From: a virus
Length of the DNA: 45,530 bases
Strand: one strand, 5' to 3'
Virus record (IMG/VR): IMGVR_UViG_3300042516_004449
Coordinates: 1 to 45,530 of that record
Program-made: the position numbers and the translations under genes
In this document: positions 1-45,530 of the stretch, one piece after another
Position numbering within the stretch: the stretch's first letter is position 1
Layout of the letters: every line of letters begins with the position of its first letter
Notes under the pieces: generated by a model
What the model was told of the DNA's origin: nothing
Databases searched by the model: none
What the model saw: only the letters and a program-made list of their open reading frames with translations

Positions 1-142
1 GCCGGGGTTGAACGACGCGAGGCGGAACTGCGTTCGGAGTTCGTCCCACTTGTACCGAGTGCGCCACCCGATCTGCGTCATGATGTCGTCGAGCGACTGA
101 AGCACTCCCTTCGAGGCCGGCTCGTTCCACTGGTACACCGTC
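1..142. repeat. Left copy of the terminal overlap (circular closure)
   Basis: Bases 1-142 match 45389-45530 in direct orientation with one difference, C at 127 versus G at 45515. The reading frame of the tail hub gene runs unbroken across the join, so the simplest reading is a circularly permuted or circular assembly of about 45,388 bp rather than a repeated element. The mismatch changes one codon of the hub protein (Trp here, Cys in the right copy). Confidence 0.92.
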
Positions 143-1878
143 CAGCCCGACGACACCGGAGTCCAGATCGTGGGCTTCCCGCCCTCGTACGAGAGCGCCT
201 CGATCGCGCGTATCTGTCCGACGGTCTCGGCGGCAAACGCGCCAGCCGTCACGCGCGACAACGTGATCGTCGTCGTCGTCACCGACGCGACGGTGTCGAC
301 CGTGCCCGCCGGCGTGTTGAAGTTCGTCGTGCCGGAGATGACGAGCGTGTCACCGGCGTTGAAGTGGTGCGGCTTGCCTCGACCGTTCACGTCGGTCGAC
401 GGCGTCGTCAACGACAGGAGCGTGATGACGATCGCGAACGCCGCTCCGTTGTCGTCAATCGTGAGGATGTCGTAGCGAGCGGGGTCGTTGTCGTCGACGA
501 TCTTCTGGAGTTCGCCGGCGATCGCCGTTGCGACCGTCGACCCGTACGTTCGATCCGTGCCGTCCTTGTTCGGCTCGATGAACACGTCGAGCAGCGCGCA
601 GCCGAGGTCGGAGATCGTGACGTTGACGAAGTCGTCGTCGACGTCGACGGCGCGGATGAAGCCGTCGAACATGACCTCCCATTGCGGGCCGACGTCGCCC
701 GGCTCGACGCCGATCGGCATCGTCGCCGTCTCGATCCGCACTCGCCGCATCGAACGCAGGAGATGAACCGACGACGCGATAAAGGGGTTGTCGCCGTACG
801 TCGCGTTATCGGAGAACGGGCTCGTGTTGTAGAAGCTGAAGTTCCGCAACAGGCGAACGCGACCGACGGAGATGAAGTCGTCGACGCTGTCGCTCCACGA
901 GACGGAGTCGACGAAGTCGATTCCGTTCACGTCGCAGAGGTTGACCCAATCGAGGTCCGTCTTCGGCAGGTTCGCGTAGTCGTACGTCGGAGACGTCGCC
1001 GCCGGGTCGACGATCGGCGCCTGCACGAGGACGCGCGCGTGCGTCGACCATGAACGAGTGAGCGAGGTTGAAAGAGCCGGGACGTAGTCGCGAACCTGAT
1101 AGTCACGCACGCCGTCGGCGTACAGCTTGCGGAACCAAGCGACGTCGGGCGGGAACTTCGTGACGATGATGTCGTCGACTGCCCCGTTGTAGAAGTTCCC
1201 GTAGGTGCCAACGGCCGTGCCCTGTTCGCGAGACGCGCCGACGATCCACCTCGACGACGAACCGCCCGTAGGCCACGGACGATTCGCCGCGCGCGTGACG
1301 TTCACGCCGTTGTGAAAGAAGTCGATCTGCATCCGCCCGATGTTGTTCGGATCGGACTGCATCCTCACGCCGACGTGGGACCAGACGCCGACGGCGAGGC
1401 GACCGGAGCCGCTGTCGTTGTTGCGCGACGTGCCGACTCCCTCCTCCCAGTTGAGCCTGAACGAGCCGTCGGTGATCACCTGCAAGTTCATCTGGACGTT
1501 CGTGACCTCGGTCTCTGGCGAAGAGAACTCGCCGAGTTCGATCACGGTTCCGTTCGCGGCGAGCGACGCCGGCTTGATCCAACACGCGATCCCCCAGCCG
1601 CCGTTCGACGCTTGGAAGTTCGTCTGATCGCCGTCCGTCGTCGAGCGGAGGAAGACCTGCGTCGATCCGTTGAACGTGCGCGCTCCCTGCACAAAGTCGT
1701 TCTGCATCGCGGCCGGCTCGACGCCCGGCGGGCCGACGAAGCCGGTGAACGTGCGAACACCGAGAGCATCGGTGAGTTGCGTCGTGCCCGAGACCTCGTT
1801 GCAGCGAAGCTGCATGAGGTAGTCGGCCGTCGTTCCCGTCGGGGATGCCTCGTGCTCGAAGTTCGTCAGGCGCGCCAT
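1..1878 (-). CDS. Tail hub / adhesin protein, N-terminal 626 residues (gene continues at 45388)
   Basis: This is the first two thirds of a 927-residue virion protein whose gene crosses the circular junction. ATG at 1876-1878 begins MARLTNFEHE, and no stop occurs before base 1. Residues about 60-250 read as a concanavalin A/LamG-like sandwich (GGWGIACWIKPAS, then GVWSHVGVRM, then YNGAVDDIIVTK), a fold phages use to bind surface glycans. The following region resembles baseplate hub or tail-associated proteins that cap the tail tube. The next gene downstream (in transcription) after its stop at 44483 is the lysis cassette. The hub role is inferred from position after the tape measure and distal tail genes and from weak motif resemblance; the LamG-like domain is the firmer call. 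Confidence 0.75.
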   Translation of the reverse strand, partial: MARLTNFEHEASPTGTTADYLMQLRCNEVSGTTQLTDALGVRTFTGFVGPPGVEPAAMQNDFVQGARTFNGSTQVFLRSTTDGDQTNFQASNGGWGIACWIKPASLAANGTVIELGEFSSPETEVTNVQMNLQVITDGSFRLNWEEGVGTSRNNDSGSGRLAVGVWSHVGVRMQSDPNNIGRMQIDFFHNGVNVTRAANRPWPTGGSSSRWIVGASREQGTAVGTYGNFYNGAVDDIIVTKFPPDVAWFRKLYADGVRDYQVRDYVPALSTSLTRSWSTHARVLVQAPIVDPAATSPTYDYANLPKTDLDWVNLCDVNGIDFVDSVSWSDSVDDFISVGRVRLLRNFSFYNTSPFSDNATYGDNPFIASSVHLLRSMRRVRIETATMPIGVEPGDVGPQWEVMFDGFIRAVDVDDDFVNVTISDLGCALLDVFIEPNKDGTDRTYGSTVATAIAGELQKIVDDNDPARYDILTIDDNGAAFAIVITLLSLTTPSTDVNGRGKPHHFNAGDTLVISGTTNFNTPAGTVDTVASVTTTTITLSRVTAGAFAAETVGQIRAIEALSYEGGKPTIWTPVSSGWTVYQWNEPASKGVLQSLDDIMTQIGWRTRYKWDELRTQFRLASFNPG

Positions 1879-1881
1879 CGT

Positions 1882-2103
1882 TCAGTCCTCGTCGGCGGAA
1901 GAGACCGCCTCGATCATCATTGACACCGCTTCGGCGAAACGACGCACGGCAGAGAACTCCGGCGACGCCGCTCCGAACTCTTGCCTGAACTCCGCCTCGA
2001 TCGACGGCAGGCGATGCAGCAAGGCGAGGCGCATCGCTCGCCTCGCCCCCTTTCGTCGCTCCTCGGTGAACGCGATCTGCGTTGCGAACTCGTCCTCGTT
2101 CAT
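1882..2103 (-). CDS. Small conserved-looking tail-region protein, 73 residues
   Basis: Starts at an ATG (MNEDEFATQI) whose first bases overlap the TGA of the upstream 499-residue gene in an ATGA arrangement, a sign of translational coupling. The sequence is short, charged and helical, with an Arg-rich stretch near residues 16-31 and an acidic tail. It lies between two tail structural genes and ends three bases before the hub gene start. I do not recognise the family. A small chaperone or accessory of the distal tail is possible by position only. Confidence 0.7.
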   Translation of the reverse strand: MNEDEFATQIAFTEERRKGARRAMRLALLHRLPSIEAEFRQEFGAASPEFSAVRRFAEAVSMMIEAVSSADED

Positions 2104-3599
2104 TGCTGCTCCAGCGTGACGTTGAGAACCTTCGCGTTCGGCATCGTTCGGTAGTTCTTCGACGTCTTCATGTTGACGTGATCGACGGCCTCGACGCGAC
2201 CGAACACTCGGAACTGCGGAACGTTGATGTCGTACTCCAGATGATCGCCTGCCATGTCGACGAGCGGCGCCGGCGAGTAGCCGGAGCCGGGCGTGCGCGT
2301 GGCCGTCGAGCCAAACGTCGGCAGGTAGAGACCGGGCCTCGTCGCGTTCTCCGCCTGCACGCCCCAGACGAAGACGCCGCCGGTGAGCGCCGACGTCGTC
2401 GCAGGATAGATGCGAATGAGGTTCGCGTTCGTGGCGACGACGCCCGTCGCGGTGAAGGAGATGCGCCACCAGCCGTTGCCGACGTCGACAGGCGCGAAGC
2501 GAGTGCCGCTGCCCGACACGGTCGACAGCGTCGGCGATCCGTCCGGTCCCCACGCCACGCGAACGAGGTGACGATGAACGGTCGCGGTGTTGTCGTAGAT
2601 GCTCAAATCGGTCGACGACGCCGGAGACGGAACACCTGACGAGCGCAGGTAGAACGAGGCGACCTTCTCGCCGTCGCCGGTGAACGTTGCGGCGATGAGT
2701 GCGCCGGTGTTGGCGACGCCAGAGGTCATGTTCAGCAAGTACGCCGAGGAGCCGTTCGGAGAGACTACAGACGCGACCGTGGCGGCGCAGTTCGCGGAGA
2801 TCGTCCACGTCGCGCCGAGGTTCTGCGACTGCGTCACGAGGTTCGTGACGTCGTCGAACGATGACGCGTAGGAGTAGAACGACGAGACCCATTCGTCTGG
2901 CAACACGAACGGGAGCACGACGAGGTCGTCGAAGTTGCGCGCGAGCGTCGTGCCCGCTGGCGCGTAGGCGAACACGCCGCTCGTCGTCGACGAGTCGACC
3001 TTGAGCATGTTGCCGAAGCCGTACGAGCCGAGGACGCCGTTCCTGTACTGGCGGATCGAGAACGGGTTTGCTGCCGCACCGCGCGTGACCGGGTCAACGC
3101 CTGTCACGATGTAGTGATACCAGCCGTCGGCGGCGACTCCGTCGGCGGCGATCGTCGAGAACATCCAGAACGCGAACGTCCATCCGGTGCGACCGAAGCC
3201 GTACGTCGTCCATCCGCCGGGCAGTCCGAACTTGTTCGCAAGCTGAAGCTCGAAACCTGCGCCCGCCGTCAGCGCGAGCGACTGCGTCCCGTACTTCTTT
3301 GGAGACGACGAGGTCGATGCTCCGCCGGAGACGTAGTAGGTCACGCCCGCGCCGGACATCAGAGAGTTGTCGAAGTTCCAGACCTGCGCTTTGCCTTCGA
3401 TGAGCATCGCGTACTTCTCGGCGAGCGACGCTTCGATCGGCGGTGTCGAGAAGCGGAAGCGTCGACGTTGCGAGACCATCGACGAGAACATCGCTCCGCC
3501 GATGCTGCGCTGGTAGACGTCGCCGATCGAGGTGCGCTCCTCGGCGAACGTGTCGGCGCGGATCGGGATCGTGATTCCGTTGATCGTGAGTGCGGGCAT
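2100..3599 (-). CDS. Distal tail-type structural protein with LamG-like insertion, 499 residues
   Basis: Begins MPALTINGIT behind a good ribosome site (AAGGAGA, 9 bases upstream). The N-terminal 80 residues and the last 55 residues look like the two halves of a compact tail protein, while the middle (about 90-420) carries two sugar-binding-like sandwich segments; WTFAFWMFSTIAADG and WYHYIVTG are typical LamG-style strands. Position right after the tape measure is where distal tail (Dit-like) proteins lie, and evolved Dit proteins with carbohydrate-binding insertions are known in siphoviruses. So the likely role is tail tip scaffold plus host-glycan binding. The Dit assignment is positional; the ConA/LamG-like reading is from motifs. 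Confidence 0.7.
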   Translation of the reverse strand: MPALTINGITIPIRADTFAEERTSIGDVYQRSIGGAMFSSMVSQRRRFRFSTPPIEASLAEKYAMLIEGKAQVWNFDNSLMSGAGVTYYVSGGASTSSSPKKYGTQSLALTAGAGFELQLANKFGLPGGWTTYGFGRTGWTFAFWMFSTIAADGVAADGWYHYIVTGVDPVTRGAAANPFSIRQYRNGVLGSYGFGNMLKVDSSTTSGVFAYAPAGTTLARNFDDLVVLPFVLPDEWVSSFYSYASSFDDVTNLVTQSQNLGATWTISANCAATVASVVSPNGSSAYLLNMTSGVANTGALIAATFTGDGEKVASFYLRSSGVPSPASSTDLSIYDNTATVHRHLVRVAWGPDGSPTLSTVSGSGTRFAPVDVGNGWWRISFTATGVVATNANLIRIYPATTSALTGGVFVWGVQAENATRPGLYLPTFGSTATRTPGSGYSPAPLVDMAGDHLEYDINVPQFRVFGRVEAVDHVNMKTSKNYRTMPNAKVLNVTLEQQ

Positions 3600-3611
3600 C
3601 GTCGATCTCCT

Positions 3612-6101
3612 TCAGTTCTTCTCGTCGCCGAACGACCTCGACGACGCGGCCTTCTTGCCCTTGTGCCCTTGCCGCGCGTAGCGGCGAAGGTCTTCCCAGT
3701 CGCGTTGCGAGTCGCCGCGAGAGTTCCAGTTCTCGATGTTGATCACCATCGACATCGCCTGCTGCGCGGTGAGCATCCCAGCCCCAGACTCCGCGTCGGC
3801 GTTCGCGTAGATCGCGGCGAGCGCCTTGAACCCCGACGGCACGTTCGCCATCTCGTTCGACCACGACTCCTCGCTCGTCGTCTCGGTGCTGCCGGTGTCA
3901 GCGCCGCCGCTCGCTTCGCCACCTGCGCCCCCGGCGGCTCCCTCGGCGGCGGCGAGTGCGGCGGCCTCGGAGACGTCGTTGATCATGTCATCGACGCCAG
4001 CGGCGGCACCTGATCCTGCACCGTACGAGATGAGTTCGGCCTTCGATCCGAACTTGCCGAGGCCGGGTATCAGTCGAATCAGATCGATGATCGAGTTGTA
4101 GAACATAATGAAACCGTTCACGAGGAACGCCGCTCCGTCGAACAACGGACGCAGGAAGTTCTTGTCGATCATGTCGATCGCCATGACGATGAAGTCGACC
4201 CACACGAGGATGAAGCTTGCCGCCATCGAGATGATCGGTACGAGCAAAAGTATCACCTGAAGAAGTCGAACAAAGATGACTAGGTTTGCTCCGAATAGTC
4301 TCGCGAGGATGAGGACGATGGGAGCGAGCGCGACGATCGCATCGGCGAGCGTGATGAAGAGTCCGCCCAGAACGACGAGGATCGGCTGAAGCGCGCCGAT
4401 GATCGTGCCGATCGCGTCGAACAACGGGGTCAGGATTCCAAGCGCCTCGATCAGCTTGTCGAGCGAGTCGCCGAGGAGTCCGCCGATGAGGGAGCCGAGA
4501 GCAGAGCCGACGGCCGTCCCGCCCGGCCCGCCGACTGCGGTTCCGATTACCCCGCCCACGGCACCGCCGGCGGCTTGCCCGAGGCCGCTCGCTCCACCCT
4601 CGATCGCCGTGACGGCGAGGTCGCTTGCTCCGCCCAGCTTGTCGAACGCGTCGCGCACGCCGTCGCCGAACTGTTCAAGCGGATCGCGCAGGTCGATCGC
4701 CGCGTCCTCGACGGAGAGGAATGCCTCGTTCATCTTCGCGATGTCATCGGCGGTCGCGGTGACGACGTCGGTGAGCCCGATCGTGATCGTTTCCGTCGCT
4801 TCGCCGAACGGATTGATGATCGCGGCGACGGCTTCCTCGGTGATCCGCTTCGCCTCCTCCGGATCGATGCCGGCGAGGCGTGCATCGAAGTCCTCCTTCG
4901 ACACCTCGAACACGCCACGCGACTCTCGCGACGCGCGGTCCTCAGCAGTGTACTCGTTGACCGAAAGTTCGGCGGCGACGTCGGCTGCTGCCTTCGCGGC
5001 GTCGAGGCTTGTGATCAGCGCGGCGTATCGCTCGTCAATGTTTTTTTCCCGCAGGCTCTCGCCGGCAGCTTGGAGGTCTTTCGCGAACTGCGCCTCCGCC
5101 GCGTTCGCCTCGTCAGTCGCCTTGATCATCGTGTCGACGTCGACGTCTTCAAGCATCGACGACAGGACGTTCTGCTCCGCCGCGAGTTTCTTGTTCGCCG
5201 CGTTCAGTCTCTCGATCGCCTCCTTGCCGCCGGCGGGCATCCATCCGCCCGCCGCCGCCATCTCCTTCAATGACTCCAACGAGCCAGCCTTGCTGCCGAC
5301 TTCGCCCGCGCGAAGTTCGGCCATGCCGACCTCTTGCTGCGCGCGCTCGACGGCTCGACGTTGCGAGACGATCTCCGGAGACGTGCCGGCGATCTTTGCC
5401 TCCGTCCCGATCCGAATGTCGTAGGCCTTCTTGTCGAGGTCATCGAGCGCCTTCGCCGCTCGCTTCGCCGCCGCCTCCGCCTTCTGCCCGAACAGATCGA
5501 ACTGGTCGATCAGGTACATCGCCGCCGCCGCCGAGACGGTGAGCGCGGCGAGCAGTGGGCCACCTCTGCCGAACGACATCGCGACGTCGGCAACGCCGCC
5601 GACGACATCGGTCATGGCCGACGCCTGCACGCCGAACGCGGCGGACACGCCACCGATCGACGTCTGCAACGCGCCCATCGCGTCGTCGACCTTGCGCGCT
5701 CTCTCCCCATACTCGCCGTGCGAGTCGGCGGCTTTCTTCGCCTCCGCCGCCGAACGCTCGACGGCGCGCGCTTGTTCCTGCTGCGCTTTCTCCGCTGCCT
5801 TCGCCGCCTCGGCAGCCGCCTTCGTCGCTCTCGCCGCAGCGACCTCGGCCTCCTGCTCTCGTTGCAGTTCGCCGGTGAGTCGCTTGACGGCGGTTGTCGC
5901 TTCGTCGTGCGCCGATCGAAGCGCACCGAGAGCGGCGTCCGACATCTTTCCCGACGCCGTCGCCGCGTCGAGCGCGCGCTTGAGGTCTCGCTCTTTCGCG
6001 ACGAGGACGTCCAGCTTCTCGGCGACGGCCTGCATCGCCGCCTTCGCGCCGCTCGCGTCTCCGTCGAACTCGATCGTGACACCGCCAACGCTGACCGACA
6101 T
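3612..6101 (-). CDS. Tail tape measure protein, 829 residues
   Basis: The largest single-frame protein wholly inside the window. Residues about 20-150 are heptad-rich coiled coil (Ala/Glu/Lys), followed by more helical segments. A Gly/Ala-rich stretch near residues 490-540 leads into several hydrophobic segments (about 550-690), then a charged tail ending FGDEKN. This is the usual build of a siphovirus tape measure: it sets tail length, is packed inside the tube and may enter the host membrane. Using the known rough rule of 0.15 nm per residue, the tail would be about 125 nm. It follows the tail chaperone frames by 8 bases and has a strong site (GAGGTGAG). No lytic domain motif was seen. Confidence 0.93.
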   Translation of the reverse strand: MSVSVGGVTIEFDGDASGAKAAMQAVAEKLDVLVAKERDLKRALDAATASGKMSDAALGALRSAHDEATTAVKRLTGELQREQEAEVAAARATKAAAEAAKAAEKAQQEQARAVERSAAEAKKAADSHGEYGERARKVDDAMGALQTSIGGVSAAFGVQASAMTDVVGGVADVAMSFGRGGPLLAALTVSAAAAMYLIDQFDLFGQKAEAAAKRAAKALDDLDKKAYDIRIGTEAKIAGTSPEIVSQRRAVERAQQEVGMAELRAGEVGSKAGSLESLKEMAAAGGWMPAGGKEAIERLNAANKKLAAEQNVLSSMLEDVDVDTMIKATDEANAAEAQFAKDLQAAGESLREKNIDERYAALITSLDAAKAAADVAAELSVNEYTAEDRASRESRGVFEVSKEDFDARLAGIDPEEAKRITEEAVAAIINPFGEATETITIGLTDVVTATADDIAKMNEAFLSVEDAAIDLRDPLEQFGDGVRDAFDKLGGASDLAVTAIEGGASGLGQAAGGAVGGVIGTAVGGPGGTAVGSALGSLIGGLLGDSLDKLIEALGILTPLFDAIGTIIGALQPILVVLGGLFITLADAIVALAPIVLILARLFGANLVIFVRLLQVILLLVPIISMAASFILVWVDFIVMAIDMIDKNFLRPLFDGAAFLVNGFIMFYNSIIDLIRLIPGLGKFGSKAELISYGAGSGAAAGVDDMINDVSEAAALAAAEGAAGGAGGEASGGADTGSTETTSEESWSNEMANVPSGFKALAAIYANADAESGAGMLTAQQAMSMVINIENWNSRGDSQRDWEDLRRYARQGHKGKKAASSRSFGDEKN

Positions 6102-6109
6102 CGCTCACC

Positions 6110-6567
6110 TCACTCGTCGTCGAGGGTGATTCCCTCTGGCAGGTACGCGCGAACCTCGCGCTCTCGTCGTCGTTCAGCGTTTCGCTTCGCCGCCTCGCGG
6201 AAACGGAGGTACTTGTTGAACGGGTCGTCGAGCAGGTCGTCGCTTTCGTCGACCTCTCCCAAGAGTGCCTCCGGAGAGATGCGCTTTCCACCCATCGTTG
6301 CGACGATCGCAGAGACGACCGTTGCGAACCCGTACCGCTGCTCGCGCTCGCGATCGATCGCGCCGGCGACCGCGTCCTCGAACTCGCCCGGCGTCAGGTC
6401 CCAGCACTCCTCGACGGAGAAGCCGAAGCGGCCGGCGAGTCCGGTCACTCGCCCGAAGTCGGGCCAGCCGCCGTTGTCTGGTCGATCGTCGTCGTCGTCG
6501 ACGCTTGCAGGACTGCCGCCGCCGTCGCCGCGTTCTTGTCGGCGTCGTCGGCGGCGTTCGCTTCCCC
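6110..6567 (-). CDS. Tail assembly chaperone, downstream (-1) frame
   Basis: This frame overlaps the end of the 147-residue chaperone gene and stops at 6110. Its conserved-looking part starts before any good start codon: GGWPDFGRVTGLAGRFGFSV followed by EECWDLTPGEFEDA matches the W..l.r....lgfs.e.fw.lTp.E pattern of phage tail assembly chaperones. Since that pattern begins upstream of the only coupled start (GTG in a GTGA overlap, about 6447), a programmed -1 frameshift from the upstream gene is likely, as with lambda G/GT. A run of five G on the minus strand (6568-6564, Gly codon GGG) would allow the peptidyl-tRNA to slip, but the site is not certain. The boundary given is the first codon after that run. 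Confidence 0.65.
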
Positions 6568-6888
6568 CTCGAACATCCGCTCGAAGGACGCGGTGAGCGC
6601 GCCGCTGACGGCGATCGCAAGCGCGGCGACCTTGCGCGGTTCCTCGTCGAGCCACGCGGCGACACGCTCCGGGGTCACGACTTCCTTCGATCCGCGCGGG
6701 CGTCCCTCGGTCATGGCGGCGGCGGCGAGTTCGCAGAGCACGTCGATGTCGAGTGCTTGCAGGTCGCGGACGGCGTCCTTGATCGGCTTGCCGAGTCGCT
6801 TCTTCGCGATGCGGTGAGCGTTCATCGTGAAGCGGAGCGCGCGCGTCGCGCCTCCAAGTTCGATCGTCGTCGTGTGCGGTGCAGTCAT
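6445..6888 (-). CDS. Tail assembly chaperone (G-like), 147 residues
   Basis: Lies between the tail tube gene and the tape measure, the fixed place of the chaperone that coats the tape measure during tail assembly. Starts MTAPHTTTIE after GGAGG; a helical N-terminal domain (MNAHRIAKKRLG and following) is followed by a low-complexity Ala/Thr tail. That tail overlaps the -1 frame and is probably the shift zone. Length and composition fit the G-type short product. A terminator lies just upstream (6911-6941), so expression either comes from read-through or from a local promoter. Confidence 0.8.
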   Translation of the reverse strand: MTAPHTTTIELGGATRALRFTMNAHRIAKKRLGKPIKDAVRDLQALDIDVLCELAAAAMTEGRPRGSKEVVTPERVAAWLDEEPRKVAALAIAVSGALTASFERMFEGEANAADDADKNAATAAAVLQASTTTTIDQTTAAGPTSGE

Positions 6889-6910
6889 TCTGGCCTCCGC
6901 CGTCGAACCT

Positions 6911-6941
6911 ACAACAACAACGCCCGGCGAGAAGCCGGGCG
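6911..6941 (-). terminator. Terminator after the tail tube gene
   Basis: Minus-strand hairpin with an 8-bp stem (6921-6928 paired with 6934-6941, loop of 5) followed by a T-rich run (TTGTTGTTGT, 6920-6911). It sits between the major tail protein and chaperone genes, where termination would boost tube protein over the downstream tail genes. Confidence 0.8.
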
Positions 6942-6967
6942 TCGATGCGTTCAGGTTGTCGTGTCGC

Positions 6968-7411
6968 TCACTGGTCGGTGCGGGAGACCGCGCCGGTGCG
7001 CTGCACGGTCACGCTGTACTTGCCGACGTCGCCCTTATCCATCGACTCTTCGATCGCGGTGACGATGCCGAGGAAGCGGAACTGCTTCTCGGTCGCGACG
7101 TCGCCCTTCGGGCGGACGCGGAACGCGCGGATCTGCTTCGAGAGGAGCGCGGTCCAGAGGTGCTCCTGACCGACGGCCGCTTCGTCGGCGATGATCTCGA
7201 ACGAGAACGTGCCGCTGTCCCACGTCGGCAGGTACTCCTTCGCGCCGCCGCTGTCGTTGCTCGACGTCTCGGCGGTGTCGAGACTCGTCGACACCTTCGG
7301 CGAGTTCACCTTCTCGACGGCGACGTAGGTCGCGGTCGTGAAGTCGGTGCTCGCCGCGTTCGACACGGCGACCTCTGCGATACGTCCGATGAAACTTCCT
7401 GCACTGGGCAT
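6968..7411 (-). CDS. Major tail tube protein, 147 residues
   Basis: Small beta-rich protein between the tail terminator group and the tail chaperones, preceded by a strong AGGAGG site and followed directly by an intrinsic terminator. Such a combination is expected for the abundant tube subunit. Motifs such as AKEYLPTWDSGTFSFEI and RAFRVRPKGDVATEKQFRFL resemble the tube protein family of lambda/HK97-like phages (core strand plus a long loop). It polymerises into the tail tube around the tape measure. Fairly sure from order, size and motif; no glycan-binding extension is present. Confidence 0.85.
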   Translation of the reverse strand: MPSAGSFIGRIAEVAVSNAASTDFTTATYVAVEKVNSPKVSTSLDTAETSSNDSGGAKEYLPTWDSGTFSFEIIADEAAVGQEHLWTALLSKQIRAFRVRPKGDVATEKQFRFLGIVTAIEESMDKGDVGKYSVTVQRTGAVSRTDQ

Positions 7412-7412
7412 G

Positions 7413-7763
7413 TCAACCTCCTGCGCCGAACGGCGACGTTTCAGCGTTGCACGCGATACACAGCCACGCCAGAGCGCCGGCGTCGCGTAGACCGCCGACC
7501 TTTCCGCACGACGGGCAGACGTCGTGCGAGGTGGGACTCCGTGGGGCGCTCGCCCCGACGTTCGGTGGCGCGGCGCTCGCCATGCCCGCCGCCGCCATGC
7601 GCCGCTCTCGCTCGTCGGCGACGGCGCGCTGACCTGCGACGAAGACGAGGCGGACGACGAGCGAGTCGGTGTCCTCGACCTCGTACGACTCGACGGCGAG
7701 GACGCCGCGCTTCACGTCGTCGAGCGCGCGACCGACGAGGGCGACAGCTTGTTCGTCGAGCAT
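7413..7763 (-). CDS. Small protein with C-terminal zinc ribbon, 116 residues
   Basis: Starts MLDEQAVALV two bases after the upstream stop. A short alpha/beta N-terminal part is followed by a linker and a C-terminal C-x2-C...C-x2-C ribbon (Cys 83, 86, 102, 105), predicted to bind zinc. It lies between the tail terminator and tail tube genes and abuts the tube gene. Function not recognised. Phages often place a tiny accessory protein here; the ribbon could be structural or nucleic-acid binding. Confidence 0.7.
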   Translation of the reverse strand: MLDEQAVALVGRALDDVKRGVLAVESYEVEDTDSLVVRLVFVAGQRAVADERERRMAAAGMASAAPPNVGASAPRSPTSHDVCPSCGKVGGLRDAGALAWLCIACNAETSPFGAGG

Positions 7764-7765
7764 CC

Positions 7766-8200
7766 TCACGACAACACCTCGGAGACGACGTTGAACGTCT
7801 CGCTGAAGTACTCCGCCTCGTCGTCGCCGGGGCCGAGGTAGATCGGGATCGCGGTGAGCGAGGCGACGTCGACGATCGTCGCGCCGCCGACGACACGCCG
7901 ACCGGACAGGTGCAGCGCGTCGTGGATGCGGAACGCGAGCGCGCGCGCCGCCTCGTACGACGAGCGCGGACCACGAACGAGGACGGTCACGTTCACCGTC
8001 GGGCGAGGTCCGTCGTTCGTCAGGTCGGGGATGCCGCCGCTCGCTTGCACGAAGACCATCGGCACGCCGACGTCGACCTGCGTTCGGATCGGTCCCGCCA
8101 TCGCCGTGCGCGCCGATGCCGGCGACGTGACGATGTCGGCCGGCAGGAGCGTCGAGAGGGTCGTGAGGATCGCTGCCTCGAAGTCCGGTGTCGTTGCCAT
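7766..8200 (-). CDS. Tail terminator / tail completion protein, 144 residues
   Basis: Follows the gp10-like neck protein and precedes the tube gene, where the ring that ends tail polymerisation is encoded. N-terminal helix with a DFEAAILTTL pattern and central strands (TVNVTVLVRGPRSSYEAARA, then ALAFRIHDALH) match the tail terminator fold seen in gpU-like proteins. I chose ATG at 8200 (MATTPDF) with AGGGG five bases upstream; a TTG two codons earlier is an alternative. Confidence is from position and pattern. Confidence 0.75.
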   Translation of the reverse strand: MATTPDFEAAILTTLSTLLPADIVTSPASARTAMAGPIRTQVDVGVPMVFVQASGGIPDLTNDGPRPTVNVTVLVRGPRSSYEAARALAFRIHDALHLSGRRVVGGATIVDVASLTAIPIYLGPGDDEAEYFSETFNVVSEVLS

Positions 8201-8202
8201 TG

Positions 8203-8814
8203 TCAACCCCTGCCGGGTCGGTTCGCTCGTCGACCGGCTCGATGCGATTCAAACATGTCGAGCATCTCGCTCGCTCGACGCTCTCGGTTTCTCACCTTCG
8301 CCGCTGCGCGCTTGCGCTTCGTCGCCGCCGACTTCCGTCGACGGTAGCGCGACGCGAGACCTTCGAGACCGGCGCGGTTCGTCTCGTCCATCGGCTCCGT
8401 CGGGTGAACCGTCGTCACCGAGTCGATACCGACTCCTGCCGCCATCATCCGAGCGACGTTGCCTGCGACCTCGGTCCCGAACGTGGGCGCGTGATAGTTC
8501 GCCGCCGACGTCAAGAACTTCCACTCTCCGACGACGTAGTCCCGGTTTATCTCGTGGACGAAGATCGCGTAGGACGCGCCGAACCCGGCCTCGACCTTGA
8601 ACGTGTCGCCGGAGACGCGCGGCTTGCGAACGTACCTCGACGAGCGCAGCCAGCCGGTGTCGACTGGCGTGAGGCGCATCGCCGTCGTGATCACGTTCGA
8701 CGCGGCGAGGTACACGCCGGCGGCGAAGGAGTCGGGCGCTCGTCGCTTCAGTTCCGCGATCCGCTGCATGACCTGCCCGGTCCCCTGCATGTTGATCGAG
8801 AGCGCGACCGACAT
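8203..8814 (-). CDS. HK97 gp10-like neck / tail completion protein, 203 residues
   Basis: ATG overlaps the stop of the upstream connector gene. The segment around LTPVDTGWLRSSRYVRK, followed by a beta-strand block and ASYAIFVHEI, is characteristic of the HK97 gp10-like family (the VDTG..R.S...VHE pattern). These proteins act at the neck during head-tail joining. The C-terminal 50 residues are very basic (Arg/Lys-rich), which is longer than usual for the family and could contact DNA or simply be a flexible tail. Confidence 0.8.
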   Translation of the reverse strand: MSVALSINMQGTGQVMQRIAELKRRAPDSFAAGVYLAASNVITTAMRLTPVDTGWLRSSRYVRKPRVSGDTFKVEAGFGASYAIFVHEINRDYVVGEWKFLTSAANYHAPTFGTEVAGNVARMMAAGVGIDSVTTVHPTEPMDETNRAGLEGLASRYRRRKSAATKRKRAAAKVRNRERRASEMLDMFESHRAGRRANRPGRG

Positions 8815-9155
8815 CAGAAGTAGACCATGACGAACGGCGCGTGCCCGGTCTTCGTCGTCGCTCGATCGACGGCGACGGGGATGCGCGCGAGGTTCGCGTT
8901 CGACGTCGAGTCTGCCGGCTCGCCTGCGATCGACGGGAACCAGAACATGTCGGAGATCGAGACGTCCATCGTCGTCGTCGCCATCGCGTACTCCGACGTG
9001 ACCTGCATCCCCTCCGCGTTCGAGACACGCTGGCGAACCTTCTCGACGCGCGCGCGGATCAACGTCGCCGCGCCGTAGGTCGGGTCGCCCTTCGCGTTCG
9101 ATCCGGTGCGCTGCTTGCGCGTCACTCGGTGCACCATCCACGAACCGACGTTCAT
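8814..9155 (-). CDS. Head closure / head-tail joining protein, 113 residues
   Basis: Second protein after the connector. Starts MNVGSWMVHR and contains alternating strands (around MQVTSEYAMATTTMDVS and MFWFPSIAG), as in small beta-barrel head closure proteins of the Hc1 type. The short length and its place between the connector and gp10-like gene support it. It likely plugs the portal after packaging and presents a platform for the tail. Confidence 0.7.
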   Translation of the reverse strand: MNVGSWMVHRVTRKQRTGSNAKGDPTYGAATLIRARVEKVRQRVSNAEGMQVTSEYAMATTTMDVSISDMFWFPSIAGEPADSTSNANLARIPVAVDRATTKTGHAPFVMVYF

Positions 9156-9164
9156 CGCGTCACC

Positions 9165-9854
9165 TCACGTCGACTGAAGGAGCGAGCGGTACGGTGCGAG
9201 CATCGCCGCGATCTCCGCAGGCATGCCGCCGGTCCATCCACCATCGGCGGCGACGCCGTCGCGGTAGGTGACCGAGTAGCCCATCAGCGACTCGCTCGCG
9301 ACGTCGGCACCGCTGCCGTTGCGGCGACGGTACGTCTGCGCGGCGAGTTCGAGCGCGGCCTGCTCGATGTCGTCGGGCAGCAACGTCGCGCCCGTCGGCA
9401 GCGCGCTCGTCGGTCCCTGCGCCGGAGTCCAGAATCCGCCGGCGTAGGTCACGGCGTACAGCTTCTCCTCGGTTCCCGGCGCGGGGTACTGCGTCACGCC
9501 GGGGTTCGGCGTCGCCGTCCAGATCCAGCCGGTGCGGCGGTAGATGACGCCCGACGCGCCGTCGCGCAGGTCGTAGTCGGCGGCGTCGATGTTCGCTCCG
9601 TCGAAGGCGATCGACGCAACGGACGCGATCGGCAGACGCGAGACCATGAGGTCGGTCGTCGCGTAGCCGGCGACGTACTCCACGATCCCCGACGAGTAGT
9701 GCAGGTCGCGCCCGCAGAACGAGGCGATGCGCTTCGACGCGCGGTTGACGCAACGAATGACGGCGTCGTCATCGTCGCCGACGTTGATCCCGATCTGGCC
9801 GCACGCCTCGTCGAGAGTCGTGAGCGCGTAGTCGGCAAGGATCGCGGGAGTCAT
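9165..9854 (-). CDS. Head-tail connector (gp6-like adaptor), 229 residues
   Basis: The N-terminal pattern ALTTLDEACGQIGI then DDAVIRCVNRASKRIASFCG is the helix pair of the phage gp6-like/Ad1 connector family, and the AALELAAQTYRRRNG segment with SLMGYSVTYRDG near the end is the family's C-terminal signature. The protein forms a ring under the portal. Gene order portal-protease-capsid-connector is as expected. The central 100-residue beta region makes it longer than the minimal 100-residue adaptors, similar to other gp6-type connectors of about 200 residues. Confidence 0.82.
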   Translation of the reverse strand: MTPAILADYALTTLDEACGQIGINVGDDDDAVIRCVNRASKRIASFCGRDLHYSSGIVEYVAGYATTDLMVSRLPIASVASIAFDGANIDAADYDLRDGASGVIYRRTGWIWTATPNPGVTQYPAPGTEEKLYAVTYAGGFWTPAQGPTSALPTGATLLPDDIEQAALELAAQTYRRRNGSGADVASESLMGYSVTYRDGVAADGGWTGGMPAEIAAMLAPYRSLLQST

Positions 9855-9860
9855 CGTTCG

Positions 9861-10028
9861 TCACTCCGTCGGCCACGAGGCCGGGTTCGACAAGATCGCA
9901 GCGGCAGTCGCCTCGTCTCCGACCAGCCAGTTCTCTCCGTCGACGGCGGCGAGCGCGAACGCGCGGACCTCGTCGGCATCGAGACGACGACGCGGTCGCG
10001 CCGACGTCGTCTGCGTCGTGCGCGTCAT
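9861..10028 (-). CDS. Small protein, 55 residues, between capsid and connector genes
   Basis: Too short for usual ORF cut-offs but well placed: its ATG (10026-10028) overlaps the stop of the 89-residue gene in an ATGA junction, and it stops seven bases before the connector start. The protein begins MTRTTQTTSARPRRRLDADE and ends ILSNPASWPTE, with a helical middle. No family recognised. It may be a head or neck accessory; the coupling to its neighbours is the main support. Confidence 0.6.
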   Translation of the reverse strand: MTRTTQTTSARPRRRLDADEVRAFALAAVDGENWLVGDEATAAAILSNPASWPTE

Positions 10029-10294
10029 GCGCCTGCTGAATCGTCCTCCGCGTCGTCGACGTCGACGACGGAGAGCGCGTGCAGAGAGACCTCACCGCGA
10101 GCGATCGCAGCGGGCACGATCTCGGGACGCAGGCCGTGCACGTCGCCGGGGAAGTACGCGCCCGACGCGCGGCGCTGCACGACGACGACGTTGCCCGCCG
10201 CGTTGACTGCCATGCGGAGGCCGTCGATCTCGACGACGTTGCGGTCGTCGATGACCGGAGCGGGAGCGGGAGCGGGTGTCTTCTTCGTTGCCAT
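10025..10294 (-). CDS. Small protein, 89 residues, in the head module
   Basis: Starts MATKKTPAPAPAPVID behind AGGAGA. Pro/Ala-rich N terminus, then a short beta region (NVVEIDGLRMAVNAAGNVVV), then an acidic C terminus. It is the first gene after the terminator at 10343-10370 and has its own candidate promoter. It lies where some phages encode small neck or head accessory proteins. Function unknown. Confidence 0.65.
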   Translation of the reverse strand: MATKKTPAPAPAPVIDDRNVVEIDGLRMAVNAAGNVVVVQRRASGAYFPGDVHGLRPEIVPAAIARGEVSLHALSVVDVDDAEDDSAGA

Positions 10295-10313
10295 GTTCGA
10301 TCTCCTGCCCTTC

Positions 10314-10342
10314 CTTGTAGCGCCGCCCGCACGAAAGACGAA
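10314..10342 (-). promoter_or_regulatory. Candidate promoter for the connector-tail genes
   Basis: On the minus strand TTCGTC (10342-10337), a 17-base spacer, then TACAAG (10319-10314), 19 bases before the ATG of the 89-residue gene with AGGAGA between. It overlaps the tail of the terminator at 10343-10370. The spacing matches another candidate (TTCACG-N17-TACCCT near 21400). The match to consensus is partial, so this is a tentative call. Confidence 0.35.
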
Positions 10343-10370
10343 GCCCGCCGGGTGTCTCCACGCGGCGGGC
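10343..10370 (-). terminator. Terminator after the decoration protein gene
   Basis: Minus-strand hairpin: 8-bp GC stem 10370-10363 with 10350-10343, 12-base loop, followed by TTCGTCTTTCGT. It lies downstream of the major capsid and decoration genes. The T tract is interrupted, so termination may be partial. Confidence 0.7.
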
Positions 10371-10395
10371 CTCTCTCCGTGCCTGTCTTTTCAGA

Positions 10396-10824
10396 TCACG
10401 CCGGGACGCGATCGAAGCCACCGAGGACAACGTCGACTGCGGCAGGCGTCGCCGGGCTCGTGCCGCCGGTGAACGCGATGACCTCGACGACGCGGATGAA
10501 CCGCTTCGCCCCGGTCAGGTCGACGTCCTTCTGCGCGAGCGCAGCGGTGGTCGTCGTCTTCTGCGTGATCGACGCGCCGCTGATGTCGAGCCAGCCGGTC
10601 GAGCCGTCGGCGGAGTCTTGCAGCTTCGCGTCGTAGGTCGTGGCCGAGGGCGAGCCCGTCGTCGCGCCGACGTTGCAAGCGAGGACGCACGAGCCGGCGA
10701 GCGACGTCGACTGGAGTCGATCGATCGCCGAGCCGTTGCGGGTGCCCGCGCTGTTCGCGAGAGCGGGGAGGCCGGCGACCGGCAGGATCTCCGCTCCGAT
10801 GTTGTTGTTGACGTAGGTGCTCAT
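10396..10824 (-). CDS. Probable capsid decoration / head accessory protein, 142 residues
   Basis: Directly downstream of the major capsid gene and followed by a terminator, as expected for an abundant head protein. Starts MSTYVNNNIGAEI. The sequence is beta-rich (SPSATTYDAKLQDSADGSTG, then KRFIRVVEVIAFTGG) and small. Similar proteins next to HK97-fold capsids are often annotated as hypothetical structural or decoration proteins. Position is the main argument. It could instead be a head fibre. Confidence 0.6.
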   Translation of the reverse strand: MSTYVNNNIGAEILPVAGLPALANSAGTRNGSAIDRLQSTSLAGSCVLACNVGATTGSPSATTYDAKLQDSADGSTGWLDISGASITQKTTTTAALAQKDVDLTGAKRFIRVVEVIAFTGGTSPATPAAVDVVLGGFDRVPA

Positions 10825-10857
10825 TGTTGGTTCTCCGTGTTCGAGTTCGAGTCGTGC

Positions 10858-12171
10858 TCAGGTCGCGCTGATGATGTCCCAGTCCACCTGCTCCATGACG
10901 GCGGCTTCGTTGCCGTCCTGACGCAGGATCATGTCGATGCGCTGGATGAGGCGAACGACGCTCTCGTCGCGCGAGAAGCCAGCGACGACGGCGGCGCCAT
11001 CGTGGTAGGCCGCGCCGTCGACCATCGAGACCTGCACGCCCATCGGGTCGTCGCCGACCATGACGTGCGACATCTCGACGAGGTAGACCTCGGATTCGTC
11101 GGTGCTGCCGCCGAGGTTCGACGGGATGTTCTGCGTGACGAAGAACGGGATGCCGTACAGCTTCCCGGTCGCCATCTCGGGCGCCCACACGAGCGCGCCG
11201 TTCGCGTCACGCGCAGCCATCAGGCCGTACTTCACCGTCGGCGAGATGAACCACGCCGGGCGGACGAAACGCACCTTCGCGTCCTCGATGAGGCGCATCG
11301 ACTTGTTCAGGTCGGCGGTCACGTTCGCCACGTTCGCGGTCGCGTTCGCGTTGAACTTGTTCGCCGAGGCGACCTGCGAGTACACGCCGCGCGGCGCGTA
11401 CACGGTGCCGGTGCCACGGATCAACGCAGCGTCAATGACGACGGCGGCGTTGTTCGCGAGGTCGTCGCGCACGATCTGGTCGAGCGCCGGCGACGAGTCG
11501 CGCAGGAGTTCGTTCGAGATCGGCGTGAGCACCGAGAGCTTCTTCAGGTCGAGGCGACGCTGACCGAAGGTCTGCTCGCTGCGGCTGATGTTGTTCGACT
11601 CGCCGCCCCACGTCGCCGTCGCGCCCGCCGTCACCTTCGGGACGGTCAGGTTGCCGGACGGAACGGGCACGCGGCGCGGGCCGGCCGAGAGGAACGGCGC
11701 GGCGTTGTAGAGAAGTTCGATGTAGTCCTCGGAGATCGCCTGCGGGACGAACGCGCCGCCGCCTGCCATCGTCGACTCGCCGAGAGCGCGGACGACGATC
11801 TCGTCAGCGCCGGCCTTCTTCGCGATGCGGTAGGCGGCGTCGGGATTGCCGCCGCCGCGCATCATCCAGCCGAGGAACGAGGCGGTGTGCAGACCGGCCT
11901 TGCCCGCGTCGCGCTTGCCGGCGCGCACGAGGTCGGACTGCTTCACCTCCCATCGCTTCGACGACGGAGTGTTGTCGCGTTCGCGAACGGTCTCCTCGGC
12001 GGACTTCATCGCCTCGGCGACGGACTTGCCAACCTGATCGGCGACGATGCGAACGATGTCGTCCTTCGTCGGCGCGGCGGGCGTGGTGATGACGGCGGGT
12101 GCACCGCCGACGCCGGACTCGGCGGGGGCGCAGAGCACGGCGTGCGAGAGCATGGACTTCAGACGGAACAT
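10858..12171 (-). CDS. Major capsid protein, HK97 fold, 437 residues
   Basis: Located after portal and prohead protease, with site GAAGGAGA. The N-terminal 125 residues include a charged helical stretch (AEAMKSAEETVRERD) that looks like the scaffolding delta domain removed by the protease. Then come the HK97-type features: AFVPQAISEDYIELL, the N-arm to spine transition, the P-loop VPVPSGNLTVPKVTAGATA, LTPISNELLRD, and the A-domain ending around GKLYGIPFFVTQNI and the C-terminal YLVEMSHVMVGDD. It builds the icosahedral shell. High confidence in family and role. Confidence 0.95.
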   Translation of the reverse strand: MFRLKSMLSHAVLCAPAESGVGGAPAVITTPAAPTKDDIVRIVADQVGKSVAEAMKSAEETVRERDNTPSSKRWEVKQSDLVRAGKRDAGKAGLHTASFLGWMMRGGGNPDAAYRIAKKAGADEIVVRALGESTMAGGGAFVPQAISEDYIELLYNAAPFLSAGPRRVPVPSGNLTVPKVTAGATATWGGESNNISRSEQTFGQRRLDLKKLSVLTPISNELLRDSSPALDQIVRDDLANNAAVVIDAALIRGTGTVYAPRGVYSQVASANKFNANATANVANVTADLNKSMRLIEDAKVRFVRPAWFISPTVKYGLMAARDANGALVWAPEMATGKLYGIPFFVTQNIPSNLGGSTDESEVYLVEMSHVMVGDDPMGVQVSMVDGAAYHDGAAVVAGFSRDESVVRLIQRIDMILRQDGNEAAVMEQVDWDIISAT

Positions 12172-12183
12172 TGTTCTTCTCCT

Positions 12184-13800
12184 TCAGTCGGGCAGTCGCC
12201 CGGTCGTTGCCATGATCGCCTTCTCGACGGCGACCTTCGTCACTTCGTCGACGAAGGCGCGGAGCGCCTGCGGCGAGTCGAAGGCAGGATGCCAACCCTT
12301 CGACGCATTGGGAAGAGCAGCGGACTCGTCCGCCGTCTCCGCGTCCTCCGCGTCCATCGCCGCGACCAGCTTCGCGGACCACGGCACGGCGGGGTCTCCG
12401 CCCCAGAGAGCCCACGCCACGCGACCCGGTGACGGGTAGCCGTCGTCGCCCGGCTCTGCGCCTTCGGCGTCGAGATCGACGGCGTGACGCGCGAGCCACG
12501 CGTTCATCAGCTTCGCCTTCTCCGGCGTGATCGGCTCGCCGGCGGCAAGCTTCTTCGCCCACGCGATCGTCGCGTCGACGAGGCCGTCGCCGCCCTTGCC
12601 TTCGTCGTACCACGCGAGTCCGCGCGCGCACTCCTCGCGCACGCCTTCGGGCGGCGTGAAGTCGATCGACTCGTACGCCTTCGCGGCCTTCGTGCTTGCA
12701 CCGAGGAACGCAGCGGCGTCGTCGACGTGTCCGCAGTTCGGGCAGGTCAGCTTCCCTTCTTCGGCGGCGGGCGCGAACTCCGACGGCTCGCCGACGTAGC
12801 CGCAAGAGGGACAGGTGTGCATCGGCTTCGTCGTCGTCTCGCCGAACCCCATGACGGGTTCGCCCTCGCTCGACGCGGGCTCCTCGACGGGTGCCCCCTC
12901 GGCCGACGGTGGTTCGCTCTCCGCGCCGATCGTCACCTCGACGGAGACCTCGACCGGAGGCATCTCTGCGAGCACGACGTCGGATCCGCCGCCGCGCACA
13001 TCGAACACAAGCGACGAGCGCTTCCCGATCTTCGCCATGCGCTCGACGGTCGCGCGCGGCAGGACGACGACGCGGTCGCCGTCGCCGGCGAGGATGCGCT
13101 CCGCCCACGCACGCATGACGGCGGCGTCGCCGGACGCGATTGACTTCGCGTCGACGAGCGCCTCTGGGTTCGCGGGGATCGGGACGGCAGAGAACTCGAG
13201 AAGCTTCGACCGCACGAAGTCGAGCGGCGGCTGGAGACGCTGCCATGCGTCGTCGGGATTCATGCGGTCCTCGGCGACGCGCACGTCGACGGGCATGAAG
13301 CCGACGGAGCCGGCCGACAGGAAGCCGCCCTTGACGAGGCGACCGACCGTCGCGCCGAACTCGTACACGCTCGCCGGCGTGAACTTGAACGTGCCGCGCA
13401 GCGCGCCGTTGACGACGGCTGCACCGAGCGCCTTCCCGACGGGCGGCGAGTTCGCGTCGTGGCCGAACAACATGACGGGGTTCGAGCGGAACTCGGAGAG
13501 GTCCCATCCCGTCTGGTCGATGCGATCGCCGGGACGATCGACGACGTCGGTCGACATCGTGTACGTCGCGACGACGTCGCCGGTGTCGACACCGTCGAGC
13601 GCGCGCTCGACGTCGGCGTCGGGCATCGCGACGTCGCGCAGCATCTTCGCGACGACGTCGACGTTCGCGCGCTTCGCGGCGACCTCGACGACGAACGGAG
13701 CGACGGCGAGCGGAGTCATGGCAACGCCCGCGTCGAGGCGGGCGTCGTTCTTCTTCTCGACGAAGGCGGACTTCCACGCCTTCAGGTTCAGCAGCTTCAT
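12184..13800 (-). CDS. Prohead protease fused to zinc ribbon and C-terminal domain, 538 residues
   Basis: Residues 1-215 form an HK97-type prohead serine protease (S78 family): His114 in LFGHDANSPPVG, Ser165 in FLSAGSVGFMP, and acidic residue 202 in LLEFSAVPIPANPEA. It matures the capsid by removing the delta domain of the adjacent capsid protein. Unlike the usual 180-230 residue enzyme, it continues with an acidic linker (about 280-325), a zinc ribbon (Cys330, 333, 353, 356), and a domain at 385-480 with RGLAWYDEGKGGDGL, ARHAVDLDAEG and YPSPGRVAWALWGGDPAVPW. I recall that last pattern recurring in phage and prophage head proteins but know no function. The start MKLLNLKAWK has an AGGAG site. 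Confidence 0.88.
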   Translation of the reverse strand: MKLLNLKAWKSAFVEKKNDARLDAGVAMTPLAVAPFVVEVAAKRANVDVVAKMLRDVAMPDADVERALDGVDTGDVVATYTMSTDVVDRPGDRIDQTGWDLSEFRSNPVMLFGHDANSPPVGKALGAAVVNGALRGTFKFTPASVYEFGATVGRLVKGGFLSAGSVGFMPVDVRVAEDRMNPDDAWQRLQPPLDFVRSKLLEFSAVPIPANPEALVDAKSIASGDAAVMRAWAERILAGDGDRVVVLPRATVERMAKIGKRSSLVFDVRGGGSDVVLAEMPPVEVSVEVTIGAESEPPSAEGAPVEEPASSEGEPVMGFGETTTKPMHTCPSCGYVGEPSEFAPAAEEGKLTCPNCGHVDDAAAFLGASTKAAKAYESIDFTPPEGVREECARGLAWYDEGKGGDGLVDATIAWAKKLAAGEPITPEKAKLMNAWLARHAVDLDAEGAEPGDDGYPSPGRVAWALWGGDPAVPWSAKLVAAMDAEDAETADESAALPNASKGWHPAFDSPQALRAFVDEVTKVAVEKAIMATTGRLPD

Positions 13801-13828
13801 CGTTTCTCCTTGCGTCGTCGTCGACGCG

Positions 13829-16249
13829 TCAGACCTTGGCGAGCGCGTCGAGGACCGCGCGCTCCTGTTCACGGAACCCGGACGAGAGCGCCTTCGAGTA
13901 GCGCGCGTCCCACGTCTGCGCCTTGCGATCGAGTGCGCGCCAGACGCGCTCGCGCTCGTCGGCGGACATCGTCGAGATGACGACCTCGCCGTTCTTTGCG
14001 ATCGACTCGCGCAGCGACGCAGGCACGACGTTGTCTTCGCTCTCGACGATGACTGGAGCGATCGCGCAGCGGCAGTTGATGTCGAGCGCGCCGATGCCGA
14101 AGCCGCCGGGGTACATGGCGCGCGCGCCGGTGTACCGGCCGACCGTGACCTCGAAGGGCTTCGTGAGGTCGCGCCGCTGCTCGTCCATCGCACGGTGCTC
14201 GTCGCGCGCGCGTCCGTCCATCGTCGACAGCCACTCGTTCTGCATCACGATCCCGCTCTGCGTGAGCGCCTCCTTCGTCGCGAACTGCGACGAGCGCCGC
14301 ACCTCGGTCTCCGCGATGACGTCGCTGCGCTCGATCTCCGCGCGCGTGAAGACGGAGCGCACCGCCTCGGCGGGGTCGGCGTCGGTCTCTGCCGCCGCTT
14401 CGAGCGCGGTCTTCAGTTCGGCCTTCGTCGTCGTGTTGATCAACCGGCCGAGTCGATCGGTGACGTACTCGCGGAGGTGAGCCTTCACGTTCGGGTCGTT
14501 CACGTCGAAGGGCTTGCGGTCGAACCCGGTCGTCGCGCTCTCGACTGACTTCAGCGTGTCGTTGCCCCACGCCTCGACAAGCGAGCGCACGAGAGGTTCG
14601 ATGCGAGAGCCGAGCGCCTTGACGTCGACGCTGTCGACGAGCGCATCGATCTGAGCCTTCGAGAGCGAGCGACGAACAAGCGCGCGGCGCGCCTCGCGAG
14701 CGCGAACGATCGCCGCCGTGTTCGACGCCTGCACCTCTGGCGAGAGCGTCGACGGTTCGGTCGGCGCGGCGAGCATCATGTTCGGGTCGAGGTACATGCC
14801 GACTGCGCGGTCGCCGCCCCACGAGTCGGAGGCCGGAGGCAGGCCGAGGCTCGTGCGGACCTCGTCGTTCGTGAGCACGCCGGCGGAGAGATGGTAGCCG
14901 TAGATCGGGATCGTCGCCGGCTTCGACAGGTCGGTCGAGTACAGCTTCCCGCTCGTCACCATGAACGCGTTTCCCTTGCCATCGGGCAGAGGGTCCATCT
15001 CGGCGAGCGCGCGAATCTCGTCGATCGTGAACATCTCCGAGAACGCCTGCATGACGTTCTTCTTGAACTCGCGATCGCCGGGGACGGGGCTCTCGTAGTC
15101 AAGGACGAGGCGCGCGTCGAAGCGATCGACCAGTTTGTTCTGAAGTTCGCTGCGCCAGAGCTCCGCGCGAGGCACGAGGACGTCGTTCGCGAAGATGAAC
15201 TGCGCCGACTCCGACGTCGAGCGATTCGAGTTCTCGATGATGCCGAGCTTCTCCGGCGGGACGCCGAAGACCTGCACGATCGTGTTCCGCTCGAACGAGC
15301 GAATCTCGATCAGCGCCATGTCCTTGAACGCGGTGTCGAGGCGCTTCACGTCAAGCTTCGCGCCGGTCCAGTGCGTGCGGTACGCCTTCGCGAATCCGCG
15401 CGTGGCGTTGTCCCATCGACGCTTCGCTTCTTCGAGTAGCGGACGCGACGCGCCTTCGAGAGAGATGAGCATGTCGGGCATGCCCTTGTTGTGGAACCAC
15501 GTCGCGACGTGCTTCGCGGCGAACTCGTCGATGTCGAGTTCGTCGGCGAGAGCGAGGCCGGTACCGACGCCGCGACCGTAGGGATCGGCGGGGTTCTGGT
15601 CTCGGATGACGAGCATGTTCTCGACGGGCACGTCGAACGAGACGCCGTCGACCTCGACGCGGAACGCTGGCTGCGTCTCGGTGGGAATCTGTTTGATCCA
15701 CGTCGGCGGAATCGGCCACATCCGCACCGGCATCCCGGCGGGGTTCGTGTCGAGGACGATGTACGTCTCGCCGAGCAGGTCGAGGTGGACCTGACAGACC
15801 TGACGGAAAGCGCGGCCGGACATCAGCGGGTTCGGCTTGTCGAGCAGGACCTGCAACGGGTGCTCGTCGAGCAGCACAAGGTCGCCAGACGCGCGCGCCT
15901 TGCGGATCATCGCCGGGCGCAGCGACGGCGGCGAGGAGCGCAGCACCTTGTCGTCGACGAACTTCGTCGTGCCGTCGGCCGCTCGTGCCTGCCGCGCGTA
16001 GACCTTCCACTCGATCGACGCGAACGACGACGCGATCTTGTGCGTCGTCGCGCGGAGCCACGGCGAGTTCTTGAATAGGTCGAGGAGTTCGTACGACCCG
16101 CGCGGCGGCGGCGCGCTCTGCTTGTACACGCCGCCCGAGACGTGACCGGGCATCAGCGTGTCGTCGATTCCCATCGTGACGATGCCGTCAGGAGTCGACG
16201 AGGCAGATGCGGCGGAGCGGCGACCGAAGAAGGCGTCGAGGATTCCCAT
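13829..16249 (-). CDS. Portal protein fused to MuF head-morphogenesis domain, 806 residues
   Basis: Residues about 40-430 match HK97/lambda-type portals (FKNSPWLRATTHKIASSFA, LIEIRSFERNTIVQVFGVPP, then NRSTSESAQFIFANDVLVP). Residues about 630-735 match the SPP1 gp7/Mu F morphogenesis domain: AETEVRRSSQFATKEAL, WLSTMDGRARDEHRAMD and the terminal INCRCAIAP (724-732). Thus one chain carries the DNA-packaging ring and the minor head protein usually encoded next door. The segment FTIDEIRALAEMDPLPDGKG (408-427) is echoed by GVLTNDEVRTSLGLPPASD (457-475), a repeated portal C-terminal motif. The start MGILDAFFGR is in a normal portal position upstream of the protease. Confidence 0.9.
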   Translation of the reverse strand: MGILDAFFGRRSAASASSTPDGIVTMGIDDTLMPGHVSGGVYKQSAPPPRGSYELLDLFKNSPWLRATTHKIASSFASIEWKVYARQARAADGTTKFVDDKVLRSSPPSLRPAMIRKARASGDLVLLDEHPLQVLLDKPNPLMSGRAFRQVCQVHLDLLGETYIVLDTNPAGMPVRMWPIPPTWIKQIPTETQPAFRVEVDGVSFDVPVENMLVIRDQNPADPYGRGVGTGLALADELDIDEFAAKHVATWFHNKGMPDMLISLEGASRPLLEEAKRRWDNATRGFAKAYRTHWTGAKLDVKRLDTAFKDMALIEIRSFERNTIVQVFGVPPEKLGIIENSNRSTSESAQFIFANDVLVPRAELWRSELQNKLVDRFDARLVLDYESPVPGDREFKKNVMQAFSEMFTIDEIRALAEMDPLPDGKGNAFMVTSGKLYSTDLSKPATIPIYGYHLSAGVLTNDEVRTSLGLPPASDSWGGDRAVGMYLDPNMMLAAPTEPSTLSPEVQASNTAAIVRAREARRALVRRSLSKAQIDALVDSVDVKALGSRIEPLVRSLVEAWGNDTLKSVESATTGFDRKPFDVNDPNVKAHLREYVTDRLGRLINTTTKAELKTALEAAAETDADPAEAVRSVFTRAEIERSDVIAETEVRRSSQFATKEALTQSGIVMQNEWLSTMDGRARDEHRAMDEQRRDLTKPFEVTVGRYTGARAMYPGGFGIGALDINCRCAIAPVIVESEDNVVPASLRESIAKNGEVVISTMSADERERVWRALDRKAQTWDARYSKALSSGFREQERAVLDALAKV

Positions 16250-16273
16250 GCGGCGAGGCTACGCCGCAGGCAA

Positions 16274-16612
16274 TCAACCGGGAAGCCCGCCGTCGAGCAC
16301 GCGGACGTGGAACGCGCCGGCGGTCGGCACCGTCTGCGTCTTCGACGACGGCCACGCGATGACGAACTCGGCGAGGTAGTCGCCGGCCTCGTTCGTGTCG
16401 ATCGCCGTCCAGTCGTAGCGCACGACGCCCGACGCTGGAGTCACGACCGTCGCGGTCGTGTTGACTTTGTAGGTGCCGCCGGAGGTGCGCTGCTTCCACA
16501 TCCGAAACGTGACTCCGAGGGCGGTCGTGAGGTCGACCGCAGTCCCATCGCTCTCGTTCTTGATCGTTGCCTGAAGCGACGGCAGACGGTCTCCTTGCTT
16601 GATCACGAACAC
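16274..16612 (-). CDS. Small beta-rich tail/baseplate-type protein, 112 residues
   Basis: GTG start with a strong AGGAGG site six bases upstream. FVIKQGDRLPSLQATIKNES followed by VDLTTALGVTFRMW is a pattern seen in the N-terminal domains of phage baseplate upper (BppU-type) and other receptor-binding complex proteins, where the domain anchors a fibre. Here it stands alone, between the repeat protein and portal. It may be an adaptor for the fibre-like proteins upstream. Role inferred. Confidence 0.6.
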   Translation of the reverse strand: MFVIKQGDRLPSLQATIKNESDGTAVDLTTALGVTFRMWKQRTSGGTYKVNTTATVVTPASGVVRYDWTAIDTNEAGDYLAEFVIAWPSSKTQTVPTAGAFHVRVLDGGLPG

Positions 16613-16621
16613 GCGGGCCTC

Positions 16622-17563
16622 CTACTGAACGACGACGACGAGAGACGATGACGCGACGTTAACGTCGACGCCAGAGGCGAGCACGTCGACTGCGAGCGAC
16701 GAGGCCGCGAGATCGACAACGGCGGACGACGCGGTGGGGTCGACGACGAGGCCGACGCGCGCGACGTCGAGCGCGAGCGCGTCGGGGTCGACCGCGTCGC
16801 CGACGTGCACGACGGACGCGGCGACGACGCCGCCCGCGATAACGCCGCCCGCCGCCGGCTGCCAGAAGTAGCCGTCGACCGGTGCCTGCTCCGCGAAGCC
16901 GACGCCAACGACGGCGACAGTTGCGAGCGACACCGCGCCCGCGCCAACGACAACGGGCGAGGCCGTCGACGTCGACGTGACCGACGCGAGAGCGAGCGCG
17001 CCGGTCGACGCGACGACGGGCGAGGCCGCGCCTGCGACGGACGCCGACGCCAGCGACGGCGAACCTGACGCGGTGAGGACGGGCGACCCGGTGCCCGACA
17101 CCGCCGCCGATCCGAGGACGATCGACGCGGTCGCCGAGACGCCACCGACGATCGCCGTTCCGGACACCGCGACCGACGCCAGCGTGACGGCACCGCTCGC
17201 GGCGACGACGGGCGAGGCCGACGACGACGTCGACACGGACGCGAGCGCGATCGCTCCCGACGCGAGGTGCGTCTGTCGTCCCGCGCCCGACACCGTCGCG
17301 GAGGCGAGCGCGACAGCGCCCGAGGCGACGTGCGTCTGTCGGCCAGCGCCGGAGACCGCCACGGCGCTCAGAGAGATGGCGCCCGTGGCGACGTGCGTTT
17401 GCTGTCCACTGCCGGCGACCGCCACCGTGTCGAGGGTGATGGCCGCCGTCGCGACGTGGGTCTGTTTCGCGTCGCCCGCCGCGGTGACGGACCCGAGCGC
17501 AATGGCGCCCGAGGCGAGGACGCCCGACACTGCCCCCTGAGGGGATAGCAGTGTCAGGAGCAT
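16622..17563 (-). CDS. Tandem-repeat beta protein, 313 residues
   Basis: About eleven imperfect copies of a 21-residue unit fill residues 10-230; the clearest have the form QTHVATGAISLSAVAVSGAG. Each unit is small, Ala/Gly/Val/Ser-rich and alternates strand-like and turn-like parts, which suggests a beta-solenoid or stacked hairpin rod. The C terminus (after a DGYFWQPAAGG turn) is different and ends in VVVVQ. It sits among adhesin-like genes, so a fibre shaft or shell ornament is plausible. The DNA is correspondingly repetitive with a period of 63 bp. Repeat number could vary between relatives. Confidence 0.7.
   Translation of the reverse strand: MLLTLLSPQGAVSGVLASGAIALGSVTAAGDAKQTHVATAAITLDTVAVAGSGQQTHVATGAISLSAVAVSGAGRQTHVASGAVALASATVSGAGRQTHLASGAIALASVSTSSSASPVVAASGAVTLASVAVSGTAIVGGVSATASIVLGSAAVSGTGSPVLTASGSPSLASASVAGAASPVVASTGALALASVTSTSTASPVVVGAGAVSLATVAVVGVGFAEQAPVDGYFWQPAAGGVIAGGVVAASVVHVGDAVDPDALALDVARVGLVVDPTASSAVVDLAASSLAVDVLASGVDVNVASSSLVVVVQ
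16860..17520. repeat. 63-bp period coding tandem repeats
   Basis: Imperfect tandem repeats inside the 313-residue gene, about eleven units of 63 bp matching the 21-residue protein repeat. On the minus strand the best-conserved units carry the codons for QTHVA. Limits are approximate because the outer units are diverged. Confidence 0.7.
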
Positions 17564-17566
17564 GGT

Positions 17567-17725
17567 TCAGTCCCCCGCCGCTTGCAGGGCCGCCTGCGCC
17601 GCCTCGATCTGCGCGTTGAGCGCGGCAATGCGTTCGATGTCGCCGAGCCTCTCCGCGGCGGTGCGGAGCGACTGCAACGTCGCGATGCGCATCAACAGGA
17701 TGTCTCTTTCGACGTCGATAGGCAT
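17567..17725 (-). CDS. Small helical protein, 52 residues
   Basis: Below usual size cut-offs but tightly packed: its ATG overlaps the last base of the stop of the upstream 478-residue gene, and its TGA is 3 bases before the repeat-protein start. It begins MPIDVERDILLMRIATLQSL and ends QAALQAAGD, an amphipathic helix rich in Ala, Leu, Glu and Arg, suitable for a coiled coil. It could be a trimerisation or chaperone partner for the neighbouring fibre-like proteins. No family recognised. Confidence 0.6.
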   Translation of the reverse strand: MPIDVERDILLMRIATLQSLRTAAERLGDIERIAALNAQIEAAQAALQAAGD

Positions 17726-19161
17726 CAAATCACCATCTGTCGCAATGCGATCGTCGAGGTGTTCAGCAAAAGATAGATATAATCGATCTCCGTCGCGCCG
17801 TCCCTGTAGGTCACGTTAAAGCACGTGTCCCCGAGGATCGCGGCGCCCTGCGGATAGAGCATCGTCCCCCACGGCTGCATTGCGTTTTCGGCGAGGTCGA
17901 AAGCAAACCAGCGGCCAGTAGCTTCCTTCGTGAGATAGATGCGGTCTTTGCTATAGGCGTACTTCGTGCCCGTGGTGAACGTATCGACGGCAGGAGCATA
18001 GGTCTGCGAAATCCACGTGTTCGCCGCGATGTCGTAGACGTCGAGGTTGACCGCAGCGCCGCCGCGGAAGCTGTAGATGTAGCGCCCGTTCTTGATGGCG
18101 TTCTCGTTGTTCCAGTCCGAAGCGGACACACTGTGCACCCACGAGCCACCGCCACCGATGGCAAGCGCGCCGCCGCGCGCCGCCGTGGGGGACAACGTCG
18201 TCCACGTGTTGCCGCTCAGGCTGAAGCGGTACATCGTGACGGCGTTGTTCCCCATCAGGTAAACGAAGTCGTCGTTGCCTTCGAGCGAGTATTGCGACGT
18301 CGCATCCGGCGTCGTCGTCCACGCGGCGCTGACGGTCAGGACCGTTGCGGTGTTGCTCGCGACGGTGCGGATCTGCCCCGCTCCGGTGCCGGCGGTGATG
18401 CGCAGTTGCGAGTTCGCCCACTGGTTCGTGGTCCAGCTCTTGCCGGTGTTCGTCAGCGTCGTCGATGCGCCAGCGGTCGCTGTGCCCGTTGCGAAGCTCT
18501 TGAACCCCGAGTCGATCCATGCCGGGGTTGAAACCATCCGGCCCTCGGTACCCCACGACGCGGGCAGTCCGGTTGTGCCGAGTATGACCCACGTATTCGT
18601 CGCGAAGTCGTACCGCTTGAACGATCCCGAGGCGAATGCGCCGGCGCCGATGACGTAGAAAACAGGGGTTATCAGTCGGTACTGAGACGTGTTGTCGAAC
18701 GCCACCGCCTCGGCGCCGGTGAACGTGATCACTGCGTTCGTGCCGATGGTGTTCGATGCGATGGTCTTGAGCTTCCCAGCGTTCGTGCCGCCGACGAAAT
18801 ACACACTGTAGCCGCGCAGGTCACGGGCGAGAGTCTGGTTCGTCGTGATTGACGTCGTGGTTCCAGCGGTCGCCGTGAGCGAGGACGCGGCGGTGGTCGC
18901 ACCCGTCGAGAACGAGCCACCCACGCCACAAGCGCCAGCGCCGAAGGTCCCCGAGAGGTTCTGGTTGGGCAGCAGCACCCAGCCGTCCTCGGATGGGTTG
19001 TAGATGTGTGACACCGTGTTGCCCGACACGAGGACTTGCTGCTGGCGGAAGTGCCTCGACGAGACGACGAAGTGCGCCGCAGCCGTCGCCTGAGGCGTCG
19101 GAGCGATCATCTCCCACCGCTTGAGGTCGAGAATCTTTCGGTTGCCGTTCGTCGTTGGCAT
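17725..19161 (-). CDS. Beta-propeller-like virion protein, 478 residues
   Basis: Contains kelch/galactose-oxidase-like blades: FKRYDFATNTWVILGTTG, TMYRFSLSGNTWTTLSP and LDVYDIAANTWISQTYAP each show the aromatic-hydrophobic strand, then the xNTW turn. Two inserted modules of about 55 residues share the pattern TNQ...LRGYSV or SQLRI, GTNAGKLKTIASNT or GTGAGQIRTVASNT, and TSQYRL or TSQYSL, so the protein holds an internal duplication. Propeller proteins with such modules occur as phage tail or head appendages. Binding to a host surface is a likely role, by inference. It is translationally coupled to both neighbours. Confidence 0.7.
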   Translation of the reverse strand: MPTTNGNRKILDLKRWEMIAPTPQATAAAHFVVSSRHFRQQQVLVSGNTVSHIYNPSEDGWVLLPNQNLSGTFGAGACGVGGSFSTGATTAASSLTATAGTTTSITTNQTLARDLRGYSVYFVGGTNAGKLKTIASNTIGTNAVITFTGAEAVAFDNTSQYRLITPVFYVIGAGAFASGSFKRYDFATNTWVILGTTGLPASWGTEGRMVSTPAWIDSGFKSFATGTATAGASTTLTNTGKSWTTNQWANSQLRITAGTGAGQIRTVASNTATVLTVSAAWTTTPDATSQYSLEGNDDFVYLMGNNAVTMYRFSLSGNTWTTLSPTAARGGALAIGGGGSWVHSVSASDWNNENAIKNGRYIYSFRGGAAVNLDVYDIAANTWISQTYAPAVDTFTTGTKYAYSKDRIYLTKEATGRWFAFDLAENAMQPWGTMLYPQGAAILGDTCFNVTYRDGATEIDYIYLLLNTSTIALRQMVI

Positions 19162-19595
19162 CAGGTCACCGTGATGTTTCGTCGGAGGTTGTCTGCGGTC
19201 ATGCGCAGGAGCGCGGGAATCTGGTCATTGGCCGCGATGCCGCCCATCTGTGACTGGTTCGTCACCGTCGAAACGGTCGTCACGGTTGTAATCGTGGCGA
19301 GCGTCAATGACGCGGTGATGGCATCAAGGAGCACACGTTGACGGCCGCCGGCATCTGGGTAGGTCTGGCCGATCGTGCGCGTCAACGACTGCACGGCCAT
19401 GCGCGTTGCTTCAAGCACCTCGATGAGTTCGCCACCCAGCGCGGCGATCGGCAGCGGGTTCGCCGCCGAGACGTCGCCGTCGACGACGCCATCGGCGCCG
19501 GTGGCGAGCTTGACTCGCTGGTAGAGCGCGCCGCCGACGTCGTCGGCAGCGATCGTGGCGCCCGTGCCCGGTGTGTAGCCTACGTTGTCAGGCAC
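19161..19595 (-). CDS. Conserved phage structural-type protein, 144 residues
   Basis: GTG start after AGGAGG. NVGYTPGTGATIAADDVGG followed by YQRVKLATGADG is a segment I recognise from uncharacterised minor structural proteins of many phages. The rest is helical (LIEVLEATRMAVQSLTRTIG) with a Thr/Val-rich middle. It neighbours the propeller protein and a 134-residue beta protein and so probably belongs to the same appendage. Exact function unknown. Confidence 0.65.
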   Translation of the reverse strand: MPDNVGYTPGTGATIAADDVGGALYQRVKLATGADGVVDGDVSAANPLPIAALGGELIEVLEATRMAVQSLTRTIGQTYPDAGGRQRVLLDAITASLTLATITTVTTVSTVTNQSQMGGIAANDQIPALLRMTADNLRRNITVT

Positions 19596-19610
19596 GGTAC
19601 CTCCTCAGCG

Positions 19611-20015
19611 TCAGACGTTGCTGTCGGTGATGGTGAGCGACGTGACCTGCACGGGCTGCCCCGACACGATCGAGAGCGTCGTGAGGTTCAAGTCGCTGCC
19701 GCTCGTTCCGCAGTCGCCGTCGGCGACGAACGCGCCGGTGCTGTCGGTCAAGTAGAAGAACGCCGCCGTGCCGGTGTTGTTCGCGCTCGTGTCGCTGAAC
19801 GGCGTCGTGAACGTGAGCACGCCCGACGACGACGAGCCGCAGGGATCGGCGCAGGTCAGTTCGGCGAGCAGCGTGCCGGCCGGAGTGCCGCCCTTCGTGC
19901 CGGGCTTCGAGCCGCTGTAGATGCGGAGCAGGCCCGCGCCCGCGCCAGCGTCGATGGCCGCCCGGATTGCGTCGATGCGAGTGTTGCGGACGGTGTCTGC
20001 AATGCGGACGGCCAT
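19611..20015 (-). CDS. Conserved phage structural-type protein, 134 residues
   Basis: Strong AAGGAGA site and ATG start MAVRIADTVRNTRIDAIRAA. The helical N terminus followed by LLRIYSGSKPGTKGG and beta strands (GVLTFTTPFSDTSANNTGTA) resembles small tail-associated proteins of unknown role that are common in environmental phage genomes. It is separated by 48 bases from the 442-residue gene upstream. Likely a virion component by neighbourhood. Confidence 0.62.
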   Translation of the reverse strand: MAVRIADTVRNTRIDAIRAAIDAGAGAGLLRIYSGSKPGTKGGTPAGTLLAELTCADPCGSSSSGVLTFTTPFSDTSANNTGTAAFFYLTDSTGAFVADGDCGTSGSDLNLTTLSIVSGQPVQVTSLTITDSNV

Positions 20016-20063
20016 CTTGATTCTCCTTGGTGCGGTTCACTCTACGTTGCGCCGATCGGTCTG

Positions 20064-21392
20064 TCAGCCGTACGGCTCCCATCGGCGCGGGCGGAAGTCG
20101 ACGTAGGTGGAGCCGAGGTCGGTCGAGCGGAAACGCGCGCGCGGCGTGTTCGCGTACGCGCTCGACGCCTGCACGATGACCGACCCGAGGGCGACGAGTT
20201 CGGGGAAGGGCAGGCCGGTGAGCGTGTTGATCTCCGTCGTCGCGCCGTCTCGCGCGGTGCCTTGCGTGTCGTACTGCGCGATCCCCTGCACCGCGAGGAT
20301 CGGCGCGTTCACGTCGTTGCAGGCGAAGAGGTGGACGAGAAAGAACTTGTTCTCGGCGACCTCGACGAGCGACCAGTTCCCGCCGGTGCCGTCGTTGTAC
20401 GCCGGGCGACCGCTCGCGCCGACGAACCCGGCGGTGCCGCTGTAGATGAACGGGAACGCGTCGGCGGTCTTGCGTCGCCACGACGTCGCGCCCGATCGGT
20501 AGAAGACCGGGACCTGCGCGATCGGCGCGAGGTCTTGCGGCGTCCCGTCGACGATGTCGACGCGGATGTCTTCGTCGCGGATCGCGCCGGCGTCGACCGC
20601 AAGCTGCGCGTGCGCGGCGAGCGAGCCGCTGCCGTCGACGGTGAGGCCGGAGAGCGCGAGGCCGAACTCGTACGCCGCGCCGCGCGTGGTGTGCAGGTAG
20701 GCGTGCGTCGACGCATCCATGACGAGGCCGTGCCGCTCGTCGGCGAAGAAGATCGCGACGTCGTTCGTCGCGTCGAAGTACAGCGCGGCGACGAGAGCGT
20801 GCGTCGTGATGAGCGAGATCGAGAACGTCTGCGTCGCGGTGAGCGTCGCCGTCGTCGCGTCGACGTAGACGTACCAGAGACCGTCGGTGTCGGTGAGCGT
20901 GACGGTGAGCGACGACGTGAAGGTGCGCTTCATGCCGGCGAGCCAGACGTCGAACGACGACGACACCGGCGCGAGCGTGAAGACGCGCGTCGATCCGTTG
21001 AACGCGAGCGTGGTCGAGGTGCGGTTCGGGAAGCCGGTCGGCTCCGACGTCACGACGATCGCGTCACTCGGAGGCTGAAGCATCGAGGCCGGCGCGTCGC
21101 AGAGGACGTCGCGCGTGCCGGCGACGAACGGCACCGGCGAGGTTGACCCGCTCGCGTTCGGCCCGAACGCCGTCTCGATCGCGACGACGACGAGACGCGG
21201 CGGCGAGTTCCTGAACGTGTACGTTCCGACCTCGCTATCGCCGGTGAGTCGGTCGACGATCGTCGCGTTGACGATGTCGCCGTCGACGAAGGCAGAGGCG
21301 AACGAGCGGCAGTTGCGGATCGCGCCGCCGTCGAGGGCGCGGTCTCCGGTGCCCGTCGTGCTCGACGTCTGGCCGACAAGGTTCTTGAGCAT
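20064..21392 (-). CDS. Tail fibre / adhesin-like protein, 442 residues
   Basis: Starts MLKNLVGQTSSTTGTGDRAL, only six bases after a candidate -10 element, so it may be leaderless. It is a beta-rich protein with many Thr/Ser/Val strands (RTFTSSLTVTLTDTDGLWYV, ALVAALYFDATNDVAIFFAD) and an aromatic C-terminal part (FPFIYSGTAGFVGAS, ENKFFLVHLFACND). The style is that of tail fibre or neck appendage proteins. It is the first gene of the appendage block after the terminase gene. No catalytic motif was seen. An alternative is a head fibre. Confidence 0.6.
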   Translation of the reverse strand: MLKNLVGQTSSTTGTGDRALDGGAIRNCRSFASAFVDGDIVNATIVDRLTGDSEVGTYTFRNSPPRLVVVAIETAFGPNASGSTSPVPFVAGTRDVLCDAPASMLQPPSDAIVVTSEPTGFPNRTSTTLAFNGSTRVFTLAPVSSSFDVWLAGMKRTFTSSLTVTLTDTDGLWYVYVDATTATLTATQTFSISLITTHALVAALYFDATNDVAIFFADERHGLVMDASTHAYLHTTRGAAYEFGLALSGLTVDGSGSLAAHAQLAVDAGAIRDEDIRVDIVDGTPQDLAPIAQVPVFYRSGATSWRRKTADAFPFIYSGTAGFVGASGRPAYNDGTGGNWSLVEVAENKFFLVHLFACNDVNAPILAVQGIAQYDTQGTARDGATTEINTLTGLPFPELVALGSVIVQASSAYANTPRARFRSTDLGSTYVDFRPRRWEPYG

Positions 21393-21398
21393 GGCGGC

Positions 21399-21427
21399 AG
21401 GGTAGCGGCGCGGACGTGGCGCGTGAA
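21399..21427 (-). promoter_or_regulatory. Candidate minus-strand promoter for the appendage block
   Basis: TTCACG (21427-21422), 17-base spacer, TACCCT (21404-21399), six bases before the ATG of the 442-residue gene. Initiation would then fall at or next to the start codon, giving a leaderless message. It lies within the inverted repeat 21402-21442. Confidence 0.4.
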
Positions 21428-21442
21428 GACGCGCGCCGCTAC
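21402..21442. promoter_or_regulatory. Inverted repeat between divergent promoter candidates
   Basis: GTAGCGGCGCG at 21402-21412 is exactly complementary to CGCGCCGCTAC at 21432-21442. Its outer ends form the -10 elements of a minus-strand candidate (TACCCT) and a plus-strand candidate (TACGGT at 21440-21445). The symmetry suggests an operator or paired promoters. The same 15 bases (GCGCGCCGCTACGGT, 21431-21445) recur upstream of ssb at 35019-35033. Confidence 0.5.
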
Positions 21443-21457
21443 GGTGCGAGTCCCCGG

Positions 21458-21637
21458 ATGAAGGCGGCTGGCAAGCCCGCTGGTGGGCCGGGGGGCGCGG
21501 GCGGCATGGTGCCGCTCGCGTCGTTTCTCGATCGGGCGTTGACGCGGCGAGCGCGCGGCGGGCAGGATCGAGATCGACCGAGACGAACAACGAGACCGGC
21601 CTGCGTCGAGGCACTCGACGACGACGTGAGCGGATGA
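21458..21637 (+). CDS. Possible small plus-strand protein, 59 residues
   Basis: ATG lies 12 bases after the TACGGT element at 21440-21445. The product begins MKAAGKPAGGPGGAGG, continues MVPLASFLDRALTRRARG, and ends VEALDDDVSG. It is the only rightward frame here that looks coding, inside a leftward region. No clear ribosome site is present and no family is recognised. The RNA could also fold (GCGGCA-TGG-TGCCGC hairpin near 21502-21516), so a regulatory RNA is an alternative. Confidence 0.25.
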   Translation: MKAAGKPAGGPGGAGGMVPLASFLDRALTRRARGGQDRDRPRRTTRPACVEALDDDVSG

Positions 21638-22064
21638 CGGGCATAGGCTTGCGGGACGACAACGCGAGCAGAGGACGACGACACAAGGGTCAACGAAGAC
21701 ACCCGAGGTCGTCGCCGGGAACCACGGCAAGGCAGCCGACGGCGAGATGGTTCCTGTACTCCGCAACGGACTCACGTCGATCACGCCGGGATGGAAGCCG
21801 AACGATGCTCGACGAGCGTCGTTGTCGGCGCATCACGGCAGGCGCAGCCCGACTCGCGCGAAGCGCGCTCCGGCGAAGCACCTTGACCTGAACCAGCACC
21901 GGCGAACTTCGCGCTCGCGAACGCCGCGCACCTTGACGTCGACGAGGCGAAGTTGCGCCGGCTTCACCGACAGCGCAGGCGCGCGTAGCGGTTCGCCTTC
22001 GACGGCGACCAGCCGAGGAGCACGAGGACGCGCGCGAGGATCGCGCGGCACAAGCGTCGACGAC

Positions 22065-23393
22065 TCACACGAACGCCACGTCGGACGCGAGCAGGAGTTC
22101 GTGGACGGCCCAGACGAGCGCGTCGAGGCGGTCGGGCGATCGCTCGCCGGCGAGGCCGGTGAACGAGGTGAGTTGCTTCTCCAGCGAGCGGAACGTGCCG
22201 ACGTGGAACACGCGCGGGTCACGGTGCGGCGTTCGCTCGTAGAGCGCGGACACCGGCTCCGCTCGCGCGCGCTTGCCTTGCGCGGCGCGCACGGTGCGGA
22301 CGTGGGCGAGCGGCGACACCGATGCGATCGTCTCGCTCACCATCTCGCCGCCGTTGTTGACCTCGGCGACGATGCAATCGGCGCGATGCTCCTCGTACGC
22401 GTCGACCGCGCGCTGCGCCCATCCTCGCGGCGGCAGCTTGCAGGACAGGTCGTCGAGGACGTACGCGCACCCGTCGACGCCGAGGCCGACGACGACGATG
22501 CCGGTCTCGTCGGAGTGCGTCGACGACGTCGCCGCCGGGTCGACGCTGACGACGACGCGCGAGAGTTCGGGCGCGGCCTTCACGCGCACGGCGTCGATCG
22601 TCGTGCTCGTCCAGAGCGCACCCTCGACGTCGTCGAGGAGTTCGGCTTCGATCTCCTGTCGACCGAGTCGCGTGCCTTCGTAGGTCTCGACGAGCTTCGC
22701 GAAGAACGACGGATCGAGATTGTCGCGGTTCGCGTAGCTGCTGCCGGTCGTCGTTGACGTCGACGGTGCGGCGCGGAGAGCGCGCAGCGTGTCGATCGGT
22801 CGCGGCGTCGTCGTGACGATCGCGCGCGGCGGTGAGCCGTCGGGCGCGGTGAGACGCAGGCCGAGGTCGAGGTTCGCGAGCAGTTCGTCGCGCGTCGTCG
22901 GCTTCCACGCGGCGAGTTCTTCCAGCCATGCGGTGTCGTGCTGCGGACCACGCGCGGCGTTCGGGTCGTCGCTGGAGAAGATCGTGGCAGTCGCTCCGCC
23001 GGGCCACGTCACGCGACGCTTCGACGGCTCGAAGTGCGGACGCCCGCGCGGATCACTCGTCGCGAGGATGCCAGCAGGACCGAGAACCATGACGTCGCGA
23101 GCGTCGCCGGCGTCGCGCGCGGCGAGGGCGATGTACCTCGCTTGCTTCGACCTCACGCGCTCGTGCAGCCACTCCGCGCCCGTCCTCGTCTTGCCGAACC
23201 CGCGCCCCGCCATGACGAGCCAGAAGCGCCACGCGCCCGGCGGCGGTCGCTGCTCCGGTCGCGCCCAGAACGGCCACGCATGACGGAGGCGCGCGCAGGT
23301 CGCAGGACCGAGGCGACGCAGGAGCGCGCGTCGATCGGCGTCGTCGAGAGCGAGCAGGCGCTCGCGAAGCGCGGCGAGGTCGTCGGCTCTCAT
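22065..23393 (-). CDS. terL: Terminase large subunit, 442 residues
   Basis: ATP-driven DNA packaging motor. The N-terminal ATPase has Walker A GRGFGKTR (63-70) and Walker B with catalytic Glu in DTAWLEELAAW (153-163). The C-terminal RNase H-like nuclease has Asp285 in VVVSVDPAATS, Glu344 in CIVAEVNNGGE and Asp424 in SPDRLDALVWA. The start MRADDLAALR overlaps the small subunit stop (ATGA), so the longer upstream extension in the same frame is not used. The length is typical of compact terminases of the Terminase_6 type. It works with the small subunit and the portal; here the portal is 6 kb away behind an appendage block. Confidence 0.96.
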   Translation of the reverse strand: MRADDLAALRERLLALDDADRRALLRRLGPATCARLRHAWPFWARPEQRPPPGAWRFWLVMAGRGFGKTRTGAEWLHERVRSKQARYIALAARDAGDARDVMVLGPAGILATSDPRGRPHFEPSKRRVTWPGGATATIFSSDDPNAARGPQHDTAWLEELAAWKPTTRDELLANLDLGLRLTAPDGSPPRAIVTTTPRPIDTLRALRAAPSTSTTTGSSYANRDNLDPSFFAKLVETYEGTRLGRQEIEAELLDDVEGALWTSTTIDAVRVKAAPELSRVVVSVDPAATSSTHSDETGIVVVGLGVDGCAYVLDDLSCKLPPRGWAQRAVDAYEEHRADCIVAEVNNGGEMVSETIASVSPLAHVRTVRAAQGKRARAEPVSALYERTPHRDPRVFHVGTFRSLEKQLTSFTGLAGERSPDRLDALVWAVHELLLASDVAFV

Positions 23394-23917
23394 CGCGTGC
23401 GTCTCGCTGCCATCGCGTCGAGCGCGGACGCAAGAGCCTCGACGGCGTTGTCGAGCGAGTCGTCCTCGCCGCCATCGAACGCGTGGCGACCTGCCTCGAC
23501 GTTGTCCTTCGCCCATCGCGAGCGGTGCCGTCTTTCGAGTCGATGCGCCGCTGCCTTCCAGTCCTTCTCCGCTGCCTTCCCGATCAGCATGACGTCGCGG
23601 GCTTCACTCTCTGCCGCTGCCTTCTCGACGTCGTCGGAGAAGGACACAAGATCGACCTCGTATCCTCGCGGAGTGTATCCCGAAGTCGCGACGAGCCGAC
23701 GCAGTTCTCCGCCTCTTTTCATCCACGAGTAGAACGTATCGCGATGGATGCCGACCGCCTGCGCGGCGACGTCGGGGAAGTTCCCGGCGCGCACGAGGTC
23801 GACGATGCGGCGCATGATCGACGGATCGATCACGAACAACGGCGGACGATGACCAAGCGGCTTCGTCGTCGCCGCTTTCTTCTTCGTCGTCGGCTTGCGT
23901 TTCGATGTGGTAGCCAT
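23390..23917 (-). CDS. terS: Terminase small subunit, 175 residues
   Basis: Located immediately upstream of terL with a four-base overlap. After a Lys/Thr-rich start, residues 30-75 form a helix-turn-helix (VDLVRAGNFPDVAAQAVGIH then RDTFYSWMKRGG), the DNA-recognition part of small terminases. The rest is helical and charged (RDVMLIGKAAEKDWKAAAHR). Its ATG is only 20 bases from the divergent ParB-like gene, so its promoter must overlap that gene. No clear ribosome site precedes the ATG, suggesting weak or leaderless translation. Confidence 0.88.
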   Translation of the reverse strand: MATTSKRKPTTKKKAATTKPLGHRPPLFVIDPSIMRRIVDLVRAGNFPDVAAQAVGIHRDTFYSWMKRGGELRRLVATSGYTPRGYEVDLVSFSDDVEKAAAESEARDVMLIGKAAEKDWKAAAHRLERRHRSRWAKDNVEAGRHAFDGGEDDSLDNAVEALASALDAMAARRTR

Positions 23918-23937
23918 GTTGTTGATGGAGGTCCGTT

Positions 23938-24543
23938 GTGAAGAAGAAGCCTAGCACCGACGAAGCGCCTGCGAAGGCGTCGTCGAAGATCAACCCCGCT
24001 CTCGAACCGCTCGCGCGCCCGACGGCTTCGCTGCGTCTCGACGAGCGCAACGCCCGCAAGCACGAGCGCCGGAGCATCGACACGATCAAGACGTCGCTCT
24101 CGACGTACGGGCAGCAGAAGCCGATCGTCGCCCTGACGAGCGGAACCGTCATCGCCGGCAACGGCACGCTCGAAGCGGCGCGAGAACTTGGATGGGAGAG
24201 GATCGCGGTCGTCACGTTCGACACCGAGGACGAAGCGCGCGCGCGCGCGTTTGCCATCATGGACAACCGAACCTCCGATCTCTCGTCGTGGGATCGAGAC
24301 GTGCTCGCCGAACTCCTCGAAGGGATTCCTTCGACGATGGTCGACGCGGTCGGCTTCTCGTCGCAGGAGATCGAGACGTTGCTCGCGCTCTCCGCCGGCG
24401 ATCCAACGGCGGGACTTCCGTCCGACTCGAAGCACGTCGGACAGTTCGGCGTGATCGTTCTCTGCGGAAGCGAGGAAGAACAGCGCGACGTCTACGATCG
24501 GATGATCGCAGAGGGTTTCTCTTGCAAGGTCGTCGCGACCTGA
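23938..24543 (+). CDS. ParB/Srx-fold protein, 201 residues
   Basis: GTG start with GGAGG six bases upstream. Residues 30-115 match the ParB-like fold: LDERNARKHERRSIDTIKTS, then YGQQKPIVALTSGTVIAGNG with TLEAARELGW, and DNRTSDLSSWD. This is the subfamily common in phages next to DNA-modifying enzymes. Some members bind or cut DNA, others use nucleotides. The C-terminal 35 residues (FGVIVLCGSEEEQRDVYDRM) match the short alpha/beta tail often found in these proteins. It is the first gene of the rightward block and 12 bases upstream of the ABC-GNAT gene. Likely it gives DNA specificity or nucleotide chemistry to that cassette; this is inference. Confidence 0.85.
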   Translation: MKKKPSTDEAPAKASSKINPALEPLARPTASLRLDERNARKHERRSIDTIKTSLSTYGQQKPIVALTSGTVIAGNGTLEAARELGWERIAVVTFDTEDEARARAFAIMDNRTSDLSSWDRDVLAELLEGIPSTMVDAVGFSSQEIETLLALSAGDPTAGLPSDSKHVGQFGVIVLCGSEEEQRDVYDRMIAEGFSCKVVAT

Positions 24544-24555
24544 AGGGGTTGATCA

Positions 24556-25722
24556 ATGCTTGTCAGCGTGAGGAACAACTGCACCGACTTCTCGTCGTAC
24601 AGGTCGGCGCGGGTCAAGAGTCTTTTCAACGTCGAGAGCGGAGCGAACTTCTCGATCGACGCGGACCTGCCGATCGAGGACGACGGCTGGTCGATCGGCG
24701 TCGTCGTCGGCCCGAGCGGTTCGGGCAAGACGTCGATCGGCCGTCGCGTGTTCGGCGACGGTGCGATCCACGCGCCGACGTGGCGAGGTGGTGTTCCGAT
24801 CGTCGACGAGATAGCACCGGAGGGGAAGTTCGACGACGTCACGGCGGCGCTTGCCGCCGTCGGCCTTGGCAACGTGCCGTCGTGGCTTCGACCGTACGAA
24901 GTCCTGTCGAACGGCGAGAAGTTCCGCGCCGATCTCGCGCGCCTCGTCTGCGAGAAACCGGAGCGAGTCGTCGTCGACGAGTTCACGTCCGTCGTCGATC
25001 GGCAGATCGCGAAGTTCGGCGCGCTCGCGTTTCAGAAGTCGTGGCGTCGAACCGGCGGGAAGGCCGTTCTCCTGACGTGTCACTACGACGTGCTTGAGTG
25101 GATCGAACCGGACTGGATCTTCGACACGCAGACGAGACTCTTTCAGCGGAGGTCACTTCGGCGACCAAAGTTCGACGTTGAGGTGTTCGCGACAGACTGG
25201 AGTTACTGGCCGCTTTTTGAGCCGCATCACTATCTAAAGATTCCGAAGATGGTTGGGGCGCAGTGCTACGTCGGCGCGGTTGACGGCGAGCCGGTTTGCC
25301 ACCTCGCCGTCGGGACGATGGCACTCGGCAGGGACAGGTTCGAGGCGCGTGCGTGTCGACTCGTCGTCATGCCGGAATGGCAGGGTGCAGGCGTCGGCCT
25401 TCGCTTCCTCGATCACGTCTGCCAGCTTCAGCTTGACGGTCTCGGCAGGACGGGTCGTCGGATCACGACGATGTTTCACACCTCGCATCCCGGCCTTGCC
25501 GCCGCGCTTCGACGGAACAGGAAGTGGGTTCAGGTTTCCGAGAGACTGTTCGCGAACAACGGCTCGACGAACAAGAAGGCCGCCGTCGCCTCGGGGATTC
25601 TGCGCGGTCGCAAGGTCGTCATGGGCGCGAAGCAGGCGGCGGCCGGCGGCTCGTGGTTCGGCGGACACCTTCGCGCGGTGCAGGGGTTTCGCTACATGGG
25701 CGATCGGGGCGGAGAGCGATGA
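24556..25722 (+). CDS. ABC ATPase-GNAT acyltransferase fusion, 388 residues
   Basis: The N-terminal half is a soluble ABC ATPase: Walker A GPSGSGKTS (52-60), signature LSNGEKFRADLAR (117-129, LSNGE for LSGGQ), Walker B RVVVDE (137-142) and a switch His176 in LLTCHYD. No membrane segments are present, so it is not a transporter. Residues about 205-385 are a GNAT acyltransferase, with motif A RLVVMPEWQGAGVGLRFLD (268-286) and the acyl-CoA pyrophosphate loop QGAGVG. The phage Mu DNA modifier Mom is a GNAT-like enzyme, so the domain may act on DNA bases. The ATPase could load or remodel the substrate. The gene overlaps the formyltransferase gene by ATGA. Domain calls are firm; the pathway is inferred. 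Confidence 0.88.
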   Translation: MLVSVRNNCTDFSSYRSARVKSLFNVESGANFSIDADLPIEDDGWSIGVVVGPSGSGKTSIGRRVFGDGAIHAPTWRGGVPIVDEIAPEGKFDDVTAALAAVGLGNVPSWLRPYEVLSNGEKFRADLARLVCEKPERVVVDEFTSVVDRQIAKFGALAFQKSWRRTGGKAVLLTCHYDVLEWIEPDWIFDTQTRLFQRRSLRRPKFDVEVFATDWSYWPLFEPHHYLKIPKMVGAQCYVGAVDGEPVCHLAVGTMALGRDRFEARACRLVVMPEWQGAGVGLRFLDHVCQLQLDGLGRTGRRITTMFHTSHPGLAAALRRNRKWVQVSERLFANNGSTNKKAAVASGILRGRKVVMGAKQAAAGGSWFGGHLRAVQGFRYMGDRGGER

Positions 25723-26384
25723 GGGTTGCGCTGTTCGGGCAACGCTCCTTCGGCGGGGGAGTTCTTCGATCCCTCGTCGAGCGTCACGAGATCGCGCTCG
25801 TGGTGTCGCCGCCGAACGACGAGGACGGACGCGAGGACCGAACGCGTGCGACGGCGTCGCTGCTCGATCTCCCTTGGCGCGCGTCGGGCACCGTCACGCC
25901 CGACGAGTTCCCAGACGACGTCGACCTCATCGTCTGCGCGCACTCGCACGACTTCGTCGGACGGAGAACGCGCGCGCGTTCGAGGTTCGGGGCGGTCGGC
26001 TACCATCCGTCGTTGCTCCCGCTTCACCGAGGACGTGACGCCGTGAGGTGGACGATCCATATGCGGGACCGCGTCGCCGGCGGGAGCGTCTACTGGCTCT
26101 CCGACAACGTCGACGGCGGAGACGTCGCCGCGCAGGAATGGTGCTTCGTTCGTCCCGACGACGACGCGTCGTCCCTCTGGCGTCGAGAGCTTTTCCCGAT
26201 CGGCGTCCGTCTCCTGAACAGGGTCGTCGACGACGTTTCCGCGGGCGTTCTCGTTCGCGTACCGCAGGACGAGGAACTCGCGACGTGGGAACCGTCGTGG
26301 TCGCGCCCGCCGCTTCGACGACCCGAACTCCTCTGCCTACCGGAGCCGGGCAAGCGCGGGCCGGAGTTCGTCAGGACGCGCTAA
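25719..26384 (+). CDS. Formyltransferase-fold enzyme (10-formyl-THF type), 221 residues
   Basis: A single formyltransferase N-domain. Key motif GYHPSLLPLHRGRDAVRWTI (94-113) holds catalytic His96, and NVDGGDVAAQEW (130-141) holds the Asp132 expected by homology. The Asn two residues before His in Met-tRNA formyltransferase and GAR transformylase is Gly94 here. The pattern (YHPSLLP.HRG, then SVYW.SD..D.GD, then RRELFPIGV) most resembles the folate hydrolase/formyl-transfer domain of 10-formyltetrahydrofolate dehydrogenase. It has no tRNA-binding C-terminal domain, so tRNA formylation is unlikely. ATG overlaps the ABC-GNAT stop. It may add or remove a one-carbon group on the product of that enzyme; speculative. 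The terminator at 26425 ends this operon. Confidence 0.85.
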   Translation: MRVALFGQRSFGGGVLRSLVERHEIALVVSPPNDEDGREDRTRATASLLDLPWRASGTVTPDEFPDDVDLIVCAHSHDFVGRRTRARSRFGAVGYHPSLLPLHRGRDAVRWTIHMRDRVAGGSVYWLSDNVDGGDVAAQEWCFVRPDDDASSLWRRELFPIGVRLLNRVVDDVSAGVLVRVPQDEELATWEPSWSRPPLRRPELLCLPEPGKRGPEFVRTR

Positions 26385-26424
26385 ACGCAGGCCACAACAA
26401 CCCCCGGCACGTCAAGGGGGGATT

Positions 26425-26461
26425 CGCCCGCCGCGATCCGCACGGCGGGCGTTCTTTTTTT
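26425..26461 (+). terminator. Intrinsic terminator after the ParB/ABC-GNAT/formyltransferase operon
   Basis: Perfect 9-bp GC stem 26425-26433 with 26443-26451, nine-base loop, followed by TTCTTTTTTTT. A classic rho-independent terminator, isolating the three-gene cassette from the genes that follow. Confidence 0.92.
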
Positions 26462-26556
26462 CACCGCCGCCCGGCTGATCCGGAAACGGCGGGACACCCT
26501 AAGCCAACGAAAACACGCGCTTTCCGGCGGTCGAACGTCGGGCGGCGAGCGGTCGC

Positions 26557-26585
26557 TTGACAGGCGAACGTCGGTCGCGTACGGT
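26557..26585 (+). promoter_or_regulatory. Sigma70-like promoter for the early/middle genes
   Basis: TTGACA (26557-26562), a spacer of exactly 17 bases, then TACGGT (26580-26585). It lies 96 bases after the terminator and about 330 bases before the next start codon. This is the best consensus promoter I found. TACGGT also appears in candidates at 21440 and 35028. Confidence 0.7.
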
Positions 26586-26913
26586 TGCTGAGTCGGTTGC
26601 GGTTGACGCGGTCGACGAAAAGCAGGCGGACGTCGGGACCGGTGAAACAGATCGGAACCCCCCGCTGAACAGAGACCCGGTCGGAGCAGGAGCGCGGAAA
26701 CGCGTAGCCGGCGAGGACAGACCGGGAAGCAGAAAACAGAAAGCCGCGCCCGATGCGCGGACGACATCGAAGCGACGACGACGCGCCCACGGGGCGGGGT
26801 TCGTTCAACGCGACGACGTCGACGAGGCATCGGGCGCAGCGACGACGACGTGAGCACCGCTCGCGTCGCGGTCGCTGCGCAACACCGCGACAGCACAACA
26901 GGGAGAGAAAGCT

Positions 26914-27078
26914 ATGAAGAACAACACCAACAAGATCAGCTTCGTCGTCGTCCGTAACTTCGACGGTCACGTCTACGGTCGCCGGTTCCGCACGGTGAAG
27001 GCCGCGATCGCCTACATCGACGGGATGCGCGCCGTCGGTTCGTGCTGCGCACGCTACGTCGCGCAGATCGCCGAGTGA
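26914..27078 (+). CDS. Small protein, 54 residues
   Basis: First gene after the 26557 promoter; too short for usual cut-offs. The site CACAACAGGGAG lies eight bases upstream of the ATG, and the same 12 bases precede the next gene. The protein begins MKNNTNKISFVVVRNFDGHV and ends CARYVAQIAE: one beta strand pair and a helix with a Cys-Cys motif. This shape is common in tiny phage early proteins that bind host proteins. No family recognised. Confidence 0.7.
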   Translation: MKNNTNKISFVVVRNFDGHVYGRRFRTVKAAIAYIDGMRAVGSCCARYVAQIAE

Positions 27079-27205
27079 GAGATCGAGACGAGAACGCAAC
27101 GGGGCGGCGAACGTCCCGGCATCGCCCGACGCATTCCGCGTCGACGACGTCGCGCGCTGTTCGATGCGCGCCGAGGCCCACGGACGGGCACAACAGGGAG
27201 CAACG

Positions 27206-27949
27206 ATGACGACCACGAACAATACCGAGACCACGACGACGACCGCCTCGAAGACGAAGGTCACCGACCGCTACCACGCGCTCGTGATGCACGCCTACAC
27301 GCTGCCGGAGTTCACGTTCACGAAGTCGAAGAAGCCGACCTCGAAGGACTGCGACGAACTCAGCGAGGCGATCGCGAAGTACGAGGCCGGTCTGGCCGAG
27401 GTGATCGAGATGGCGACGGCGGCCCCGGTCGTCGAGGCCGCGCCCGTCGCCCCGCGCGCCGCGCTCGTCGAGGCGCTCGCCACGCTCGACGCGATCGACG
27501 GCGGCGCGTCGGCGGATGCGCTCACGGCTCCGACGACGGAGCGTGACGAGGCGCGCGCCAAGTTCTTCGGTGCGACGAAGGCCACGAAGGCGCACGGCTA
27601 CCGGCTGCTCGCCGCAGCGACCGGAGACGGAAACCGTCGCGACTCGCTTCGTGCGGCACTTGCGGAGCTTCCGGAGGGAATCCGCGCCGGTGCCTGCAAG
27701 ATCGCGATGTCGCTCGTCGTCGCCGGCGGGTCGATGCACGACGACCTGAAGGCCGTCCACGACGAGCAGCCCGCGCCGACGACGACGACCGGCGGCGGTC
27801 GGTCCCTCGGTGACGGTGAGCGCCTCTGCACGGTGAGCAAGCCCGGCGGTCGCGCGGTCCTGCACCTCACGCTCCCGGAGCAGTTCCGCTCCGTCGACAA
27901 GGTCCGCGTCGTGATCGCCGGAGACACGATCACGATCACGAAGGTCTGA
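27206..27949 (+). CDS. Uncharacterised protein with AbrB-like C terminus, 247 residues
   Basis: ATG at 27206 (MTTTNNTETT) follows the CACAACAGGGAG site; the longer start at 27164 lacks one. Residues 20-190 are mainly helical and Ala-rich without recognised motifs. The last 45 residues (LCTVSKPGGRAVLHLTLPEQ, then VDKVRVVIAGDTITITKV) resemble the swapped-hairpin AbrB/SpoVT DNA-binding or oligomerisation fold. It precedes the 345-residue zinc protein and the MoxR-VWA pair, with matching ribosome sites, and probably works in the same early set. Function unknown. Confidence 0.65.
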   Translation: MTTTNNTETTTTTASKTKVTDRYHALVMHAYTLPEFTFTKSKKPTSKDCDELSEAIAKYEAGLAEVIEMATAAPVVEAAPVAPRAALVEALATLDAIDGGASADALTAPTTERDEARAKFFGATKATKAHGYRLLAAATGDGNRRDSLRAALAELPEGIRAGACKIAMSLVVAGGSMHDDLKAVHDEQPAPTTTTGGGRSLGDGERLCTVSKPGGRAVLHLTLPEQFRSVDKVRVVIAGDTITITKV

Positions 27950-28040
27950 ACCGAAAGCGGGCGACGCCCGCTCGACGCGCACGGCACGCCCACGTCGGGC
28001 GGCGCGTCCTGATGATGGATGCCGACACAGGGAGACCACG

Positions 28041-29078
28041 ATGAAGAACGACATCAGACAGTCAGCACCGCTCGCCTCCGATCGCGTCGGCTCCGTCGTC
28101 TGCTGGTCGGCGCACGCCGTCAGCGTCGACGCACGCACGCTGCGCGCTGCCGTCCTTGACGCGCGCCGCTCGTTCGTCTGCCCGACGTGCGGCGCGGGCG
28201 ACGGCGACGACTGCGTCGACGGTTTCGCCTCACCGCTCGATCGCGAACGTCTGCACGAGACCCGCGCCGGCGTGCTCGCTGGCATCGTTCACGACCCGGT
28301 CGAGCCGTCGGTCGCGATGACCCGCTCGATCGCTCGCCAGCGCAAGAGTGCCGACGGCCTGTCGTGGCGGCGCGGCACGCCCGACAAGGCGGCGAAGCAC
28401 CTCGTCCCGGTCGTGCTCGTCGGCGACGAGCGCGTCGACGGGACGACGACGTTTGGCGACGCGGTCGCGCGGGCGCGATGGACGCTCGTCCACGACGAGC
28501 GCACCGGCGTCGTCGTCGTCCCGACCGGCCTCGACGATGTCGAGCAAGACGCGGTCGACGACCTCGTCGAGCGGTACGACCTCGAACGCTCCGCCCTGAC
28601 CGCGCAGGACGTGTCGTCGATCTTGATCGGCGTCCTCGTCGGCCTCGGCGGGTTCTCGTTGAACGGCGGCGGAACTTACTTCGTGCCGCGCGACGGCGAC
28701 GAGATCGTCGAGCGCCTCCGCCTGCGCGACGTGTTCGGCGCCGCCGGCTACCGGCTCAGCGTCCTCGACGTGCTCGCTGGCCGCGCCGACAACGTACGCG
28801 ACGCCGCCGAAGAGTCGCTGCTTCGTGACGCGCAGGAGATCGCGACGGCGGCGACGGCGGCGAGCGAGAGGATGGCTGCCTTCATGTCGAACACCGGGAA
28901 GGGCAAGCCGCAGGCGCGAGCCGTCTTCGAGCGGCTCGAAGAGATCGAGGCGCTTCGTCGTCGCGGTCGCGCTCTCGCCCGCGTGTTGGGTGCGGCGACG
29001 GCGTCGATGGATGACGCGCTCGCCGCTGCCGAGGCGAGCAGCCGCCGCGTTCTAGATGACCTTTCGCTCGTCGGTTGA
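28041..29078 (+). CDS. Zinc-binding uncharacterised phage protein, 345 residues
   Basis: Near the N terminus is a putative zinc site: Cys47 and Cys50 (FVCPTCGAGDGDDC), Cys58 and His72, like the small CPxCGA zinc fingers of phage proteins. The rest reads RRGTPDKAAKHLVPVVLVGD, then ARARWTLVHDERTGVVVVPT, and GVLVGLGGFSLNGGGTYFVP, followed by a long helical tail. I recall phage proteins of unknown function with this body that occur near MoxR-VWA pairs, but cannot name the family with certainty. The gene lies 174 bases upstream of MoxR. A substrate-recognition or adaptor role is possible. Confidence 0.7.
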   Translation: MKNDIRQSAPLASDRVGSVVCWSAHAVSVDARTLRAAVLDARRSFVCPTCGAGDGDDCVDGFASPLDRERLHETRAGVLAGIVHDPVEPSVAMTRSIARQRKSADGLSWRRGTPDKAAKHLVPVVLVGDERVDGTTTFGDAVARARWTLVHDERTGVVVVPTGLDDVEQDAVDDLVERYDLERSALTAQDVSSILIGVLVGLGGFSLNGGGTYFVPRDGDEIVERLRLRDVFGAAGYRLSVLDVLAGRADNVRDAAEESLLRDAQEIATAATAASERMAAFMSNTGKGKPQARAVFERLEEIEALRRRGRALARVLGAATASMDDALAAAEASSRRVLDDLSLVG

Positions 29079-29252
29079 CGACGGCCGCGTTGCCCCGGCG
29101 ATACGGGGCGAACATGGGGCGCTTCGGAGGATGGGCTGTCGGCGTGGGACTCCCCTGCGCGTCGACTCCCATCGGCGGGTTCGACGCCCGCCCGCCCCAC
29201 CTTTCGTCGACGCCGCCTTGACGTCGACGTACCCGAACAAAGGAACCGCACC

Positions 29253-30425
29253 ATGAAGAAGATCGCCATCGTCCCGTCGTCTCCGTCCTCGCCGCGTCAG
29301 CGCATGATCGACCTCATCGACGCGCTCAACGCCGCCGTGCTCGAACGCTCGACTGAGTCTCGCCTGCTCGTCGCGTGCGCCATCGCCGGCCACCACGCGC
29401 TCCTGCTCGGTGAGCCCGGCACCGGCAAGTCGTACCTCGCCGAGGCGCTCGCCTCGGCCATCGAGGCGGAGTGCTTCCGCTACCTCATGGGGAAGGCGAC
29501 GACGCCCGACGAGATCATCGGCGCGCCGGACCTGAAGCGATGGAGCGACACCGGCGAACGCGTCCTGCGGACGCGGCACAAGCTGACGTCGGCAGTGATC
29601 GGCTTCCTCGACGAAGTGTTCAAGTCGAACTCGGTCGTCCTGAACTCGATCCTCCGGCTCGTCAACGAACGCACCTACATCGACGACGCCGGCGAGCACG
29701 CGTCGCCGCTGCGCTTCGTCGTCGCGGCGTCGAACGAGACACCGGAGCCGGGCGAGGTTGACGCCTTCTACGATCGATTCCTCGTCGCGCTCTGCGTCGA
29801 GCCGGTCGCCGACCCGGTCAACCGGCGCGCACTCGCTCGTCGCCAGTTGCCGCCGCGTCCGTCGAAGGTCGCGACGCTCGCCGACCTCGACGCCGCTCGC
29901 GCTGAGGCTCGCGCGCTGCCGATTAGTGACGCGGCGATCGACGCGCTCGACGCCGTCGTGTCGTCGCTGCGCTCCAAGGGCATCGTGGTCAGCGACCGGC
30001 GCTTTCAGGCGACGATCGACCTGATGCAGGTATGCGCGTGGCTCGACGGGCACGCCGAAGTCGGCGCGGCCTCGGTCGACGTCGCGCGACACACCGCGTG
30101 GCGACGACTCGATCAGCGCGCCGCCGTCGATGCCGCCGTCGAGGCAGCGATGCCGAAGGTCGACGCGGACCTGACGAAGATCGGGAAGGTGCTCGCCGAA
30201 CAGGACGCCGCGATCCGCGCGTCGTCGACCCTCTCGACGAAGGCCCGCCGGCAGGAGGCACTGGGCGCTGTCGCCGACGTGCTCGACGACCTGACCGCAG
30301 ACCTCGACCGACTCGAACGAGAGAACCCGAACGCGAAGCCGGCGATCGACATCGTCCGCGCCCGCGTGAAGACCACGAACGAAGCCTGCAACGCGGCGAC
30401 GATCGCCGCCTTCCGCACGAAGTGA
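29253..30425 (+). CDS. MoxR-type AAA+ ATPase, 390 residues
   Basis: AAA+ chaperone-like ATPase of the MoxR/RavA class: Walker A GEPGTGKS (53-60), Walker B VIGFLDEVF with Asp120-Glu121, sensor 1 Asn161 in AASNE, and an arginine in YDRF following. A helical lid and a C-terminal helical extension (about 190-390) follow. MoxR proteins assemble as hexamers and act with von Willebrand A partners to remodel or insert metals into target complexes. The VWA gene begins nine bases downstream, so the two almost surely form one complex. Site AAAGGAA precedes the ATG. The target in this phage is unknown. Confidence 0.9.
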   Translation: MKKIAIVPSSPSSPRQRMIDLIDALNAAVLERSTESRLLVACAIAGHHALLLGEPGTGKSYLAEALASAIEAECFRYLMGKATTPDEIIGAPDLKRWSDTGERVLRTRHKLTSAVIGFLDEVFKSNSVVLNSILRLVNERTYIDDAGEHASPLRFVVAASNETPEPGEVDAFYDRFLVALCVEPVADPVNRRALARRQLPPRPSKVATLADLDAARAEARALPISDAAIDALDAVVSSLRSKGIVVSDRRFQATIDLMQVCAWLDGHAEVGAASVDVARHTAWRRLDQRAAVDAAVEAAMPKVDADLTKIGKVLAEQDAAIRASSTLSTKARRQEALGAVADVLDDLTADLDRLERENPNAKPAIDIVRARVKTTNEACNAATIAAFRTK

Positions 30426-30434
30426 GGGACGACC

Positions 30435-31880
30435 ATGCGAGACCTGACCTACCGGGTGAGCGCCACGACGGCGCGCGCCTTCGACAGGAGCAACGACGAA
30501 CTCGGAGACGCGGCGACGAAGCACGCGTCGAAGATCGCGGAGTGGCAGTCGTTCGGGCGCGAAGCGTTCGGCCGCCTGTACCGCCCGCAGGACGCGACGC
30601 GCACCGTGACCGCGCCCGACTCGTGGGCGCTGCGCGCGACCGATGCGCTGACGACGTCGCCCGACTGGAACGAGGCCGTCGAGGCTTCGCGCTCTCACCG
30701 GGTCGTCGCGGCGGCGACGACGGCGACGCTGCTCGACGCCGTCGCGAAGGCGCTCGGTGTTGACGGGATGCCCGACGGCGGTTCGTCGGCCGATCCGCGC
30801 TCGCTCGACCGGGCGGCGCGGCGCGCGCAAGAAGCGGCGCAGGCCGCATGGGAGCGCATGACGCAAGCGAACGACGAGCGCGACGACGCGGCGGCGAAGG
30901 ACGCGCGCGACGAGTTCGACGCGGCGAGTGCGGCGGCGAAGGCCGCCGACGTCGCGGCGGCGCAGGCTCGTGGGCGTCGGGCGATGCTCGAAGGCGCAGC
31001 GAAGGCGCAGGCGGCGAAGGTCGCGGTCGCCGTTGCGAAGGCGGCGAAGGAGGCGAAGGCGATGGCGGAGGCCGTCGCGTTGCTCGCCGGCGTCGGTGTC
31101 GGCGGCGACGGCGTCGAGGGCGACATCGACGAGGAACTGTTGCGCCTCGTTCGTGACAGCGCCGACGTTCGCGAAGTGCTCCGTCAGGTCGGCCGCTCGA
31201 AGGACGCGGCGGCGAAGCGCACCGGGCTTCGTGACGGCGGGCGGCTCGACGTCCTCGGCGTCGACGCCGGGCGCGACGTGTTCTCGCTGGCGTCGTCGGA
31301 GATGTTGCTCCTGTCGATGGGCGGCGTCGCTCGCCTCGACGTGCTGTCGCGTGCGGAGCAAGGCGCGGCGCTCGTCGTCTCGCGCGCCGGCGACAAGCCC
31401 GCCGAGGCCGGCGACTTCGTCCTGCTCGTCGACCGTTCGGGGTCGATGGCTGGCGCGCGGCAGCGGTCGGCGCGGGCGTTCGCGATGGGCGCGATCCTGC
31501 GCGCCCTCGGCGAGCGTCGCCGCGTCGTGGTCGTCGCGTTCGACGACGGCCCGGCGGCGCGCGCCGTGGTCGAGCGTGACGGGAGCGGCTTGCCCGACGC
31601 CGTGCGCGCGTTGCTCTTGCCGGCGTACGGCGGGACCGACGCGGTCGGCGCGATGCGCGCGGCTGTCGGTGCGTTGACGGCGAACGAGCGCGCGCGCGTC
31701 GACACGTTGATCGTGACCGATGGGCAGTGGGCGGACCCGACGCCGGAGACGCTGCGCCTGCTTCGTCGCGGCGGCGGCTCGTTCAAGGCCGTGCTCGTCG
31801 ACGGCGTGGGCGAGTCGAAGGACTGGCTCGACGGGGTCTGGACGATGTCGTCGACCGGCGACGTGAAGCAGGTCCGGTGA
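30435..31880 (+). CDS. VWA domain protein, partner of MoxR, 481 residues
   Basis: Residues about 325-481 form a von Willebrand A domain with an intact MIDAS metal site: DRSGSMAG (Asp333, Ser335, Ser337), Thr401 in YGGTDAVGA and Asp429 in LIVTDGQWAD. Before it lie a folded N terminus and a long Ala/Lys/Glu coiled coil (about 125-215). The layout, with the VWA at the C terminus, is that of CoxE/ViaA/CobT-like partners of MoxR ATPases. The MIDAS is complete, so metal-dependent binding is expected. It lies directly after the MoxR gene. The phage target is unknown. Confidence 0.9.
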   Translation: MRDLTYRVSATTARAFDRSNDELGDAATKHASKIAEWQSFGREAFGRLYRPQDATRTVTAPDSWALRATDALTTSPDWNEAVEASRSHRVVAAATTATLLDAVAKALGVDGMPDGGSSADPRSLDRAARRAQEAAQAAWERMTQANDERDDAAAKDARDEFDAASAAAKAADVAAAQARGRRAMLEGAAKAQAAKVAVAVAKAAKEAKAMAEAVALLAGVGVGGDGVEGDIDEELLRLVRDSADVREVLRQVGRSKDAAAKRTGLRDGGRLDVLGVDAGRDVFSLASSEMLLLSMGGVARLDVLSRAEQGAALVVSRAGDKPAEAGDFVLLVDRSGSMAGARQRSARAFAMGAILRALGERRRVVVVAFDDGPAARAVVERDGSGLPDAVRALLLPAYGGTDAVGAMRAAVGALTANERARVDTLIVTDGQWADPTPETLRLLRRGGGSFKAVLVDGVGESKDWLDGVWTMSSTGDVKQVR

Positions 31881-31962
31881 CGGCAAGGGGCTCGCGCCCC
31901 GCTTCGACCGCGTGAGTTCGCCTCGCGCTGTCGAAGCCGCGCGTGAGCGGCGGGAGGACGAG

Positions 31963-32250
31963 ATGAGAGAACTGACCGACGAACAGAAAGCGAAGATCGA
32001 GGCCGACGCGCTGCGCGTGTTATCTCAGTTTTCCGACATCGTAAGCAGCGACAGGACAAGCCCCGAGGCGCTCGTCGTTGCGACGGCGGCGCAGGCGGTG
32101 CTTGCGCTGCTCTACTTCGCGAACGAGTGCGATCGCGGCGACCGTACCGCGCTCGCGGTCGTGCTCTCCGACGTCGGAGTGCAGATCGGAAAGATGATCC
32201 ACACCGAGGCGCTGCGGGTGCAGCGCGAAGCAAGCCACGAGGTGAACTGA
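31963..32250 (+). CDS. Uncharacterised small helical protein, 95 residues
   Basis: ATG at 31963 (MRELTDEQKAKIEADALRVL) is preceded by GGGAGG; a GTG 17 codons upstream is possible but lacks a site. The sequence is helical with a hydrophobic middle (LVVATAAQAVLALLYFANEC) and shares a stop/start base with the next gene. Between it and the VWA gene is a small hairpin (31887-31900). No family recognised. Confidence 0.6.
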   Translation: MRELTDEQKAKIEADALRVLSQFSDIVSSDRTSPEALVVATAAQAVLALLYFANECDRGDRTALAVVLSDVGVQIGKMIHTEALRVQREASHEVN

Positions 32251-32570
32251 TGCAGGCGACAGCAGTGATCGCGACGTTGTCGTCGCGCGGATGGAAACGA
32301 ATCGCGGTGAGCGGAGCGAGCGTGATCGCCGTCGTCGACGGCGTTCGCGTCACGATCAGCTTCGACAGCGAGATGATGTTCGACCCCGTCGAGGAGACGC
32401 ACGTCCTGTCGACGTCGATCGTTCTGCTCGTCGACGGCGTCGAGCGCGGACGCATCGAACGCTGGCCGCTCTTGCCCGATGAAGAACTCTCGACGCTCGA
32501 CGAGGCGGCCCGCCTCGCCGAGGCCGTCGTGCGAACAGGCGACGACGTCGCCGTGGAGATGGACCGATGA
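32250..32570 (+). CDS. Uncharacterised protein, 106 residues
   Basis: Begins MQATAVIATLSSRGWKRIAV with a TGATG overlap to the previous gene, and ends in an ATGA overlap with the excisionase-like gene. Beta-rich (VIAVVDGVRVTISFDSEMMF, TSIVLLVDGVERGRIERW), then a helical, acidic end. No family recognised. The tight coupling suggests co-expression with the recombination genes. Confidence 0.6.
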   Translation: MQATAVIATLSSRGWKRIAVSGASVIAVVDGVRVTISFDSEMMFDPVEETHVLSTSIVLLVDGVERGRIERWPLLPDEELSTLDEAARLAEAVVRTGDDVAVEMDR

Positions 32571-32797
32571 ACGAAGTGATGGACCTTGACGACGCTGCGG
32601 CGTTCGTCCGGCTCTCGAAGAAGCTGCTCGCACGAGCGGCACGGCGCGGCGGTCTCCGCTGCGCGTTGATCCCATCGTCGACCGGCGGCGGCGGCTACCG
32701 GTTCACGCGCGCGGCGTTGATCGAGTGGGTCGACGCCGGGTGCCCCGGCAGCAGCGGCGCCGCAGACAACGTCGACGAGAAGGACGGTGAGGAATGA
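32567..32797 (+). CDS. Excisionase-like helix-turn-helix protein, 76 residues
   Basis: Winged helix of the MerR/excisionase (HTH_17) type: MDLDDAAAFVRLSKKLLARA, a glycine-rich wing (STGGGGYRF) and RAALIEWVDAG. Such proteins bind DNA as regulators or as excision factors; no integrase is present in the window, so regulation is more likely. It is wedged between coupled genes, overlapping the exonuclease start by ATGA. A Gly-rich wing longer than average is the only oddity. Confidence 0.75.
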   Translation: MNEVMDLDDAAAFVRLSKKLLARAARRGGLRCALIPSSTGGGGYRFTRAALIEWVDAGCPGSSGAADNVDEKDGEE

Positions 32798-33873
32798 AGA
32801 TCGAAGACGTCGAGATCGGAGCAAGCGAGGCGGCGGCGGCGATCGGGTTGTCGCCGTACAAGTCGCCGGCGGGACTCTGGGCGGAGAAGATGCGACTCGT
32901 CGAGCGTGGCGGCGGCAACGAGGCGACGTTCCTCGGGACGTTCGTCGAGCACGCGATCGCCGACGCGTTCGCCGCGAGGAACGACGTACGCCCGCGCCGA
33001 TGGGAGACCGTGCGCGGTGTCCTTCGTCCGTGGCTGCGCGTGTCTCCCGATCGCGTGTTGCTTGGCGAGGACCTGTCGCCGGGCTTCCGTCGGGAGCACG
33101 CGCTCGATCCCGGCGAGGCCGTCGTCGTCGAGATCAAGACGACGGGCCTCGCGTCGTACCGGCCACCGTCGAAGCTGTCGGCAGAGTGGGGCGAGGAAGG
33201 CACGTCGGCGATCCCGCCGCAGTACCTCGTGCAGGTGCAGCTTCAGTTGGCGGCGATGCATAAGGTTCTCGTCGACAGCGGTCGCGGCTACGTTACGCGA
33301 GCGATCGTCGCGGCACTGATTCCCGGTCGCGGTCTCGTCGAGTTCGTCGTGCGTTCCGACGAGGAAGTGCAGCAACGCATCCTCGCCGGCCTTGACAAGT
33401 TCGTGAACGATCACCTCGTCGCCGAGGTCTCGCCGGAGCCGGCGAGCGCCGACGACTGGCGCGCGTTCGCGGAGCAGGTCAAGCGCCCGCAAGCGTCGAA
33501 GGAGGTCGTGCGCGTAGAGCCGGGCGACCCGCTCGAAGTGCTGCTCGCGGACTACGTCGCCGCCGACGTGTTCTTCAAGGACGCGGAGGCAGCGAAGGAG
33601 CGGATGCGCGCGAAGATCATCGAGGCCGTCGGAGACCGCTACGGCATCGAGAGCGAACGAGTGCGCGCGACCTACAGCGCAGGCAAGACGACGCCGAAGC
33701 TGTCGCAGGGAGCGTTCGTCGACGAGGTGCTCGCGCTCGCGCGTGCGGAGTCGACGTCAGACAAACCGGAGCGCGCGAAGATGGCGCGCTCGATCCTCGA
33801 CGCTGCGGAGCGCAACACCCGCAGCGTCGTCACCGGACGCGCGCTGCGCGTCACCACGAAGGGAGACGAGTGA
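32794..33873 (+). CDS. YqaJ-type viral exonuclease, 359 residues
   Basis: Nuclease that resects double-stranded ends for phage recombination. The N-terminal GASEAAAAIGLSPYKSPAGLW is the YqaJ/lambda-exonuclease motif, FLGTFVEHAIADAF holds the Glu motif, VVVEIKTTG is the catalytic E-x-K, and QYLVQVQLQLAAMH the final motif of the PD-(D/E)XK core. A C-terminal helical region (about 240-359) is extra. The Bet-like annealase follows with a TGATG overlap, the usual exonuclease-annealase pairing. Confidence 0.9.
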   Translation: MKIEDVEIGASEAAAAIGLSPYKSPAGLWAEKMRLVERGGGNEATFLGTFVEHAIADAFAARNDVRPRRWETVRGVLRPWLRVSPDRVLLGEDLSPGFRREHALDPGEAVVVEIKTTGLASYRPPSKLSAEWGEEGTSAIPPQYLVQVQLQLAAMHKVLVDSGRGYVTRAIVAALIPGRGLVEFVVRSDEEVQQRILAGLDKFVNDHLVAEVSPEPASADDWRAFAEQVKRPQASKEVVRVEPGDPLEVLLADYVAADVFFKDAEAAKERMRAKIIEAVGDRYGIESERVRATYSAGKTTPKLSQGAFVDEVLALARAESTSDKPERAKMARSILDAAERNTRSVVTGRALRVTTKGDE

Positions 33874-34946
33874 TGAGTGAGAACGAAGCGATGACGACGA
33901 AGGTGCCGAACTACATCGTCGAGGCAGCGAAGGAGATCGGCGAAGAGAAGATGCGTCTGCTCCGCGACACCGTCGCGCGCGGTCTGACGATGCCGGAGTT
34001 CGGCCTGTTCGTTGAGGTCTGCCGACGCACCGGCCTCGATCCCTTCGCCAAGCAGGTCTACGCGGTGAAGCGGTACGACAAGCGTGAGGGTCGTGAGGTG
34101 ATGACGATCCAGCTCGGCATCGACGGGTTCCGCTCGATTGCCGAGAGGACAACGCGCTACGCCGGGCAGCGTGGTCCGTTCTGGTGTGGCGACGACGGCA
34201 AGTGGGTCGACGTGTGGCTCTCGTCGTCACCGCCGCGCGCGGCGAAGATCGAGGTGCTGCGGAAGGACTTCGTCGAACCGCTCGTCGGGATCGCGCTCTG
34301 GACGGAGTATTGCCAGACGACCCGCGACGGATCGCCGATGGGTCTGTGGGGCAAGCTGCCGTCGGTCATGCTCGCGAAGTGCGCGGAGTCCGTCGCGCTT
34401 CGTCGTGCGTTCCCGCAGGAACTGTCGGGCCTCTACACGAGCGACGAGATGGCGCAGGCGTCGTCGGAGGATCGGGCGCAACGCGTGACCGAGTCCGCCG
34501 TCGTCGCGCGCGTCGAGAAGGCGCTCCCGCCGAGAGCCGAGGCACCCGTCGAGGCGGACCCATACATGCCGCACGTCGAGGGAGACCCCGAACCGCCGAC
34601 CGGCCCGCGCACGGCAACGGTCGTCTCGTCCACACCGACGGCGATGCCGACGCTGCGAGAGGCAGCACGCGACGAGCCGTCGATGCAGACACCGGCAGAG
34701 TCGACCGAGAACCTCGTCGAGGCGTTGCGCGAGATGCGCGGCGCGAACGACATCGCGTCGATGTCGGCGGTCGTGGCGAGGTGGAAGCCGCGCCTCGCCG
34801 ACGACCTGCCGCTGCGGATGTTCGGCCGCTCCCGGTACAACGAGCAGCGGAAGATGAAGCACGAGGCCGGGATGAACGACGTCGAGAAGCGCGCGCTCTC
34901 GCTCGCGTTGTCGTTGCTCGTCGACGGCAGAGGCGACGCCGCCTGA
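33873..34946 (+). CDS. bet: Bet/RecT-family single-strand annealing protein, 357 residues
   Basis: Recombinase that anneals single strands produced by the YqaJ exonuclease. LRDTVARGLTMPEFGLFVEV, then RTGLDPFAKQVYAVKRYD and MTIQLGIDGFRSIAERT are the core of the lambda Bet/RecT family; WGKLPSVMLAKCAESVALRR is its C-terminal signature. Residues after about 220 are a variable, acidic/Pro-rich tail with a last helical block. I chose ATG at 33873 (MSENEAMTTK), overlapping the upstream stop; GTG one codon earlier is possible. A strong hairpin lies just after the stop. Confidence 0.93.
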   Translation: MSENEAMTTKVPNYIVEAAKEIGEEKMRLLRDTVARGLTMPEFGLFVEVCRRTGLDPFAKQVYAVKRYDKREGREVMTIQLGIDGFRSIAERTTRYAGQRGPFWCGDDGKWVDVWLSSSPPRAAKIEVLRKDFVEPLVGIALWTEYCQTTRDGSPMGLWGKLPSVMLAKCAESVALRRAFPQELSGLYTSDEMAQASSEDRAQRVTESAVVARVEKALPPRAEAPVEADPYMPHVEGDPEPPTGPRTATVVSSTPTAMPTLREAARDEPSMQTPAESTENLVEALREMRGANDIASMSAVVARWKPRLADDLPLRMFGRSRYNEQRKMKHEAGMNDVEKRALSLALSLLVDGRGDAA

Positions 34947-34953
34947 AAGATTG

Positions 34954-34986
34954 ACCCCGCCCGGCGAGGGCAACACCGGGCGGGGT
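34954..34986 (+). terminator. Strong hairpin after the annealase gene, no T tract
   Basis: 11-bp perfect stem, 34954-34964 with 34976-34986, 11-base loop. No run of T follows, so it may be an RNA stability or processing element, or a terminator needing a factor. It separates the recombination genes from ssb. Confidence 0.5.
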
Positions 34987-35018
34987 CCGTGACCACGAAA
35001 CGCGATGGGACGAACACC

Positions 35019-35033
35019 GCGCGCCGCTACGGT
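35019..35033 (+). promoter_or_regulatory. Repeated GCGCGCCGCTACGGT element upstream of ssb
   Basis: Fifteen bases identical to 21431-21445. It ends in TACGGT, the same hexamer as the -10 of the 26557 promoter, 36 bases before the ssb ATG. No good -35 hexamer lies 17 bases upstream, so it may be a weak or activated promoter or a regulator site. Confidence 0.4.
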
Positions 35034-35069
35034 AGCGACGTCGCGGACTGCACACAAGGAGAGAGAGAC

Positions 35070-35483
35070 ATGGCTGGACTGAACAACGTGAAGCTGATCG
35101 GCAACCTCGGGAAAGACCCCGAACTGAAGAACAACGGGAAGAACTCGTGGTGCGATCTGAACATCGCCGTGAACCAGCGCCGCAAGGTCGGCGACAACTG
35201 GGAGGACAAGGTCGAATGGGTCGCCGTGCGCGTGCTCGGGAAGGGCGCTGAGAACTGCGCCAAGTACCTGACGAAGGGGCGCTCGGTCTTCGTCGACGGT
35301 CGTCTGGAGACGTCGTCGTGGGTCGACGAGAAGACGAAGGAGAAGAAGTACATGACGCGCGTCGTGTCCTTCGATGTGCAGTTCCTCGGCGGCGGCGGTG
35401 AGGGCAAGCCCGGCGGCGGATCGAAGCCGTCGAGCGGTGCGCCTGAGAGCGCGCCGGCGGACGACGACGACCTGCCCTTCTGA
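35070..35483 (+). CDS. ssb: Single-stranded DNA-binding protein, 137 residues
   Basis: OB-fold SSB: MAGLNNVKLIGNLGKDPELK at the start, CDLNIAVNQRRKVGDNWEDK, then VEWVAVRVLGKGAENCAKYL and DGRLETSSWVDEKTKEKKYM. After a Gly/Ser linker it ends DDDDLPF, the acidic tip used to recruit replication proteins. ATG at 35070 has AAGGAGAG upstream; an in-frame ATG farther upstream (about 34989) has no site and adds non-SSB sequence. It coats single strands for the neighbouring annealase and helicase. Confidence 0.95.
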   Translation: MAGLNNVKLIGNLGKDPELKNNGKNSWCDLNIAVNQRRKVGDNWEDKVEWVAVRVLGKGAENCAKYLTKGRSVFVDGRLETSSWVDEKTKEKKYMTRVVSFDVQFLGGGGEGKPGGGSKPSSGAPESAPADDDDLPF

Positions 35484-35503
35484 TCCAACACGACGAGGAC
35501 GCG

Positions 35504-36175
35504 ATGCCCTGCACTCTTTTCTTCGGCGAGGAGCGCCGGGCGCGCGTCCTCGTCACTCTCGAAGACGGAACGACTCTGAAGCTGGAAGGCGTCGTCGCCG
35601 TCGACGTGCTCGACGAAGGCGACCGCCGGCGCACGACGCAAGCGCCGGTGAAGCAGAACAAGAAGGCCGCGCGCACCTACGGTGCCGAGGCGGCGGTGAC
35701 AGACGACGAGGCCCGCGAACTCTTGCGCGGTTCGTTCGACGGACGCGTGCTGGGACGCGACGAGCGCGAGCGGTTGATGCACCTCCTGACCCATCTCCGT
35801 CGTCGATGTTTCAAGGCGTCGGCGGCTGTCTGGGTCGTCGGTGACATCTCCGTCATCGGCTCCGCTCTCACGGCTGGCGTGCGGCCGAGTGACCTCGCGA
35901 AGGCGATCGTCGCGGCCGCGCGTGATGCGTGGTGGAAGTCGCGCGGCGACCTGTCCTTCCAGACGCTTGTGAAGCACGTCGGCTCGCTGGCCGCTCGGTA
36001 CGAGCAGACGAAGGACGGGAAGCACGCGCTCGTCGCGATGCTCGTCGAGATCGGCGGCATCGACCCGATCGCGCGCGCGCAGATCGAGGAGCGACTGCCG
36101 ACGATGACGGACGCAGACGCGACGGACCTAGTCGCACAATGGCGACGGAAGATCGAACTCACCAAGGGGACATGA
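35504..36175 (+). CDS. Possible helicase loader / replisome organiser, 223 residues
   Basis: N-terminal 50 residues form a small beta domain (CTLFFGEERRARVLVTLEDG). Residues 70-190 are helical, with WVVGDISVIGSALTAGVRPS, DLAKAIVAAARDAWWKSRGD and LSFQTLVKHVGSLAARYEQ. The pattern of a short block ending in sFxtLvkhv..l.rye resembles the C-terminal domain of phage replication initiators or helicase loaders. It directly precedes the DnaB helicase gene, with overlap or 2-base spacing, which supports the idea. The call is tentative. Confidence 0.5.
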   Translation: MPCTLFFGEERRARVLVTLEDGTTLKLEGVVAVDVLDEGDRRRTTQAPVKQNKKAARTYGAEAAVTDDEARELLRGSFDGRVLGRDERERLMHLLTHLRRRCFKASAAVWVVGDISVIGSALTAGVRPSDLAKAIVAAARDAWWKSRGDLSFQTLVKHVGSLAARYEQTKDGKHALVAMLVEIGGIDPIARAQIEERLPTMTDADATDLVAQWRRKIELTKGT

Positions 36176-36177
36176 CG

Positions 36178-37548
36178 ATGGACGAGATCAACGAAGGACG
36201 ACTGGAACAAGCGCTGCTCGCAGAGCGCGTGATCGGCTGCGCGATGCGTGACGTCGCGATGCTCGAACGACTCGTGCGCGCCGGCGTGTCGGCGTCGGAG
36301 TTCGAGAGCGAGCAGCACCGCTCGATCTGGTCGGCGGCGCTTGCTTGCTTCGAGAAGTACGGGGCGGCCGACTCGGCGATCGTCGCCGATCACCTACAGC
36401 GCGCGAACGGATGGAAGGCCGAGGACGCGAAGCTCTGGATCAGCGAGGCGATGCGCTCGTCGTGGGCGAGCGTCGACGACGAGACGCTCGGCGCGTACGC
36501 CGAACGCTTGCGCCACGGTGCGGCGATGCGTCGGATGAGGAAGCTCGCCGAGAAGATCGATCGCATGGCGGCAGACGGCGCGGAGGCGTCGTCGATCGCC
36601 GCCGAGGCCGAGGGCGAGTTGCAGTCGATCGTCGCCGGGTCGACACCGCGCCGGGCTCGTGACGCGGAGTCGCTCGCCGCCGAGTACACGACCGACCTCA
36701 CGCGTGACGAGGAGGTCGTCGAGCGGATCGCGACCGGCCTCGGTGTCATCGATCAAGCAATGCGCGGCGGCGCTCGTCGCGGGTCGGTGTTGTTGATCGG
36801 CGCCGACACCGGCGTCGGCAAGACGACGTTCGGCACGCACGTTGCGCTGACGATGGCGCGCGCCGGCGTGCCTCTCGTCTTCTTCACCTTCGAGACGAAA
36901 GCACCGCGCATCTTCTCTGGGCTCGTCGAGATGCACGCACGCAAGCGAACAGACCGGAGCAACCGCGCCGTCGTCTCGTCGCTGCTACACTCGGCGAACG
37001 AGGTCTCCGGTCTGCCCGTCTGGGTCGACGACACGGAGTCGATGACCGTCGAGGAACTCGCGTCGAAGGTGCACGGTCACGTCAAGCGGAACGCGGTGCG
37101 CGTCGTCTTCATCGACTACGTTCAAGACCTCGAACGCTCGACGCGGCACTCGCGCGATGACCTGAACTTCGCGCACATCTCGAAGGTGCTCCGCCGCATG
37201 GCCGCTCGGTACAACGTCCTCGTCGTCGGTTTCGCGCAGCTTGCCGACACGCGCGAGGCGCAGTTGAAGGCGAAGAACTACCAAGGTCCGACCGAGGCAG
37301 ACATCGCGTACACGCGACAGTTCGCGAAGGACGCCTCGTACATCGTGCTGCTCGACCGCATGAAGCTGGCCGACGACCCCGGCCTGCGGAACCTGACTCG
37401 CGTGCGGCTCGTGAAGAACCGTGCAGAGTCGACGTTGACGACGGGATGGATGCGATACGACCCGTCGACGACGACGCTGTCAGCGGCGGACGAGCGCGGG
37501 CGCGACAACGTCGCCGTCTCCGTCGACGACGACCCGTTCGGGGTGTGA
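36178..37548 (+). CDS. dnaB: Replicative DNA helicase, DnaB type, 456 residues
   Basis: N-terminal helical domain with ERVIGCAMRDVAMLERLVRA and FESEQHRSIWSAALACFEKY, then a RecA-like motor: Walker A GADTGVGKT (208-216), the Glu motif in VFFTFETKAPR, Walker B VRVVFIDYVQDLERS (Asp313), and the C-terminal VRLVKNRAESTLTTGWMRYD. It unwinds DNA at the phage replication fork. I chose ATG 36178, seven bases after AAGGGGA; ATG 36172, overlapping the upstream stop, is an alternative and adds two residues. No primase is evident in the window, so the host primase may be used. Confidence 0.93.
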   Translation: MDEINEGRLEQALLAERVIGCAMRDVAMLERLVRAGVSASEFESEQHRSIWSAALACFEKYGAADSAIVADHLQRANGWKAEDAKLWISEAMRSSWASVDDETLGAYAERLRHGAAMRRMRKLAEKIDRMAADGAEASSIAAEAEGELQSIVAGSTPRRARDAESLAAEYTTDLTRDEEVVERIATGLGVIDQAMRGGARRGSVLLIGADTGVGKTTFGTHVALTMARAGVPLVFFTFETKAPRIFSGLVEMHARKRTDRSNRAVVSSLLHSANEVSGLPVWVDDTESMTVEELASKVHGHVKRNAVRVVFIDYVQDLERSTRHSRDDLNFAHISKVLRRMAARYNVLVVGFAQLADTREAQLKAKNYQGPTEADIAYTRQFAKDASYIVLLDRMKLADDPGLRNLTRVRLVKNRAESTLTTGWMRYDPSTTTLSAADERGRDNVAVSVDDDPFGV

Positions 37549-37549
37549 C

Positions 37550-37915
37550 GTGGACGCCGACGAGAGAGCGAAGCTGACGGCGGAGTGCCGCGCGTTGATC
37601 GAGACGCGCGTGCGAGAGCCCGGCGAGGACGACGACCTCGACGACGAAGACCTCGTTCCGCTCGGGAAGCTACTCGCCGCGATCCGGCTCGGCTTCCTGC
37701 GCGTGCCGAAGTTCGAGCCGGCACCGCGCCGCGCGCCGGCGTGGTTGCTCGACACGATCGAGAGCACTCGGGCGCTGCTCGATCGCGCACGACAGAGACA
37801 CCGTGACGCGCCGTGGGCGTCGACGGAGGACGACATCGCGTGGGGTCACGACCTACGCAAACACATCGACGAGTTGCTTTCGCTTCTCGACGAGTACGAA
37901 GGGGCAGACCGATGA
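37550..37915 (+). CDS. Uncharacterised protein, 121 residues
   Basis: GTG start one base after the helicase stop. The protein (MDADERAKLTAECRALIETR, then acidic GEDDDLDDEDLVPLGKLL) is helical and charged, with a last helix pair ending LLSLLDEYEGADR. It overlaps the next gene by ATGA. No family recognised. Coupling to the helicase suggests a replication-associated accessory. Confidence 0.6.
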   Translation: MDADERAKLTAECRALIETRVREPGEDDDLDDEDLVPLGKLLAAIRLGFLRVPKFEPAPRRAPAWLLDTIESTRALLDRARQRHRDAPWASTEDDIAWGHDLRKHIDELLSLLDEYEGADR

Positions 37916-38385
37916 AACAGGACGATCTCTTTTCCCGTATCCCGACGGTGCTCGAACGCGTGAAGGCGCGCGTGAACGCAGCACGCGACACCGCAACGCA
38001 GGAACAGCGCGAAGTCCTCGACGTGCTGACGACGACGCCGGGCAAGGTCACGCAGCGCGACCTTGCGAAGCGGTGCCCGATGCTCGGTCGTCACTGGCGC
38101 GAGCAAGCGACGGCGGCCGACGACGAGACGACGCTTCGCAAGGTGCGGCAGGTCGTTCGCGATCTCCGCGTCGAACTCCGCGTGCCCATCCTCTCCGACC
38201 CGAAGGGGTACTGGCTCCCGCGCACCGACGACGAGGTCTCCGAGTACGTCGACCGCGTCGAGAAGCAAGCGCGGGCAACGGCGCGCGCGTGGTTCGAGAC
38301 GCTGAAGTCGCTCGACGGTTTCGTCGACGACGGACGACAGCGCGCGTTGTTCGACATCGTCGAAGCGATCGGCGGTGCGCCGTGA
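37912..38385 (+). CDS. Winged-helix type phage protein, 157 residues
   Basis: QEQREVLDVLTTTPGKVTQR followed by a helix pair, then TTLRKVRQVVRDLRVELRVP and ILSDPKGYWLPRTDDEVSEY, is a winged-helix pattern seen in phage regulatory or replication-linked proteins (the ISDpkGYwl...eE motif). It may bind DNA. ATG overlaps the upstream stop and its stop overlaps the methyltransferase GTG. Function not established. Confidence 0.65.
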   Translation: MKQDDLFSRIPTVLERVKARVNAARDTATQEQREVLDVLTTTPGKVTQRDLAKRCPMLGRHWREQATAADDETTLRKVRQVVRDLRVELRVPILSDPKGYWLPRTDDEVSEYVDRVEKQARATARAWFETLKSLDGFVDDGRQRALFDIVEAIGGAP

Positions 38386-39020
38386 CGTTCCTCGCAGTGA
38401 TCGACCCGCCGTGGAACCGTGAGCGCGGAGGCGGCGGACGCGGAGCGGAGAACCACTACCCGCTCTCTGGTCCCGACGAGATCGCGCGCGCCGTCGTCGA
38501 GAGCGGCGCGTGGCAGGCGAATGGCAACGCGCTCGTCTGGGTGTGGGCGACGTCGGCGACGATGATGCGCGGCGACTTCTTCGAGTTCGCCCGCGCGCTC
38601 GACGTGCGACCCTGCGCGCAGTTCGTGTGGGCGAAGGTCGACGTCGTCGAAGCGTACCGAGACAAGACGCCGTGGTGCCCGTCGTCGCCGATGTACGTCG
38701 CGCCGGCGAAGCCCGGCCTCGGGCAGTGGACGCGATGCGAGCACGAGCACCTCGTCGTCTGCCGACGCGGCGACGTGTCCGTTCCGCCTCCGGGTCGACG
38801 TAGCCGATCGATGATCTACGCCGCGCGGTCGAAGCACTCGGAGAAACCCGGCGAGGCGTGGACGGTGATCGAGTCGACGTCGTCGCATCTCGCGACCGTT
38901 GGCGTCGAGTTCTTCGCGCGACGTCGACGACGCGGCGGCGGCGTCGTTCGGTGGGGCGCGTGGGGTCGCGTCGACGGCGAGGACCAGCCCATCAGGTACG
39001 AACCGCCGGAGGCACCGTGA
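38382..39020 (+). CDS. MT-A70-type adenine methyltransferase, 212 residues
   Basis: The catalytic DPPW (residues 8-11) at the N terminus and the following HYPLSGPDEIAR, LVWVWATSATMM, CAQFVWAKVD and HEHLVVCRRGD match the MT-A70 fold that uses SAM to make N6-methyladenine. GTG start overlaps the upstream stop (GTGA). Phage members protect DNA from restriction or regulate it. Its C-terminal part (EAWTVIESTSSHLATVGVEF) is complete. No partner restriction enzyme is encoded. This is a second possible DNA modification besides the ABC-GNAT cassette. Confidence 0.88.
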   Translation: MTFLAVIDPPWNRERGGGGRGAENHYPLSGPDEIARAVVESGAWQANGNALVWVWATSATMMRGDFFEFARALDVRPCAQFVWAKVDVVEAYRDKTPWCPSSPMYVAPAKPGLGQWTRCEHEHLVVCRRGDVSVPPPGRRSRSMIYAARSKHSEKPGEAWTVIESTSSHLATVGVEFFARRRRRGGGVVRWGAWGRVDGEDQPIRYEPPEAP

Positions 39021-39217
39021 CGAACGAGCAAGTCCTCGACGAAGCGAGCGCGCTGCGAGCGTTGCTTCGTCAGGCCACGAAGAAAATCGAAGCGATGGAA
39101 CAAGAGAACGCGAGCCTGCGAGCGGTGTGCGCGGCGGTCGTGTTCGACGTCGACAAGGCGGGGCGCGTGTCCTCGTCGACGATGGAACGTCTGCGCGCGG
39201 CAGGAGAGAAACGATGA
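39017..39217 (+). CDS. Small coiled-coil protein, 66 residues
   Basis: GTG start in a GTGA overlap with the methyltransferase gene. One long helix with heptads (EQVLDEASALRALLRQATKK, IEAMEQENASLRAVCAAVV) followed by a short end. No recognised family. Similar tiny coiled-coil genes follow, suggesting dispensable or host-interaction proteins. Confidence 0.6.
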   Translation: MTNEQVLDEASALRALLRQATKKIEAMEQENASLRAVCAAVVFDVDKAGRVSSSTMERLRAAGEKR

Positions 39218-39426
39218 GCCACTGGACGAAGAGGATCGAGAAGAAGCTGGACGAGATCGACGCGGCGCTCGCGTCCGCGAGAGCGTCGATCGCGTCGACG
39301 ATCGAAGCGGCCGAGGGCGAGGCGGAGCACTACAGGCGCGAGGCCGACCGGCTCCGCGCGGAGGTCGCGCGCCTGCGCGAGAAGCAGGAGCCGACGATCG
39401 AGTCGACGACCGAGGTCGGGCCATGA
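39214..39426 (+). CDS. Small coiled-coil protein, 70 residues
   Basis: ATG overlaps the upstream stop. Starts MSHWTKRIEKKLDEIDAALA and is almost entirely a charged helix with heptad spacing, ending in an acidic tail. It overlaps the RuvC-like gene by ATGA. No function known. Confidence 0.6.
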   Translation: MSHWTKRIEKKLDEIDAALASARASIASTIEAAEGEAEHYRREADRLRAEVARLREKQEPTIESTTEVGP

Positions 39427-40025
39427 GGACGTCGATCGATCTGCCCGCGTCGTTCGTCACGGCGGCGCGGGCGCGCAACGAGAAGAGTCCGATCATTCTC
39501 GCCGTCGACCCCGGCAAGCGTACCGGGATCGCGCTACTCGACGTCGGCACCCGTCGCTGCGCGTCGACGACGTCGACGAGCCTTGACGGCGTGCGCGACG
39601 CGGTCGCTCGACTGATGGACGCGTGGAGCGTGTCGCGTCCGCGCGTCTCGATCTACGCGCGCGAGGCACCGTACTCGGTGAGCAACGCGGCGCTCGCCGC
39701 CGGGCGCGCGAACGCTGGCGCGCTCTGGTCTCTCGGCTACGCCGCCGGCGTCGTCGACGCGCACGCCGATCGGTGGTTCGACCGAGAGCGCGGCGACGTC
39801 GCACGATGGGAGCCGCAGCCGGTGACGTGGCGTTCGATCCTCGGATTGAACTCCGGCGATCGAACGCGCGAGGCGGTGAACGAGCGCGTGCTTGCGTGGG
39901 CGGAGGCGACGACGCAGCGGAGCCTTCGCACTCCGCGCGGCGCGAAGTTGTTCGACGAAGCGAACGCGATCGCTCTCGCGTTCGCGACGGTGTCAGTGTT
40001 CATCGCAGCAAGGAGGACAGAGTGA
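39423..40025 (+). CDS. RuvC-like Holliday junction resolvase, 200 residues
   Basis: RNase H-fold nuclease: Asp29 in IILAVDPGKRTGIALLD, Glu81 in SIYAREAPYSVSNAALAAGR and Asp178/Glu179 in AKLFDEANAIALAFA fit the RuvC active site. The RANAGALWSLGYAAG segment is typical of phage RuvC proteins. It probably resolves recombination branches before packaging. Translationally coupled on both sides. Confidence 0.85.
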   Translation: MRTSIDLPASFVTAARARNEKSPIILAVDPGKRTGIALLDVGTRRCASTTSTSLDGVRDAVARLMDAWSVSRPRVSIYAREAPYSVSNAALAAGRANAGALWSLGYAAGVVDAHADRWFDRERGDVARWEPQPVTWRSILGLNSGDRTREAVNERVLAWAEATTQRSLRTPRGAKLFDEANAIALAFATVSVFIAARRTE

Positions 40026-40366
40026 ATCTCGACGACTACCAAGTGAAGGCGGCACGCACCGCGAACGACAACGCCGACACGAAGACGGCGCTCGCCGTCG
40101 TCGGTCTCGGTCTCGCAGGCGAGGCGGGAGAGGCCGTCGACCTGATCAAGAAGCACGTCGGGCACGGGCACCCGCTCGACGTCGTGAAGTTGGAGAAGGA
40201 ACTCGGCGACGTGCTTTGGTACGTCGCCGTCGCCGCGTGGCACCTCGGCATCCCGCTGTCACGCGTCGCGGCGAAGAACATCGAGAAGCTCTGGCAGCGA
40301 TACCCCGACGGGTTCTCGACAGCGGCGTCGATGAACCGCGCGCCGCACGACACGGAGGGAGCATGA
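40022..40366 (+). CDS. MazG-like nucleotide pyrophosphohydrolase, 114 residues
   Basis: GTG start with AGGAGG upstream. LAGEAGEAVDLIKKHVGHGH and KLEKELGDVLWYVAVAAWHL give the EExxE...EKELGD metal-binding pattern of the MazG fold. It hydrolyses NTPs or ppGpp-like nucleotides. In phages this may keep host growth signals low or remove unusual dNTPs. One domain only, as in most phage MazG proteins. Confidence 0.88.
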   Translation: MNLDDYQVKAARTANDNADTKTALAVVGLGLAGEAGEAVDLIKKHVGHGHPLDVVKLEKELGDVLWYVAVAAWHLGIPLSRVAAKNIEKLWQRYPDGFSTAASMNRAPHDTEGA

Positions 40367-40572
40367 CGACGAAGGCAAACGACGTCCTCGAACTCGGGCG
40401 CGCTCGCGCGCTGCTCGGGTGCTCGTCGACGATGACGCTCGTCGACGGCGTGCGTGCGGCGACGTCGTCGATCACCGAACTGCGCGCCGAGGTCGATCGC
40501 CTTCGCGCGATCGTTCACGGACTGACGGCGGAACTCGCCGCCGAGAGAGTCGAGAAGGAGCGTGCTCGATGA
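40363..40572 (+). CDS. Small helical protein, 69 residues
   Basis: ATG overlaps the MazG stop. Begins MTTKANDVLELGRARALLGC and carries a C-terminal coiled coil (ITELRAEVDRLRAIVHGLTA). Unknown function; coupled to the next gene by ATGA. Confidence 0.6.
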   Translation: MTTKANDVLELGRARALLGCSSTMTLVDGVRAATSSITELRAEVDRLRAIVHGLTAELAAERVEKERAR

Positions 40573-40766
40573 GTCACCGACGAATGGCGCGCGAGGCGGT
40601 CGAGGATCGACGACGTCGAGCGCGCGCGCTGCTCGAGCGCGAACCGGACCTGTCGACGGAAGCAGTGAGGACGCGCACTGGCGTCTGCGTCGACACCGTG
40701 CGGAAGCTGCGCGCCGAGGTACGATCGACACGATGCACGACGACGAACGAACGCCGCAGCGACTGA
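40569..40766 (+). CDS. Small helix-turn-helix-like protein, 65 residues
   Basis: ATG overlaps the upstream stop. A basic helix (REAVEDRRRRARALLEREPD) precedes LSTEAVRTRTGVCVDTVRKL, which resembles a helix-turn-helix. The 40733 gene starts inside its 3' end. It may be a small DNA-binding regulator. Confidence 0.55.
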   Translation: MSHRRMAREAVEDRRRRARALLEREPDLSTEAVRTRTGVCVDTVRKLRAEVRSTRCTTTNERRSD

Positions 40767-40969
40767 TCATCGACCAGCGATTCCCGAACGCGTGGCCGTC
40801 GACGGGTTGCCCGACCGACGGCTTCGCGCGTGCGTGTCTCGCTGCAATCGGGATCGAGACGCGAGGCCGTGAGATGAAGCGCATCGACCTGCTCCGCCTC
40901 TGCCGGGAGAACGGCCTTCCGTTCGTCGACAAGGCAACGAGGGACGACGCGAACGCAACGTCTCGTTGA
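40733..40969 (+). CDS. Uncharacterised protein, 78 residues
   Basis: ATG at 40733 starts MHDDERTPQRLIIDQRFPNA and overlaps the previous gene by 34 bases in another frame. It contains a Cys pair region (STGCPTDGFARACLAAIGIE) and a basic helix (MKRIDLLRLCRENGLPF). No ribosome site is obvious, so it may be read by reinitiation. Unknown function. Confidence 0.45.
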   Translation: MHDDERTPQRLIIDQRFPNAWPSTGCPTDGFARACLAAIGIETRGREMKRIDLLRLCRENGLPFVDKATRDDANATSR

Positions 40970-41020
40970 CGCCGCTCGACGAGCGTGAGCAGCCTTCGAT
41001 CCACAACACGGAGGCAGCGC

Positions 41021-41635
41021 ATGGGTTTCGTCATCTCGGAAGCACCGGCTCGGATCGCGTCGTTCAGCGGCAAGGAGCAGAGCGTGAGGAAGGACAACGA
41101 CGACGGCGCGGCGCTCCCCCCGCGCCTCGTCTCGTTCGTCCTCGTGCTCGCGATGGACGCGTCGAACCACGAGCAAGAACTCGCCGCCCTGTTCCCCGGC
41201 ATCGACTTCTTGATCCGCGCGATGGCGGCGGCCGAGGACGACGCCGTGGCGCAGGACTGCAAGCGGCATCGCCCGCTCGGCGACGTGACGGTGAAGCTGC
41301 GCGACGCGCAAGGCGTCGACGTCGTCTCGCTCGTCGGCGCGAAGACGAAGGGCAAGCCCGTTGCGCGCATCGCCGCTCGCGCGGAGCGCGTCGAAGTCCC
41401 GGTCACGATCGAGTGCTCGTTGACCGACGACCAGTTCGTCGCGGTCGCGCGGCACTACCTCGGCGCGGACCTCACCGCGTCGATCGCGTCGTCGCAGATC
41501 GACATCGCCGACGTGATCGACGCTCGCGCCGTCAGCTACGACGACGAGGAGCCGACGGTGCCGGCGAAGAAGACCGCGCGCCGGAAAAGCAAGGTCGCCG
41601 TCTCGCTCGTCGGCGACGAGTCGGAGCAGAACTGA
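41021..41635 (+). CDS. Uncharacterised protein, 204 residues
   Basis: ATG at 41021 (MGFVISEAPARIASFSGKEQ) follows GGAGG; the upstream in-frame start at 40985 lacks a site. Helical and beta mixture, with VSFVLVLAMDASNHEQELAA and VTVKLRDAQGVDVVSLVGAK, and a basic C terminus (KKTARRKSKVA). No motif recognised. It shares a stop/start base with the next gene (TGATG). Confidence 0.6.
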   Translation: MGFVISEAPARIASFSGKEQSVRKDNDDGAALPPRLVSFVLVLAMDASNHEQELAALFPGIDFLIRAMAAAEDDAVAQDCKRHRPLGDVTVKLRDAQGVDVVSLVGAKTKGKPVARIAARAERVEVPVTIECSLTDDQFVAVARHYLGADLTASIASSQIDIADVIDARAVSYDDEEPTVPAKKTARRKSKVAVSLVGDESEQN

Positions 41636-41904
41636 TGGTCGGCCGACCCGACGTGTTCTCGTCGCTCGTCGGCAAGAGGCGCGCGGGGTCTGACCTGACG
41701 CGCGCTCTCGCGACGTGCACCGGGCGCAGCGGGGCGGCGTTGTCGTGGACGACGATCGACCGCTGGAAGAGGCGGGGTCTCGTCGAGCGAACGGAGGACG
41801 GGCGATGGTTGTTGACGGAAAGCGGGGAGCAGTACGCAAGGCAAGGAAGGCCGACTCGTGTCGGCGCCCGGCGTCCAGCCTCGACGACGAGATCGCCGCC
41901 CTGA
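41635..41904 (+). CDS. Small winged-helix-like protein, 89 residues
   Basis: Starts MVGRPDVFSSLVGKRRAGSD after a TGATG overlap. The part TTIDRWKRRGLVERTEDGRW followed by LLTESGEQYARQG resembles a winged helix (recognition helix then wing). The 41805 gene starts within it. A regulator is possible; not proven. Confidence 0.5.
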   Translation: MVGRPDVFSSLVGKRRAGSDLTRALATCTGRSGAALSWTTIDRWKRRGLVERTEDGRWLLTESGEQYARQGRPTRVGARRPASTTRSPP

Positions 41905-42191
41905 AGTTGCGGATGCAGGCGATCGAGAACCGACTCGACCGCGCGGGCTCGTCGGCGCTGTACCTCGAAGACGATCAAGCCCTGCTGCGCGACGCGCGCA
42001 ACGCCGCCGGGTGGACGATGCGTCAAGTCGCCGAGGCGCTCGGTGTCTCGGCGAACCTCGTCCTCTGGTGGGAGCAGGGAAAGATGAGGCTCCCGACGTG
42101 GCGCGCGCGATCGGTCGTCGCGATGTTCAAGCGAAGCGGAGTCGACCCGCCGGCGTGGCCTTCGATCGTCGACGTCGACGAGAGCGAGTGA
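41805..42191 (+). CDS. XRE-type helix-turn-helix regulator, 128 residues
   Basis: ATG at 41805 has GGAGG nine bases upstream; it overlaps the previous gene by 100 bases. After a basic start and a coiled segment (DDEIAALKLRMQAIENRLDR) comes a Cro/CI-type domain: LLRDARNAAGWTMRQVAEAL, then GVSANLVLWWEQGKMRLP. Such proteins bind operators; here it is the last gene of the rightward block, so it could repress either block. No lysogeny genes accompany it. Confidence 0.75.
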   Translation: MVVDGKRGAVRKARKADSCRRPASSLDDEIAALKLRMQAIENRLDRAGSSALYLEDDQALLRDARNAAGWTMRQVAEALGVSANLVLWWEQGKMRLPTWRARSVVAMFKRSGVDPPAWPSIVDVDESE

Positions 42192-42227
42192 AAAGAACCG
42201 CCGCCCGAGAGGGCGGCGTTTCCTTTG
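42191..42227. terminator. Bidirectional terminator at the convergence of the two gene blocks
   Basis: 8-bp perfect stem 42199-42206 with 42211-42218, loop GAGA. TTTCCTTT follows on the plus strand; on the minus strand the hairpin is followed by TTCTTTT (42197-42191). It lies between the convergent rightward (ends 42191) and leftward (ends 42284) transcripts. Confidence 0.9.
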
Positions 42228-42283
42228 CGCTTATCTTGTCGCCGTCTCCGGCGTCGACGTCGTACCTCTCGACGTCGTCGACG

Positions 42284-42676
42284 TCAACGCATCAGCGCGC
42301 GGTTCACGCGCACCGGCGCGAGGAGCAGGTCGGCGTTCACGCCGTTGTGCGTGAACATGACGTGGCCTTGCTTCGTCGAGTCCGTCGTCGAGTGATCGTT
42401 GAACACGTCGCTCGGAAACGGGCCGAGGACAGCGGTGCCGTTCTCGGTCGCGCTGCCGGGGATCGTCGCGGTCATGATCGTGCGCTCCGCGCCGTAGCGG
42501 TCGGCGACGAACGTGATCACGCGCGCGGTCGCGTTCGTGTTGCGGCAGACGAGCACGGTCGCGTCGTTGTTGTCGAACGAGTTCCCGGCGGCGGTCGACT
42601 GCTGCTCGTCGTACGTCGGGCCGGCCGGGCCTGCACCGGGACCGAGGACGGTGAGCGTGATGGTTCCTGCGGGCAT
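42284..42676 (-). CDS. Minor virion-type beta protein, 130 residues
   Basis: Last leftward gene. MPAGTITLTVLGPGAGPAGP followed by a beta-rich body (TVLVCRNTNATARVITFVAD, then TENGTAVLGPFPSDVF, GHVMFTHNG) is a pattern I know from small conserved phage proteins of unknown role, perhaps decoration-like. Its size is close to that of the 142-residue protein beside the capsid gene. Position after lysis genes is unusual for a head component, so confidence is moderate. Confidence 0.55.
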   Translation of the reverse strand: MPAGTITLTVLGPGAGPAGPTYDEQQSTAAGNSFDNNDATVLVCRNTNATARVITFVADRYGAERTIMTATIPGSATENGTAVLGPFPSDVFNDHSTTDSTKQGHVMFTHNGVNADLLLAPVRVNRALMR

Positions 42677-42680
42677 GGTT

Positions 42681-43088
42681 TCACTCCTTCAGAAGAGACG
42701 CGGCGACGACAGCGTCGCTCGTCGGTGGTGCGGGCGGCGGCGGCGCTGCCGGTTCGAGAGCCTTCGCGGCGGCGACGACGACGGCATCGCTCGTCGGCGG
42801 CGTCGGCACCGGCGGCGGCAGGTCGACGCTTGCGGGCGGCGGCGGGGCCTTCGCCTTCGCGAGTTCGTCGAGCACTGCGCTGAAGTCGTCGTCGTCCTCG
42901 GGTCCATGGACCTCGACGATCTCGCCGTGCGCGCCGGCGACGGCGAGACGAGCGACGGGCAGCTTCAGGTCGTAGGTGAACGGCGCGGTGTACGCGCGCG
43001 GCGACAGCGACGCGGGGTCGTCGACGAGCAGGTCTTTCGTGAAGCGGAACCGCACGAGCGCGGCCAGCAACGGGAGAGCGTCGTTCAT
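42681..43088 (-). CDS. Proline-rich protein, 135 residues
   Basis: ATG overlaps the stop of the upstream gene (ATGA). N-terminal 80 residues form a small beta/alpha part (MNDALPLLAALVRFRFTKDL); the C terminus is Pro/Ala-rich with two near-repeats of PTSDAVV. It ends four bases before the 130-residue gene. Function unknown. Confidence 0.55.
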   Translation of the reverse strand: MNDALPLLAALVRFRFTKDLLVDDPASLSPRAYTAPFTYDLKLPVARLAVAGAHGEIVEVHGPEDDDDFSAVLDELAKAKAPPPPASVDLPPPVPTPPTSDAVVVAAAKALEPAAPPPPAPPTSDAVVAASLLKE

Positions 43089-43462
43089 GCGTTGTCCTTC
43101 TTCACGACGTGGAGCGGAGCGGTGAGCCGCGCGGGGAAGCGCGGGTCGGCGTGCAGCGTCTTCGCGAACGAACGCACGAGACGGACCTCGGGCTGGCGAA
43201 GCTGCCGACCGAGTTCGGCCTCGACGGCGCGGAGCACGTCGACCAGCTTGTCGTCGAGATCGGTCGGAGTCTTCGACGCGACTTCGCCGACGATGAGAAC
43301 CGCCGCCTTCGTTGCGGCGAGCAGGCGACGTCGTTGGTTCTCGTCGATCTTCTGCACGATCGGCGGAAGCAGGAACGGGGCGAGAGCGATGAGCACCGGC
43401 GCGATCAGGCCGATGGACTTCGCGGCGGCTTCGAGTGCGATGGGAAGAAACGACGACGGCAT
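43085..43462 (-). CDS. Membrane protein, possible holin, 125 residues
   Basis: One strong hydrophobic segment near the N terminus (SIGLIAPVLIALAPFLLPPI) followed by a charged helical and basic C terminus. It sits next to the M15 endolysin gene, which is where holins are found, but one membrane segment with a long cytoplasmic part also fits a spanin or pinholin type. GGAGG precedes the ATG. Role inferred. Confidence 0.5.
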   Translation of the reverse strand: MPSSFLPIALEAAAKSIGLIAPVLIALAPFLLPPIVQKIDENQRRRLLAATKAAVLIVGEVASKTPTDLDDKLVDVLRAVEAELGRQLRQPEVRLVRSFAKTLHADPRFPARLTAPLHVVKKDNA

Positions 43463-43489
43463 GAGACCTCCGCCGTCAGCGTAGCGGTG

Positions 43490-44029
43490 TCACGACGGCG
43501 GCGGAAGATGCGCGCGCCATTGACGCCAGCCGTTCATCTGAACGTGGAACGGGTCCCATCCAAACTCGCTGCCCTTGCGACCGTCGGCCCACGCGCCGAC
43601 GTTGACGCCGCCCCATTCGAGTCCGTGTCGCTTGATGAGTTCGCCGAACGTCCGCACGACGTGAGCGACACCGGGGCGCGCGAGCACGAGGCCGCCCGCC
43701 GTCGGGTTGTAGCCGGTGTCCCAGTTCGCGCCGCCGCCGCCGACGCCGATCGGTCTATCGCCGATCTCCTTCCACTCCGTCGACTTCGGATCGAGGATCA
43801 CGTCCATCGCGAGGCCCCACGGGTGCGGGCCGTTCGGACCTGCCGCGCGCGAGTAGCCCTTCGAGTGCAGCCACGCCTGACGTTCGAGGGGGCGCAGCGT
43901 CTCGAACACAATCATCGGGAGACGGTGCTCGGAGATCGACGCGAGCAGCGCCTTCGCCTTCGCGCGGAAGGGTTCGTTCAATCGCTCGACGTCGACGACG
44001 ACCGGCGGGATCTTCGGGGCTGGCATCAT
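43490..44029 (-). CDS. Endolysin, M15 (VanY-like) peptidase, 179 residues
   Basis: Zinc peptidase of the L-Ala-D-Glu or D-Ala-D-Ala type: first zinc motif around NGPHPWGLAMDV (His69, Asp76), second motif WDPFHVQ (His162). FETLRPLERQAWLHSKGYSR is the family's upstream segment. No signal peptide is seen, so it would need a holin to reach the wall. Starts MMPAPKIPPV in an ATGA overlap with the upstream membrane gene. The predicted action is cutting cross-links of host peptidoglycan at lysis. Confidence 0.88.
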   Translation of the reverse strand: MMPAPKIPPVVVDVERLNEPFRAKAKALLASISEHRLPMIVFETLRPLERQAWLHSKGYSRAAGPNGPHPWGLAMDVILDPKSTEWKEIGDRPIGVGGGGANWDTGYNPTAGGLVLARPGVAHVVRTFGELIKRHGLEWGGVNVGAWADGRKGSEFGWDPFHVQMNGWRQWRAHLPPPS

Positions 44030-44469
44030 CGTCCTCCGATCGCACGATCGACGCGTGCGGTGAGGTCGTCGAAGCGGCGATCGATGTCACCCTTCAGGTC
44101 GACGATCATCGTGCGGATTCCGTCGACGGCGTCGCGGTTCGCCTTCTGCGCGTCGAGGCGAGTGACCTCCATATGCAGCGCGGTACGGTCCTGCGACGAG
44201 CGACCGAGTTCGACTTGCACCGACGCGAGGCCGGATACCTGCGCCTGCATCGTCGACGTGAGCGCAGCGAGTGACGCCGCCATCGCCGACGTCGACGTCA
44301 TGAGTTCGGCGACTTTCGTCGCGTTCGCCGTCGACTGCGCCGTGAGCGCGTCAAGCGCCTTCGCTTGCACGTCGGCCCTGCCCTTGCCGCGCGCGTCGGC
44401 GACGAGCCACGCGATGATCGAGCCAACGATCGAGACGGCGAGTGCGAGGTATGGGACGAACTCGTGCAT
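44026..44469 (-). CDS. Membrane-anchored coiled-coil protein, 147 residues (holin or spanin candidate)
   Basis: I chose ATG at 44469 (MHEFVPYLALAVSIVGSIIA) with GAGG 11 bases upstream; ATG 44493 is an alternative that overlaps the hub gene stop. One membrane segment at residues 4-22 is followed by a long periplasmic or cytoplasmic coiled coil (about 30-140). The layout matches inner-membrane spanins and some phage holin-like proteins. It overlaps the endolysin gene by ATGA, forming a lysis cassette. The exact role is not fixed. Confidence 0.6.
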   Translation of the reverse strand: MHEFVPYLALAVSIVGSIIAWLVADARGKGRADVQAKALDALTAQSTANATKVAELMTSTSAMAASLAALTSTMQAQVSGLASVQVELGRSSQDRTALHMEVTRLDAQKANRDAVDGIRTMIVDLKGDIDRRFDDLTARVDRAIGGR

Positions 44470-44482
44470 GGCGTCGTGTACC

Positions 44483-45530
44483 TCACGAGACATAGGCTGT
44501 CTGCGGACTCGCGGCGGATGCGTTCCCCATCCTGTCACAGTGCACGACCTTCACGTAGTAGGTCGTCCCAGCGACCATGCCCGTCACGAGCGCGTTCGTT
44601 CCACGCACGACGGCGACAAGAGTCGACGATGACGGAGTGAACCCGGTGAAGGTGCTCTGGTGAACTTCCGTTTCGAGGTAGTTCCGATTCAGGTCGCCGC
44701 CCGGCACCGACCACGAGACGCGCGCGGTGCGGATCGCGTTGAGTGCGCCGAGGTTCTGCACCGTCGGAGCAAGCGCGCTCGCCGGCGGCGAGAGTCCTCG
44801 ACCGGGCACCGCGCCCGTCTGCGAGACGAGGTCGTCGTACCGGTCGACGCGAGCGACGCGCGCTTTCGACGTGTAGGTGATCGTGTCGACGCGGCGGAGC
44901 ATGAGGCGTGAGCGGTGTTGCGAACGAGAGATCGTATGCGACGCCGAGACGCACGTCCCGTTGACGTCACGCCCGAAGAACTGCGGCATCTGGTTCGGGG
45001 CGACGTACTCCTCGACGTCGATCTCGACGGCGTCCTGTACCTGCACGCGTCGATCGTAGAGGCACTCGACTTCGACCTCGGCGATCGGGTCCTTCATGTC
45101 GGCGAGCGCCTGCGACGCCATCGCCTGCGCCTCGGTGCTGCGGTTGATCAACGAGTCACTGGCGACACGGATGCGCGCGAACTTCCGCCCGTAGGTTCGG
45201 ATCGACGTCTTATCGACGGACGAGACGAGGTAGATCTTTCGGTTGCCGCGCGGGTCCTTGTTCCCGTTGTCGGGGTACTCGACGACCCACGCGTTGCGGA
45301 CGTCGTCGACCTTCGTCGACAAGCGAGAGACGCCGAGGATTCCGAACAGGCTGATGAAGTCGTCGCCGCGAAACACCGACGAACCCTCGCCGGGGTTGAA
45401 CGACGCGAGGCGGAACTGCGTTCGGAGTTCGTCCCACTTGTACCGAGTGCGCCACCCGATCTGCGTCATGATGTCGTCGAGCGACTGAAGCACTCCCTTC
45501 GAGGCCGGCTCGTTGCACTGGTACACCGTC
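44483..45530 (-). CDS. Tail hub / adhesin protein, C-terminal part (gene begins at 1878)
   Basis: Continuation of the protein that starts at 1878; bases 45389-45530 duplicate 1-142, so the unique part is 44483-45388 (301 residues plus stop). The segment just after the join reads like tail hub proteins, and the last 95 residues form a fibronectin type III-like domain (core residues around ARVSWSVPGGD and GTTYYVKVVHCD). FN3 modules are common at the ends of siphovirus tail tip proteins. The right copy of the overlap encodes Cys where the left copy encodes Trp, in a YQ(W/C)NEP motif. Whether this is a population variant or an error cannot be told here. Function by inference: tail tip assembly and host attachment. 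Confidence 0.75.
   Translation of the reverse strand, partial: TVYQCNEPASKGVLQSLDDIMTQIGWRTRYKWDELRTQFRLASFNPGEGSSVFRGDDFISLFGILGVSRLSTKVDDVRNAWVVEYPDNGNKDPRGNRKIYLVSSVDKTSIRTYGRKFARIRVASDSLINRSTEAQAMASQALADMKDPIAEVEVECLYDRRVQVQDAVEIDVEEYVAPNQMPQFFGRDVNGTCVSASHTISRSQHRSRLMLRRVDTITYTSKARVARVDRYDDLVSQTGAVPGRGLSPPASALAPTVQNLGALNAIRTARVSWSVPGGDLNRNYLETEVHQSTFTGFTPSSSTLVAVVRGTNALVTGMVAGTTYYVKVVHCDRMGNASAASPQTAYVS
45389..45530. repeat. Right copy of the terminal overlap (circular closure)
   Basis: Same 142 bases as 1-142 apart from position 45515. Removing one copy joins the two parts of the tail hub gene in frame. A true fixed direct terminal repeat is possible but less likely given the mismatch and the position inside a gene. 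Confidence 0.92.

Follow-up and report, generated by a model that had tools for sequence, protein, structure and literature searches.

In phage Mu, the mom gene is switched on by its activator, Com, and Mom, a methylcarbamoylase (PDB 8bv8), belongs to the GNAT superfamily. A GNAT coupled to an ATPase and acting on a nucleobase amine is likewise known from TmcA, the tRNA(Met) cytidine acetyltransferase. That phages have ParB-terminase modification loci is a concept of Iyer 2013, as relayed in PMC6536676. According to the account in PMC7824862, Iyer 2013 also predicted that a GNAT coupled to an ABC ATPase modifies a DNA base with an acyl group; phage pT24 is given as an example.

Here, we analyzed a window of 45,530 nucleotides, that is, positions 1 to 45,530 of the IMG/VR virus record IMGVR_UViG_3300042516_004449, in which a three-gene cassette combines a ParB-like protein, an ABC ATPase-GNAT fusion (ABC-GNAT) and a formyltransferase-fold enzyme (FT). 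The features of the locus are as follows.

22065..23516, minus strand: terminase large subunit (Terminase_6N 2.6e-14 and Terminase_6C 2.7e-13)
23390..23917, minus strand: putative terminase small subunit with an HTH (HTH_29 below the curated cutoff; identity taken from position)
23938..24543, plus strand: ParB-like protein, 201 aa, GTG start (ORF; phrog_620 9e-33)
24415..24540, plus strand: C-terminal module of the ParB-like protein, approximately aa 160-201 (phrog_28816 match, aa 166-200)
24556..25722, plus strand: ABC ATPase-GNAT fusion, 388 aa (phrog_11143 5e-138; AF2 model pLDDT 89.9)
24556..25161, plus strand: soluble ABC ATPase half (Walker A, signature, Walker B and H-switch motifs)
25162..25719, plus strand: GNAT half (HHY and acyl-CoA motifs; GNAT model; PDB matches)
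25719..26384, plus strand: formyltransferase-fold enzyme, 221 aa (PF00551, Formyl_trans_N, 5.7e-17)
26425..26461, plus strand: terminator-like hairpin (approximately 26425-26451; folding energy) and T tract at the operon end

The terminase genes directly adjoin the left side of the cassette on the opposite strand, in divergent orientation, and com is absent from this locus, which is of the ParB type instead. Elsewhere in the window, a MoxR-type AAA ATPase is encoded at 29253-30425 (bpMoxR, 3.4e-39).

The first-pass annotation of this DNA described three tightly linked genes closed by a strong terminator, and this arrangement proved exact in its coordinates: a 12-base gap separates the ParB-like and ABC-GNAT genes, an ATGA overlap joins ABC-GNAT to FT, and the closing hairpin reaches -27.1 kcal/mol (z -2.45). 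The protein identities were borne out as well by the matches to phrog_620, phrog_11143 and PF00551 and, for the GNAT fold, by structure prediction. Pfam ParB_N matched the ParB-like protein at 0.0024, below the cutoff. In the ABC-GNAT protein, phrog_11143 covers residues 3-383 (4.9e-138); ABC_tran lies over the Pfam cutoff (1.6e-5) and Acetyltransf_7 lies below it (6.5e-5). The ATPase half carries Walker A (GPSGSGKT), signature (LSNGE), Walker B (VVVDE) and H-switch (H176) motifs, and the GNAT half carries HHY (H224, Y226) and the acyl-CoA motif R268-x-V-x-x-P-E-W-Q-G-x-G-x-G. Across 81 diverse sequences, the ATPase motifs and the GNAT motif R-x-V-x-x-P-x-x-Q-G-x-G were invariant or nearly so. 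ABC ATPases crowded the results when the full-length model was used for a fold search, so the GNAT half was modelled separately (pLDDT 86.3), giving VIA Z scores of up to 14.0 against GNATs. Its best Foldseek matches were protein acetyltransferases such as RimI, with TmcA at rank 20. TmcA also joins a GNAT to an ATPase; however, that ATPase is helicase-type rather than ABC and its substrate is RNA, and the resemblance is one of fold only. Tenacibaculum phage pT24 encodes a relative of the window ABC-GNAT with 37% identity (tblastn). In Lactococcus phage P335 (L086 3827-4881), a ParB-like gene is followed by two genes that overlap, one for ABC and one for GNAT; the fusion is therefore split in some Gram-positive phages.

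We compared the locus with 80 relatives from IMG/VR and with loci from GTDB genomes. In many relatives, the ORF upstream of ABC-GNAT encodes approximately 50-60 aa, and its resemblance to the window ParB-like protein is confined to the final ~40 residues of the latter (phrog_28816). In Mu-like phages, this ~45-residue module is encoded by an ORF of its own (~50 aa). By module profile, it lies directly upstream of ABC-GNAT in 78/79 and 79/80 loci of the two locus sets. The ParB N-domain is present in 38/72 IMG/VR and 23/79 GTDB loci, whereas the module occurs without a ParB domain in 34/72 and 55/79, respectively. When the phage collection was searched with the module only (a 49-aa query), four records were returned, all of them ABC-GNAT carriers; the wider distribution of the module rests on profiles, and the 49-aa query by itself reaches few phage records. 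Judged by sequence comparison, the conserved upstream partner of ABC-GNAT is the C-terminal module, with no need of the ParB domain. The earlier annotation had assigned DNA targeting to ParB. Since roughly half of the IMG/VR loci and most of the GTDB loci are module-only, the ParB domain is dispensable and the mechanism cannot have ParB-guided targeting at its core; we therefore ruled out ParB as the core targeting subunit.

The linkage itself extends across phyla for the module, ABC-GNAT and FT. Among loci with room for the gene, FT follows ABC-GNAT in 63/68 IMG/VR and 68/79 GTDB loci, and all 11 of the 11 records in the phage collection with FT at 43% identity or more (at least 43%) also carry ABC-GNAT. 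Thus, the neighborhood that had been noticed in a single sequence does recur, in a gene order common to hundreds of relatives and beyond chance. FT is missing from 5/68 IMG/VR loci, 11/79 GTDB loci and distant relatives, and as it is absent from some loci, it is not essential for some activity. In one locus (L007 4669-7025), the place of FT after a com-linked ABC-GNAT is taken by a large ORF that begins like ParB and by a gene resembling adenine methyltransferases, both identified by eye. In several phage records, the ATPase bears the label of an ABC or siderophore transporter and FT that of PurN, as would be expected of an ordinary transporter or of general metabolic genes with no common function. 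We find this scarcely credible: the model makes the first protein an ATPase-GNAT fusion, and the cross-phylum linkage, together with the slot data given below, argues strongly against it. The transporter and PurN labels are likely misannotations, and the 'tRNA-methyltransferase' label of FT in several Gordonia records, for example Axumite gene 3 (L082 1805-2452), is apparently another.

The module-only loci share an upstream neighbor. Among the module-only loci, com is immediately upstream in 33/34 from IMG/VR and 41/55 from GTDB (74/89), compared with 0/75 loci that have both ParB and module (37+23+15). These Com homologues match Pfam Zn_ribbon_Com (best 6.9e-15). On the ABC-GNAT tree, the com context changes only twice; therefore, it largely reflects one historical move, and the 74 com loci are not independent. 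Against circularity, a separate survey was run with Com only, in 369 + 399 + 268 genomes. Among its 35 confirmed loci, the gene following com was a DNA methyltransferase in 26, an IS-degraded remnant in one and the ABC-GNAT cassette in eight, a share that is no frequency estimate, as the genomes were drawn around ABC-GNAT-bearing ones with the seeds included. A Pfam scan placed 19 of 21 downstream genes in D12, N6/N4 or C5 DNA methyltransferase families, and the remaining methyltransferases were called by eye from their motifs (DPPY, FAGIGG, PCQ). Therefore, with ABC-GNAT or DNA methyltransferases downstream, the com slot is a DNA-modification slot. In Mu-like prophages (L252-L290; e.g., L263 1498-2449), Com homologues sit directly upstream of D12, N6/N4 and C5 DNA methyltransferases. 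Com may thus activate phage modification genes in general, beyond mom.

A direct exchange with Mom was found in two Porphyromonas phages, 015a and 007a, which align at 94.5% identity across 24.1 kb and at 88.6-97.5% in the three aligned segments that follow. Their identity stops at 32360/33072 and restarts at 33133/34959; the swapped segment contains a Mom-family gene in 015a and the module, ABC-GNAT and FT in 007a. Both phages carry Mu-like transposase genes, and the swap site corresponds to the right-end com-mom position of Mu. Mom resembles the cassette in its GNAT superfamily, its right-end site, the com gene upstream in relatives and its replacement in a near-identical phage, although the com-controlled right-end slot holds ABC-GNAT in Mu-like relatives only. 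In contrast to Mom (phrog_1384), the cassette (phrog_11143) adds a fused ABC ATPase, the module and donor genes. The Mom family profile phrog_1384 gave no match to the window ABC-GNAT, whereas it recovered Mu Mom itself at 7.8e-84. A comparison of the two profiles was weak (hhalign P 0.016, 43 columns), with the HY motif in register. Mom 8bv8 was not among the 50 VIA matches listed for the GNAT half, and a phage Mom appeared at rank 48 in a search of a viral structure library. In this comparison, which the first-pass annotation had called for, the GNAT half and Mom share their superfamily, and at the level of sequence profiles homology is only suggestive. The best explanation is that the cassette would work like Mom, by analogy; we do not claim that it is a member of the Mom family. 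Elsewhere, Microbacterium phage Pickles13 (L167 2469-3621) has a ParB-like gene overlapping a Mom-family acetyltransferase gene, a pairing akin to that of ParB and ABC-GNAT.

ParB-type loci also exchange their cassettes. In Gordonia Sourvirus phages, the slot between the ParB N-domain and terminase holds 7-deazaguanine genes (TGT/QueC/QueD/QueE/FolE) in Sour, oxidoreductase and kinase genes in CaiB, described as TET/JBP, pyrophosphorylase and kinase (PMC9302106), and the ParB-module/ABC-GNAT/FT cassette in Axumite and NHagos. The flanks are homologous, and the left breakpoint falls within parB, so that the N-domain is constant and the C-terminal part changes with the cassette. TerL lies within 4.5 kb in 41/61 ParB-type loci. 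The window locus therefore resembles the ParB-terminase modification loci (ParB-MTase, TET/JBP and 7-deazaguanine) in its slot, its ParB N-domain and its cassette swaps among sister phages; however, its enzymes are different, and its terminase genes are divergent rather than downstream.

Judging by this context, we consider that the cassette is a DNA modification system, with a probability of approximately 0.88. It very probably attaches an acyl group to the phage's own DNA and so allows escape from host restriction. Of the original proposal of a ParB-targeted DNA-base acylation system, DNA modification is strongly supported by the context, and ParB targeting had to be given up. Alternatively, the cassette might modify a host protein or RNA, such as RNA polymerase or tRNA (compare phage Rac and TmcA-like GNATs), and thereby aid take-over of the cell. 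The best folds for the GNAT half, RimI-like protein acetyltransferases and, at rank 20, TmcA, would agree with such a target, and a fold is silent on substrate. However, apart from the cassette, only DNA-modifying enzymes occupy the com slot, the cassette swaps with Mom, 7-deazaguanine and TET/JBP cassettes, and it lies beside terminase, which makes this alternative improbable. A defense or anti-defense role, in which the cassette depletes or alters nucleotides or CoA and ParB acts as a nuclease or NTPase in a manner unrelated to virion DNA, appears more improbable still. In phages, ParB-like domains can have NTPase or nuclease activity (PMC5512222; PMC12704722), and 'acr candidate' is the label given to the module in Porphyromonas phage records; against this, the ParB domain occurs in just 23/79 GTDB loci, and the slot evidence (com, the Mom swap, the Sourvirus cassettes and terminase) points to DNA modification. 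In Porphyromonas phage007a, the module at 33155-33283 carries the annotation 'acr candidate protein', and the slot evidence suggests that it is the partner of a DNA-modifying enzyme instead.

The third gene bears on the chemistry. FT matches phrog_9240 at 8e-52, and its nearest PDB relative is the hydrolase domain of 10-formyl-THF dehydrogenase (FDH; 4qpd, 1.5e-44, versus 2.1e-28 for the methionyl-tRNA formyltransferase Fmt); HypX matches less well (4.8e-13). All 58 of the 58 FT sequences keep His96 and Asp132. The Asn of the Asn-His-Asp catalytic set of the amine formyltransferases Fmt, PurN and ArnA was found in 0/58, its position being occupied by Gly in 52 (Gly94 in the window), Ile in four, Ser in one and Ala in one. 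By closest sequence and by His and Asp without Asn, FT fits the FDH hydrolase-domain group. FDH (ALDH1L1), its nearest solved relative, likewise keeps His/Asp and has lost Asn; however, FT is a short stand-alone protein that matches the first ~200 of the ~310 residues of the FDH hydrolase construct. In FDH, Ile occupies the Asn position and formyl is passed to the thiol of phosphopantetheine (PMC4388273; PMC6802093), and the related N-domain of HypX is the proposed maker of formyl-CoA (PMC6802093). Because Gly stands in FT where FDH has Ile, thiol transfer by FT is proposed by analogy only.

In the Jace type, ABC-GNAT is followed by genes for an aspartate decarboxylase (Asp_decarbox 2e-33) and a family III CoA-transferase (CoA_transf_3 2e-8). 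Jace-type loci contain Asp_decarbox in 12/20, CoA_transf_3 in 16/20 and FT in 0/20. Since these genes replace FT in this lineage, the most parsimonious inference is that the accessory genes set or make the acyl-CoA donor used by the GNAT. In a group of loci (L095 5019-8258; also L096-L100), a single operon has one ABC-GNAT copy on either side of the genes for aspartate decarboxylase and CoA-transferase. The first-pass annotation had FT acting in one-carbon capping or trimming, and donor synthesis fits at least equally well, given the loss of Asn in all 58 sequences and the thiol-directed FDH as nearest relative. In the capping scheme, FT would act after the GNAT, which adds an amino-acyl group (e.g., glycyl or beta-alanyl) to the base, and would formylate the free amine. 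FT does have the fold of a 10-formyl-THF enzyme, its optional presence fits a decorating step, and the Jace type yields beta-alanine, an amino acid. However, the missing amine-formyltransferase Asn, the thiol-directed relative and the absence of FT from all 20 loci of the PanD/CoA-transferase (Jace) type lead us to regard capping as unlikely, if still a serious competitor of donor synthesis.

For the donor-synthesis reading, we propose the following putative mechanism. The GNAT half would take an acyl group from a donor of the acyl-CoA type and place it on an exocyclic amine of a DNA base, and the ABC ATPase half would draw on ATP to bind DNA, open it or travel along it, exposing the base. The module would be the obligate partner, present as the C-terminal end of ParB in the window and as a free ~50-aa protein in Mu-like phages, and the ParB domain would be an optional adaptor for cassettes in ParB-terminase loci. 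The third gene would determine the acyl chemistry: in the window type, the FDH-like FT may move formyl from 10-formyl-THF, most simply onto CoA, so that the GNAT would receive formyl-CoA; for the Jace type, a beta-alanyl-CoA-like donor may come from aspartate decarboxylase and the CoA-transferase. The genes, their motifs, their co-occurrence and the slot swaps are observed; DNA as the substrate (from context), the role of the ABC half, the donor and the acceptor base are the parts that we infer. The mechanism as a whole, Mom-like DNA-base acylation with the module, ABC drive and a donor set by accessory genes, seems likely to us, if less so than DNA modification as such. Formyl-CoA as the specific product of FT, by analogy with the FDH group, is a tentative and rather doubtful suggestion. 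Equally speculative is a new hypermodification class for DNA whose donors can be exchanged, in which an ATP-driven GNAT with a small specificity module would add formyl (via formyl-CoA) or beta-alanyl according to lineage. We know of no description of N-formyl or beta-alanyl DNA bases in any phage.

For all three parts together, the first-pass annotation could name no described pathway; this needs amendment, since the ABC-GNAT idea was already predicted (Iyer 2013, as summarized in PMC7824862). The predicted family is the same fused family, pT24 included, with the same predicted role. However, as described in PMC7824862 it is a prediction only, and that description comes without the module, com slot, Mom swap, FDH-like FT or PanD/CoA-transferase; our literature searches likewise found no mention of the module, com slot, Mom swap or donor genes, and no experimental work on the cassette. 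The module, com slot, cassette swaps and donor logic appear to be new. If this model is true, a widespread DNA chemistry with a modular donor supply exists in phages of several bacterial phyla, and com is suggested as a general controller of phage DNA-modification genes, not of mom alone. A decade-old prediction becomes directly testable with existing phages, namely, the Gordonia Sourvirus slot variants, the near-identical Porphyromonas pair (Mom versus cassette) and the Pseudomonas aeruginosa PAO1 phage Komp_PAO1_1. Additionally, a Mom-family gene and an ABC-GNAT gene occur together in one jumbo phage, Aeromonas phage PX29 (GU396103; 36309-36881 and 53332-54027).

Follow-up and report, generated by a model that had tools for sequence, protein, structure and literature searches.

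The ABC-GNAT gene analyzed here encodes a soluble ABC ATPase and a GNAT acyltransferase domain in one chain, and it sits between a ParB-like gene and a gene for a formyltransferase-fold (Fmt-like) protein, next to the terminase genes of a phage. We consider it probable that this protein acylates DNA bases, and propose that the CoA-dependent GNAT would be gated by ATP, directed by the ParB-like protein and served by a dedicated supply of acyl-CoA; the idea that the transferred group is formyl is tentative. The window, i.e., the whole stretch of 45,530 nucleotides that was analyzed, is an IMG/VR virus record which carries head, portal, terminase, RecE/RecT, SSB and DnaB-like genes. Features of the locus are collected in Table 1.

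Table 1. Features of the ABC-GNAT locus and loci of split relatives with overlapping reading frames. Coordinates are those of the window, except where a relative's locus (L number) is named.
Feature	Position	Strand	Evidence
Terminase large subunit, divergent neighbour	22065..23516	-	phrog_979 E 2e-29
Terminase small subunit	23390..23917	-	phrog_4102 E 1.2e-25
ParB-like protein, 201 aa	23938..24543	+	phrog_620 E 9.4e-33; ParB-DNA methyltransferase family phrog_498 E 4e-31
~45-aa C-terminal domain of ParB-like protein (phrog_28816)	24430..24540	+	PHROG profile match
ABC-GNAT fusion protein, 388 aa	24556..25722	+	single uninterrupted ORF; PHROG 11143 E 4.9e-138
ABC ATPase half, residues 1-202	24556..25161	+	ABC_tran match; NBD fold, Z about 15
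Walker A GPSGSGKTS (52-60)	24709..24735	+	G52, G57, K58 invariant, 57 sequences
ABC signature LSNGE (117-121)	24904..24918	+	L117, S118, G120, E121 invariant, 57 sequences
Walker B VVVDE (138-142), catalytic Glu142	24967..24981	+	D141, E142 invariant, 57 sequences
Switch (H-loop) His176	25081..25083	+	invariant, 57 sequences
GNAT half, residues 203-388	25162..25719	+	Acetyltransf_7; own model pLDDT 84.5; GNAT fold
HHYL motif (224-227)	25225..25236	+	H224, Y226, L227 invariant, 57 sequences; Tyr also in wider set
GNAT motif A QGAGVG (276-281), CoA pyrophosphate loop	25381..25398	+	Q276, G277, G279, G281 invariant
Basic, partly disordered GNAT-half insert (330-372)	25543..25671	+	low pLDDT at 356-371
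Formyltransferase-fold protein, FDH N-domain-like	25719..26384	+	PF00551 E 5.8e-17
-1 overlap in split relatives	L003:5402-5504; L170:4405-4507; L212:6570-6672; L213:6579-6681; L215:4435-4540; L192:6555-6669		
Remaining -1 overlap loci	L211, L260, L261, L262, L263, L264		

An earlier note on this DNA had read the gene as one chain in which a full set of ABC motifs is followed by GNAT motif A. This is borne out by the open reading frame and by an alignment of 57 ABC-GNAT sequences, in which the relatives are 51-67% identical to the window protein. Since the motifs are invariant across the aligned sequences, they are not a matter of chance. The ABC half has the Walker A, signature, Walker B with its Glu, D-loop and H-loop of the ABC ATPase superfamily, where the D-loop is SVVD at residues 145-148 (S145 and D148 invariant in the 57 sequences). 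The GNAT half has the fold and the Q/R-x-x-G-x-G/A loop of the GNAT superfamily, and on the sequence level its CoA site is not degenerate, as motif A is intact. Profile searches of each half, which the earlier note had called for, placed ABC_tran just above its cut-off on the ABC half (25.9 bits vs 25) and Acetyltransf_7 below its cut-off on the GNAT half (E 6.5e-05; 23.7 bits vs 27), and PHROG 11143, with the function "unknown", spans the whole chain.

The AlphaFold2 model of the single chain contains two confident domains (mean pLDDT 86.5, pTM 0.79). The ABC half superposes on ABC nucleotide-binding domains (NBDs) over ~177 residues with an rmsd of about 3, and the GNAT half, modelled alone, is closest in fold to RimI/Naa50-like GNATs (Z 12.7-14.6). 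This fold is generic, and the substrate can therefore not be deduced from it. The spacing from Walker A to the signature is only ~58 residues, and the 57-sequence alignment has no invariant Gln between the two motifs; the helical subdomain thus looks shortened, judged from the alignment, with no recognisable Q-loop. Single-NBD soluble ABC ATPases need to dimerise to form an active site. Since ABC-GNAT has one NBD per chain with a full signature and D-loop, it should dimerise, as the earlier note had also reasoned from the single ATPase unit. In the GNAT half, HHYL is likely on the acceptor side, and the insert at residues 330-372 has a mean net charge of +4.7 (minimum +1 in the 57 sequences), which makes it a possible contact for nucleic acid.

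The ABC-GNAT gene is the middle gene of a three-gene cassette, in which it is preceded by the ~45-aa domain and followed by the Fmt-like gene. In 156 of 160 window-type loci, the ORF with the ~45-aa domain terminates where ABC-GNAT starts (132 of them with an overlap of 4 nt), and in the window the ATG of the Fmt-like gene overlaps the ABC-GNAT stop (ATGA). Because the genes of the cassette overlap so tightly, translational coupling and a joint function are suggested. The ~45-aa domain, which has a consensus like YGVIVxCxxExxQxxVYExLxxxGxxCKVVxV (phrog_28816), forms the C-terminus of the ParB-like protein in the window and in many other loci, and is a stand-alone short ORF in many prophages. 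The small ORF of Porphyromonas phages (L168:4876-5004) is labelled "acr candidate"; since this ORF is the conserved cassette domain, the anti-CRISPR label is unsupported here. The Fmt-fold gene lies directly 3' of ABC-GNAT in 129 of the 146 loci with room for it. It is missing from about one tenth of the window-type relatives, some of which run directly into terminase.

The genes next to ABC-GNAT were absent from the earlier account, and they are the most informative evidence on the acyl donor. In a single-sequence search, the Fmt-like neighbour matches the N-domain of 10-formyl-THF dehydrogenase (FDH) with E 1.5e-29, compared to 7e-10 for the best Met-tRNA formyltransferase (Fmt), and a profile search gives 145 bits to FDH against 107 to the best Fmt. 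The same preference for FDH is seen for a short, ~160-aa subtype of the Fmt-like proteins. A FastTree phylogeny that includes 29 cellular sequences (Fmt, PurN and PurU) and only two of FDH places the phage family and FDH in one group (local support 1.0) apart from these cellular enzymes, with a poorly supported split between FDH and phage sequences inside this group. The labels PurN ("phosphoribosylglycinamide formyltransferase") and "tRNA-methyltransferase", under which relatives of the neighbour are annotated, were therefore rejected, as it groups with FDH. At the active site, the FDH triad His106/Ser108/Asp142 has its counterpart in His97, Ser99 and Asp133, of which the first two are conserved in all 138 phage members and Asp133 in 137. 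The Asn required by amine formyltransferases is found in all 29 cellular Fmt, PurN and PurU sequences and in none of the 138 phage members, which mostly have Gly. FDH has Ile at this position, and the change of Ile104 to Asn cuts its hydrolase activity to <10% (PMC4388273).

FDH hands its formyl group to the thiol of 4'-phosphopantetheine (PMC8748788), and HypX has been proposed, without direct proof, to hand formyl to CoA (PMC6802093). Because the partner of the phage protein is a CoA-dependent GNAT, a supply of formyl-CoA is the natural reading, and by analogy with these enzymes the Fmt-like protein may provide the GNAT with formyl-CoA. The donor gene is not an absolute requirement, since some window-type relatives lack it and several deeper clades have neither of the two donor modules described here. 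We know of no GNAT that uses formyl-CoA.

Alternatively, DNA could be acylated as proposed but with the GNAT drawing on an ordinary acyl-CoA of the host, and the Fmt-fold protein could later add formyl to an amino group of what the GNAT has made. The relatives without the Fmt gene fit such a division of labour, and the best-known members of the fold, Fmt, PurN and ArnA, do formylate amines. However, the amine-formyltransferase Asn is replaced throughout the phage family and present throughout the cellular set, and the nearest relative, FDH, has a thiol acceptor; we therefore regard later formylation of an amine as rather unlikely.

A second donor module is found in the clade that contains Rhodococcus phage Jace, where PanD and a CoA-transferase III-like gene stand in place of the Fmt gene (L169:5116-6227, L172-L189). 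The match to PanD (aspartate decarboxylase) has E 2e-33, and the Jace PanD retains the Gly-Ser processing site in the alignment. The CoA-transferase family III protein of this clade is ~225 aa, about half the usual length, and its match to a solved structure is weak (E 0.007). When the donor type is mapped on the ABC-GNAT tree, 7 changes are needed compared to a minimum of 23 after shuffling; the accessory type thus tracks the phylogeny of ABC-GNAT. Fmt and the PanD/CoA-transferase module are both absent from several deep clades. Our literature search on PanD/CoA-transferase in phage DNA modification, and on DNA restriction of the Leptospira phages LE3/LE4, gave nothing useful.

The genomic setting points to DNA as the likely substrate. 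The ParB-like gene of the window adjoins the terminase genes. In Gordonia phage Axumite, ParB, ABC-GNAT, Fmt-like and terminase genes are consecutive, and in Leptospira phage LE3 and Streptococcus phage MismyG, ParB is followed by ABC and GNAT, with terminase shortly after. In MismyG, the GNAT ORF is directly followed by an ASCH-domain gene, which lies before terminase (L170:4943-5311). ASCH domains were reportedly predicted by Iyer and colleagues in 2013 to be readers of modified bases, and the MismyG protein is possibly such a reader. In the passage of PMC6536676 that cites Iyer 2013, the ParB-terminase locus is described as a home of phage DNA-modification genes, and ParB is proposed to direct them. 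In Microbacterium phage Appa, the overlap seen in the cassette recurs between a ParB-like gene and a Mom-family gene (L253:969-2228). Immediately beside this pair is a tRNA-Gly gene. Mom installs a glycinamide-like group, and the tRNA-Gly gene may hint at the donor or lie there by chance. In one relative (L009), reading by eye found a large downstream ORF that looks ParB-like and nucleotide-binding, followed by an ORF resembling a D12-class DNA adenine methylase. The PADLOC defence models gave only weak ABC matches, and models of ParB-type methyltransferases matched the ParB-like protein. ParB-like domains can also be nucleases, so the ParB-like protein need not direct modification. Elsewhere in the window there is an MT-A70-type methyltransferase (37803-39020; E 1.4e-07), which may be a second gene for nucleic-acid modification, and an AAA ATPase followed by a VWA-domain protein (29253-31880), resembling a MoxR/VWA pair.

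The earlier note had suggested a large substrate such as DNA or RNA, and of these two it is DNA that fits the ParB-terminase setting. Modification of RNA or protein (ribosome, tRNA or RNA polymerase) for host takeover, with an ABC half acting like ABC-F or SufC-type proteins, would be in line with the RimI/Naa50-like fold of the GNAT half and with weak matches of the ABC half which include ABC-F and SufC proteins. We find this quite unlikely, as the fold is generic, ABC-F proteins have two NBDs where the window protein has one, and both the ParB and terminase setting and the pairing of Mom with ParB favour DNA. The sequence similarity of the GNAT half to RimI and peptide N-acetyltransferases is not significant (best solved chains E 0.012 or worse), and a close match to a peptide or antibiotic acetyltransferase, which the earlier note had named as a refuting outcome, was thus not seen. 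That the protein is a remnant or accessory ATPase of an ABC transporter, joined to an unrelated metabolic acetyltransferase, as the database name "ABC iron siderophore transporter" of some relatives would have it, is very improbable, since no membrane-domain gene was seen adjoining ABC-GNAT or within the cassette (in line with the earlier claim of a soluble ABC half without membrane partners), the Q-loop Gln is not recognisable, and ParB-like and Fmt-like genes accompany it in a fixed phage cassette; we therefore rejected transporter identity.

A comparison with the Mom and RimI families had also been proposed in the earlier note; for RimI, the likeness lies in fold and not in sequence, and for Mom it is faint. 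The Mom family model PF25680 does not match the window protein at E up to 1, although it gives phage Mu Mom 253 bits. Profile alignment of the GNAT half with Mom by hhalign, in which the H-Y motif is included, is weak (probability 13.9%, score 29.2, 58 columns). For this comparison, diverse Mom homologues from GenBank phages were used, as those derived from the scan were too close to Mu. Column-shuffled Mom controls reached a maximum of 22.3 in 60 runs, compared to 29.2, and the difference may reflect only the shared GNAT superfamily. By sequence, membership of the Mom family was rejected, as there is no PF25680 match; the profile link is weak and non-specific.

In the window, ABC and GNAT are fused in frame. 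In phages of Lactococcus, Streptococcus, Oenococcus, Enterococcus and Thomasclavelia, and in one high-GC contig, they are separate ORFs. In all 12 split loci, the GNAT half is in frame -1 relative to the ABC ORF; the two overlap by 97-136 nt, and the ABC ORF stops where the HYL motif is read out of frame. Canonical slippery heptamers were found in phase near the expected junction in 5 of the 12 (T_TTT_TTT in three, C_CCC_CCT and A_AAA_AAG), and over all 12 loci, 19 X_XXY_YYZ heptamers are in phase compared to 5 and 7 out of phase. Judged from these sequences, the split halves are probably joined by a programmed -1 frameshift and annotated as two genes. Most streptococcal sites are a shorter U-run, and for these the mechanism is less certain. 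A -1 frameshift in the split relatives would yield both ABC alone and the ABC-GNAT fusion as products.

ABC-GNAT homologues were found in 55 GenBank phages, 347 IMG/VR stretches (>300 loci) and 158 stretches of bacterial genome contigs, with host phyla that include Pseudomonadota, Bacteroidota, Planctomycetota, Actinomycetota and Bacillota, among others. The family is thus common in phages and prophages across many bacterial phyla. A GNAT coupled to an ABC ATPase has been identified before and predicted to modify a DNA base by an uncharacterised acylation, with phage pT24 as an example, according to the statement in PMC7824862 that cites Iyer 2013. Tenacibaculum phage pT24 (published example QAX98348.1) has one place homologous to the window gene in a tblastn search of the phage DNA (E 4e-37, 36.7% identity). 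With an ABC ATPase coupled to a GNAT and homology to pT24, the window gene has these two features of the Iyer/Aravind ABC-GNAT family, and since the published example carries a homologue, the gene belongs to a kind that was already predicted. As far as checked, the cassette of ~45-aa domain, ABC-GNAT and Fmt-like gene, the FDH-like donor, the PanD/CoA-transferase alternative and the frameshift are new, though Iyer et al. 2013 may contain some of them.

Collectively, our results suggest the following model of DNA acylation. The ABC half would dimerise with ATP on phage DNA as a clamp, and the ParB-like protein, or the ~45-aa domain alone, would recruit or regulate ABC-GNAT near packaging. The Fmt-fold protein would move formyl from 10-formyl-THF to the CoA thiol, giving formyl-CoA for the GNAT half, which would transfer the acyl group to the exocyclic amine of a base, most plausibly adenine N6 or cytosine N4. 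The acylated phage DNA could then resist restriction. In its most specific form, the proposal is that the FDH-like source of formyl-CoA and the ATP-gated GNAT N-formylate phage bases, that PanD and CoA-transferase III of the sister clade install another acyl group (e.g., beta-alanyl), and that the accessory genes thereby set the chemistry; this form is speculative, and we put it forward with low confidence. With the donor genes, a vague prediction of acyl modification becomes a prediction of specific masses on the DNA of these phages. If the model holds, N-formyl and perhaps beta-alanyl bases would join the known DNA modifications, formyl-CoA would have a use in nucleic-acid modification, and the system would be a clean case of ATP binding that gates a GNAT on DNA. 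Acyl, perhaps formyl, decoration would then help phages evade bacterial defences.

Several known systems resemble parts of this one. The Iyer/Aravind system of pT24 has the same pairing of ABC and GNAT and the same predicted role on a DNA base, and its restatement for jumbo phages, in the section of PMC7824862 concerned, does not mention donor genes, the ~45-aa domain or a frameshift. SufC, SbcC/Rad50 and other soluble ABC ATPases likewise have one NBD per chain, whereas the window protein has a C-terminal GNAT fusion and a shortened helical subdomain. The Fmt-like neighbour resembles the N-domains of FDH (ALDH1L1) and HypX in its fold, in having lost the Asn and in a Q...ATW/YE stretch close to where the match ends, and it shares the His/Ser/Asp triad with FDH. 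Unlike these, it is free-standing, without a carrier, aldehyde dehydrogenase or enoyl-CoA-hydratase-like domain, and it differs from FDH in having mostly Gly in place of Ile at the Asn site and Trp where FDH has Tyr200. Mom of phage Mu, a phage enzyme for DNA, is likewise of the GNAT superfamily, with a similarly placed H-Y motif, and a Mom-type gene is, like ABC-GNAT, paired with ParB (in Appa). Furthermore, in the Mu-like Pseudomonas phage Komp_PAO1_1, the cassette follows the tail-fibre genes, roughly where Mu has mom. Unlike the window protein, Mom lacks both an ABC domain and accompanying donor genes.
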